Assembly: GCF_003201355.1 (NCBI RefSeq)
Contig: NZ_QICL01000037.1
Coordinates: forward strand, 1 to 41,605
DNA: 41,605 nucleotides
Source of the DNA: Indolivaga alginatilytica
Lineage (GTDB): Bacteria > Bacteroidota > Bacteroidia > Bacteroidales > Dysgonomonadaceae
Direction of reading: 5' to 3'
Numbering within the stretch: position 1 is the stretch's first letter; each line of letters starts with the position of its first letter. A program made the position numbers and the translations under genes. Shown one piece after another: positions 1 to 41,605 of this stretch. The notes below the pieces were generated by a model. The model saw only the letters and a program-made list of their open reading frames with translations, was not told the DNA's origin and made no database searches.

Positions 1-154
1 TTTATCAGTTTAAGCTCTTTCTTCTTGGGAATCATAACTGAAAAATAATGGGGATTATTCTTTTAAGTTAATGATTTTCAAGAGATTGAGCAAATGATCA
101 ATCGCTTATTTTATTGATTATAAACATTTTAACTAAACAAATCAGCGGAAAAGT
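1..154. other. Non-coding left edge
   Basis: AT-rich sequence downstream of the minus-strand operon. I see no gene here. I looked for the missing C-terminal part of the adjacent knob-like protein in the minus-strand frames and did not find it. Confidence 0.5.
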
Positions 155-886
155 TCAACTACTGATTCGCATGAATACATAATCGGCAAGAGGCACATTC
201 AAATCTATGATGACTTCCTCGGCATGAATCTTTCCTTTAACCGTGAGTTTTTGATCCGGGTTAGTGGTACCAATACCTATATTACCTTCTGCATTAATAG
301 CTAATCTGGGTTGGCCTCCGGTGAATAACTTGATTCCTCCCAGACCGCTTTGCCACAGTGTAGGACCTCCCGGATTCCATGAATCATAAACCCATTTCAT
401 AGCATAATAACCCATCTTTTTCTGATCATAATTAAAATTATCATTGTAGACGTATGTAATCTCGCCATTCGATAATTTGATATCTCCTCTTGCATCAATA
501 TTCTGAGTCACATTTAAATCTCCTTCTATAGATTGTGATCCTTTGTTGTGTAATATTTTCGCCCATATCCCTTCTCCACTAACATTTGTGCTACGAATGT
601 ACATTACAGGAGGTTGATTGTTTCTGTTTATTTCAAAAAGCATTTGTCCTCCCCAATGGTATGGTTTATCTCCTGTATTTTTATTGCCTGTATGTGCGAT
701 ATTTATTCCCCAGTAATAATCGACATTTTTATTAGGCAGGTTGGGTGTTTGGGCTGTTATACTTTCATAGAATCCGGATAGCCTCATATTATCCCAGCTA
801 TTTGCAGGAACTGTATTCAGGCTTTGTGCTTCCACTAATAAAGAGGCTAGCAGGGGTATTATTGTTATTATATATTTCTTCATCAT
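155..886 (-). CDS. Secreted knob/tail-fibre-like protein, C-terminally shortened
   Basis: A 243-residue protein with an N-terminal signal peptide (MMKKYIITIIPLLASLLVEA). The middle resembles the pyocin-knob and tail-fibre-like proteins of Bacteroidetes, and the C-terminal part has the family segment GNIGIGTTNPDQKLTVKGKI followed by ADYVF near residue 237. In relatives ADYVF normally continues into a long conserved tail with a HLPxIPS motif and a coiled coil. Here it ends five residues later (MRISS, stop), so the protein looks truncated or has a replaced end. It is the last gene of a minus-strand operon, 8 bp after the YD-repeat gene, which suggests a shared cell-surface role. The exact function is unknown. 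Confidence 0.75.
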   Translation of the reverse strand: MMKKYIITIIPLLASLLVEAQSLNTVPANSWDNMRLSGFYESITAQTPNLPNKNVDYYWGINIAHTGNKNTGDKPYHWGGQMLFEINRNNQPPVMYIRSTNVSGEGIWAKILHNKGSQSIEGDLNVTQNIDARGDIKLSNGEITYVYNDNFNYDQKKMGYYAMKWVYDSWNPGGPTLWQSGLGGIKLFTGGQPRLAINAEGNIGIGTTNPDQKLTVKGKIHAEEVIIDLNVPLADYVFMRISS

Positions 887-894
887 ATTTAATC

Positions 895-3800
895 TTATTG
901 GTTTTGATAGTGGTAATCATATGATTGAAGTAGTTTTTTTACATTACTTCCTTTTTCTTGTATATAGGTAGCTTTTAGGCGTCCGAAGGTATCGTACTCG
1001 TGATAAGTGGTAACTTCACGAGGATTAGTAGCTGTCAACATACCTACTAAAGGTTTGTAGGTGTAAGTCGTGATTAGGGCTGTTGGTATGGAAGTAGTCA
1101 GAGCCTTTATTTGTTGTAAATCAGCATCAGCAGGAACTGCTGCCTGAGCAACCCTGTCTATTAAGACCTGCGTTAGTTTTTGCACAACTTCGGCGTATGT
1201 TGCATTTTGAATTTCAGCTATAGGATATTGGCCACCGTATCCCCAAAGGTAGGTATAGGGAGATTTCGTTGTAGTCTCATATTGCAAAATATTATTGAAG
1301 TTATCATATATGGGAATTTTTAATTTTGTTATAGGCAAAGAGGTACTATATTGAATAACTATACTATCCATACAAGCCAAATCTCTATTATAGAACCATG
1401 GGTTGTTATTTTTATCTAATAATTTAATGCTATATTTATTAGTTTGTCTGTTTATGAGAATATTATCGGTCAATTCTTCTTTAATTATAAATTGATTTAT
1501 TATATTTTTCTCGGTCATTTTCTGACTAACGGCATCTGTTAATTGCGATGGGTATTTATTATTCGTAATTCTTTTCTTTTTATCAATTGATGTTGATTCG
1601 GTCGTCTTTGTCGGGAGACAGCTTATAATATCATCATAAGTATATTCTGTCTTATTTTTTATGTAATTCTTAGTGTCGATATAAGTATATTTGACTATAC
1701 TGTCGGGACGAGACCAAGTCGAATAATAGGAATAATTTACAGGTATGTACATGTCATCAAGGTAATATTCAGGGTCTACACCAGAACAACCTCCTTCCAT
1801 ATCAAGATACTTCAACAATTTAAACCCTGTACTTACTTTCTTAATCCTACTGTCATCTTTGTAAAAATAGTTTGTGTTCTGAACGAGTTTATTTTGAGTA
1901 TCGTATACACTCTCTTCCAAAAGTTTGCCTCGTTCATCAGAGGCGGAAACCTTCGGGACATCAGTCCCATATTCAGGGTCATAAGCCTTTTTAAATCTAT
2001 ATTGTATAATTCCGTTATTTGTTTTGTCCAGCTTCTCGTTTCTTACTTGCACATATTCATAATTTACTCCATTGGGATAAATACCTGTTATCGGTCTGTT
2101 ATAATAATACTTATACTCTGTCAGTGTGGATTCACACATAGACCCAAAAATAGAAAGCATACGCTTTTGTGTCGACAATCTTATGGGTTCAGTACTAGTT
2201 AAATAACCGCTTGATTTTTTAGGATCTGCCGGATCTAGATATGAAAATACGCTTTTCTCGATTAATCGGCTATCGGAATCATAATTTTCTATTTCTTCTA
2301 TTCTTAAACCAAAGTACAAATAATTCCGAGCCGGTATTTCTTCGGGAGGTGGTTGATATAAGTATTTGAACTCAATAAATGAAATAACATTTTTACAGTT
2401 GGTAGTTGCATAAATTAAATAAGTACGGCCTGCTATAAATGTTATATCCACCGTTTGATGATTAACACTCGCTGTACTCCTGTTACTATAATCCAGCAGT
2501 ACATTGTTAGTAGTTTTATCTATTATCCCTACCCCTCCTCTATCATATTTTTGATGCATCGACTGATCTTCGATAAATTGCGAAGATACAGAGTATGTAA
2601 CCTCAACAGTTTGAGAACGATCACATACGTATTCCGTAGATCCGTAAGGATGAGGGCCCGGGAGGTTTCTTAAATGGTCATCAGGGTCAAGTTCAAGTAA
2701 TAATTCTTTGTCGAAATAACCTTGAACAGAAACAGTTCTTTTAGGCTCGTAGTTGCTACCGTCAATTGGCTGTCCTTCTCCATAGTGATGATTACCCCAT
2801 TTATAAATTGTTTTTCCCCCTGTGGGATGTTTAATTCCTGTTAACACTCCTGCCTGTGTAAGACTGGGTGAAGCACTTTTGTCTGCTCCACCAATTACCA
2901 AACTTTTATTACCTGCCTCAATTTTCTGAGTGGCAATTGGGGTTAAGACGTTGTTTCCATTATAATAGCCGCAATAATCATAAGAAAAGCTTTCTTTCTT
3001 AGGCAGTAAATTTTCATTGTATTCAAATTCTGCCACTATTTTAATAGTATTATCTGCGATTTCACTAACTTTATTCAGAAATAAGCGATTGCTTTTATAA
3101 GAGTAGTCAAATTGAATTTTTTTCAAAGGTGTGTAAGTATTATTAGATGATAATACTTCAATAGTTATACTGCTTAATTTTTTCAAAGAGGATGGATAGA
3201 CTATATCCTCTCGAGAGGTTAGTTCAAAAGATATTCTTCCTCCATTAAAATAGATATATTGGGGCTTTGAGCTTTTTACTATTTGTCCCATACCTGCCCT
3301 TGTTAGAGGAATTCTTGTAAGACTGTAACTGTTTCCAAGACCTTCTTGCCGCCTGATCAATTTAGCACCTTCATAATAACCTGTTTCGTTGCCGTTATAT
3401 TCTCCATCATACTGATAGACATATCTAATTGTATGGTTATTTGCAGACCGTATTTCATTCAGATACCAAGCAGAAATATATGAAGGGTAATTATGTGCTG
3501 CTGTCAGTGGTTTTGTCGTTTCCTGTGTTCCACCAAATGTGAATACTGTACCATTTGCATCTGCTATAGCTGTAAAATCTTCCGATGAGCTTATTTTTAT
3601 TGGTTTATAAGGGATTAAGGCTTCAACATCTTTCCCTATATATTTGCCATTCTCTAATCCTATGTTATAGTAATATTCGTCCGGCATAAAGGAATATTCT
3701 TGCCTGCCGGAAGATAATTCTTTTAAGTAATCATCATAGGGATTATCCAAATTTTTATTTATGTAATTTCTTATATCCAACGCGTTGGGTCTATCTGTCG

Positions 3801-4161
3801 ATTCTAATTCATCGGGAAAGCCATTTACAACCCTTGTTAATTGTCCTCCATAGAACAAATCCCATCCTAATCCAACCCAGGTTGCTTCCTGAGACACTTT
3901 AATTCCTCCACTCTGATAATTCAATATTATTGGAATTCTTAGGTCTCCACTTCTTATTTCATAAAGAGGAATACTAATGTCTGGCTGACCATTAGAATTA
4001 TCCATCTTATATTCTCCATATCTCCCTAATGAGGCTGTTGTTGGTTCAATTGGTTGTAAAGAACTTAGTTTTGGAAACCCGATAGTCGTAGATTGAGCAA
4101 TAATCTGTAAATTAGAAATAATTAATACTGTAATTAATATATATATTCTCGTTTTTTTCAT
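895..4161 (-). CDS. YD/RHS-repeat-type secreted surface protein
   Basis: A 1088-residue protein with a signal peptide (cleavage likely after ...LQIIAQ). The N-terminal region carries the Bacteroidetes RHS-like signature: SIPLYEIRSGDLRIPIIL, then GGIKVSQEATWVGLGWDL at about residues 60-105. Many Y-rich, D-rich beta repeats follow, and the end has a YD motif (YHEYDTFGRLKATY). It stops shortly after that motif (YDYHYQNQ), which I recall as usual for this Bacteroidetes subgroup, so there is no RHS core and no visible toxin tip. Its start overlaps the stop of the T9SS gene by 4 bp (ATGA), so the two are translationally coupled. Function is unknown; the family is generally considered large beta-cage surface or secreted protein. 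Confidence 0.85.
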   Translation of the reverse strand: MKKTRIYILITVLIISNLQIIAQSTTIGFPKLSSLQPIEPTTASLGRYGEYKMDNSNGQPDISIPLYEIRSGDLRIPIILNYQSGGIKVSQEATWVGLGWDLFYGGQLTRVVNGFPDELESTDRPNALDIRNYINKNLDNPYDDYLKELSSGRQEYSFMPDEYYYNIGLENGKYIGKDVEALIPYKPIKISSSEDFTAIADANGTVFTFGGTQETTKPLTAAHNYPSYISAWYLNEIRSANNHTIRYVYQYDGEYNGNETGYYEGAKLIRRQEGLGNSYSLTRIPLTRAGMGQIVKSSKPQYIYFNGGRISFELTSREDIVYPSSLKKLSSITIEVLSSNNTYTPLKKIQFDYSYKSNRLFLNKVSEIADNTIKIVAEFEYNENLLPKKESFSYDYCGYYNGNNVLTPIATQKIEAGNKSLVIGGADKSASPSLTQAGVLTGIKHPTGGKTIYKWGNHHYGEGQPIDGSNYEPKRTVSVQGYFDKELLLELDPDDHLRNLPGPHPYGSTEYVCDRSQTVEVTYSVSSQFIEDQSMHQKYDRGGVGIIDKTTNNVLLDYSNRSTASVNHQTVDITFIAGRTYLIYATTNCKNVISFIEFKYLYQPPPEEIPARNYLYFGLRIEEIENYDSDSRLIEKSVFSYLDPADPKKSSGYLTSTEPIRLSTQKRMLSIFGSMCESTLTEYKYYYNRPITGIYPNGVNYEYVQVRNEKLDKTNNGIIQYRFKKAYDPEYGTDVPKVSASDERGKLLEESVYDTQNKLVQNTNYFYKDDSRIKKVSTGFKLLKYLDMEGGCSGVDPEYYLDDMYIPVNYSYYSTWSRPDSIVKYTYIDTKNYIKNKTEYTYDDIISCLPTKTTESTSIDKKKRITNNKYPSQLTDAVSQKMTEKNIINQFIIKEELTDNILINRQTNKYSIKLLDKNNNPWFYNRDLACMDSIVIQYSTSLPITKLKIPIYDNFNNILQYETTTKSPYTYLWGYGGQYPIAEIQNATYAEVVQKLTQVLIDRVAQAAVPADADLQQIKALTTSIPTALITTYTYKPLVGMLTATNPREVTTYHEYDTFGRLKATYIQEKGSNVKKLLQSYDYHYQNQ

Positions 4162-5300
4162 TTTTTAATAAACTTATCGCTAGTTATTTTCTCGTTAGTT
4201 TGAATTCTTAAGATATATGTGCCTTTGGAAAGGTTGGTACAATCTATATATTCACTATGCAATCCCCTGTCCTGTTTCCCGATAAGCTGGTTCTTGACCA
4301 ATTTACCCTCCATAGAATATATCGTCATGGTTACTGCTGCCGGATTTTCCTGATAATACTCCACTGTAAGCTGCGATTCTACCGGATTGGGATAAAAATT
4401 ATATGAAAGTTTGGGGTTAGTTTCAGGATTTGTTATCGGATTATCAATCTCCTTATTATGCTCTATATTCCATAGACTGTCTAAGACTGCCAGGTTTTCT
4501 TTGTCGTCATCCAGATACAGGTGTTCCTGAGGAGGAAAGAAGAAAGCTGTCTGATATTTCTGGATATTAGTTGTATCAGTGGTATTGGTTGCCAGAATAG
4601 TCTCAAATATGGGATAGCGGTATCCTTTGGAATACCATTTGTAGGTTTCCACGACCATCTCCAATGAGTCATTCATGGCAGGGTTGATACTTCTTATGAT
4701 TTCAGAGATGGTTTGGATTGTCTTGATGCGTAATACATTACTCAGGGTATCTCCTGTAGGTAATATAATGGCTCCGTAAGCATCTGCTTGTGTTGTTATA
4801 ATTCCTTTTGTATCGAAAGGAATTCTTCCGGAGTAGATTCCTTCGGATTGGTAATTACCTGTATTGATTTGCTTATAATTTGTAGGATAGGTTGTTGCCA
4901 CTACGGGTTCGGTATAATGTAGCAGATTGGTCGAGTTTTCGTGACCGAGCAACAGGAGTTGATTACCTTTTAACTGATAGTAATACATGGTATTATGTTC
5001 CGTACCTATGATCAGTGAGTTTTCGGATATGTTTTTTGATTGTATGGTATCATAGCCCATTACATAAAATGACTTTTCTTGTAATATAGGGGAAGTGTAT
5101 ACAAGGGAATATTGGTCATTGACAGACTTTAGTCTGCCGAAGTCCCAGATGACATTTTCTCCTGAGCGTCCGGGATCCTTATATTCTACCTGTTGTTTGA
5201 TGATTTCATCGCCCGAACGGAGCCCGTTGTGCTGTAAGTTGATCTGTCCGAATGAAAATAGGGGACAGATAATTAAAAGGAAAAAGTGTAGGAATTTCAT
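4158..5300 (-). CDS. T9SS type A sorting domain protein
   Basis: A 380-residue protein with a signal peptide (MKFLHFFLLIICPLFSFGQ). The last ~80 residues form a type A sorting domain: NFYPNPVESQLTVEY, MTIYSMEGKLV, then LSKGTYILRIQTN and a basic end (DKFIKK). This directs export by the type IX (Por) secretion system. The body, about residues 20-290, matches no family I recognise; it is beta-rich with tyrosine-rich stretches. It is the first gene of the minus-strand operon, has a TACTTTTG -7-like box ~60 bp upstream, and overlaps the YD-repeat gene. The three gene products may therefore assemble together at the surface (inference). Confidence 0.85.
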   Translation of the reverse strand: MKFLHFFLLIICPLFSFGQINLQHNGLRSGDEIIKQQVEYKDPGRSGENVIWDFGRLKSVNDQYSLVYTSPILQEKSFYVMGYDTIQSKNISENSLIIGTEHNTMYYYQLKGNQLLLLGHENSTNLLHYTEPVVATTYPTNYKQINTGNYQSEGIYSGRIPFDTKGIITTQADAYGAIILPTGDTLSNVLRIKTIQTISEIIRSINPAMNDSLEMVVETYKWYSKGYRYPIFETILATNTTDTTNIQKYQTAFFFPPQEHLYLDDDKENLAVLDSLWNIEHNKEIDNPITNPETNPKLSYNFYPNPVESQLTVEYYQENPAAVTMTIYSMEGKLVKNQLIGKQDRGLHSEYIDCTNLSKGTYILRIQTNEKITSDKFIKK

Positions 5301-6286
5301 ATGGTTGTTGTTTGTTTTTATTGCGGGTGTTATTGTAAAAAGATAAACATATCAGATTCAAAAGTATCCGATAATAAATATTCATACTGTTATCCGTTAT
5401 GTTTTGTAAATGCTATAAATAATCAGGAGGATATTACTATTGTTTTCGTATGAGTTTCTATACAAGTATTAAATTTAAACAAAAATATACATAATCTTCA
5501 TTTTGACAACTTAAGGGAAATGGATTTTATAAAATATTGTATCATTATGGGATCAATAGGAAAAAGTAGATTTTTATTTAATTGAAATACAAGACTAAGG
5601 TAAAAGCTGTTTGATGTTCCTTCTTGAAATTTATTAAAATCGAGCTACCAGCTACCAGCCTTCAAATTCTTATAGAATTTATATATTTGTGAATATAAAA
5701 CAGCTTGTAAACCCAAGCAAAATGCAGTATATAATTTATATTAAACGCAGCATTTCTGTAGACACCAATGGGATCAGCTCAGAGGCCGCGCAAAAGGTTA
5801 AAGCCGAATTTCCACCGCAACTAACCTTTATATTGAAGCTATCCGTTCTAAGATTTTTCAAACATTTTGATTATCTATAGAGGAGATCCTGATAGTCTGC
5901 TATGCGAAGATCTTGTCGCCTGCCAGTCAACGAGCCCCTGTTCCTGCCTGTGTAACATTATCTTTGTGGATCAAATGCCCTGCTTAAAAGATACTCTTCT
6001 ATGCAAGCTTTTTAGAGGAAGAAAATTGTATAGCTGGCCGTATGATTGTTTCGATCTTATTACAGGATCTTTTCCATACAAATCCGAAATCAAATAATTA
6101 AAATTAGGTTTCCTTTTTCGATGATTCAGCAAAAAGGTGATTACCTATATTTCTGTTACTTTTTAGTTGAGTAAAACACTCTGGAAGTCAAACGCATGTG
6201 CAAAAGATAACAAAATCATAACGTGAAATAATGCATTTGTCTAAACAATCTAAATAATTTTGTGTTTATTAGACAAACAAGCTTAT
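5301..6286. other. Long intergenic region with possible decayed gene
   Basis: About 985 bp without a convincing gene. The part up to ~5640 is very AT-rich. From ~5640 to 6105 base composition rises and open frames appear in several phases on the plus strand. One reads GISSEAAQKVKAEFPPQ, and after a +1 shift near 5820 it continues as LYIEAIRSKIFQTF before a stop. This pattern suggests the remnant of a gene broken by shifts and stops, but I cannot name the family. A short tandem duplication (gagctaccagctaccagcc) occurs at 5642-5660. Confidence 0.35.
5359..5366 (-). promoter_or_regulatory. -7 box of the T9SS/YD-repeat operon
   Basis: On the minus strand this reads TACTTTTG, a full match to the Bacteroidetes TAnnTTTG -7 element. 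It lies about 59 bp upstream of the T9SS gene start. No convincing -33 box is visible at the normal distance. Confidence 0.45.
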
Positions 6287-6553
6287 ATGACTACAAAAAC
6301 TAAAGAAAAAGAATTCTACAAGATAATTTATTTACTCGCTTTTGGTCGAGATTCTGGGTATTTTTACCAGAATGACAGTATTACGATATTCAATTCTTTA
6401 AAAGATGAGTTTTGGGGAGAAAGTTTGCGATATAGGATACAGCTTCTTTCCAAACTTCTTTATTATGATTCGTTGGCAGACCCCAAAATAAGTTTTGAAT
6501 TAAGAACAAAATCACAAGAGCTTCTCGAGCATATTACTCACATTCAAGAATAA
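6287..6553 (+). CDS. Small hypothetical protein
   Basis: An 88-residue protein when started at the ATG giving MTTKTKEKEFYKII; a TTG 27 bp upstream is possible but less likely. It is charged and probably helical, with no signal peptide or membrane segment. I do not recognise a family. Its last 20 bp overlap the end of the convergent response-regulator gene, so the two 3' ends are interlocked. Its position beside the two-component pair of the peptide locus gives no clear role. Confidence 0.55.
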   Translation: MTTKTKEKEFYKIIYLLAFGRDSGYFYQNDSITIFNSLKDEFWGESLRYRIQLLSKLLYYDSLADPKISFELRTKSQELLEHITHIQE

Positions 6554-7223
6554 GCCCGACACCTTTGATGTTTTTTATAGATATTGCAGTGTCTTTAGCT
6601 AAATAGCGTCTCATTTTACTGATAAATACATCCAAGCTTCTAGACGTAAAGTAATCGCTTACACCCCAAAACTTAATTAATATATCCTCCCGAAGAACAA
6701 CTTCGCCTTTGCTGTCACATAATAATATCAGTATTCGTGCTTCACGTGAGGTAAGGTTTTGTTTTATTGAATTATATTCAAGAAAATAAAGTTTCGGATC
6801 AAAAATATACTCTCCAATCTGATAGTTTTTTTTGGGGAGGGGAATCGTTTGACTGTGTTTTAATTGCATTATAGCCTTGATATGGGCATCCAATTCTTCC
6901 GGTAAGAAGGGCTTCTTAATATAAAGATTTACTCCGGCGTCATATCCGCCTGTAACATCTTTAGACGAGTTTTTCCCGGAAGCAAAAATAATAGGAATAT
7001 CAGTATTAAACTTTCTGATCTCTTTTACCATCTCTAACCCGTTTAATACGGGCATGTCAATATCAGAGACAATTACGTCCGGGGTATAGTTTGCGAGTGC
7101 CTCTAAACCTTCTTCTCCATTTGAGGCAGTAATTACCTCATAATTACCAATAATTTCTTCGAGACTACTCTTTATAATATAGCCTAAATTTGTGTCATCT
7201 TCAATTAACAGAAGTCTTATCAT
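6534..7223 (-). CDS. OmpR-family response regulator (RprY-like)
   Basis: A 229-residue regulator with a receiver domain at residues ~1-120 (acidic pair D9-D10, phosphoacceptor D54 in VSDIDMP, K104 region IKKPF) and a C-terminal winged-helix DNA-binding domain at ~130-229 (LTSREARILILL, later DVFISKMRRYL). It should be phosphorylated by the upstream histidine kinase, whose gene it overlaps by 23 bp. Domain order and size match the Bacteroides RprXY type. The pair sits divergently to a cluster of GG-leader peptide genes, so it probably senses the envelope or peptide state and controls that cluster. Direct repeats in the divergent spacer are candidate binding sites. Confidence 0.9.
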   Translation of the reverse strand: MIRLLLIEDDTNLGYIIKSSLEEIIGNYEVITASNGEEGLEALANYTPDVIVSDIDMPVLNGLEMVKEIRKFNTDIPIIFASGKNSSKDVTGGYDAGVNLYIKKPFLPEELDAHIKAIMQLKHSQTIPLPKKNYQIGEYIFDPKLYFLEYNSIKQNLTSREARILILLCDSKGEVVLREDILIKFWGVSDYFTSRSLDVFISKMRRYLAKDTAISIKNIKGVGLILECE

Positions 7224-8520
7224 TTTTTTTATTGGGTATTATTACTGCAAATTCACTATAAGAATTTAGCACACTATTTAGTTTAATATCTCCTTCATGA
7301 GCAGTCACAACTTGATAGACGAAATTTAGGCCTAATCCAAATCCACTGATATGCTTGCGCTTAGATAGATGAATTCGTTCAAATTTCTCAAAGATCCTTT
7401 TTTGGTCTTTTAGCGAGATGCCGATTCCATTATCTTTTATTTTTATCGTAGTATTCGATATATCTTTTGAGCAAATAATCGAAATCACAACATTACCTTT
7501 TGAATATTTTACAGCATTATCGATCAAATTATTGAAAGCCTCATACATATATCCTTCATCGGCATAAATTTCACTGACATCATTGTATTCTGTAATGATC
7601 TGTATACTCTCTTCTGAATCCAGCTTATATTTTTCCATTAAATTATCAAACATAAGTCTTATATCAATATTATCTTTCGATAGAGTTACTCTTTTTTCTT
7701 CAAATTGGGCTATAGTTAATATTTTATTAGTAAGACCTAGAAGATGTTCACTTTCATTCGATATTATATTATAATACTGTTCCTTCAGTAACTCTTTATC
7801 ATTGAGTTTTCCTCCTTTCAAAGCATTTATACCCATCAGTATTGTCGTTATAGGGTTTTTCATATCATGAATCATTGCATGAGTAAAATCTTGTCTGATC
7901 TCGGCAATACGATCTTGTTTGGTAATAATCTTAATCTGAGAAAAAATACAATATATAATAATCAATCCTATTACCAGTGATGCAATAAGTAATAAAAGCA
8001 TTTTTTGAAAAATAATTTTATACGGCGATTCAATGCTGACACGAACTAATTCTGACTTATCAAGACGGATAGGCATTGTCTTGATAAAAAACGGATTTAA
8101 CAAATCCTCATGTATTCTATTGTAGACTTTTTTAATGGTTTGATCTTTATTATCTAATAATTCCAATGAATAATTAAGTACCCCCACATCTTTTACCAAT
8201 TCGTTGTTAAAAATACTATCAAGTCTTTTAAAATCAAAAGGTATATTATGGGAGTATAAGAATTCATTAAAATATAGTGCATTTAAATATGAATCTAAAT
8301 CGGGGCTTGCTCCTTCAACACTTTCTCCTGTTATATCTCGATCCTTATTATTTAATCGGTAATAAATTTCTTTCTCTATTGATTGTGAAAATGTCTTATC
8401 TAGTTTGTTTTGTAAATCGTCTCCCAAGACAGAATAGGTATTATACAACCATATAGCCTGTAATACAAATACGGCAATAAGTGCAACTCCTGTAAATAGT
8501 TTTATATGGTGGTTATTCAT
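7201..8520 (-). CDS. Membrane sensor histidine kinase (RprX-like)
   Basis: A 439-residue kinase with a transmembrane segment near residues 9-28, a periplasmic sensor region of ~140 residues, a second transmembrane segment near 172-194, then HisKA with the phosphorylated histidine H218 (IHDMKNPITTIL) and a HATPase_c domain (N box NLIDNAVKYS, G boxes DNGIGIS and GFGLGL). There is no clear HAMP domain. The response-regulator start lies inside the 3' end of this gene, so they are co-translated. The periplasmic domain resembles no named sensor to me. Its divergent placement from the precursor genes suggests control of the exported-peptide system (inference). Confidence 0.9.
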   Translation of the reverse strand: MNNHHIKLFTGVALIAVFVLQAIWLYNTYSVLGDDLQNKLDKTFSQSIEKEIYYRLNNKDRDITGESVEGASPDLDSYLNALYFNEFLYSHNIPFDFKRLDSIFNNELVKDVGVLNYSLELLDNKDQTIKKVYNRIHEDLLNPFFIKTMPIRLDKSELVRVSIESPYKIIFQKMLLLLIASLVIGLIIIYCIFSQIKIITKQDRIAEIRQDFTHAMIHDMKNPITTILMGINALKGGKLNDKELLKEQYYNIISNESEHLLGLTNKILTIAQFEEKRVTLSKDNIDIRLMFDNLMEKYKLDSEESIQIITEYNDVSEIYADEGYMYEAFNNLIDNAVKYSKGNVVISIICSKDISNTTIKIKDNGIGISLKDQKRIFEKFERIHLSKRKHISGFGLGLNFVYQVVTAHEGDIKLNSVLNSYSEFAVIIPNKKNDKTSVN

Positions 8521-8542
8521 CTCTTAGTAGTTTTGTCAAATA

Positions 8543-8550
8543 CAAATATA
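8543..8550 (-). promoter_or_regulatory. -7 box of kinase/regulator operon
   Basis: On the minus strand this reads TATATTTG, a full TAnnTTTG match ~23 bp upstream of the kinase start. The direct repeat at 8556-8589 lies immediately upstream, where an OmpR-type activator or repressor would bind. Confidence 0.4.
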
Positions 8551-8555
8551 ATAAC

Positions 8556-8589
8556 ATTCTGATAAGATTATATAATGTTTTGATAACAT
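8556..8589. promoter_or_regulatory. Candidate direct-repeat operator in divergent spacer
   Basis: Two 13-bp direct repeats, ATTCTGATAAGAT (8556-8568) and GTTTTGATAACAT (8577-8589), match at 10 of 13 positions and start 21 bp apart, about two helical turns. They lie between the kinase promoter box and a weak -7-like box (TTTCTTTG, 8610-8617) ahead of the first precursor. OmpR-family regulators commonly bind direct repeats, so this is the best candidate site for the neighbouring regulator. It is inference. Confidence 0.35.
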
Positions 8590-8651
8590 ACTATCATTTT
8601 TATTACTCTTTTCTTTGTCATAGAAATTAAAAACCAACAATAAAGAATAAT

Positions 8652-8777
8652 ATGAGAACTAATATTTCAGAAAAATTCAAACGATTTAAGTTAGATAAAA
8701 ACGCATTATCACATCTTAAAGGAGGAGGGCGTTGGGTACCTACAGAGAATGGAAAGTTAATTTGGGTTGACAAATAA
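8652..8777 (+). CDS. GG-leader peptide precursor P1
   Basis: A 41-residue peptide, too short for standard ORF cut-offs. Leader MRTNISEKFKRFKLDKNALS then HLKGG, a classic Bacteroidetes double-glycine leader, with basic helix and L at -4 or so from the GG. The core after GG is GRWVPTENGKLIWVDK: two Trp, no Cys. It is the first gene of the divergent precursor block, 131 bp from the kinase start. Its leader is unlike the NQLF-type leaders of P2-P5. Confidence 0.8.
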   Translation: MRTNISEKFKRFKLDKNALSHLKGGGRWVPTENGKLIWVDK

Positions 8778-8991
8778 GTTTCATCATTAACTATTTTATA
8801 ACCTAAAGATAGCATTCCAATAACCATCTTTAAATAAAAACCAAACGACATTTGCATTATCAAAATAATCCAATCAAAGGAATGAGATGTCTAGATAATA
8901 AATAATAGAAATTATATTGATCAATTATAAATAAGTGGAAACCGAAAAACTTAGACAGAGTAGGTTATTAAAAAATCAAACAATTAAAATT
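8778..8991. other. Spacer between P1 and P2
   Basis: A 214-bp AT-rich spacer. I see no further precursor, no GG motif and no strong hairpin. It may hold a second promoter for P2-P6, but no full TAnnTTTG box is present. Confidence 0.4.
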
Positions 8992-9117
8992 ATGAAAGTA
9001 AATCAATTATTCAACAGCAATGAAGCAGTAGTTCTTGAAGATGTTTTAGGAGGAGGAAAATTAACAGTTAAGGCTGGTAAAGGAGATTATTATATTGAGG
9101 TATCGTACGAGTTTTAA
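8992..9117 (+). CDS. GG-leader peptide precursor P2
   Basis: A 41-residue peptide starting MKVNQLFNSNEAVVLEDVLG, with cleavage site LGGG and core KLTVKAGKGDYYIEVSYEF. An upstream in-frame ATG at 8935 would give a 60-residue form, but the MKxNQLF start matches P4 and P5, so the ATG at 8992 is preferred. P4 is a near copy. The tail YIEVSYEF alternates hydrophobic residues and ends in Phe, like a short beta strand. There is no Cys. Confidence 0.8.
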   Translation: MKVNQLFNSNEAVVLEDVLGGGKLTVKAGKGDYYIEVSYEF

Positions 9118-9119
9118 TG

Positions 9120-9239
9120 ATGGTGAGAATGAATCAGGTATTAAACAGTAATGAATTATTAGCCTTGACTGAAATAACAGGCGGAAAGAAATTAATCATT
9201 ATTGCTGACTGCCATCCGGATTACCCAATAGAACTTTAA
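9120..9239 (+). CDS. GG-leader peptide precursor P3
   Basis: A 39-residue peptide from the ATG at 9120, or 36 residues from the ATG at 9129; the latter, starting MNQVLNSNELLALTEITGG, aligns better with P2, P4 and P5. The core after GG is KKLIIIADCHPDYPIEL, with one Cys and two Pro. It begins 2 bp after the P2 stop. It is the only upstream precursor with Cys and is thus a possible substrate for thioether-forming chemistry. Confidence 0.75.
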   Translation: MVRMNQVLNSNELLALTEITGGKKLIIIADCHPDYPIEL

Positions 9240-9248
9240 TCAACGATT

Positions 9249-9374
9249 ATGAAAACAAATCAATTATTTGACAGCAGCGAAGCGTTAGCTCTTGACAATG
9301 TTTTAGGAGGAGGAAAATTAACAGTTAAAGCTGGTAAAGGAGATGCTTATATAGAAGTGTCATATCAGTGGTAA
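9249..9374 (+). CDS. GG-leader peptide precursor P4
   Basis: A 41-residue peptide starting MKTNQLFDSSEALALDNVLG, cleavage site LGGG, core KLTVKAGKGDAYIEVSYQW. It is a recent duplicate of P2: the core differs only at three positions (Y to A, E to Q, final F to W). The aromatic C-terminus is kept while the residue changes. There is no Cys. Confidence 0.8.
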   Translation: MKTNQLFDSSEALALDNVLGGGKLTVKAGKGDAYIEVSYQW

Positions 9375-9396
9375 TTAATAAAAATAAAAAAAAAAA

Positions 9397-9522
9397 ATGA
9401 AAACAAATCAATTATTCAACAGCAGTGAAGTAGTAGCTCTTGATAAAATCGTGGGCGGAAAAGGTATTGATATGCATCTACCTAAAAACTATATAGAAAT
9501 TAGTTATACTTTTTACTTCTAA
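9397..9522 (+). CDS. GG-leader peptide precursor P5
   Basis: A 41-residue peptide starting MKTNQLFNSSEVVALDKIVG, core after GG KGIDMHLPKNYIEISYTFYF. It shares the leader with P2 and P4 and keeps the YIE[IV]SY tail, but the front of the core has diverged. It ends in aromatic Phe. An A-rich stretch with 12 or more A residues precedes the ATG. Confidence 0.8.
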   Translation: MKTNQLFNSSEVVALDKIVGGKGIDMHLPKNYIEISYTFYF

Positions 9523-9534
9523 ATCGATTTTATT

Positions 9535-9642
9535 ATGGATCAGTTATTAAAAGAAGATTTAGAAAAAGTATTGGGAGGTAAAAAATTCGCACCCTGGCTT
9601 GTAGATGGAGGATTACTCCCACCTGTAGAGGCAGCTATGTAA
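9535..9642 (+). CDS. GG-leader peptide precursor P6
   Basis: A 35-residue peptide starting MDQLLKEDLEKVLGG with a short leader, core KKFAPWLVDGGLLPPVEAAM. It contains a second Gly-Gly and a Pro-Pro in the core and ends in Met. It is the last upstream precursor, 17 bp before a strong hairpin. Confidence 0.75.
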   Translation: MDQLLKEDLEKVLGGKKFAPWLVDGGLLPPVEAAM

Positions 9643-9659
9643 TAGCATCTATTCTACTC

Positions 9660-9697
9660 AACAAAACACGGTGCTAAACTTAAGACCGTGTTTTGTT
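9660..9697 (+). terminator. Hairpin between precursor block and export genes
   Basis: A perfect 13-bp inverted repeat: AACAAAACACGGT (9660-9672) pairs with ACCGTGTTTTGTT (9685-9697), with a 12-nt loop. The right arm contains TTTT, but no long U run follows. It probably acts as a partial terminator or processing stem that keeps precursor mRNA abundant relative to the transporter mRNA. It also rules out the GTG at 9671 as the start of the beta-barrel gene. Confidence 0.65.
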
Positions 9698-9730
9698 AAA
9701 ATTTCAAATTATTATTTATCAGAATTTATT

Positions 9731-12094
9731 ATGAGAACAATTATACTACTAATATCCTTCATCTTAGGATTCATTTCTGTAAATGCCGAACAAGCAGCAG
9801 CAAATTATAATTTGTCCGGAGTGGTCTGTGATAAGTCAAAAACACCCATCGAATATGCATCAGTATCATTATGGAAAGATTTGGACGCATCAGCACCTCA
9901 GCTAATAACCGGGATTGTTTCGGATGAAAGTGGAAACTTCACCATTACTGGAGTAGAAGAAGGAGTATATCAGCTCAAAGTCAATTATGTAGGCTTTGGA
10001 GCATATATACAACAAGTAGAAATTGCTTCCTCAATAAATTTGGACCCTATATATTTGGAAGAGTCAAACACCCTTTCACAGGTAACAGTAAGTGCCTACA
10101 AACCCATTGTGAAGTCGGAGAAGGGAATTCTTACCCTCGATGTAGCAAATTCGGATTTAAAAAACCTGCCAACGATAATGGATGTTCTGGCTTTTGCGCC
10201 AAGCGTAGAGGTGATTGGAAATTCAGTATCCGTATTGGGGAGAGCGGGCAATCCTCAAATATTCATAAACAATAAAGAAGTAAGACAAATGTCTGAGGTT
10301 GAGCTTTTGCAGCCGGCCGATATTGAGTCGATCAGTGTAAACAGGAATCCTTCTGCAAGATACGAGGCCGACCTTCGTAGCGTGATATACATTAAAACAA
10401 GAAAAAGAAGTAATAATAGCTGGTCTTCACAAGTATATCATTCGTCTGTTTTAAACAGCAGATACAATCATGCACAGGGAGTAAATATCAATGCCAATAC
10501 AGGAAAGTTCGATAATTATCTGATGTATAAATATTCGGATAAGCGGAATAAAGAAGAGAACGAATCATTCCAAGATGTTAATTTCGGAGATATCCAACAA
10601 CTGAGTACATCAGTCGGGACTATGAAGGATGTAAACAGAGATCATTCACTCACTATTGGAACTACATATAATATCAATGAATCCAACAAATTAAGCATAC
10701 AATACCACACCGACATCCAAAGGCAGGATGCTGATATCTGGGGTGATGAAGTAATTAAAAGTAAGGAAATAAGTAATCTATCCGTATTTCGTTTTGGCGA
10801 ATCGGCAACCGACAACCATGATGTAAATTTAGATTATACTTTGAGTATAGACTCAATCAGCCAATTTACTGCATTTGCAAACTATATAAGTGACCGTAAC
10901 TACACAGAACAAGATATACATACAACAGATATAGATGCCAATTCTACATCATATGACCATTTATACAGCAAGACCGATTTTGATATTTTTATTGCCAGAG
11001 CAGAATACAATCGACTACTGGGCGATGAATACGACTTTACTGCAGGTCTTCGCTATTCGGGAATAAGAAATAAAGGACAATCCTTACTACAGGATATTAC
11101 AACTCAGGATCGAAAAATAGATGATAAGAGCCGCCTGTCTGATAATGTTTATGCTACCTATATGACATTGGCAAAACAATTTGGAGAATTACATGCCGAA
11201 GCCGGATTAAGATTCGAATACGACAGGTCTGACTATAAGATGAACGGCGAAAAAATGTTTGATAAAAATGACTATCATCTGTTTCCCTCCTTGTCTCTTA
11301 ACTATCAGGTGAACTCCAATGTAAATCTGTCTTTGGATATGACAAGCAGAATCACACGGGTTCCATTTACAGATCTTGATCCGACCCTCAACTATATAAG
11401 TTCTATCGTATATCAGAGAGGAAACCCTAATACAGATCCTCATAAAGAGTATAATATAGAAGTAGGAGCACAAATAAAAAACAACTGGGCATTAGCTGCA
11501 TCATATACTATTCACAAAGACCTGATCGGGCAAGCATTGATTATAGACGATCAATTTCCCGGAATGTTAATTCACACTCCAATTAATATCAAAGAAGCAT
11601 CTACCCTAAAGTTAGATCTTGGTTATAATAATTCATGGGGATGGTACATGGTTAAAGCTAACGGATTATTTTCTTACACTGACAATAAAGTTCCCTCGCT
11701 TACAGGAGACATAAGAATGAACAACCCAATGCTACAAGGAGCTGTATCTAATATATTCAATGTAAAAAAGAAAGTCCGGTTAATCTTGAATTTCACTTAT
11801 AGAAACAGATATGAGTATATTAACACCGAATATAGCCCGATCTATGCCTTGAGTACAGCCATTAATTTCAAAATGTTACAAAATCGCCTTGATGCTACAA
11901 TTTTCGGTAACGATTTACTGAGAAAATCAGATCCTAGAACCAATTCTCAATATGGTTATGTCAGAAGTGGTCAAAATGTCAGGTTAGACAGCCGCATGGT
12001 GGGAATAACACTCCGATATAGCTTCAATGCTTTCAAGGATAAGTCGAAGTCGAACAAAGAAAGCTCAGAAGAACTTAACAGAATAGGACAATGA
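9731..12094 (+). CDS. Outer-membrane beta-barrel with carboxypeptidase-like N-domain
   Basis: A 787-residue protein from the ATG at 9731, chosen because it gives a signal peptide (MRTIILLISFILGFISVNAE) and avoids the upstream hairpin. Residues ~28-110 form a CarboxypepD_reg-like fold (SGVVCDKSKTPIEYASVSLW). A plug-like region follows (LKNLPTIMDVLAFAPSVEVI, then INNKEVRQMSEVELLQPADI), and residues ~220-770 are barrel strands. It best fits the TonB-dependent-receptor-like outer membrane beta-barrel family seen in Bacteroidetes peptide-export loci. Its stop overlaps the ABC exporter start (ATGA). It may be the outer-membrane gate or receptor for the peptides; no TolC is present. Confidence 0.85.
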   Translation: MRTIILLISFILGFISVNAEQAAANYNLSGVVCDKSKTPIEYASVSLWKDLDASAPQLITGIVSDESGNFTITGVEEGVYQLKVNYVGFGAYIQQVEIASSINLDPIYLEESNTLSQVTVSAYKPIVKSEKGILTLDVANSDLKNLPTIMDVLAFAPSVEVIGNSVSVLGRAGNPQIFINNKEVRQMSEVELLQPADIESISVNRNPSARYEADLRSVIYIKTRKRSNNSWSSQVYHSSVLNSRYNHAQGVNINANTGKFDNYLMYKYSDKRNKEENESFQDVNFGDIQQLSTSVGTMKDVNRDHSLTIGTTYNINESNKLSIQYHTDIQRQDADIWGDEVIKSKEISNLSVFRFGESATDNHDVNLDYTLSIDSISQFTAFANYISDRNYTEQDIHTTDIDANSTSYDHLYSKTDFDIFIARAEYNRLLGDEYDFTAGLRYSGIRNKGQSLLQDITTQDRKIDDKSRLSDNVYATYMTLAKQFGELHAEAGLRFEYDRSDYKMNGEKMFDKNDYHLFPSLSLNYQVNSNVNLSLDMTSRITRVPFTDLDPTLNYISSIVYQRGNPNTDPHKEYNIEVGAQIKNNWALAASYTIHKDLIGQALIIDDQFPGMLIHTPINIKEASTLKLDLGYNNSWGWYMVKANGLFSYTDNKVPSLTGDIRMNNPMLQGAVSNIFNVKKKVRLILNFTYRNRYEYINTEYSPIYALSTAINFKMLQNRLDATIFGNDLLRKSDPRTNSQYGYVRSGQNVRLDSRMVGITLRYSFNAFKDKSKSNKESSEELNRIGQ

Positions 12095-14289
12095 AAAAGT
12101 TTCCTGTAAGTATACAGCATGATGCTATGGATTGTGGAATTGCATGCATAAAGATGATAACCGATTATTATGGATGCTCCTACACTATACCACAACTAAA
12201 AGAGGTTTGTATTCCGAGCAGAGAAGGAGTAGCCTTGTCGAGTATTTCGGAAACCTTAGAGGAACTCGGCTTCAAATCTTTAGGTGGACGGTTGACATTG
12301 GATCGGCTCGTAGATAAAGTAGTCCTGCCATGTATTATCCACTGGAATCAGGAACATTTTGTGGTCCTCTATAAAATTAAAAAGACAAAAAAAGGCTTGC
12401 TTTTTTATATAGCTGATCCGGCTATGGGATTAGTCAAATATAACACGGAAGACTTTAAGAATGGCTGGGTAAGCACATCTACCAACAACGAAGAAAAAGG
12501 AATAATACTTGTTGTGGAAAAAAGCGTTGAACAGGTTTCCATGAAAAAAGAAGCGATATATAGGAAAGCCAGTATCGCTACCATATTCCCTTACTTTACC
12601 AAATTTAAAAAATATTTCGTTCAACTGTTTTTAGGGCTTGTTTTTGTTAGTTTCATTCAACTGTTATTCCCCTATTTAACACAGTCAATTGTAGATGTCG
12701 GAATAAAAGACCAGAATATTGAATTCATCTATCTTGTATTATTGGCACAGGTAGTACTCTTAATTAGCCGGACTTCAGTAGAGTTTATTCAGAATTGGAT
12801 ATTATTACATATAAGCACTCGGGTGAATATATCCATGCTATCCGATTTTATGATAAAATTGATGAGGTTGCCCATGTCATTCTTCGATACAAAACTTGTG
12901 GGCGACATTCTGCAAAGGATACAAGATCATAGCCGTGTTGAAAAATTCATAACAGTACAATCTCTGAATGTGGTTTATTCTGTTGGCAGTATGCTGATCT
13001 TTGGAATTGTATTGTACTTATTCAGCATCAAGATATTTATTGTGTTTTTTCTTGGGAGCCTTTTATATGCCGGTTGGTTATTGCTTTTTATAAACAAAAG
13101 AAAAATTCTGGATTATAAAAATTTCGAACAGTTAGCTATATACGACAATAAAACATACCAGCTTATAACAGGAATGCAGGAAATAAAACTGCAAAATAAT
13201 ACACAAAGAAAAAGATGGGAATGGGAAGACACTCAGGCAAATTTATTTGAAACTAAGGTTTCACTTCTCAAACAAAAGCAAATACAGGACGTTGGCAAAT
13301 TCTTTATAAATGAAACGAAAAACGTGTTGATCACATTTCTTGCCGCGACAGCAGTCATTGAAGGAAGTATGACTTTGGGGGTGATGCTGGCAGTACAGTA
13401 CATCATCGGTCAGTTGGTGACACCCGTCGAATCAATTGCGACATTCATTTATAATATCCAGGATGCAAAAATAAGTCTGGAAAGAATTGACGAGCTCAAG
13501 AGAAAAGACGATGAAAATGTGGGACGTGATATCTGCGCCAAGAATATAAAGAATAGTGATATTGTTGTTGAGAATGTAAACTTCTGCTACAATGGAACTT
13601 CTCAAGTGGTACTTAAAGATATTAACCTTATAATCCCATCCGGAAAAACAACTGCAATTGTAGGTGCCAGTGGAAGTGGAAAAACGACATTAATAAAATT
13701 GTTATTACAATATTATCCGGTAAAAGAAGGAAGTATAAAAGTAGATGGCAACGATATCAACAAAATGGATACAAATGTGTGGAGAGCCAACTGTGGAGCT
13801 GTTATGCAAGAAGGATATATTTTCTCGGACTCAATAGCTAAAAATATTGCAGTTTCCCAAGACGAAATAGATTGCAACAGGTTATTATATGCAGCAAAGG
13901 TGGCGAATATCCATGAATTTGTAGAAGAACTTCCTTCAAAGTACGATACAGTGGTAGGGCAAGATGGTCGAAGTTTGAGCCAAGGTCAAAAGCAACGTAT
14001 ACTGATAGCCCGGGCAGTTTATAAAAATCCAAACTATATATTTCTGGATGAAGCAACAAATGCCTTGGATGCAACCAACGAACGGTGTATAGTTGATAAT
14101 CTGAGCGAATTTTATAAAGAGAAAACGGTATTAGTGGTGGCTCATCGTCTAAGCACGGTACAGAATGCAGACCAGATAGTGGTTCTGGATAAAGGGCAGA
14201 TTGTAGAAATTGGTTCTCATAAGGAATTGATTACAATAAAAGGATACTACTACAACTTAATAAAGAATCAACTGGAACTCGGAAATTAA
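12091..14289 (+). CDS. C39 peptidase-containing ABC exporter
   Basis: A 732-residue protein with three parts. Residues 1-~135 are a C39 double-glycine peptidase with Q9, catalytic C15 (MDCGIAC), H89 (HFVVLY) and D109 (IADPAMG). Residues ~160-460 are the transmembrane domain. Residues ~490-732 are the ABC ATPase with Walker A (GASGSGKTT), signature LSQGQKQR, Walker B YIFLDEA and H-loop VVAHRLS. All catalytic elements are intact. It should cleave the leaders of the surrounding precursors after GG and export the cores across the inner membrane. It overlaps the beta-barrel gene by 4 bp and is followed after 8 bp by the mini adaptor gene. Confidence 0.95.
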   Translation: MKKFPVSIQHDAMDCGIACIKMITDYYGCSYTIPQLKEVCIPSREGVALSSISETLEELGFKSLGGRLTLDRLVDKVVLPCIIHWNQEHFVVLYKIKKTKKGLLFYIADPAMGLVKYNTEDFKNGWVSTSTNNEEKGIILVVEKSVEQVSMKKEAIYRKASIATIFPYFTKFKKYFVQLFLGLVFVSFIQLLFPYLTQSIVDVGIKDQNIEFIYLVLLAQVVLLISRTSVEFIQNWILLHISTRVNISMLSDFMIKLMRLPMSFFDTKLVGDILQRIQDHSRVEKFITVQSLNVVYSVGSMLIFGIVLYLFSIKIFIVFFLGSLLYAGWLLLFINKRKILDYKNFEQLAIYDNKTYQLITGMQEIKLQNNTQRKRWEWEDTQANLFETKVSLLKQKQIQDVGKFFINETKNVLITFLAATAVIEGSMTLGVMLAVQYIIGQLVTPVESIATFIYNIQDAKISLERIDELKRKDDENVGRDICAKNIKNSDIVVENVNFCYNGTSQVVLKDINLIIPSGKTTAIVGASGSGKTTLIKLLLQYYPVKEGSIKVDGNDINKMDTNVWRANCGAVMQEGYIFSDSIAKNIAVSQDEIDCNRLLYAAKVANIHEFVEELPSKYDTVVGQDGRSLSQGQKQRILIARAVYKNPNYIFLDEATNALDATNERCIVDNLSEFYKEKTVLVVAHRLSTVQNADQIVVLDKGQIVEIGSHKELITIKGYYYNLIKNQLELGN

Positions 14290-14297
14290 TTCAGCAT

Positions 14298-14783
14298 ATG
14301 GAAAAAATAGAACTAAGAAGTGAAAAAGTAAGGAATATTATAGGGAAAATTCCTCCATACATAATACGATCAGGTATAACACTTATCATTATTCTCTCAT
14401 TGTTAATACTAGTCAATTGTTCGTTTATCACGATACCGGTATTTGCCGATTGTGAAGTGATCATCGAAAAGCAAAATGAAAAACTGATCATCGAAAAGAT
14501 CCGGATTAAAAACAATATCAATCTGAATGATAATATTAAGAAAGGCAGTCCATTGATTCTTTCTCTGAATGATAGGGATATCTGTCTACTGGCATTTGAT
14601 TCGGATATTGCCGGGTATTTAATCTCTTCGGAAGGGATATATATATCAAACTTAAATATGCCTGTTCCTAATGCTTTAAAAGCCGGAGATACACACTTTT
14701 CTATAGAAAACAGTATTATACTCAAAGGCAAGATCGAGCTAAAAAGAATAAGTCTTTTATCAAGTTTTTTTAATCGAATTTAA
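14298..14783 (+). CDS. Mini HlyD-like membrane adaptor
   Basis: A 161-residue protein with one transmembrane segment near residues 24-46 (SGITLIIILSLLILVNC) and a beta-rich periplasmic part. Two short segments look like halves of a lipoyl/HlyD barrel: NIKKGSPLILSL at ~80-92, then FDSDIAGYLISSEGIYI near 100-117 and LKAGDTHFSIE near 127-137. Known HlyD adaptors of C39 exporters are usually over 350 residues with a long coiled-coil hairpin; that hairpin is absent. Its place between exporter and maturase supports an export role. The HlyD assignment is inferred from pattern and context. Confidence 0.6.
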   Translation: MEKIELRSEKVRNIIGKIPPYIIRSGITLIIILSLLILVNCSFITIPVFADCEVIIEKQNEKLIIEKIRIKNNINLNDNIKKGSPLILSLNDRDICLLAFDSDIAGYLISSEGIYISNLNMPVPNALKAGDTHFSIENSIILKGKIELKRISLLSSFFNRI

Positions 14784-14793
14784 AGAGGAAAAT

Positions 14794-16137
14794 ATGAAAA
14801 CAATAAGATCCAGAGCACTAAACTCTTTTTTGTTAAGACCGCAAGATTATTGGGTGATAAATTCAGAACAAAACCAATATCTTTTTCTTTCCGAGTCTTT
14901 AAAATTTTTCAAAATTTCAGATTCTTCGATTTTAGAATATTTGAAAATCTGTGAGACTAAAAATGTAAAAGACACATTTCTGACAGAGGATGAGATTAGA
15001 AATATAGGCAGCATTTTGCAACAAAAGGATAATGCAGAAGAGATAGAAAGTAAGGATGAATTATCGCATAGCTTTTTAATACTCAATGTAACCAATGGGT
15101 GCAATCTCGCTTGTAAATATTGCTTTGCCAATATTGTAGGGAAAAATTATGACACCATGTCTTTTGAAACGGCAAAGGCTGCTATAGACAATATGCTCGG
15201 TCAGGGAACTCTATTTGAAGAATATACAATCTATTTCTTTGGAGGCGAACCAATGCTTAAACTAGGCTTAGTAAAACAAGTGGTAGAGTATGCCGAGACT
15301 AAAATTGTTGTCGAGTCAGGAAAGAAGGTCAAGTTCTTATTGAATACGAATGGTACTTTATTCACTCCAAATTCGATCGCTTTTTTAAAGAAATACAATT
15401 TCAGAGTTACTGTCAGCATCGATGGCCCGCTTGAACAGCACGATATAAACAGGGTATATAGAAATGGAAAAGGAAGCTTTAATAAAGTAATGGAAGGAGT
15501 ACAGATGCTCAAAGACAATAAAATACCGTCGAACTTAAGAGCCACTTTCAATCCTCAAACATTAGACCTTTTTGAAACCTTTCAGTTTTTCGAAGATTTA
15601 CACTTACCATATGCTTATTCTTTTACCATCAATAATGATTATAAATCGAATTCGGACGATACTTTTTTCAAAGAAGAAGATTATGAAATGATAGAATGGA
15701 GAATGAAGCAAGTAATGGATTCTTTTTCTGAGAAAATCAAAAATAATAAGCCCGTATATGCTACAGGAATAGCAAATAAACTAAATGCTATAAAATACAA
15801 AATGAAACGGAAACATGCTTGTGAAGCAGGAAGGAGAAGTATAACCGTGGATGAGAGCGGAAAATATTATGCCTGTCAGAATATGATTCCATACAAGCAT
15901 ACAGCATTGGGACATGTCGGTTACGAAATAGTTGAAGAACAAAGGCAGAAGTATATGTCGAAAAGTTTGAACGCAATCGAACAATGTCGGGATTGCCAGA
16001 TAAGAAATCTATGTGGAGGAGGTTGTGAAGTGGAACGATTAAATTCAGATACTGCACTAAAACAACAAATGTGCCGGTTTTTCAAAATGGAGTGGAAAAA
16101 TATATTATATACATATTCAAGATTACAAGAACAATAA
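14794..16137 (+). CDS. Radical SAM/SPASM peptide maturase
   Basis: A 447-residue enzyme. The radical SAM cluster motif CxxxCxxC is C103, C107, C110 (TNGCNLACKYCF), followed by the GGEP motif (FFGGEPML). The C-terminal SPASM domain has the complete seven-Cys pattern: C343, GX4C ending at C361, then C398, C401, C407, C411 and C427, which should hold two auxiliary 4Fe-4S clusters. Residues 1-~90 could hold a precursor-recognition element, but I cannot confirm one. Enzymes of this kind form thioether or C-C crosslinks in ribosomal peptides. It lies 10 bp after the adaptor gene, with a GAGG-containing upstream sequence, and directly before six precursor genes, so these are likely substrates. The reaction is unknown. 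Confidence 0.92.
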   Translation: MKTIRSRALNSFLLRPQDYWVINSEQNQYLFLSESLKFFKISDSSILEYLKICETKNVKDTFLTEDEIRNIGSILQQKDNAEEIESKDELSHSFLILNVTNGCNLACKYCFANIVGKNYDTMSFETAKAAIDNMLGQGTLFEEYTIYFFGGEPMLKLGLVKQVVEYAETKIVVESGKKVKFLLNTNGTLFTPNSIAFLKKYNFRVTVSIDGPLEQHDINRVYRNGKGSFNKVMEGVQMLKDNKIPSNLRATFNPQTLDLFETFQFFEDLHLPYAYSFTINNDYKSNSDDTFFKEEDYEMIEWRMKQVMDSFSEKIKNNKPVYATGIANKLNAIKYKMKRKHACEAGRRSITVDESGKYYACQNMIPYKHTALGHVGYEIVEEQRQKYMSKSLNAIEQCRDCQIRNLCGGGCEVERLNSDTALKQQMCRFFKMEWKNILYTYSRLQEQ

Positions 16138-16156
16138 TTTAAAATTAAAACAATTT

Positions 16157-16267
16157 ATGATTATGGAAGAAATCAATTTGAGCAAGATTCTGGGTGGTGC
16201 CAGAATCACAATCGCCAGAACAGAAATGGATGGACTATCTCATTCTTTACCGGAATTTTACTATTGA
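16157..16267 (+). CDS. GG-leader peptide precursor D1
   Basis: A 36-residue peptide, MIMEEINLSKILGG then ARITIARTEMDGLSHSLPEF and YY. The start may instead be the ATG at 16163, giving a 12-residue leader. There is no Cys. It begins 19 bp after the maturase stop and opens the downstream precursor block. The C-terminus is aromatic (FYY). Confidence 0.7.
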   Translation: MIMEEINLSKILGGARITIARTEMDGLSHSLPEFYY

Positions 16268-16291
16268 TTAATAAATAAAAAACAAAAAATT

Positions 16292-16438
16292 ATGAAAACA
16301 AGAAATGCAAGCCTGGCAGGGCTGGAACAAGTTAATTCGGCAGAAGTAAACGGTGGCAGAAAATATGACATGATTGTATGCTGTATAGACATTCCTCCGA
16401 TGACAATGCAAGATCAAGCTTACAGTGTATTAATGTAA
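16292..16438 (+). CDS. GG-leader peptide precursor D2 (CCIDIPPM core)
   Basis: A 48-residue peptide with leader MKTRNASLAGLEQVNSAEVN, GG, then RKYDMIVCCIDIPPMTMQDQ and AYSVLM. It has the C-C-I-D-I-P-P-M core also present in D6 and, with changes, in D5. It is the best candidate substrate for the SPASM enzyme because two Cys lie in a conserved block. Confidence 0.8.
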   Translation: MKTRNASLAGLEQVNSAEVNGGRKYDMIVCCIDIPPMTMQDQAYSVLM

Positions 16439-16453
16439 AATACAAAGTAAAAA

Positions 16454-16564
16454 ATGGAAAAGATAAATACAGCTATACTCTACGGAGGGAAGAAAGCAAG
16501 TGAAAAGCAAGACTTTCTGGATGGTTTCCTGACTGTACAAGACGGGAGAGACAAAGTAATGTAA
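16454..16564 (+). CDS. GG-leader peptide precursor D3
   Basis: A 36-residue peptide, MEKINTAILYGG then KKASEKQDFLDGFLTVQDGR and DKVM. The leader is only 12 residues and begins MEKINT as in D4. The core is hydrophilic and lacks Cys. It is included because of its GG site, its spacing and the shared leader start. Confidence 0.6.
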   Translation: MEKINTAILYGGKKASEKQDFLDGFLTVQDGRDKVM

Positions 16565-16616
16565 TTACAATAATTTCACAGTAACAGATTAGTTTAAATA
16601 TAAAAAAAATAGAATT

Positions 16617-16709
16617 ATGGAAAAGATAAATACAAAAATCGTAACAGGAGGAAAAGGTCTACAATCAAAATTACCGGATAATGCTTGTCAGGTAGCAGAT
16701 TGGTTTTGA
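16617..16709 (+). CDS. GG-leader peptide precursor D4
   Basis: A 30-residue peptide, MEKINTKIVTGG then KGLQSKLPDNACQVADWF. The 12-residue leader matches the start of D3. The core has one Cys and ends in Trp-Phe. It is among the shortest coding genes here, and the call depends on its context and leader similarity. Confidence 0.6.
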   Translation: MEKINTKIVTGGKGLQSKLPDNACQVADWF

Positions 16710-16755
16710 ACTAGATTACTCAGTAACTGAAAGTATTGATATACTTTATTTGTAG

Positions 16756-16802
16756 GGACAGACCTACGGGTCTGTCCTATTTAAGTGAACGCATAGGTTC
16801 AC
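16756..16802. repeat. Paired REP-like hairpins
   Basis: Two hairpins side by side between D4 and D5. GGACAGACC (16756-16764) pairs perfectly with GGTCTGTCC (16769-16777) around a TACG loop, and GTGAAC (16785-16790) pairs with GTTCAC (16797-16802). Both are linked to a CCTACG sequence (16763-16768 and 16803-16808). This looks like a dispersed short palindromic element inserted into the precursor array. There is no other feature in 16710-16861. Confidence 0.55.
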
Positions 16803-16861
16803 ACCTACGTCAATCTAATAAAAGGTACTACCCTCAATTATTAAAATTAAAAATTACAAGA

Positions 16862-16978
16862 ATGAAAAAATTAAAATTAGAAGAAATTAATCCAAAGGAG
16901 CTGATAGGAGGATTTAAAATCGATCTTATATATTGCCGTATGAATATTCCCCCTATGGACCAAATGATGTTGTTTTAA
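16862..16978 (+). CDS. GG-leader peptide precursor D5 (CRMNIPPM core)
   Basis: A 38-residue peptide, MKKLKLEEINPKELIGG then FKIDLIYCRMNIPPMDQMML and F. The ATG at 16862 is chosen because it gives a leader typical of Bacteroidetes GG precursors; the open frame extends upstream into the REP-like element. The core keeps the first Cys and the IPPM of D2 and D6 but has Arg for the second Cys. So the first Cys is the invariant one. Confidence 0.8.
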   Translation: MKKLKLEEINPKELIGGFKIDLIYCRMNIPPMDQMMLF

Positions 16979-17089
16979 GCCCTCAGAGCCTTTTGTTGCT
17001 TTGGTCAGTATAACAAATGGAGGCTGTTATAATCATAAAATATAGCAATAAATATTTCATATTACTTAAAATACATAAATGATATAATT

Positions 17090-17239
17090 ATGAAAACAAA
17101 AGATCAAACAAAAAGAGTTTTGGGCTTAGAGGAAATCAGCCAATCGGAAAATAGTGAAATTTACGGAGGTAAATCGCTGAGCGATAAACTTCGGGATCTG
17201 ACAGTGTTTTGTTGTATAGATATACCTCCGATGGGCTGA
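17090..17239 (+). CDS. GG-leader peptide precursor D6 (CCIDIPPM core)
   Basis: A 49-residue peptide with leader MKTKDQTKRVLGLEEISQSE, NSEIYGG, then KSLSDKLRDLTVFCCIDIPP and MG. The CCIDIPPM block is identical to D2 although the rest differs, and it stops right after the block. This indicates that the block itself is selected. It is the last precursor, 30 bp before the closing inverted repeat. Confidence 0.8.
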   Translation: MKTKDQTKRVLGLEEISQSENSEIYGGKSLSDKLRDLTVFCCIDIPPMG

Positions 17240-17268
17240 TAAATAGCAGTACCATGTGAGATATCTGA

Positions 17269-17321
17269 ATATCATAACAACGAACTATAGTTTTTACATC
17301 TATAGTTCGTTGTTATGATAT
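17269..17321. terminator. Bidirectional terminator, 22-bp perfect inverted repeat
   Basis: The left arm 17269-17290 and right arm 17300-17321 are perfect reverse complements around the 9-nt loop TTTTTACAT. It sits between the last precursor (plus) and the end of the antiporter gene (minus), so it likely terminates both transcripts. The stem is unusually long and perfect for a simple terminator. Confidence 0.75.
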
Positions 17322-17343
17322 AAACTTATGTTGTAATGCTATT

Positions 17344-18615
17344 CTAAGACTGAAGATTTCCTTCATTTTGAGTTCTGTCGGAATTGTCTTTTTTGTCAAA
17401 CTTTTCAACTAGAAATATTAGTAAACTGAAAATAATAATACTAAACATAACACTTGCATAGCCTATATTCTGTATTACTTCCCCGGTACGTATTTCCTGT
17501 TCAGTAACAGCGAGCTGTAAGGGCATCGAAGCCAATACCGCAGAAACCAAGCCTTTTGGGTTGAGGATACTCATTATCCTTCTGTCTCTCGGTGAATATC
17601 CTTTCCTGCAAAAAAGAGCGATAGAGGGTATCCGTACAATAAACATAAGTGATATAAAAAGGATTCCCATGACTATGTGCTCGGACTCGGATAGCCTTAT
17701 ACTCATGCCTATATATACAAAAAAGAATGTTTTAAAAATAAATGCTATTTCCGAATAAAAGTTTCTTTCATCTTCCATTAACAGCATCGGATTTTTACGT
17801 TTGATAAAATCTTTACCAAGAGATGATCGTTTTTCGAGGATATCCGACAGGTCGTTTATATTTCCCAAAATAAATCCGAATGACAATACTGCCATACCCC
17901 CATTGACACCTAATAGCTCGCAGAATCCATAAAGCATAAATGCCAGAGCAAAAGAGGTAAACATGCTGTTTTTAAGTTTGGTTACTACATAACGCCGTAT
18001 ATTCGTCCAAAAATAGCCGACAGCAAGACCTATAGAGGTGGCGAAGAGAAGTGAAATTGCCATATGTTTTATAGTATCGGAGATACTAAATGAACCGCTA
18101 TCCATTGCATCAAGCAGCGCCAATGCTCCTATTAAACAGACAATGTCACTCAGTGCACATTCTAGGAAGACTACGTTTTCGGCTTTCTTTCCCAGTTTCA
18201 GTTGCCTCAGCATAGGTAATATAATAGGGGTAGAAATACTACCGACACAAGCTCCCAGAAATGCACTGGGTAACAACTCGAGTCCAAGGCCAAAATAACC
18301 TACTGCCATGCCCACTGCAACGGGAACCAGAAAGTTAAAGATTGTGAGTAAGCTTGCCGGTCCGATAGCTGTGCCTATGCCTTCGAATTTTAGGCGTGTT
18401 CCACTCTCATAGAGGATGACAATAAGGGTTATTGTGGTGAAAATCTTACCCAATCGCCCTAAATCTTCAGGGCTGACAAGGTTGAAAACAGGACCTATCA
18501 AAAGACCTACAAAAAGGAGGAAGAGCACATTAGGTACTCTTGTCTTTTCAAACAAAGCATTAAATATCAGCGAGAAAAATATCAGCGCACCCGTAAATAT
18601 CAGTGCTATTTCCAT
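17344..18615 (-). CDS. Cation:proton antiporter (CPA1-like)
   Basis: A 423-residue inner-membrane protein with about 11-13 hydrophobic segments from residue 1 to 405, then a short charged tail. It contains the antiporter core GSISTPIILPML near residue 125-136 and ECALSD at 152-157, where a CPA1-type protein usually has a Glu followed by Asn-Asp. Here the pair is Ser-Asp (S156, D157). It probably exchanges Na+ or K+ for H+. It is monocistronic and convergent with the peptide locus, with no evident functional link. Confidence 0.88.
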   Translation of the reverse strand: MEIALIFTGALIFFSLIFNALFEKTRVPNVLFLLFVGLLIGPVFNLVSPEDLGRLGKIFTTITLIVILYESGTRLKFEGIGTAIGPASLLTIFNFLVPVAVGMAVGYFGLGLELLPSAFLGACVGSISTPIILPMLRQLKLGKKAENVVFLECALSDIVCLIGALALLDAMDSGSFSISDTIKHMAISLLFATSIGLAVGYFWTNIRRYVVTKLKNSMFTSFALAFMLYGFCELLGVNGGMAVLSFGFILGNINDLSDILEKRSSLGKDFIKRKNPMLLMEDERNFYSEIAFIFKTFFFVYIGMSIRLSESEHIVMGILFISLMFIVRIPSIALFCRKGYSPRDRRIMSILNPKGLVSAVLASMPLQLAVTEQEIRTGEVIQNIGYASVMFSIIIFSLLIFLVEKFDKKDNSDRTQNEGNLQS

Positions 18616-18754
18616 AAGGTTTTCTATTTATTCTAAGATTAAACACCGATTTGTTATACAATGTTCATCAAGATATTACCTTATAAGAAGACTACTTAAT
18701 GGTTTCGACTGATTATTGAACTGTCTCATCATTCTCAAAAGCACATAGAAAGGT

Positions 18755-21700
18755 TCAGGTCGATGCATTATTAGCATCCCGATATTCTTTGGGAGACATT
18801 TCATATTGCTTTGCAAACTCACGATAGAAGTATGATTTGTTAGTGAACCCCGATTTAAACATAATCTCGGATACAGTCAACCGTGTCGATTTAAGTAGCT
18901 TTGAAGCATGTGAAAGTCGTATTGTTCTAACAAACTCACTGGGAGTCTTATCTGTAAGCTCTTTTAGTTTCCGGTAAAGAGTAGCTTTGCTTATACCTAA
19001 GAAGTCGGCAATAGAGTTGGGATTAAGAGATTCATCATCCATACTGTTTTCTATAAATGAGATTATGTCCTCCAGAAACTTCTCACCTTCCTGATGCATG
19101 GTTATACCGTCTCGTACCACCTCCGACGAGATAGTTGAATTGAAGTATTCTTTTAAAGTTGCTTGTTTATTGATCAGATTCTCGATAGTCGACAATACAT
19201 GACGTGGATGGAATGGTTTGCTGATATACAAATCGGCTCCGTGTTTGTACGCATTGATATGGTCTTCTATCGTGTTCTTTGCCGAAATACTGATAATGGG
19301 GATATGTGCCGTTTTAGGATTCGATTTCAAACGATCTATAAGCGTTATCCCATCCAGATTGGGCATCATAATGTCGCTGATAATAATATCAGGTCGGTTA
19401 AGTTCTATTTGATTCAGAGCATCTTCGCCGTCTACAGCCTCTTGGGTAGTATAATATGGTGTCAGAATATCTTTGAGCAACTCGGTTATGTTTCTTTCAT
19501 CTTCAACAATAAGAATTGAGACCTTCTTGTTAGATTGTATATTCAACGAATAATTATTTTGAAGGACTGTCGAAGGCTCTTCGTTTACCACATTTGGTTT
19601 TTCCTTCAATAGAGGTGGAATAACCAAAGTAAATTGTACCGATTCACCCTGTTTACTGGATACTGTAATTTTACCTCCGAGCAATTCGGTTAATCCCTTT
19701 GTCAGATTTAAGCCAATGCCCGTACTTACTGCACTTTGCACTTTAGGAGTGTCGTCAAATATTTTGTACTTATTGAATATTTCAGACATCTGACTATCGG
19801 TAAGCCCTTTTCCTGAATTTCGGATGGTCATATTCAAGGTGTTTTCGTGTTCGGCATCCTGCCATACGTTTACATGAATATATCCGTTTCGGGGAGTATA
19901 TTTAAAGGCATTGGAGAACAGATTGAAAAATACCTTCTCCAAGGAATCCCTGTCGGTATCGATTGTAGATGTATTATTTACCGTTACCTGATAGTCTATT
20001 TTGTTTTCCTGAGCCATCTCAATATAATTGTCGGAAACATAATCTGTCAGTAACTTTATATCGATAGTTTCGGGATGCAAGGGGGTATGTCCTGTTTTTG
20101 TTTTGCGAAACTCCATCAATTCATTAATGAGTTTTTGCATCCGTTCAGCGTTGTTTTTTATGATTTGAATATACCTCTTGGTATAGCTATCCAGTTTTAC
20201 GCTTTCGAGCAAATGTTGTGCAGGACCATAGATAAGCGTTAGCGGAGTAAAGAATTCATGAGCTACATTCGTAAATAAATTCAGTTTTGATTCGTATACC
20301 TTTTGTTGATGTTCTTTCTCTATTTTTTTAAGAAATAATTCTCTGTTGAGCCTGATACGGTTCTTAATTACCGATTGAGTCACATACAAGGCTATAAGTG
20401 CCACTAAAATATAAAGTAATATAGCTATGGTACTAAGCCACCAAGGATGCGCTACATTTATTTGAAGTTCGTACATGTTTTTGCTCCATACCTTATCTCC
20501 ATTAGTAGCCTTTACTTCCAATTTGTATTTCCCTGAAGGAAGTTTAGCAAAAACAATATTCGGATTATTTCCGTTATTAATCCAACCTTCGGTATAATTG
20601 GATAGGCGATAAGCGTATTCGCAATTTTCGTTGTTGATAAAGTCAGTTGCAATAAACGAGAATGTAACATAACGTTCTTCATAAGATAGTTGTAAAACCC
20701 CATCTTTGATTCTCTCATTGATATTCAGAGAGGTATTGTAGATTTTTAAACTGCTAAGACTTAATATAGGATCGAAATTACGTAATTGTATATTTTCGGG
20801 ATTAAAATAGCTAAATCCGCTTACCCCGCCAAAATAGAGATTATTGTCTTTGTCTTTAAAATAAGCACCATCGGAAAATTCGTCATTCTGTAATCCGTCA
20901 ATGAGAGTATAATTAGCAATCTTACCCGAAGACGAATCTATTCGCGAAATTCCCAGATTGGTACTCACCCAGATATTCCGGGAATTATCTTCCAGTATTC
21001 CATGAATCGTATTATTGCTTAATCCTTCGTTTTCAGTGTACTGAAATATCTGTTTCGGATTGTTTTCAGTTTCCAATCGATTCAATCCGTAGCTTGTGCC
21101 TATCCATAGATTATTATCGCTACTGTTTAGCAAACATAATATATCGTTATTGGTAAGAGAAATATCACTATGTGCGTCTTCGAAATTCTCAAAAGTACCA
21201 TTTCTGGTATTTACCTTATTTAAGCCTGCACCTCTGGTTCCAAACCAAAGCTCGTTTTTATTACCCGAAGGGATAATAGTATAAATGACATCATTGTTTA
21301 ATGATTTTCGTTGATCGGACGAAATATATTGTTCTAAGTCTTCCACAACATACTCATCATTTACTTTGTTAAGTTTGATTTTTATTAAACCATACCCCGA
21401 AGTTCCCAACCAAAGCAGTGAATCGTTATTAGAAAAGTAAATACTATAAATTGCTCTAAAGACTGGGAATCGTGTTGGTATATTTAATTTCTGTAAACGA
21501 TTATTTTTTGCATGGAGGATATTAATACCTTCACCTTCTGTGCCGATAAATATATCATTTGCTTTGTTTCTTTTTATAGAATATACCGAATTGGAGATTA
21601 ATCCATTACTGATATTCTTATAATCAGATATTTTGCCTGTTTGTCTGTTCAGGATTTTTATACCATCACCTTTAGTTCCGATCAATATATCATCATCCGA

Positions 21701-22747
21701 ATTTTGACAGAAACTCCTCACAGGGTGGTTAGTCTTTACGGTATGAAAAGGAGAAGCATATTCATAAACCTGCAATATTCCCTGTCCATCGCTTCCTATC
21801 CACAGAATATCCTGATTGCCGAAATACATGGTAAATATCGGAACCCGATCAGACACACCCTCGACATCGGAAAGTTTGTCTTCTTTTTGGTCGTATTTGA
21901 GACATCCGCCTTCATAGAAACTTATATACAATATATTTTTATGATATATGGCTTGCGAAATAGCTTTGGAAAGATTGAAATCGAGGTGCTTTATAGTTGA
22001 TAACGACTCATCCAATATCGATAGACCATTTGAGGAGGTCAGAATCAACTTGTTTTCCGAAAAAAAGATTCTGTCGGTAAACACATCGTTTTTTATCTCT
22101 TTACGATTGGTAAATGAAATACTATTATTACTCTTTTGATCGATCTGATATTGTTCGATCTTGCCGTTATTAAGCAGGAAATACCCGTTATCGTTATTAT
22201 CAATCAGAAAATCCTTTACTTCCCCATCTATCTGAGTATCTATAGGTTTGAATTGTTGAGCCTGATCGTCAAAATAAAATAGACCTTGCTCCTTTACAAA
22301 ACAAATTACTCCTTTTGACGAAGTTAAACCAAGCATAAACGATTTTTCTTGCTTAGGAACTTTATGATCCGAACCGAAGAAATAATTAGTGAAATTCTGA
22401 GTTTTTCTATCCCACCGATTAACCCCGTAATCGGTGGCAACCCATAGGTAATTGGTATTCTGCTCTGTTATCTGACGTATAATATTATTACTTATCGAAT
22501 ACTTATTGTTTTTATTGTATCGGAATGTTTTAATATCCCGTCCATTATAAGCATTCAGCCCATCCCATGTGCCAATCCATACAGTATGTTCCGAATCTTC
22601 GAAAATGCAGTTAACCGAATTATTTGATAATCCATTAATATTCGAGATGTATTTCACAACGTTTGACGAATATATATGCAGGGAGAAGGTTAGTAATAAC
22701 ACTCCGATAAAGAATTTTATAGAGAATATTTTTGATGAATATTTCAT
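18755..22747 (-). CDS. Hybrid two-component regulator (HTCS)
   Basis: A 1330-residue protein with a signal peptide, periplasmic two-propeller sensor built of Reg_prop repeats (for example DSEHTVWIGTWDGLN) to ~residue 660, a Y_Y_Y domain at ~690-765, a transmembrane helix near 770-795, HisKA with H830 (VAHEFFTPLTL), HATPase_c, a receiver with D1125 (ISDIMMPN), and an AraC-type double HTH at ~1225-1325. It should bind a glycan breakdown product in the periplasm and activate the divergent utilisation genes. The paired promoter boxes upstream of the GH13 and GH130 genes are the likely targets. Confidence 0.95.
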   Translation of the reverse strand: MKYSSKIFSIKFFIGVLLLTFSLHIYSSNVVKYISNINGLSNNSVNCIFEDSEHTVWIGTWDGLNAYNGRDIKTFRYNKNNKYSISNNIIRQITEQNTNYLWVATDYGVNRWDRKTQNFTNYFFGSDHKVPKQEKSFMLGLTSSKGVICFVKEQGLFYFDDQAQQFKPIDTQIDGEVKDFLIDNNDNGYFLLNNGKIEQYQIDQKSNNSISFTNRKEIKNDVFTDRIFFSENKLILTSSNGLSILDESLSTIKHLDFNLSKAISQAIYHKNILYISFYEGGCLKYDQKEDKLSDVEGVSDRVPIFTMYFGNQDILWIGSDGQGILQVYEYASPFHTVKTNHPVRSFCQNSDDDILIGTKGDGIKILNRQTGKISDYKNISNGLISNSVYSIKRNKANDIFIGTEGEGINILHAKNNRLQKLNIPTRFPVFRAIYSIYFSNNDSLLWLGTSGYGLIKIKLNKVNDEYVVEDLEQYISSDQRKSLNNDVIYTIIPSGNKNELWFGTRGAGLNKVNTRNGTFENFEDAHSDISLTNNDILCLLNSSDNNLWIGTSYGLNRLETENNPKQIFQYTENEGLSNNTIHGILEDNSRNIWVSTNLGISRIDSSSGKIANYTLIDGLQNDEFSDGAYFKDKDNNLYFGGVSGFSYFNPENIQLRNFDPILSLSSLKIYNTSLNINERIKDGVLQLSYEERYVTFSFIATDFINNENCEYAYRLSNYTEGWINNGNNPNIVFAKLPSGKYKLEVKATNGDKVWSKNMYELQINVAHPWWLSTIAILLYILVALIALYVTQSVIKNRIRLNRELFLKKIEKEHQQKVYESKLNLFTNVAHEFFTPLTLIYGPAQHLLESVKLDSYTKRYIQIIKNNAERMQKLINELMEFRKTKTGHTPLHPETIDIKLLTDYVSDNYIEMAQENKIDYQVTVNNTSTIDTDRDSLEKVFFNLFSNAFKYTPRNGYIHVNVWQDAEHENTLNMTIRNSGKGLTDSQMSEIFNKYKIFDDTPKVQSAVSTGIGLNLTKGLTELLGGKITVSSKQGESVQFTLVIPPLLKEKPNVVNEEPSTVLQNNYSLNIQSNKKVSILIVEDERNITELLKDILTPYYTTQEAVDGEDALNQIELNRPDIIISDIMMPNLDGITLIDRLKSNPKTAHIPIISISAKNTIEDHINAYKHGADLYISKPFHPRHVLSTIENLINKQATLKEYFNSTISSEVVRDGITMHQEGEKFLEDIISFIENSMDDESLNPNSIADFLGISKATLYRKLKELTDKTPSEFVRTIRLSHASKLLKSTRLTVSEIMFKSGFTNKSYFYREFAKQYEMSPKEYRDANNAST

Positions 22748-22769
22748 AGATATTATTCTGGTTTCTTTC

Positions 22770-22777
22770 CAAAAGTA
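22770..22777 (-). promoter_or_regulatory. -7 box of the HTCS gene
   Basis: On the minus strand this reads TACTTTTG, matching TAnnTTTG, 23 bp upstream of the HTCS start. It is divergent from the GH13 promoter in the same spacer. Confidence 0.4.
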
Positions 22778-22810
22778 GTCTTTACAAAACTACGAAAAAT
22801 AACTGAAAAC

Positions 22811-22882
22811 ATGTTGTATAGCACCAGTATACTCTTTTGATAATATAGTACACCCTATCTGTAGGCGTTAGTTTTAGTTTTG
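22811..22882 (+). promoter_or_regulatory. Putative HTCS operator and -7 box, GH13 gene
   Basis: A block at 22811-22859 is repeated almost exactly at 24562-24610. It includes the shared CTTTTGATAATATAGTACAC preceded by CC/TC at the variable site. A -7 element TAGTTTTG lies at 22875-22882. The block-start to -7 distance is 64 bp, the same as in the second copy. This fits an activator site on the helical face of two co-regulated promoters. Confidence 0.65.
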
Positions 22883-22901
22883 CCCGAAACAAATTTTATT
22901 T

Positions 22902-24530
22902 ATGAAATCTATCTTATTGAATTGTACAATCCTGCTTCTATTGATGATAAACACCAATACAGGTATTGCTCAAGAAACAACAGTTGACGAAAAATGGTGG
23001 AAAGAATCCGTTTTTTATCAAATATATATGCCCAGCTATGCGGATAGTAATGGTGATGGGTATGGTGATTTTAAGGGAATGACCGATAAGTTAGATTATT
23101 TACAATCGTTAGGAGTAAAAGGCATCTGGCTTACCCCGTTTCTTACTTCTCCCAAAGTAGATAACGGCTATGATATTGCCGATTATTACGAAGTAGACCC
23201 TACTTATGGCACTAAAGCCGATTTTGATACTTTTTTGTACGAAGCCCATCAAAGAGGGATTAAAGTAATCATAGATATGGTTCTCAATCATACCTCTACC
23301 GATTGCAAATGGTTTCAGGAGTCCAGAAAATCGAAAGACAATCCATACCGTGATTATTATATATGGAAAGACGAACCCAACAATTGGGAATCATTTTTCG
23401 GAGGTACAGCATGGCAAAAAGACAGTTTGACCGATCAATATTATTACCACAAGTTCGATGCAAGAATGGCTGATCTTAATTGGTCAAATCCGAAAGTGGT
23501 TGCGGAGGTTCAAAATATTCTTCGTTTTTGGCTTGATGCAGGTGTGGACGGATTTCGGTTAGATGTTATCAATTTTTTAACTACCGATGGAATTACAGTT
23601 GATAATCCTTTGAAAGACGGACAACAGGATCACATAAACGACATTAATCAGAAAGGTGTAAAAGGTGCTATGCGGATTATAAAGTCGACAGGAAGCGAAT
23701 ACGATAACCGCTTTATTGTAGGTGAGATAGGAAGCGATAAAATCGAGGTATTAAAGCAATACCAATCTCAGGATTTATTGGATGTGGTTTTCAATTTCAA
23801 TTTTGGAAGTATTGCGGAATTTTCTGCCCAACGCATTTTTGATGAATTACAAAGCATGGAAGAAAACATGAGCAATTATCCGACTTTGTTTTTCGGTAGT
23901 CACGATATGCCCCGAATGTTGGATCGTCTGGCAGGTGGCGATCTGGATCGTGCTACAGCATTGGCTGCATTAATGCTTACCGCAAAGGGAGTACCATTTA
24001 TTTATTACGGTGAAGAAATCGGGATGCGTAATATTATTGCTCAGAACTTCGATGAAATGGTCGATATTCAAGGCAGAACTCATTATCAATTGGCACTTAA
24101 TGAAGGCAAAACTCCGGATGAGGCACTCGTTATAGGAAACGAGCATAATCGAGATAAATCACGCAGTCCTATGCATTGGAATGGAGATGTTTTTGCCGGA
24201 TTCTCCAATGAAAAATCGTGGATTAAAATTAATCCGGATTATAAGACGATAAACGTAGAGGCATTTATATCTCAAGAAAATTCTATTCTCAATACCTATA
24301 AAAAGCTCATAGCACTTCGAAACAGTGAAAAGGTGTTGCAATATGGAGATTATGATAATCTCGAATATCAAGACGATCAAATTTCATTTACACGATCTTT
24401 CAAAGGTGATAGAATCACAGTCGTAATAAACTTTGGTTCGGAAAAAGACATAACCCTACCAATAGGTGCTACTGTATTAATGGGAAGCAAAGACCTCAAA
24501 TCAAACAGCTTTATTATTTACCGGCATTAA
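22902..24530 (+). CDS. Secreted GH13 alpha-glycosidase
   Basis: A 542-residue protein with a signal peptide ending near GIAQ. The GH13 (beta/alpha)8 barrel shows DMVLNH (H130), GVDGFRLD with nucleophile D221, VGEIGS with acid/base E275, and GSHDMPR with H334 and D335. All catalytic residues are present. The overall form, with an N-terminal WWKESVFYQIYMPSY, is that of the oligo-1,6-glucosidase/alpha-glucosidase group; exact substrate cannot be read. It probably acts in the periplasm or outer membrane on an alpha-glucoside. It is expressed from its own HTCS-box promoter and is adjacent to GH130, which usually acts on beta-mannosides, so the full glycan is unclear. Confidence 0.9.
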   Translation: MKSILLNCTILLLLMINTNTGIAQETTVDEKWWKESVFYQIYMPSYADSNGDGYGDFKGMTDKLDYLQSLGVKGIWLTPFLTSPKVDNGYDIADYYEVDPTYGTKADFDTFLYEAHQRGIKVIIDMVLNHTSTDCKWFQESRKSKDNPYRDYYIWKDEPNNWESFFGGTAWQKDSLTDQYYYHKFDARMADLNWSNPKVVAEVQNILRFWLDAGVDGFRLDVINFLTTDGITVDNPLKDGQQDHINDINQKGVKGAMRIIKSTGSEYDNRFIVGEIGSDKIEVLKQYQSQDLLDVVFNFNFGSIAEFSAQRIFDELQSMEENMSNYPTLFFGSHDMPRMLDRLAGGDLDRATALAALMLTAKGVPFIYYGEEIGMRNIIAQNFDEMVDIQGRTHYQLALNEGKTPDEALVIGNEHNRDKSRSPMHWNGDVFAGFSNEKSWIKINPDYKTINVEAFISQENSILNTYKKLIALRNSEKVLQYGDYDNLEYQDDQISFTRSFKGDRITVVINFGSEKDITLPIGATVLMGSKDLKSNSFIIYRH

Positions 24531-24561
24531 GGTCTGAGATTTGATGAAAAACAGAGAAAAT

Positions 24562-24633
24562 ATGTTGTAAAGCACCTGTATACCCTTTTGATAATATAGT
24601 ACACCTTATGCGAAAGCGTTCACTATAGCTTTG
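24562..24633 (+). promoter_or_regulatory. Putative HTCS operator and -7 box, GH130 operon
   Basis: The second copy of the block described at 22811 occupies 24562-24610, differing at about 5 of 49 positions. The -7 element TAGCTTTG is at 24626-24633, 64 bp from the block start. A GCGTT is also shared between block and -7 box. It precedes the GH130-MFS-lipoprotein genes. Confidence 0.65.
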
Positions 24634-24679
24634 TTTCAAAGAATAACAAAATAAACTAACCACATAAAGAATAAAAGAA

Positions 24680-25726
24680 ATGGATATTGCAAAAAGATTT
24701 ACTCAGAACCCATTATTAAAACCGGCAGACCTTAAAGCCGGAATTAATGGAATGGAAATAACCTGTCTATTAAATCCGGGAGTTTTTAAATTCAACGGAA
24801 AGACATGGTTGTTGCTTCGTGTAGCGGAACGCCCTACACAAAAAGACGATGTTATCAGTTTTCCGGTATATAATAAAGAAGGTAAAATAGAAGTTGTTTC
24901 GTTTGGAAAAGATGATCCTAAATTGGATGCTTCCGATCCTCGTGTCATTAAATACGATGGAAAGAACTATTTGACTACCATGTCTTATTTACGTTTAGTA
25001 TCGAGCGAAGACGGTATTCACTTTAAGGAAGAAGCAGAGTATCCTCCTATTTTCGGAGAAGGAGAATTAGAGGCTTTCGGCATTGAAGATTGCCGTGTAG
25101 CAACTACCGAAGACGGATTTTTCTTGACATTCACCGAAGTTTCTTCCGTTGCCGTAGGTGTAGGATTGATACATACTAAAGACTGGAAAAACTATACCCG
25201 TCATGGCATGATTTTCCCTCCGCATAACAAAGATTGTGCATTATTTGAAGAAAAGATAGGCGGTAAATATTTTGCATTACACCGTCCAAGTAGCCCCGAA
25301 TTGGGAGGTAATTACATTTGGCTGTCCTCATCGCCCGACCGTTTACATTGGGGAGGTCACAAATGTATTGCAACCACTCGCGAAGGTATGTGGGATTGTG
25401 CCCGTGTAGGTGCAGGAGCTGCCCCGATCAAAACCTCAGAGGGTTGGTTGGAAATTTATCACGGAGCTGACTACAATCACCGTTATTGCTTGGGTGCTCT
25501 TTTATTGGATTTGAACGATCCGTCAAAAGTACTTGCCCGTAGCAAAGAACCTATTATGGAACCTATTGCAGAGTACGAACAAACCGGATTCTTTGGAAAT
25601 GTAGTATTCACAAATGGTCATATAGTAGAAGGTGATACAATCAAGATGTATTACGGAGCTAGTGACGAAGTTATCTGTGGTGCTGAATTTTCAATTTCCG
25701 AGATATTAAAATCATTAAAGCAATAA
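24680..25726 (+). CDS. GH130 glycoside phosphorylase or hydrolase
   Basis: A 348-residue five-bladed beta-propeller enzyme. The family motif IEDCRV gives catalytic D137 and R139, and HRPSSP (H201, R202) is also seen. There is no signal peptide, so it acts in the cytoplasm. GH130 members either phosphorolyse or hydrolyse beta-mannosidic links, for example 4-O-beta-mannosyl-glucose or beta-1,2-mannobiose; which one cannot be decided here. With the MFS gene directly downstream, an imported oligosaccharide is likely the substrate. Confidence 0.88.
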   Translation: MDIAKRFTQNPLLKPADLKAGINGMEITCLLNPGVFKFNGKTWLLLRVAERPTQKDDVISFPVYNKEGKIEVVSFGKDDPKLDASDPRVIKYDGKNYLTTMSYLRLVSSEDGIHFKEEAEYPPIFGEGELEAFGIEDCRVATTEDGFFLTFTEVSSVAVGVGLIHTKDWKNYTRHGMIFPPHNKDCALFEEKIGGKYFALHRPSSPELGGNYIWLSSSPDRLHWGGHKCIATTREGMWDCARVGAGAAPIKTSEGWLEIYHGADYNHRYCLGALLLDLNDPSKVLARSKEPIMEPIAEYEQTGFFGNVVFTNGHIVEGDTIKMYYGASDEVICGAEFSISEILKSLKQ

Positions 25727-25737
25727 ATAGTTAACGG

Positions 25738-25796
25738 GTTAACAAGTAGACGAGTAAACAAGACTTGTCTACTCGTTAACTAGTCTACTTGTCAAC
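25738..25796 (+). repeat. Intra-operon complex inverted repeat
   Basis: GTTAACAAGTAGAC (25738-25751) pairs with GTCTACTTGTCAAC (25783-25796) with one mismatch, and inside it GAGTAAACAAG (25752-25762) pairs with CTTGTCTACTC (25764-25774) with one mismatch. An unpaired GTTAACTA (25775-25782) sits in the right arm. It lies wholly between the GH130 and MFS genes and may modulate mRNA stability or be a dispersed palindromic element. Confidence 0.5.
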
Positions 25797-25805
25797 TAAA
25801 AGAAA

Positions 25806-27068
25806 ATGAATAAATTAAAATCAGAATATTTGTTTTTCAAGCAGCAGGAACCCAATATGCGTACCCTGCTGATGACAAATATGTTATATGCTCTTGTACT
25901 GCCTGTGGTAGAGATATTTATAGGTGCTTATATTATGCGTAATACAAGCGATCCTATATCTGTGGCTTTCTACCAATTGTTTATGTATGTGGGTATTGTG
26001 TTTACCTCTTGCCTCAATGGCTATTTGTTACGGATAGTTAATGTTAAGACTTTGTATGCAGCAGGTATACTTGTTAGTGGTCTATCTATGTATGCAATGA
26101 TGACAATTAAATCCCTCGGATTTATGGAATTGGGTATTGCAGGCTTTTCGATGGGTGCGGCTGCCGGTTTCTTCTGGACAAACAGATACCTGTTGACATT
26201 GAATAATACGACTGACGATAACCGAAATTATTTCTTTGGATTAGAATCTTTCTTCTTTTCGATAGCCTCTATATCCGTACCGCTTATTATCGGTGCATTC
26301 CTAAGTCAGATTGATGGAGTAAGTGTTTTAGGTATAGCTTTTGATGTTAATTTGGCGTATCAGGTAGTAACAATGGCTGTAATCGGGTTAACTATTCTTG
26401 CAACAATCGTGTTGTGGAGAGGTAAATTCGTGAACCCTATCGAAAAAGACTTTATCTATTTCCGTTTCACCCTTCTATGGAGAAAGATGCTAGTGTTGTC
26501 TTCTCTTAAAGGAATGGTGCAGGGTTTCCTGGTAACAGCTCCTGCAATTCTGATTATGAAACTGGTGGGCAACGAAGGTTCACTTGGGCTTATACAGGGC
26601 TTAAGTGGTGCTTTAACAGCGGTTCTTGTATATATCCTCGGACGTGTGGCTCAACCCAAAGACAGGCTGAAAATATTTACAGCCGGATTGCTCCTCTTCT
26701 TTATAGGTACACTGTTTAATGGTGTTCTGTTCTCGGCAGTAGGAGTTATTGTTTTTGTGTTGTGTAAGGTTCTTTTCCAACCGTTGTTCGACTTGGCGTA
26801 TTTCCCTATTATGATGAAAACAATTGATACTGTGTCTAAAATAGAAGGCAGAAATAAGTATGCCTATATCCTTAGCCACGAGTTTGGATTGTTTTTGGGG
26901 AGAGCATCGGGTTTAATCCTGTTTATTTTTCTGGCATATGGCGTATCTCAAGATTTCGCTCTTAAATATGCCCTTATAATAGTAGCCGCATTGCAGCTTA
27001 TCTCTTATCCTCTGGCAAAGAATATTATTAAGCAAACTAATATGATTGATGAAAATGAAAAAAACTAA
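25806..27068 (+). CDS. MFS sugar transporter
   Basis: A 420-residue inner-membrane protein with about 12 hydrophobic segments in two halves and a charged middle loop near residues 200-220. It has no signal peptide. It belongs to the major facilitator superfamily; the position between GH130 and the lipoprotein enzyme implies uptake of oligosaccharides for cytoplasmic GH130 action. Its end overlaps the next gene by about 20 bp, which shows the genes are co-transcribed. Confidence 0.88.
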   Translation: MNKLKSEYLFFKQQEPNMRTLLMTNMLYALVLPVVEIFIGAYIMRNTSDPISVAFYQLFMYVGIVFTSCLNGYLLRIVNVKTLYAAGILVSGLSMYAMMTIKSLGFMELGIAGFSMGAAAGFFWTNRYLLTLNNTTDDNRNYFFGLESFFFSIASISVPLIIGAFLSQIDGVSVLGIAFDVNLAYQVVTMAVIGLTILATIVLWRGKFVNPIEKDFIYFRFTLLWRKMLVLSSLKGMVQGFLVTAPAILIMKLVGNEGSLGLIQGLSGALTAVLVYILGRVAQPKDRLKIFTAGLLLFFIGTLFNGVLFSAVGVIVFVLCKVLFQPLFDLAYFPIMMKTIDTVSKIEGRNKYAYILSHEFGLFLGRASGLILFIFLAYGVSQDFALKYALIIVAALQLISYPLAKNIIKQTNMIDENEKN

Positions 27069-28788
27069 GTATCTATTAGGTCTATTTGTTTTGGCTTCGT
27101 TTATATCGTGTTCGAATACCAAAAGCGAATCATTCGGGACGAAGGTCGCACAGGTATCTATTGCACGTGTAGACTCTATGCCGAATATGCCTAGTCCATA
27201 CAAAATTATCGATTGGGAAGCGAAAGCGAAGTCTTTCGACCGTTTCACTTTCGATTGGAATAATAAAAGTGAAGTAGGTAACCTCATCTGGTTAGACGAC
27301 AGCCGACGCAATGTAGATCAAACTACATTCGGTTTATATACTGCATTGAAAGATGTACGTCAAGGAAAAGATGCCAATAACGGCGAATTTCATGAAAGTC
27401 TAAACTCTCTGGCTGCTCTTTTGGGAGCAGGACTTGTGGGTATTGACAAAACCAATCAGGATGGTTATAACTATGTGAAAATGATTCAGAACTATTTCAA
27501 TACCGAAAACGGTTGGAATATTGTGATGAACAACACCAACCCCAAAGTAGCTATGTTGGGTGGCGGATATGGCAGAGATTGGTGGTATGATGTATTTCCG
27601 AATGCTTTATTCTATGCCGTTTCGGATGTATTCCCGAATGTGGAAGGAGCTGAACAAATTCAACGTACGGTTGCGGAACAGTTCGTAAAAGCAGACTCTA
27701 TTTTGAATGGTAATTACGATTATTCATACTTTGATTATGCGCAGATGAAAGGTATGGTAAATCATATTCCATTGCAACAAGATGCAGCAGGAGGTCATGC
27801 CTATGTATTGCTTTGTGCATATCATAAGTTTGGCGATCCTCGTTATTTGAAGCATGCTAAAAGTGCTGTTGAAGCATTGGTAAATCAGAAAGAAAGTCGT
27901 TTTTACGAAATATTATTACCTCTCGGTGCCTATACTGCAGCTTATCTGAACGCAACGGAAGGAACAAACTACGATGTTAAGAAATTACTTGACTGGACAT
28001 TCGATGGTTGTACAAACCCTGATGGACGTTATGGATGGGGTATCATTGTTGGCAAATGGGGCGATTATGAAGTAAATGGTCTGCAAGGTAGTATTACCGA
28101 TGGCGGAGGTTATGCTTTCGGGATGAATAGTATCAAACCTGCGTGGCCTTTTGTGCCAATGGTCAAATACCAACCTCAATATGCAAAAGCAATCGGTAAA
28201 TGGATGCTGAATAATGTAAATGCAAGCCGTTTGTTTTTTCCTCAGAATATTGACGATAAACACCAATGGGCTCCTGAATTGAAGAATCTGACCGACAACA
28301 ATATTTCGTACGAAGGATTACGCAAGGCAGATGATTATGGCAAACCCGAACTCAAAGGTGTAGAGCCTGTGGCTATTGGTGATGGTCCGAAATGGGCAAA
28401 AGGCAATCCGACAGAAAGTATGTTCAGCGTATACAGTTCGTCTCCTATGGGTATTTTCGGTGCAATGGTGAGAGAAACCAATGTGGAAGGTATTTTACAA
28501 TTGAATTGCAATGTAACGGATTTTTATGCCGAACGTCAATTCCCAACATACCTGTATTACAATCCTCATAACGAAGAAAAAACGGTGCGTTTCGAAACAA
28601 AGCAACCTGTTGACCTATTCGATATTGTTGCTAAAGAATATGTCTCGAAGAATATTTCATCGGCATCCGATTTTAAAATTGGTGGAAACGATGCCCGTGT
28701 TTTGGTCGTTCTTCCTGCCGGAACAAAATTGGCAGTAGCGAATGGTAAAATAATAGCAGATGGAAAATATACAATTTCATACCAATAA
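27049..28788 (+). CDS. Putative lipoprotein glycan-active enzyme, family unknown
   Basis: A 579-residue protein; starts at 27049 or 27055 are both possible, and the annotated TTG further upstream is unlikely. The N-terminus MKKTKYLLGLFVLASFISCS is a lipoprotein signal, with lipidated Cys. The body at ~60-450 is helix-rich and has paired aromatic and acidic stretches (YGRDWWYDVFP, QQDAAGGHAYVLLCAYHKF), which suggest an alpha/alpha-barrel glycosidase or lyase; the end is a beta-domain. I do not recognise the family. The overlap with the MFS gene and the HTCS-box promoter upstream place it in the same glycan pathway. Confidence 0.75.
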   Translation: MKMKKTKYLLGLFVLASFISCSNTKSESFGTKVAQVSIARVDSMPNMPSPYKIIDWEAKAKSFDRFTFDWNNKSEVGNLIWLDDSRRNVDQTTFGLYTALKDVRQGKDANNGEFHESLNSLAALLGAGLVGIDKTNQDGYNYVKMIQNYFNTENGWNIVMNNTNPKVAMLGGGYGRDWWYDVFPNALFYAVSDVFPNVEGAEQIQRTVAEQFVKADSILNGNYDYSYFDYAQMKGMVNHIPLQQDAAGGHAYVLLCAYHKFGDPRYLKHAKSAVEALVNQKESRFYEILLPLGAYTAAYLNATEGTNYDVKKLLDWTFDGCTNPDGRYGWGIIVGKWGDYEVNGLQGSITDGGGYAFGMNSIKPAWPFVPMVKYQPQYAKAIGKWMLNNVNASRLFFPQNIDDKHQWAPELKNLTDNNISYEGLRKADDYGKPELKGVEPVAIGDGPKWAKGNPTESMFSVYSSSPMGIFGAMVRETNVEGILQLNCNVTDFYAERQFPTYLYYNPHNEEKTVRFETKQPVDLFDIVAKEYVSKNISSASDFKIGGNDARVLVVLPAGTKLAVANGKIIADGKYTISYQ

Positions 28789-28855
28789 GGTTTGAATACC
28801 TTTTATTTATCTAGTATTAAAATGAATATATCACGATACTTAAACTAAATAAACC

Positions 28856-31800
28856 ATGTTAAAAAAAGCATTATTCATCATGTTTTTATCGTTGACCAGT
28901 ATTACCTTATTGGCTCAGCAGATAAAAACAATATCGGGAGTTGTTACAGATGCAGCTACCGGAGAAGCCCTCATTGGGGTTGCAATACAGGAACCCGGAA
29001 CCTCCAACGGCACGGCAAGTGACTTGGATGGTAACTATACCCTGAATGTAAAAGGAGATCGTATATCGTTCTCTTATGTTGGTTACAAATCGCAAGTGCT
29101 GACAGTTCAAAACGCAAGTACCTTGAATGTGAAACTTCTTTCGGACTCCGAACTGGATGAAGTAATTGTAGTGGGTTACACATCTCAAAAGAAACGTGAG
29201 GTTTTGGGTTCTTTGACGAATGTAAAATCAAAGGAACTTACTCAATTGCCTGTTTCAAATACAACCGAAGCCTTACAAGGTCGGGTGGCAGGTGTACAGG
29301 TAACCAATACAAGTGGAGCACCCGGTTCGGGAGCTACTATACGGATCAGAGGAGCAGGATCTATCAACTCATCTAATGATCCCTTGTATATCATCGATGG
29401 AATTCCTGCCAGCAATGGTTTGAACTCGGTAATACCTACCGATATTGAGAGTATCTCGGTACTTAAAGATGCTTCGGCATCAGCTATATATGGTTCTCGT
29501 GCCAATAACGGGATTGTACTAATCACTACCAAGAAGGGTAAAAAAGGAAAAGCTAAAGTGTCGTATAACGGACAATTCGGTGCACAGGTTCATGGCAGTT
29601 TAACTGAAATGGCAAATACATCTCAATACATAAATATATACAATGCTGCTGCTAAAAACGACGGGAGGGAACTTCTTGAGGGAAAATGGCTGAGAGATGA
29701 TTTTGCAAATGTAAATCATTTAGAAGAAGTTTTTCAAACCGCTTTAATGACTATACATGATGTGTCGGTAAGCGGTGCAAATGATAAGTTTAATTACTTA
29801 GCATCGGGTAGTTATTATAATCAGGAAGGGATTATTAAGAACAGTAAGTTTGAGAAATTTACAGGAAGTACTAATCTAGGTTATCAGGCAACCAAATGGC
29901 TGAAAATAGGTTTATCTGCAAATGCAGGAAAATCTACAACAGATATTGTTCCTAGTTCGGGTGACGGATATGGAAATAGTGAAGGTGGTAGTGTGGTAAG
30001 ATATGCGTTTATGCGTAATCCGGCAATACCTGTGTATGACAAGAGCGGTAAGTTTGTAGATAAACCAAGCGAATATTTTGGACATCCGATGTATGATACT
30101 TTCTTCGGTGAAGGCTATAATCCTTTAGGAGTTGCTGAAATGGCAGATCGTAAACGAGATGAAACGATGGTATTAAGTAAACTAAATGTAGAAGTTAAGT
30201 TACCCTATAATACTATTTGGAATAACAATTTTGGTATAGATTATAAGAAGAGCGAACTGAGTGCCTATAATCGCACATGGGGTACAGGTGACCGTATAAA
30301 TAATCCGAGCAGTAGATCTTTTAACAACAATGAAGAGCTGGGTTGGACTCTGAATTCGGTATTGAGCAATACTCATACATTCAATGAAGCACACCGTTTG
30401 ACTTCAATGATCGGTACTGAAGCTATCCGTTATAACGGAACAAGTAAAGATGGAGGAACAAATAAAGATGGAGAGCTACAATATAGTGCGGATTATGCAT
30501 CGTCATTGTTATCTTTCTTTGGCAAAGTAGATTATAATTATAATTATAAATATTATTTGTCAGCCTTAATACGCCATGATGGATCTTCTCGTTTTGCCGA
30601 AGGAAACAGATGGGGTACATTCTACGCCCTGTCGGCCGGATGGGATGTAAATGAAGAAGAGTTTTTCAAACCTCTTACTCCTGTTGTTAATTTGATGAAA
30701 CTGAGAGCCGGATGGGGTGCGGTAGGTAATCAGGAGATAGGCTTATATGCCTTTGTTGACAAATTTATGCCTTATGCCAATTATCCTTTCGGAGGCAATC
30801 CCTCTTTAGGATATACTCAGACTCAATTAGGTAACACCGACTTGCAATGGGAAACCAGTAAGCAGTTAAATCTGGGCTTGGATATGGCATTTTTGGATGG
30901 TGAATATGGCTTTAGTGCCGATTATTACCACAAAGTAACCAAGGATTTGCTTATTAAGGCTCCACTTCCTCCGTCAATAGGAAATGCAGCTCCTTTTTGG
31001 ATGAATAGCGGAGAGATATTGAACGAAGGTGTCGATCTCGAAGTATATATGAGAAAACAATATAAGAACGCAGGATTCTCTATCGCCCTGAATTGGGGAT
31101 ATTTGAAAAATGAGGTACTAAAAGTGAATGCTCCTATTTCAGGAGGACGTGTGGATACCGGTATCGATGCAAAGCTTATCGAAGAGGGTTATTCTCTAGG
31201 TTCATACTATTTATATGAAATGGATGGAATCTTTCAAAATGAATCGGAGATTGTAAGATCTGCTTATCAAGGAGCGAATATTCAACCCGGGGATGTAAAG
31301 TACAAAGATTTAAATGGAGATGGTGTAATTGATGAAAAAGACAGAAGACATATCGGCAGTTCTATTCCAAATCAAACGCTGGGATTAAACCTGCAAGGAA
31401 ACCTGAGCAATTGGGATGTATCCATCTTCTTTCAAGGAGCATTCGGAAATGAAATATACAATCAGATCGGCCATGAGACCGAAGGATTCTACCGTGGTTT
31501 TAATGTAACAAAAGATTATTACGATAATTACTGGAGAGGCGAAGGTACATCTAATACACATCCGAGAGCTTCGTGGAATGCAAAATCGAATAATGTAATG
31601 GTTTCTTCTCGCTTTTTAGAGGATGCATCTTATCTAAGATTAAAGAATTTACAGGTCGGATATACTTTTGCTCTTAAATCCAAATTGATCAGTAATTTCA
31701 GAGTTTTTGGAAGTGCTACCAATTTATTGACATTCACAAAATACAGCGGACTCGATCCTGAAATGACAGTGAGTGCTAATGCTTCGGGTGAAGGCGATAG

Positions 31801-31873
31801 GTCAAACGGTATCGACTGGGGTACTTATCCGGTAGCTAAGACTTTTACATTGGGTGTAAATCTGACTTTTTAA
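28856..31873 (+). CDS. SusC-like TonB-dependent outer-membrane transporter
   Basis: A 1005-residue protein with a signal peptide (MLKKALFIMFLSLTSITLLA), a CarboxypepD_reg-like domain at ~25-105 (SGVVTDAATGEALIGVAI), a plug at ~115-230 (DEVIVVGYTSQKKREVLGSL, IRIRGAGSINSSNDPLYIID) and a 22-strand barrel to the C-terminal aromatic-ended strand (TLGVNLTF). It forms the oligosaccharide import pair with the SusD-like lipoprotein 38 bp downstream. No full -7 box is visible in the 67 bp before it, so it may be read from the GH130 promoter. Confidence 0.95.
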   Translation: MLKKALFIMFLSLTSITLLAQQIKTISGVVTDAATGEALIGVAIQEPGTSNGTASDLDGNYTLNVKGDRISFSYVGYKSQVLTVQNASTLNVKLLSDSELDEVIVVGYTSQKKREVLGSLTNVKSKELTQLPVSNTTEALQGRVAGVQVTNTSGAPGSGATIRIRGAGSINSSNDPLYIIDGIPASNGLNSVIPTDIESISVLKDASASAIYGSRANNGIVLITTKKGKKGKAKVSYNGQFGAQVHGSLTEMANTSQYINIYNAAAKNDGRELLEGKWLRDDFANVNHLEEVFQTALMTIHDVSVSGANDKFNYLASGSYYNQEGIIKNSKFEKFTGSTNLGYQATKWLKIGLSANAGKSTTDIVPSSGDGYGNSEGGSVVRYAFMRNPAIPVYDKSGKFVDKPSEYFGHPMYDTFFGEGYNPLGVAEMADRKRDETMVLSKLNVEVKLPYNTIWNNNFGIDYKKSELSAYNRTWGTGDRINNPSSRSFNNNEELGWTLNSVLSNTHTFNEAHRLTSMIGTEAIRYNGTSKDGGTNKDGELQYSADYASSLLSFFGKVDYNYNYKYYLSALIRHDGSSRFAEGNRWGTFYALSAGWDVNEEEFFKPLTPVVNLMKLRAGWGAVGNQEIGLYAFVDKFMPYANYPFGGNPSLGYTQTQLGNTDLQWETSKQLNLGLDMAFLDGEYGFSADYYHKVTKDLLIKAPLPPSIGNAAPFWMNSGEILNEGVDLEVYMRKQYKNAGFSIALNWGYLKNEVLKVNAPISGGRVDTGIDAKLIEEGYSLGSYYLYEMDGIFQNESEIVRSAYQGANIQPGDVKYKDLNGDGVIDEKDRRHIGSSIPNQTLGLNLQGNLSNWDVSIFFQGAFGNEIYNQIGHETEGFYRGFNVTKDYYDNYWRGEGTSNTHPRASWNAKSNNVMVSSRFLEDASYLRLKNLQVGYTFALKSKLISNFRVFGSATNLLTFTKYSGLDPEMTVSANASGEGDRSNGIDWGTYPVAKTFTLGVNLTF

Positions 31874-31910
31874 GGTCTCAGATCTATTTATTATTAAAAA
31901 ATAATCAGAC

Positions 31911-33344
31911 ATGAAAAAATATCTATTTATATTGTCATTAGCCGGAAGCCTTCTTTTCACATCATGTGAAAGCTTCTTAGATGAACAACTGGAAGGCGAA
32001 TATACTTCCGAGAATATATTCAATACCGCCGATGAAGCCGATCTTGTATTGACAAGTGTTTATAATAACTTAAGTTTTACCACCTCATCGAATATGATAT
32101 GGGTATTTGGTGATATTGCTTCGGATGATGCCGTAAAAGGCGGAAATCCGGGTGATCAGGCAGATATGACTTCTATCGATAACTTTGAAGTTAAATCATC
32201 TAATGGTATTTTATTTACTTATTGGAAATTTACCTATGAAGGTATAAGCCGTGCCAACAATCTTATTACAGGAGTCTACGGTTCGGGTATCGATGATGCT
32301 ACAAAGCAACAAATGATAGCAGAGGCAAAGTTCCTCAGGGCATATTATTACTTCAATCTGGTAAATATTTGGGGGAAAGTTCCCTTGCGATTGACACCAA
32401 CTACTACCTCCAATGTGAATTTAGGATTGAGTGAAGTGGCTGATGTATATGCCCAAATTGAGAAAGACCTGAAAGAAGCTGCCGCTGTTTTACCGGCGAG
32501 CTATGATGCAACCAAAGCCGGCAGGGTAACCAAAGGAGCGGTATTTGGATTATTGGCTAAAGCACAACTCTATCAAAAAAAATGGGACGAAAGTATTGCA
32601 ACTATTGTGAATAACATTGAGCCTTTAGGTTATGATTTAGAGCCTAACTATGCTACCTTGTTTAAACTTGGAGCAGAGAATAGCAAAGAAGTGGTATTTG
32701 CAGTTCGTCATATGAGTAACAAATATCCGGGAGTAGGAAATTCATTGAACCAATGGTTTGCTCCTCTGGCGGAAAACGGATATTATACCAATGCACCTAC
32801 TGCCAGCTATGTAGCTTCTTTTGATGAAACTACAATTGATGGAAAAACAGATCCCCGTTTAGATATTTCTATCGGTCGAGACGGTCACGATTGGGTAAAC
32901 GGTGAGCCTTTCGATCCTACCTGGAGTACAACAGGTTATCTGATCAGAAAACACAATCAACCTGCATCGGAGGTTCCATGGGGAACTAAAGGCGATGGCG
33001 GACTGTCTTATATTTATATGCGTTATGCTGATATCTTGTTGATGAAAGCCGAAGCATATACCGAAAAAGGTGATATTTCGGAAGGTGTTAAATCTCTCGA
33101 CAAAGTAAGAGCAAGAGCAGGGCTGGATAAAGTAAAAGCAGTCAGCCAAGCTCAAATGAGATCAGCTATTTATACGGAACGCCGCAGAGAATTCGGATTC
33201 GAATTTCATCGGTTCTTCGACTTGATGAGATGGGGGCAAGAAGTTGCAACAGCAGCTTTAGGACCTAATTTCAAGTGGGTATCTCCCCGTTATTATTTCC
33301 CTCTTCCGCAAAAGGAATTAGATTCTAATCATGGTATTAAATAA
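31911..33344 (+). CDS. SusD-like glycan-binding lipoprotein
   Basis: A 477-residue protein with a lipoprotein signal and lipidated C19 (LLFTSCESFLDEQ). It has the SusD/RagB layout: N-terminal TPR helices (AKFLRAYYYFNLVNIWGKVP), a variable middle, and the C-terminal RRREFGFEFHRFFDLMRWG segment followed by the IP-like end YYFPLPQKELDSNHGIK. It caps the SusC transporter at the cell surface. Spacing to the next gene is 17 bp. Confidence 0.95.
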   Translation: MKKYLFILSLAGSLLFTSCESFLDEQLEGEYTSENIFNTADEADLVLTSVYNNLSFTTSSNMIWVFGDIASDDAVKGGNPGDQADMTSIDNFEVKSSNGILFTYWKFTYEGISRANNLITGVYGSGIDDATKQQMIAEAKFLRAYYYFNLVNIWGKVPLRLTPTTTSNVNLGLSEVADVYAQIEKDLKEAAAVLPASYDATKAGRVTKGAVFGLLAKAQLYQKKWDESIATIVNNIEPLGYDLEPNYATLFKLGAENSKEVVFAVRHMSNKYPGVGNSLNQWFAPLAENGYYTNAPTASYVASFDETTIDGKTDPRLDISIGRDGHDWVNGEPFDPTWSTTGYLIRKHNQPASEVPWGTKGDGGLSYIYMRYADILLMKAEAYTEKGDISEGVKSLDKVRARAGLDKVKAVSQAQMRSAIYTERRREFGFEFHRFFDLMRWGQEVATAALGPNFKWVSPRYYFPLPQKELDSNHGIK

Positions 33345-33361
33345 CTTTAAAGAAACAGGTT

Positions 33362-34459
33362 ATGAAACAGAATAAATTGTACAAAATTGGTGTATGGGCA
33401 ATATCGTTACTGCTTATATTTCCACTATTAATAGGATGTAGCAGCGATGATAAAGAAGTTTTCGTGCTCGGAGACCCTACGGAGTTGAAAGCAGAACTGG
33501 CAGCGGCTCTCACTCTTTGGGAAACAGCTGCTCCTACAGACTTTGAACAAGTAAGCTTAGATGAGTTTAAGGAAACACTAACTACTATTCAAGGTGTATT
33601 ATCACAAGGAGGTTTATCAAGTCAGGAAATAATAAATATGACTATTCATCTTAGGGAAGCCCAAAACAGATTTCTGCGTTCTAAACTTCTGGGGATTCCT
33701 GCTGAAGCACTTATTGCAGGTTGGGCTTTTGACGAAGGTGAAGGATCATCTCTTGTAAGTGATGGTATGAAAAAACTTACTGCCAACTTAACAGCCGGGC
33801 CATCGAAGATATTCCCGACATTAACGATGCCTGAATTTGTGGATGGAGTGAAGGGCAAAGCTATCCATTTTAAAAACGGTTCGCATTTGGAAATACCTAA
33901 TTATGCTCCTGCTGATTTCTTAGGACAACAATTAAGTATTGCTGTTTGGTTGAAACCCGATGTTACAAAAGGCGGAAATTATGTTGCTTCGTTAAATTAT
34001 TGGAACAACTGGAAATTCCAGATACAGGAACAAGGTAAAGCATTCTTTACTGTTCAGACTACTCAGGGATTTACTGATGCCGATAACGAATACGATCAAT
34101 CGGTAGCACCCGGTAGATGGGCTCATGTAGTGGTTTCACTAGATCTTAGCAGTCAGAAATTATCGTTCTATGTAAACGGACGATTGACTAAAGAATGGAC
34201 AAGTACCACCAAGCCGAATCTCGGAGGTGCACATATGCCTCCTTTTGCTTCACCGCTTAATAAACAATTACCTTTGATGATAGGTACTGCAACTACTTAC
34301 GATGAAGCAGTAGCATCATGGACATGGTCAGGATGGGATACTCCAACATCATGGGATCATTTTGAAGGAGCAATGGATGAAATTAAATTTTACAATATTG
34401 CTTTAATTGAAGGACAAGTTAAAGCTCTTTATAACGAAGAGATAGCACCTGTGCAATGA
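33362..34459 (+). CDS. LamG-domain surface lipoprotein
   Basis: A 365-residue lipoprotein (lipid attachment at C26, LLIGCSSDD). A helical region follows at ~35-115, then a concanavalin/LamG-like beta-sandwich at ~125-360 (WAFDEGEGSSLVSDG, AVWLKPDVTKGGNYVA, WAHVVVSLDLSSQKLSFYVN). It lies directly after SusD in the place usually held by a surface glycan-binding protein. It has no obvious catalytic residues, so it likely binds glycan. Confidence 0.85.
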   Translation: MKQNKLYKIGVWAISLLLIFPLLIGCSSDDKEVFVLGDPTELKAELAAALTLWETAAPTDFEQVSLDEFKETLTTIQGVLSQGGLSSQEIINMTIHLREAQNRFLRSKLLGIPAEALIAGWAFDEGEGSSLVSDGMKKLTANLTAGPSKIFPTLTMPEFVDGVKGKAIHFKNGSHLEIPNYAPADFLGQQLSIAVWLKPDVTKGGNYVASLNYWNNWKFQIQEQGKAFFTVQTTQGFTDADNEYDQSVAPGRWAHVVVSLDLSSQKLSFYVNGRLTKEWTSTTKPNLGGAHMPPFASPLNKQLPLMIGTATTYDEAVASWTWSGWDTPTSWDHFEGAMDEIKFYNIALIEGQVKALYNEEIAPVQ

Positions 34460-34476
34460 GAAAGTGAAATATAATT

Positions 34477-34517
34477 AGAAAGCTGCCTTGTTTAAACAGG
34501 GCAGCTTTCTTTGTTTT
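34477..34517 (+). terminator. Terminator of the glycan locus
   Basis: AGAAAGCTGCC (34477-34487) pairs perfectly with GGCAGCTTTCT (34500-34510), followed by TTGTTTTT. It is a standard intrinsic terminator, placed 17 bp after the LamG gene stop. Confidence 0.85.
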
Positions 34518-34593
34518 TCGATATCTTGAAGTTAAAGAGTAATATAATTTTTAGTTTATCGATTTTAGGATAGAATTACTTTTAATTCTTTTG

Positions 34594-34601
34594 TATGTTT
34601 G
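34594..34601 (+). promoter_or_regulatory. -7 box of the S41 peptidase gene
   Basis: TATGTTTG, a full TAnnTTTG match. It overlaps the upstream ATG at 34595, so that ATG should lie outside the mRNA and the start at 34634, about 33 bp downstream, is preferred. Confidence 0.5.
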
Positions 34602-34633
34602 TAAATCTTAACTATCTAAACCTTAACGATACT

Positions 34634-36026
34634 ATGAGGAGAATTCAAAGTCTGTTTTTTTTACTATTGTTGGCATTCTTTTCTCAGGCACAGAATACAT
34701 GTGATTGTCAAGAAAATTTGAAGTTATTAGATGAAATATTAAGTAATAATTATGCAGGTTATCAATATAAAAAAAAGACAAATGGAATTGTATTAGATAA
34801 ATTGTATAATGAGTTATTAAAGGAAGCAAAAAAAGAAAGGTATCAAAATTACAATTGCGCTCGTTTACTTGATGCATATATAACAGCTTACGAAGACAAG
34901 CATACTAATATTGATTATTTAGGGTTAAGACATTCGATAGGGAAAATGTCCGAAAAAGAAAAAGCAGCGTTGTTTGGCATTGTTGCGGAAAATAAATATT
35001 TAGACAGTAAACAATTAAGCCGATATCTAGAAGAACTACAGAGGGGTATAGAAGGCGTCTATGTTAATAAAGAAGATACATGCATAGTTCTGGAAGATAG
35101 AAATATTTTACATGACTATATCGGAGTCCTTTGGAATACTCATCAGAAATACTGGAACAGAGGTGATGTGAAATTTGAATTGAAACAAAATTCAAAGAAA
35201 CAATACGATTATTTTTACTACGATAAACATCATTCTTTAGAATCATTACGAGACATTGATATTAGTATAAATAATATAGCAGGCTGGCGAAAAATACATG
35301 TTAAGTCAGATAGTTTAATCCAAGAAGAAAACAGGTTTCCTGTATCTGCACAAAAACAGACAGATAGTACTTTGTACCTACCATTACAAACATTTGACAG
35401 ATCTTATAAAGCAGTAATAGATAATTTTCTGGATAGTAATAAAGAAAAATTAGAAAAAACTCCTAATTTAATACTCGATTTAAGAGGAAATAAAGGGGGG
35501 GGCTGATGATACATTCAGTAACTTAATTCCGTATTTGTACACAAATCCCATTCTTATAAAGGGAGTAGAAATTTATTGTTCGCAAAATACGATCGAAAAT
35601 TTTGAAGAATATCTAAAAAACACGAATAGCTCTTTCCTTGAAAAGTTAGTGGAACGGATGAAAAATAATAATAACAAATTTATTCTTTTACATGATTCTG
35701 AAGGATATACTATACAACTGGATACCGTACTTCAGTATCCCCGAAACATATATATTATTGTAGATAAGGAATGTGCAAGTAGTGCTGAGGAGTTTATACT
35801 CATTTCAAAACAAAGTTCAAAAGTAACAATACTGGGCGAAAATACCAGTGGATGCTTAGACTTCTCCAATGTGGTACGATTCGACCCCAAAGATGATAGT
35901 ATTGGAAAATGGTGGGGAGTAAACTATGCGTCCACAATATCGAGGCGTTTGCCGAATGATCCGGTTGATGAAAAAGGAATTGCTCCTGACATATATCTAT
36001 CTCCTGATAAGAATTGGCTAGATTAA
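34634..36026 (+). pseudogene. S41-family peptidase split at a G8 tract
   Basis: Two open frames together form one secreted S41 (C-terminal-processing-like) peptidase of about 463 residues: a signal peptide (MRRIQSLFFLLLLAFFSQA), a helical region, the strand NLILDLRGNKGG, and after the break, the catalytic segment CASSAEEFILISKQ and VTILGENTSGCLDF. The first frame stops at 35506, just after eight G (35495-35502). With seven G, reading continues as ...RGNKGGADDTFSNL and stays open to 36026. So it is either an OFF-phase contingency gene or a sequencing or real frameshift. The Ser in CASSAEE is the likely nucleophile. Confidence 0.85.
35495..35502 (+). repeat. G8 homopolymer tract in the S41 gene
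   Basis: Eight consecutive G in a low-GC gene, at the exact point of the frame change. Removing one G restores the full protein. Confidence 0.9.
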
Positions 36027-36107
36027 GTATATAACTTTATAGACCAAAAATATCATTAGAGAACATTCCTCTTGAAAGACAGACTTGAATTAAAAAAAAC
36101 ATATTAT

Positions 36108-36575
36108 ATGAATGCTGATTTTACAGATATTACAAATGGAATTTACAGGACTATAGAGACCTGGGAACCAGTATTGACCGATTTACCTATTGACACAATT
36201 GGTGAACGTAAAAACAAGCAAAGCCGTACAGTTAAACAAATATTAGGTCATTTGGTTGATTCTGCATCAAATAATCATCAACGAATGGTAAGGCTCCAAT
36301 ACAATAGATATTTAGAGTTCCCCGATTATCGCCAGGATAATGACCTATGGATTGTAGTTCAGGATTATCAGCATGCAGACTGGATAAATCTGGTGCAATT
36401 GTGGAAATTTTATAACCTCCATATTATTCACGTAATAAAGTCTGTGGATAACACAAAATTGAATAATTATTGGAACGATTTCGAAGGAAGTAGAGTAAGT
36501 CTGAATGATATGATAAACGGTTATCTCTTTCATCTGAACTTTCATCTAAACGAAATAGAGGAATTAATAGAATAA
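36108..36575 (+). CDS. DinB/YfiT-like four-helix protein
   Basis: A 155-residue protein from the ATG giving MNADFTDITNGI; a TTG 36 bp upstream is also open. It has the DinB-superfamily pattern: helix 1 with W (ETWEPVLTDLP), then KQILGHLVDSASNNHQRM, a middle W/Y helix, and HLNFHLNEIEELIE with the metal-binding His of the last helix. Possible metal ligands are H in GHLVDS and H in HLNFHLNE. Many members are thiol transferases or of unknown function. It is convergent with the YbaK-GNAT gene with no gap. Confidence 0.75.
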   Translation: MNADFTDITNGIYRTIETWEPVLTDLPIDTIGERKNKQSRTVKQILGHLVDSASNNHQRMVRLQYNRYLEFPDYRQDNDLWIVVQDYQHADWINLVQLWKFYNLHIIHVIKSVDNTKLNNYWNDFEGSRVSLNDMINGYLFHLNFHLNEIEELIE

Positions 36576-37493
36576 TCAGTTATTTATCTTTTCCATAATA
36601 ACCATCGAAATACCTTCTGAATTTTCGTTGGAAACTTCTTTATAGCCAAGTTTGGTATATAAATATACAGTATTAGGGGTTTCTAATCCTGTAAACAGAA
36701 TATACTTCTTACAGGTATTGACGTATTGCTCTATCTCATTCATTAAGGCTTTTCCAATTCCTTTGTTCTGATGTTGAGGATGGACAATTAACTTTCCGAT
36801 ACGGCAATTATTATTCTCGTCAAGCCGTCCTCTGACAGAGCCGACTATCGTATTGTTAATAGTGTATTTTAAAATTATGTTTTGTTCGGATTCACTGTGC
36901 ATATCTTCATAACTCTGAAGCATTGGCGGTATATTCGGATTGTTTAACTGAATAGAGACAGGTTTAAAAGCTGCCTTTTGTAAAGTTAGGATTTCTTGTA
37001 AGTCGCCTTTGGTAGCTTTTTGTATATGGTTCTCACGATTTATATTTTCAATTTCTACAACATCGCTGCTTAATTTAATAATCTCTTGGGGCTTTATTTT
37101 GAGAGTATGAAACTTATTGCCCGTTCCCCCATAAATATAATCGAATGCTAGAAGCACTTTATCGAAAAGGCAAGGTAAGTCATGCCCGATTAGCGGAATC
37201 GAACCGACTTCATATCCTGTTACTTTTAGGACATCTGATTTTTCAGCTAATTTGATTTTAGAGAAGCCTAGATCTAGTGCAAGCTTTTTAAAGTCAATAC
37301 GATTATATTGATTGCTAAGAATCATTGCATAGAAACCCTTTTCTGTTTTGACAATAAAAACAGGTGCAGCTTTACTACTATCGAAATACTCATCGGCATC
37401 TTCTGTTTTCAGAATAGGTTTGTCATGTTGAATTATTTCATAATCACATTCCGATTTTGTTAGTAATTCTGATAATTCTATTAGTGTAAGCAT
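36576..37493 (-). CDS. YbaK-like deacylase fused to GNAT acetyltransferase
   Basis: A 305-residue protein with two domains. Residues 1-~150 look like YbaK/ProX aminoacyl-tRNA editing fold (EIIQHDKPILKTEDADEYF, FIVKTEKGFYAMILSNQYN, GSIPLIGHDLPCLFDKVLL). Residues ~155-305 are a GNAT domain with the acetyl-CoA loop HPQHQNKGIGKALMNEIEQY. The fusion would join clearing of mischarged or modified amino acids to acetylation, but no substrate can be read. It is a single gene, convergent with the DinB-like gene and divergent from the thiamin operon. Confidence 0.85.
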   Translation of the reverse strand: MLTLIELSELLTKSECDYEIIQHDKPILKTEDADEYFDSSKAAPVFIVKTEKGFYAMILSNQYNRIDFKKLALDLGFSKIKLAEKSDVLKVTGYEVGSIPLIGHDLPCLFDKVLLAFDYIYGGTGNKFHTLKIKPQEIIKLSSDVVEIENINRENHIQKATKGDLQEILTLQKAAFKPVSIQLNNPNIPPMLQSYEDMHSESEQNIILKYTINNTIVGSVRGRLDENNNCRIGKLIVHPQHQNKGIGKALMNEIEQYVNTCKKYILFTGLETPNTVYLYTKLGYKEVSNENSEGISMVIMEKINN

Positions 37494-37591
37494 ATATTTT
37501 TACATTCATTTTATTCAATTACAAAAAAAGTGCAATTTATTAAATGAATTTATATTTCGGAAATAAATCAACTAGGTTCAGATATTTTTTA

Positions 37592-37599
37592 TAAGTTTG
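37592..37599 (+). promoter_or_regulatory. -7 box of the thiamin operon
   Basis: TAAGTTTG, a full TAnnTTTG match. Transcription would start about 7 bp later, right at the 5' edge of the riboswitch aptamer. Confidence 0.6.
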
Positions 37600-37605
37600 C
37601 AGTCA

Positions 37606-37695
37606 TCACTGTTGGGGGTGTTCTTTCGTAGAAAGAGCTGAGATTAAACCCCGGAACCTGATATGTTGTAATTGACATCGTAGGGAAACGGTTGA
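37606..37695 (+). promoter_or_regulatory. TPP riboswitch (THI element)
   Basis: The conserved THI blocks appear in order: GGGGGTG (37614-37620), CTGAGA (37638-37643), ACCCC and GAACCTGAT (37654-37662), then CGTAGGGAAAC (37679-37689). P1 can form between CTGTT (37609-37613) and AACGG (37687-37691). It binds thiamin pyrophosphate and controls the salvage operon directly downstream. The downstream hairpin shows a transcriptional off-switch. Confidence 0.93.
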
Positions 37696-37729
37696 CTTTT
37701 TGAATAATCATCACCGATATATTATTTAC

Positions 37730-37766
37730 AAAGCCGTTTCGTATTACACGAAGCGGCTTTTTTTAT
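37730..37766 (+). terminator. Riboswitch-controlled terminator
   Basis: AAAGCCGTTTCGT (37730-37742) pairs with ACGAAGCGGCTTT (37748-37760), 13 bp with one G-T pair and a 5-nt loop, followed by a T7 run. Its left arm CCGTTTC (37734-37740) can instead pair with GAAACGG (37685-37691) of the aptamer 3' end, the basis of the switch. It stands 10 bp before the first gene of the operon. Confidence 0.88.
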
Positions 37767-37776
37767 TGCAAAAAAA

Positions 37777-38481
37777 ATGGATCAAAAGAGTTTTGATAAG
37801 TATGCAGAGAAATACGATGCATGGTTTATGGAAAATGAGCATGTATTATATTCGGAAGTCAGATTAGTAGCTCATTTTCTTAAAAATGCAGGGCGTATCT
37901 TGTCGGTAGGTTGCGGAAGCGGTCTCTTTGAAATGATTCTTGAAAAGGAGTTCGGCATTACGATAAAAGAAGGTATAGAGCCTTCTGTCGATATGTCCGA
38001 GATAGCAACGAAGAGAGGACTTTCAGTAAAAATAAGTACAGCCGAAGATGCCGAATGTGGAGTTGAGGTATATGATACCATTCTTTATAATGGTTGTCCC
38101 GGTTATATTTCAGATCTCGAGAAAGCTTTGACAAACAGTTATAAGGCTCTGCGTAAAGGCGGTAAAGTGATTCTGATAGATATACCTAAAGAAAGCTCTT
38201 ACGGTTTACTGTATAATCTGGCGAAATCAGTCGGGAGATGGGATCATCCGTTATTGAAAGATGTTTTTCCTCGTAACCCTTATCCGATAGAACTGGTAGA
38301 AAAGGCGAATTGGAGAACAACGGCTGAAAAAATAACAAGCATGCAGAATGTCGGTTTTACTGATTTTGAGTATGCTCAAACATTAACCAAACATCCTATT
38401 TACTCGAATAATATGGTCGAAGAGCCTGTTTCGGGCTACGATTGTGGTGATTATGTAGCAATATGCGGATACAAAAAATAA
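37777..38481 (+). CDS. Class I SAM-dependent methyltransferase in thiamin operon
   Basis: A 234-residue cytoplasmic protein with the SAM-binding motif ILSVGCGSGLFEMIL at ~42-56, then DTILYNGCPGYISDLEKALT and KGGKVILIDIPK. It resembles the UbiE/MenG-type fold. It is the first gene after the TPP riboswitch, with thiM 7 bp downstream, so it is regulated by thiamin status. No known thiamin salvage step needs such an enzyme; a role in methylating a precursor or detoxifying a base analogue is conceivable but unproven. Confidence 0.85.
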   Translation: MDQKSFDKYAEKYDAWFMENEHVLYSEVRLVAHFLKNAGRILSVGCGSGLFEMILEKEFGITIKEGIEPSVDMSEIATKRGLSVKISTAEDAECGVEVYDTILYNGCPGYISDLEKALTNSYKALRKGGKVILIDIPKESSYGLLYNLAKSVGRWDHPLLKDVFPRNPYPIELVEKANWRTTAEKITSMQNVGFTDFEYAQTLTKHPIYSNNMVEEPVSGYDCGDYVAICGYKK

Positions 38482-38488
38482 ATAAACT

Positions 38489-39283
38489 ATGATTGATATT
38501 TCTAATTTAGTAAGGGATTTAAGTCTGGTCAGAGAAAAATCTCCCCTCATCCATAATATCACAAATTATGTGGTGATGAATAATACGGCAAATGCTCTTT
38601 TGTCTATCGGTGCATCACCTGTGATGGCACATTCTGTAGACGAAGTTGCCGAAATGACAAGCATCGCTTCCGCTCTTGTCCTTAATATCGGGACCTTGGA
38701 TGCCGATTGGGTTAAAGCCATGCTTATTGCAGGTAAAACGGCACAAACAAAGAAGATACCTGTCATTTTTGATCCCGTCGGAGCAGGAGCAACTTCGTAT
38801 CGGACAAAAGTATGTCAGCAAATATTAGAAGAATGCAAACCGTCGATAATCAGAGGGAATGCTTCCGAAATAATGGCTTTGGTAAACAGCAATGTAAAGA
38901 CCAAAGGGGTAGACAGCACAAGTTCATCCGATTCAGCATTAGATTCGGCAAAAATATTGGCTCGTGAAACGGGTGCAGTAGTTGTTATCAGCGGACAGAC
39001 TGATTATATCACCAACGGAGAAACAACCGAAACGGTATCAAATGGAAATACGCTGATGGCAAGAGTCACAGGAATGGGATGTACAGCTACGGCAATTGTT
39101 GCAGCGTTTGCCTCCATTAATACTGATATGCTGGAGGCAGCAACTCATGGAATGGCAATAATGGGTATTTCGGGAGAACTGGCTGCTGCTAAATCGCAGG
39201 GGAATGGCAGTATGCAGGTTCATTTTCTGGATGAATTATTCAATCTGAATGAAAGCACACTCCGAAATACATTGAAATTGTAA
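38489..39283 (+). CDS. thiM: Hydroxyethylthiazole kinase
   Basis: A 264-residue protein of the ribokinase-like fold. Family features are VREKSPLIHNITNYVVMNNT near the start, FDPVGAGATSYR at ~90-101, and the catalytic loop RVTGMGCTATAIVAAF with its Cys. It phosphorylates 4-methyl-5-hydroxyethylthiazole for thiamin salvage. Its stop shares one base with the thiE start (TAATG). Confidence 0.95.
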   Translation: MIDISNLVRDLSLVREKSPLIHNITNYVVMNNTANALLSIGASPVMAHSVDEVAEMTSIASALVLNIGTLDADWVKAMLIAGKTAQTKKIPVIFDPVGAGATSYRTKVCQQILEECKPSIIRGNASEIMALVNSNVKTKGVDSTSSSDSALDSAKILARETGAVVVISGQTDYITNGETTETVSNGNTLMARVTGMGCTATAIVAAFASINTDMLEAATHGMAIMGISGELAAAKSQGNGSMQVHFLDELFNLNESTLRNTLKL

Positions 39284-39933
39284 TGAAATCATTTGACTTA
39301 AGTCTCTATCTGGTTACCGACCGATCGCTTTCTTTGGGGCGGACATTAGAATATATAGTCACCGAAGCCGCTAAAGGAGGAGTGACTATGGTGCAACTTC
39401 GGGAGAAAGATTGCTCTACTCTGGAGTTTTATCAGCAAGCCATGCTCTTAAAAGAATGCTTGCGCCCTTACAATATCCCTTTAATTATCAATGATCGTCT
39501 GGATATTGCTCTGGCTTGCGATGCCGAAGGATTGCATATCGGACAAAGTGATATGCCTTATGCAATTGCCCGAAAACTATTGGGTAAGGATAAAATTATC
39601 GGTTTGTCGGTAGAATGCCTGCAAGATGCAATTGATGCAAACGAACTGGATGTTGACTATATCGGCATATCTCCTGTATTCGGTACACCTACGAAAACCG
39701 ATACCGCCCCTGCCCTAGGCTTGAATGGTATACGGGAGATCGTAAAAATCAGCAGGCATCCTGCTGTGGGTATCGGAGGAATCAACCGAACGAACGCAGC
39801 CAATATAATTTTGGCAGGTGCTGACGGTATTTCGGTAGTGTCGGCAATCACATCGGCAACCGATCCGAAAGAAGCGGCATTACAACTTAGAAGCATTATT
39901 AACCAAACAATCAAAAAAACAATAAACCAATGA
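39283..39933 (+). CDS. thiE: Thiamin phosphate synthase
   Basis: A 216-residue TIM-barrel protein. Visible motifs are LVTDRSLSLGRTLEYIV, VTMVQLREKDC, LIINDRLDIALACDAEGLHI, YIGISPVFGTPTKTD and PAVGIGGI. It joins the hydroxymethylpyrimidine diphosphate and thiazole phosphate made by thiD and thiM. It overlaps tenA by 4 bp (ATGA). Confidence 0.95.
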   Translation: MKSFDLSLYLVTDRSLSLGRTLEYIVTEAAKGGVTMVQLREKDCSTLEFYQQAMLLKECLRPYNIPLIINDRLDIALACDAEGLHIGQSDMPYAIARKLLGKDKIIGLSVECLQDAIDANELDVDYIGISPVFGTPTKTDTAPALGLNGIREIVKISRHPAVGIGGINRTNAANIILAGADGISVVSAITSATDPKEAALQLRSIINQTIKKTINQ

Positions 39934-40583
39934 AATGGAGTGAAGAGGCATGGAAGGCAATTGAGCCTGTCTATAAAAAGATACAGGAATTGCCATTTAT
40001 AAAAGAACTGATGAATGGCACATTAGATAATAAAAAGTTTATATTCTATATTCAGCAGGATGCCATCTATTTAGCGGATTACGGCAAAGTGTTAACTGCT
40101 ATTGCATCGAAGTTGAGTAATCCCAAACATATCGAAGCGTTTATTCATTTTGCAGGAGAAAGTGTTGCTGTTGAGAAAATATTACACGAATCGTTTGTGC
40201 ATGAATTGGATAAAAAGGAGAAGATCGAAGCCTCGCCAAGTTGCCTGCTATATACTTCGTTTTTGATGAAGCAGTTGGCAAATGCACCTGTTGAAGTTGC
40301 TTTAGCAGCCGTTCTGCCTTGCTTCCGGATTTACAAAGAGGTGGGCGATTATATATTGGTTAATCAGACTAAAGGCGAAAATCCATATCAAAGCTGGATA
40401 AACACCTACGGAGGCGATGACTTTGCAGAGTCGGTAAAGACAGCAATTTCGATCTGTAATGAAGTTGCTGATGCTTGTACGTCGGCACAACGCAAGGCAA
40501 TGACCGAAGCATTCGTGATGTGTTCCAAACTGGAATGGATGTTCTGGGATAGCGCCTATAAGCAGGAACAGTGGGAAATATAA
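39930..40583 (+). CDS. tenA: Thiaminase II (TenA family)
   Basis: A 217-residue helical protein. The family active-site segment LPCFRIYKEVG gives catalytic C131, and D45-like QQDAIYLADYGKVL and a C-terminal helix with AFVMCSKLEWMFWDSAY are typical. It releases aminomethyl- or hydroxymethylpyrimidine from thiamin breakdown products for salvage. The next gene, thiD, is 51 bp downstream, separated by an AT-rich spacer that begins with GGTCTCAGACC. Confidence 0.93.
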   Translation: MKWSEEAWKAIEPVYKKIQELPFIKELMNGTLDNKKFIFYIQQDAIYLADYGKVLTAIASKLSNPKHIEAFIHFAGESVAVEKILHESFVHELDKKEKIEASPSCLLYTSFLMKQLANAPVEVALAAVLPCFRIYKEVGDYILVNQTKGENPYQSWINTYGGDDFAESVKTAISICNEVADACTSAQRKAMTEAFVMCSKLEWMFWDSAYKQEQWEI

Positions 40584-40634
40584 GGTCTCAGACCAATTTA
40601 TTGATTTTTTTGTAAAAAATAGTAAAAACGGATA

Positions 40635-41447
40635 ATGAAAAAACAATATAAACGGGCACTGACTATTGCAGGCAGTGACCCGAGTGGCGGAGCAGGTATT
40701 CAAGCCGACTTAAAAACGTTCTCGGCATGCGGATGTTATGGCATGACGGTTATCACGGCGGTAGTAGATGAAAATACGATTGGAGTGACCGATGTACATC
40801 CTATTCCCGTTCCTTTTGTTTCGGGACAAATAAAATCGGTACTGGATGATATCGGAGCCGATGCTATCAAAATAGGAATGCTTCATTCTTCGGAATTGAT
40901 TCGGGCGGTAAAAGAAACCCTTCTGAAATATAATATCACTAATATAGTTTTAGACCCTGTAATGGTGGCAACCTCAGGAGATAAACTCTTGCAGGATGAG
41001 GCTATAGAAACACTCAGGAATGAGTTGATACCTTATGTTCGTGTTATTACGCCAAATATTCCCGAAGCTGAAATTCTGATCGGGAAGAAAATAACAAGCC
41101 AGCAAGATTTACCCTTGATCGTTAAGGATTTGTCTTTCGACCGGTCGGTCTCTGTTTTGCTGAAAGCGGGTCATCTAACAGAAGATGAATTGGTTGATGT
41201 ATTCTATAATGCAGAAACGGATGAAGTAATAGAACTCAGATCGAAACGCATACAAACACGTAATACGCATGGTACAGGCTGTACATTTTCATCTGCCGTA
41301 GCTGCATTTCTGGCTCATGGACTATCGCTGAACGATGCCATCAGAAAAGCAAAAGAGTATATGACTAAAGCAATTACAATCGGTGCAGAATATGAGATAG
41401 GTAAAGGACATGGTCCTGTACATCATTTCTTCGGTTTCTGGGAATAA
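40635..41447 (+). CDS. thiD: Hydroxymethylpyrimidine (phosphate) kinase
   Basis: A 270-residue ribokinase-like protein. The start RALTIAGSDPSGGAGIQADL and the C-terminal anion-hole loop THGTGCTFSSAVAAFLAHG are the family signatures; KIGMLHSSELIRAV and LDPVMVATSGDKLL are also present. It phosphorylates hydroxymethylpyrimidine twice, giving the thiE substrate. It is the last operon gene seen. Confidence 0.95.
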   Translation: MKKQYKRALTIAGSDPSGGAGIQADLKTFSACGCYGMTVITAVVDENTIGVTDVHPIPVPFVSGQIKSVLDDIGADAIKIGMLHSSELIRAVKETLLKYNITNIVLDPVMVATSGDKLLQDEAIETLRNELIPYVRVITPNIPEAEILIGKKITSQQDLPLIVKDLSFDRSVSVLLKAGHLTEDELVDVFYNAETDEVIELRSKRIQTRNTHGTGCTFSSAVAAFLAHGLSLNDAIRKAKEYMTKAITIGAEYEIGKGHGPVHHFFGFWE

Positions 41448-41605
41448 TGTCGGCATTTTCGCGATGTGATCTGGCAAATAAACACCTCCAATTAACCAAA
41501 TTTTATATTTAGAGCCTGTTTAAATTTATGAGAGAAAAGATAATAAAGGGTTTCCGTAATTAATCGGAAGGATGTTTCTTTGAAGTGACTAAACTCATAA
41601 GAAAT
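41448..41605. other. Non-coding right edge
   Basis: A 158-bp AT-rich stretch after thiD. A small stem TTCCG...CGGAA is present in it, and GAGCCTGTTTAAATTT resembles the terminal sequences of some insertion elements, but no transposase is in the window. Confidence 0.4.

Follow-up and report, generated by a model that had tools for sequence, protein, structure and literature searches.

A probable GG-leader peptide locus with twelve putative precursors, a C39 exporter and a mini-HlyD in Indolivaga alginatilytica

Gene Content and Organization of the Locus

The 41.6 kb stretch of Indolivaga alginatilytica DNA analyzed here (the window) encodes an outer-membrane barrel, a C39-peptidase ABC exporter, a mini-HlyD and a radical SAM/SPASM enzyme, and these plus-strand genes are flanked by 12 plus-strand ORFs of 30–49 codons with GG leaders. 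The barrel (9731..12094; PF14905, 190 bits) carries a carboxypeptidase-regulatory-like domain (PF13715, 45 bits) and precedes the exporter (12091..14289; PF03412 at 104 bits, PF00664, PF00005). These are followed by mini-HlyD (14298..14783), for which hhalign of the family shows an HlyD N-terminus and C-terminal domain and no middle, and by the radical SAM/SPASM enzyme (14794..16137; PF04055, 81 bits), a probable peptide maturase. On the minus strand, divergent from the precursors, lie genes for a membrane sensor histidine kinase (7201..8520; PF02518, PF00512), with hydrophobic stretches near residues 5–27 and 166–200, and an OmpR-type response regulator (6534..7223; PF00072 at 85 bits, PF00486 at 51 bits); this two-component pair is a putative regulator of the locus. 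The named genes thus occupy the places assigned to them in the original prediction, and the GG ORFs number 12, six on each side of the core genes.

A relaxed GG-ORF rule returns exactly 12 ORFs on the plus strand and 0 on the minus strand of the two flanks (8521–9730 and 16138–17343), and the same rule applied to the whole window returns 13 (plus) and 2 (minus); a stricter leader pattern recovers 9 of the 12. First-order Markov simulation (3,000 runs) gave a mean of 0.118 GG ORFs and a maximum of 2 against the 12 observed, which rules out a chance cluster of ORFs. At most six precursors were counted in any of the 81 other exporter loci, and by this measure the precursor set, which accompanies a single C39 exporter and a single radical SAM/SPASM enzyme, is indeed unusually large and diverse, as had been predicted.

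Precursor Leaders and Cores

The upstream set comprises precursor 1 (8652..8777; core RWVPTENGKLIWVDK), precursor 2 (8992..9117; core with YIEVSY), for which ATG 8992 is preferred as the start over GTG 8935, precursor 3 (9117..9239, start 9117 or 9129; one Cys), precursor 4 (9249..9374), a duplicate of precursor 2 (83% over 130 nt), precursor 5 (9397..9522; core with YIEISY), which shares a 63-nt leader stretch with precursor 4 at 79% identity, and precursor 6 (9535..9642). The downstream set comprises precursor 7 (16157..16267, start 16157 or 16163), precursor 8 (16292..16438; core with CCIDIPPM), precursor 9 (16454..16564), precursor 10 (16617..16709), precursor 11 (16862..16978; core with CRMNIPPM) and precursor 12 (17090..17239; core with CCIDIPPMG). 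All are encoded on the plus strand. Precursors 2 and 4 differ by 6, 5 and 11 changes at the three codon positions, non-synonymous in 10 of 18 changed codons, and most differences among the three IPPM copies fall at third codon positions, with none at a second position. Among the related loci gathered, IPPM cores occur only in the window's own DNA. None of the 12 precursors exceeds any NCBIfam cut-off; for TIGR04149 (rSAM-modified GG peptides), precursor 1 scores 13.5 bits (cut-off 25) and the other 11 have no match, and the four of the 12 that were tried against PHROGs have none either.

When leader positions are counted back from the initial GG of each motif, position -4 is I, L or V in all 12, so that each combines a small ORF, a GG leader and a hydrophobic -4, as in the GG-leader/C39 family. 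Position -7 is L in seven leaders (precursors 1–7) and S, T, T, P and N in precursors 8–12. The motif reads GGG in precursors 1, 2 and 4, and the cut could therefore fall one residue later in these. Pairwise leader identity has a median of 39% (range 13–75), by which the leaders appear too unlike to demonstrate common recognition; PMC7268733 makes the same caution for lanthipeptides. Cys is present in 5 of the 12 cores (3, 8, 10, 11 and 12), with at most two per core, and two Trp are found in one core; the “Cys-rich, Trp-rich” mix of cores first proposed was therefore overstated.

RNA Element and Hairpins

A DUF805b cis-regulatory RNA element (RF02914; 8932..8966, plus strand) ends 25 nt 5' of precursor 2, scoring 37.0 bits, above the gathering score (35.6). 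Our own DUF805b model gives the window copy 40.9 bits, the copy being a training row of that model. In related loci, a GG ORF follows 11 of the 12 best matches, and our literature searches turned up no description of DUF805b before GG precursors; the link offers a target class for this orphan Rfam element. Folding of the window copy does not predict the DUF805b stem (z 0.77).

Between precursors 1–6 and the barrel lies a plus-strand hairpin (9660..9697; 18-nt arms, 89% complementary; -17.8 kcal/mol, z -5.75) that might serve as an attenuator. Neither this hairpin nor the DUF805b element figured in the original prediction. The “strong terminator” of the original prediction corresponds to a perfect 22-bp inverted repeat (17269..17321, plus strand; loop 9 nt, -30.2 kcal/mol), a possible transcript end between convergent genes; the prediction was overstated here, in that no T-run follows, and a terminator scan with a loop limit of 8 did not list it. 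A mir-2513 match at 17269 was rejected as merely this hairpin (29 bits vs. 89). A sigma-70 scan returned 44 sites, compared with 40.2 in shuffles.

The Radical SAM/SPASM Enzyme

The putative maturase matches 5wgg, which we take to be CteB, over residues 72–417 (E 1.6e-29), and scores 232 bits against NF047865 (PapB), below the cut-off of 340. Its putative SPASM domain gives 15.1 bits with PF13186 (cut-off 21.5), the Cys pattern being recognized by eye. PapB and the 5wgg enzyme form thioethers. This likeness in sequence to the ranthipeptide maturases is offset by the PapB score and by the cores, 7 of 12 of which lack a Cys that could act as thioether donor in the PapB manner.

No full-length relative above 35% identity was found in 61 relatives (own genome included), in samples of 393 genomes of the order and 395 of the phylum, or in 101 genomes of the family; local matches in the 61-genome set reach 40% over 175 residues. 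Viral contigs yielded no relatives, the genome_contigs search yielded one match (24%), and 54 plasmid records matched, the best 10 of the 54 all below 28%. Among relatives with inspected neighbourhoods, the nearest 12 (all of 24–36% identity) bear out in five cases the expectation that small GG ORFs flank such enzymes: in L037, L038, L039, L229 and L230, one or two GG ORFs that resemble leaders lie no more than 1.2 kb upstream of the enzyme gene. The expectation fails for the remaining seven, two of which (L036 and L042) start at a contig edge.

The Exporter, Barrel and Mini-HlyD

The exporter is complete, matching the bacteriocin transporter 4ry2 over residues 2–725 (E 1.8e-100), and the barrel is 27% identical over 771 columns to that of locus L079. 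When the mini-HlyD family is aligned with full HlyD (hhalign), the N part matches over the first 59 residues (99.7%), a match partly built in because an N-terminal motif served to select the two HlyD sets, and the C part matches positions 324–436 of 449 (99.8%, E 3.4e-30). Mini-HlyD therefore retains the N-terminal anchor and C-terminal beta domain of HlyD-type proteins. In full HlyD, lipoyl matches at 94–123 and HlyD_3 at 315–422; the middle, with the lipoyl and hairpin regions, has no counterpart in mini-HlyD. AlphaFold models from single sequences (pLDDT 46 and 45) were too poor for a fold search.

Of 82 loci, 73 have an HlyD-like gene following the exporter gene; it encodes 153–226 aa in 21 loci, 407–469 aa in 52, and a length between in none; the other 9 loci were not classed as mini or full, and two of these have a barrel. 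Among loci away from contig edges, 14 of 17 mini loci have a barrel (HMM seeded on mini loci) that ends beside the exporter, vs. 4 of 44 full loci (odds ratio 47; Fisher p 7e-8, which overstates the association because loci are treated as independent while mini form and barrel follow one exporter clade). The exceptions to this pairing are the four full loci with a barrel and the three mini loci without. In the exporter tree a single change separates mini from full (support 100), and the association may represent one event. Since mini-HlyD characterizes a separate exporter clade and tends to accompany the barrel, it is a candidate adaptor.

Related Loci and Known Systems

The cassette of GG ORF, radical SAM enzyme, barrel, C39 exporter and mini-HlyD recurs in two other genomes within the family (L229 and L230), which rules out a unique architecture. 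L230 has two precursors and a divergent histidine kinase/response regulator pair at the matching place, with 25–30% identity to the pair here, the level of generic relatives; in L229 no such pair is in view.

A 2023 survey (Fernandez-Cantos 2023; PMC10352776) describes Bacteroidales RiPP clusters (BGC6–9) with PCAT and OMP. These clusters resemble the present locus in GG precursors, a C39 PCAT and an outer-membrane protein, together with a radical SAM enzyme in BGC6–8; they differ in that BGC6–8 additionally encode YcaO and BGC9 LanM, whereas mini-HlyD and 12 precursors are present here. The proposal that the arrangement had not been described is thus right only in part, given this published theme and the cassette and pair of L230. 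The survey identified no membrane fusion protein for BGC6–9; mini-HlyD may be the adaptor that the survey did not find, and is a candidate for that role in such Bacteroidales PCAT clusters. Another adaptor without a helical hairpin is the periplasmic BesA of Borrelia (PMC8277102), which partners an RND pump and BesC, in contrast to the C39 ABC exporter and OMP_b-brl_3 barrel here.

Interpretation

A GG-leader/C39 peptide (RiPP) locus is the likeliest reading; the locus is an unusual variant of a basic cluster kind already known from Bacteroidales. We consider it probable that this is a RiPP-type locus with an expanded precursor set, which makes and exports peptides as follows. The two-component pair would probably switch the locus on, with the DUF805b element in the leader of precursor 2, and twelve precursors of 30–49 aa would be produced. 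The radical SAM/SPASM enzyme would modify at least some of these, and might, as one shared enzyme, mature all 12. To judge by family, the C39 domain of the exporter would cleave after GG, and the ABC part would carry peptides of 15–26 residues across the inner membrane. Exit would be via the OMP_b-brl_3 barrel, with mini-HlyD as a putative bridge that, according to the profile alignment, lacks the region through which HlyD meets TolC. Outside the cell, the peptides may act in competition or signalling.

A wider reading is a TolC-independent exporter across the order (C39 ABC protein, hairpin-less HlyD and TonB-receptor-like barrel exit), here with a combinatorial set of 12 cores, one radical SAM enzyme and a DUF805b leader. 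We regard this as tentative and somewhat doubtful, being weakened because the link between mini-HlyD and barrel follows a single exporter clade. The exit route becomes testable through the barrel, mini-HlyD and TolC.

There is a nearly even chance that only a subset of precursors (e.g., the Cys-bearing 3, 8, 10, 11 and 12) is modified, the rest sharing the exporter as unmodified GG peptides, much as bacteroidetocins are said to use a PCAT: the absence of Cys from 7 of 12 cores, the two kinds of leader at -7 and the thioether chemistry of the nearest enzyme families by sequence argue for it, but the enzyme falls below the PapB cut-off and Cys therefore need not be its target, as other SPASM enzymes act on other residues. 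That several of the twelve, chiefly downstream, are decaying copies and not working precursors is decidedly improbable; the leaders of precursors 7, 9 and 10 are very short (12 residues), precursors 8–12 lack L at -7 and a repeat element lies between precursors 10 and 11, yet all twelve are open frames with an A/T-rich start context and second codon positions are kept across the IPPM copies. Only slightly less unlikely is a role of the peptides as pheromones for the divergent histidine kinase, in social signalling and not in antagonism: a divergent kinase/regulator pair occurs both here and at L230, but twelve unlike cores poorly suit one receptor, and the two pairs are no closer than generic relatives.

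The preferred reading, a RiPP-type locus with an expanded precursor set, has a parallel in the prochlorosins, in which one modifying enzyme serves many precursors of unlike core. There the chemistry is that of LanM and the leaders are alike, in contrast to the median of 39% here. Many prochlorosin precursor genes are distant from the enzyme gene, according to PMC7268733. Twelve unlike cores next to one radical SAM enzyme would provide a test of maturase substrate tolerance.

Organization of the Precursor Locus

The window (contig C37 of a 5.1 Mb genome in 73 contigs, which to judge by its genes is probably from the order Bacteroidales) encodes, at approximately 8521–17321, six GG-leader ORFs (precursors 1–6), followed by a barrel gene (9731–12094, +), a C39 ABC exporter (12091–14289, +), a mini-HlyD of 161 aa (14298–14783, +), a radical SAM/SPASM gene for the probable maturase (14794–16137, +), and six more GG-leader ORFs (precursors 7–12). 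The locus is bordered by a divergent histidine kinase/response regulator (HK/RR) pair on one side, and by a convergent gene (an antiporter by eye) on the other. This gene set is present as stated in the original prediction, and the claim of twelve GG precursors in one locus is likewise borne out, with 12 GG ORFs observed vs. 0.118 expected by chance and a maximum of 2 in 3,000 simulated runs. Judged from the significance of the twelve ORFs and from the gene set, the locus is real and functional-looking at the sequence level; peptide modification and cleavage, and the control and role of the locus, are putative.

Position −4 is I, L, or V in all 12 leaders; position −7 is L in precursors 1–7 and another residue in precursors 8–12. 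The cores (15–26 aa) include groups with a common motif (YIE[VI]SY in precursors 2, 4, and 5; IPPM in precursors 8, 11, and 12), and precursors 2 and 4 represent a duplication. Pairwise identity has a median of 24% for the cores (range 10–84) and 39% for the leaders (range 13–75), compared with medians of 31–84% and 46–77%, respectively, in four hand-chosen multi-precursor loci. A hairpin between precursors 1–6 and the barrel gene (−17.8 kcal/mol, z −5.75) could hold precursor levels above exporter levels. The last 22-bp repeat of the locus lies between convergent genes and has no T-run. A REP-like palindromic element lies between precursors 10 and 11 (16742–16815; −28.6 kcal/mol for the fold of 16748–16815) and occurs at 19 places in the genome, including this one.

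Relatives of the Maturase

Maturase matches were found in 8 of 393 genomes of the order sample (E ≤ 1e-28, own included; best other 35% identity), in the own genome only of the phylum sample (1/395, E ≤ 1e-40), and in 5 of 101 family genomes (E ≤ 1e-25, own included), where the other relatives have 29–36% identity, the 36% spanning 195 residues. The expectation that small GG ORFs always flank related maturases held in part: among 12 relatives with surroundings examined, one or two leader-like GG ORFs lie ≤1.2 kb upstream in 5 (L037, L038, L039, L229, and L230), and none is in view in the other seven. The family relative L229 encodes a GG ORF, radical SAM enzyme, barrel, C39 exporter, and mini-HlyD; L230, also from the family, has this cassette with a second GG ORF and, in addition, an HK/RR pair in divergent orientation. 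Because these cassettes match, this kind of locus is shared within the family, the one in the window being a rearranged version with an enlarged precursor set. The maturase relatives L228 and L231 have no exporter in the stretch examined. Among the 25 NCBIfam maturase families shown, the maturase falls below every cut-off (best PapB, 232 vs. 340); among solved structures, 5wgg, which we take to be CteB, is nearest to it in sequence.

Exporter Loci and the Short HlyD Form

Exporters of this family are widespread, with a match at E ≤ 1e-130 in 136 of the 393 genomes of the order sample. The 80 best-ranked places, together with the window and L025 (this genome's second peptide locus), gave 82 loci, a sample that leans towards the window's exporter because the best-ranked places were taken. 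Under one rule, these loci hold 113 GG ORFs (12 in the window, 0–6 in each of the other 81, and none in 29), counts that take in chance ORFs and come from many loci cut by contig ends; among the 46 loci with ≥15 kb in view, only the window exceeds six. L122 has four GG precursors with similar cores ending in DGDFDYWPEPEV, and an exporter alongside with a full-length HlyD.

In 73 of the 82 loci, an HlyD-like gene lies ≤1.6 kb downstream of the exporter gene, and is either short (21 loci, 153–226 aa) or long (52 loci, 407–469 aa), with none between and nine loci unclassed. By profile alignment, the second half of the short family corresponds to HlyD positions 324–436 of 449 (99.8%, E 3.4e-30), and residues 1–59 match the N-terminus of HlyD (99.7%), the latter match being partly built in because both sets were picked by an N-terminal motif; one pair, L073 and L025, matched at 40% across 52 residues by BLAST without this motif. 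The region of long HlyD from its lipoyl match (94–123) up to position 315 has no counterpart in the short form; the hairpin of HlyD is located in this region. As read from these sequences, the mini-HlyD lacks the HlyD middle and marks a clade.

The mini-HlyD of the window and four further ones scanned have no Pfam match above cut-off, and would be overlooked by an MFP (membrane fusion protein) search such as that in a 2023 RiPP cluster survey, section 3.2 of which describes clusters with a PCAT (C39-peptidase ABC exporter) and OMP and no MFP, and asks about another mechanism (PMC10352776). Hairpin-less adaptors are known, such as BesA (PMC8277102); within the portions of the literature on adaptors and Bacteroidales peptide export that were covered, no HlyD this short was found.

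In 14 of 17 mini loci vs. 4 of 44 full loci, the exporter gene has the end of a barrel gene of the same family as the window's beside it (p 7e-8; 12 contig-edge loci left out), with a bias from the barrel HMM, which was seeded on mini loci. In a quick exporter tree (80 rows, L082 and L119 dropped as too short), one change with support 100 parts 20 mini from 51 full rows, nine unclassed rows being uncounted. The association may thus rest on a single event, so that the p-value overstates it. Peptide exit would be through the barrel. L083, L084, L086, and L229 have two or three same-family barrel genes per peptide locus, with short C39 pieces in three.

The DUF805b RNA Element

A match to DUF805b (RF02914) at 8932–8966 is the only one of four in the genome to exceed the gathering score; two copies (window and L025) lie 21–25 nt before a GG precursor, and two before unrelated ORFs. 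Of the 393 order genomes, 262 carry the element (176 above cut-off), and none of the 14 control genomes does. Across 32 copies, each of the four pairs shows changes on both sides, and pairing is seen in 95.3% of cells vs. 67.0% when shuffled, figures that lean upward since the copies came from a structure-scoring model.

In 87 peptide or exporter loci, our own model gave 18 matches at E ≤ 0.5. Among the best 12 (E < 0.01), 11 sit 17–25 nt before a GG-leader ORF by eye (7 by the strict GG pattern), the exception being L145; all nine at E < 1e-5 precede one, three of them (window, L025, and L109) being training copies. Placement before GG ORFs is thereby apparent, and the element is absent before the majority of the GG ORFs in these loci. 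At 84 high-scoring sites elsewhere, an ORF lies ≤70 nt away in 78, at 16–27 nt in 76 of these. By a relaxed rule 18 of the 78 ORFs are GG (16 by eye, 6 strict) vs. 5.2% at random positions, several coming from the same arrays, and 40 are signal-peptide-like by a crude pattern. Because only 18 are GG and 40 signal-peptide-like, DUF805b is a general leader element, GG precursors included, rather than a marker of them. Its constant spacing from the start codon points to a probable action on translation. Within the literature covered, no account of the element was found, and among the papers listed the word DUF805 occurred in one, on Paracoccus plasmids. In the GG peptide gene arrays L216, L218, and L149, several genes have their own DUF805b ~20 nt before the start.

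L025 (G000:C1:288000–307000) encodes a GG precursor, radical SAM enzyme, C39 exporter, and full-length HlyD; its DUF805b match (33.9 bits, below gathering) lies 21 nt upstream of the precursor. A third candidate peptide locus of the genome (L026, 6198–8918) encodes a 108-aa GG precursor and a radical SAM protein of 451 aa; the gene separating the two resembles, by eye, a nucleotidyltransferase gene. The genome's third C39 domain match (L003, G000:C3:255394–255669) lies in a 161-aa open frame without an ABC part.
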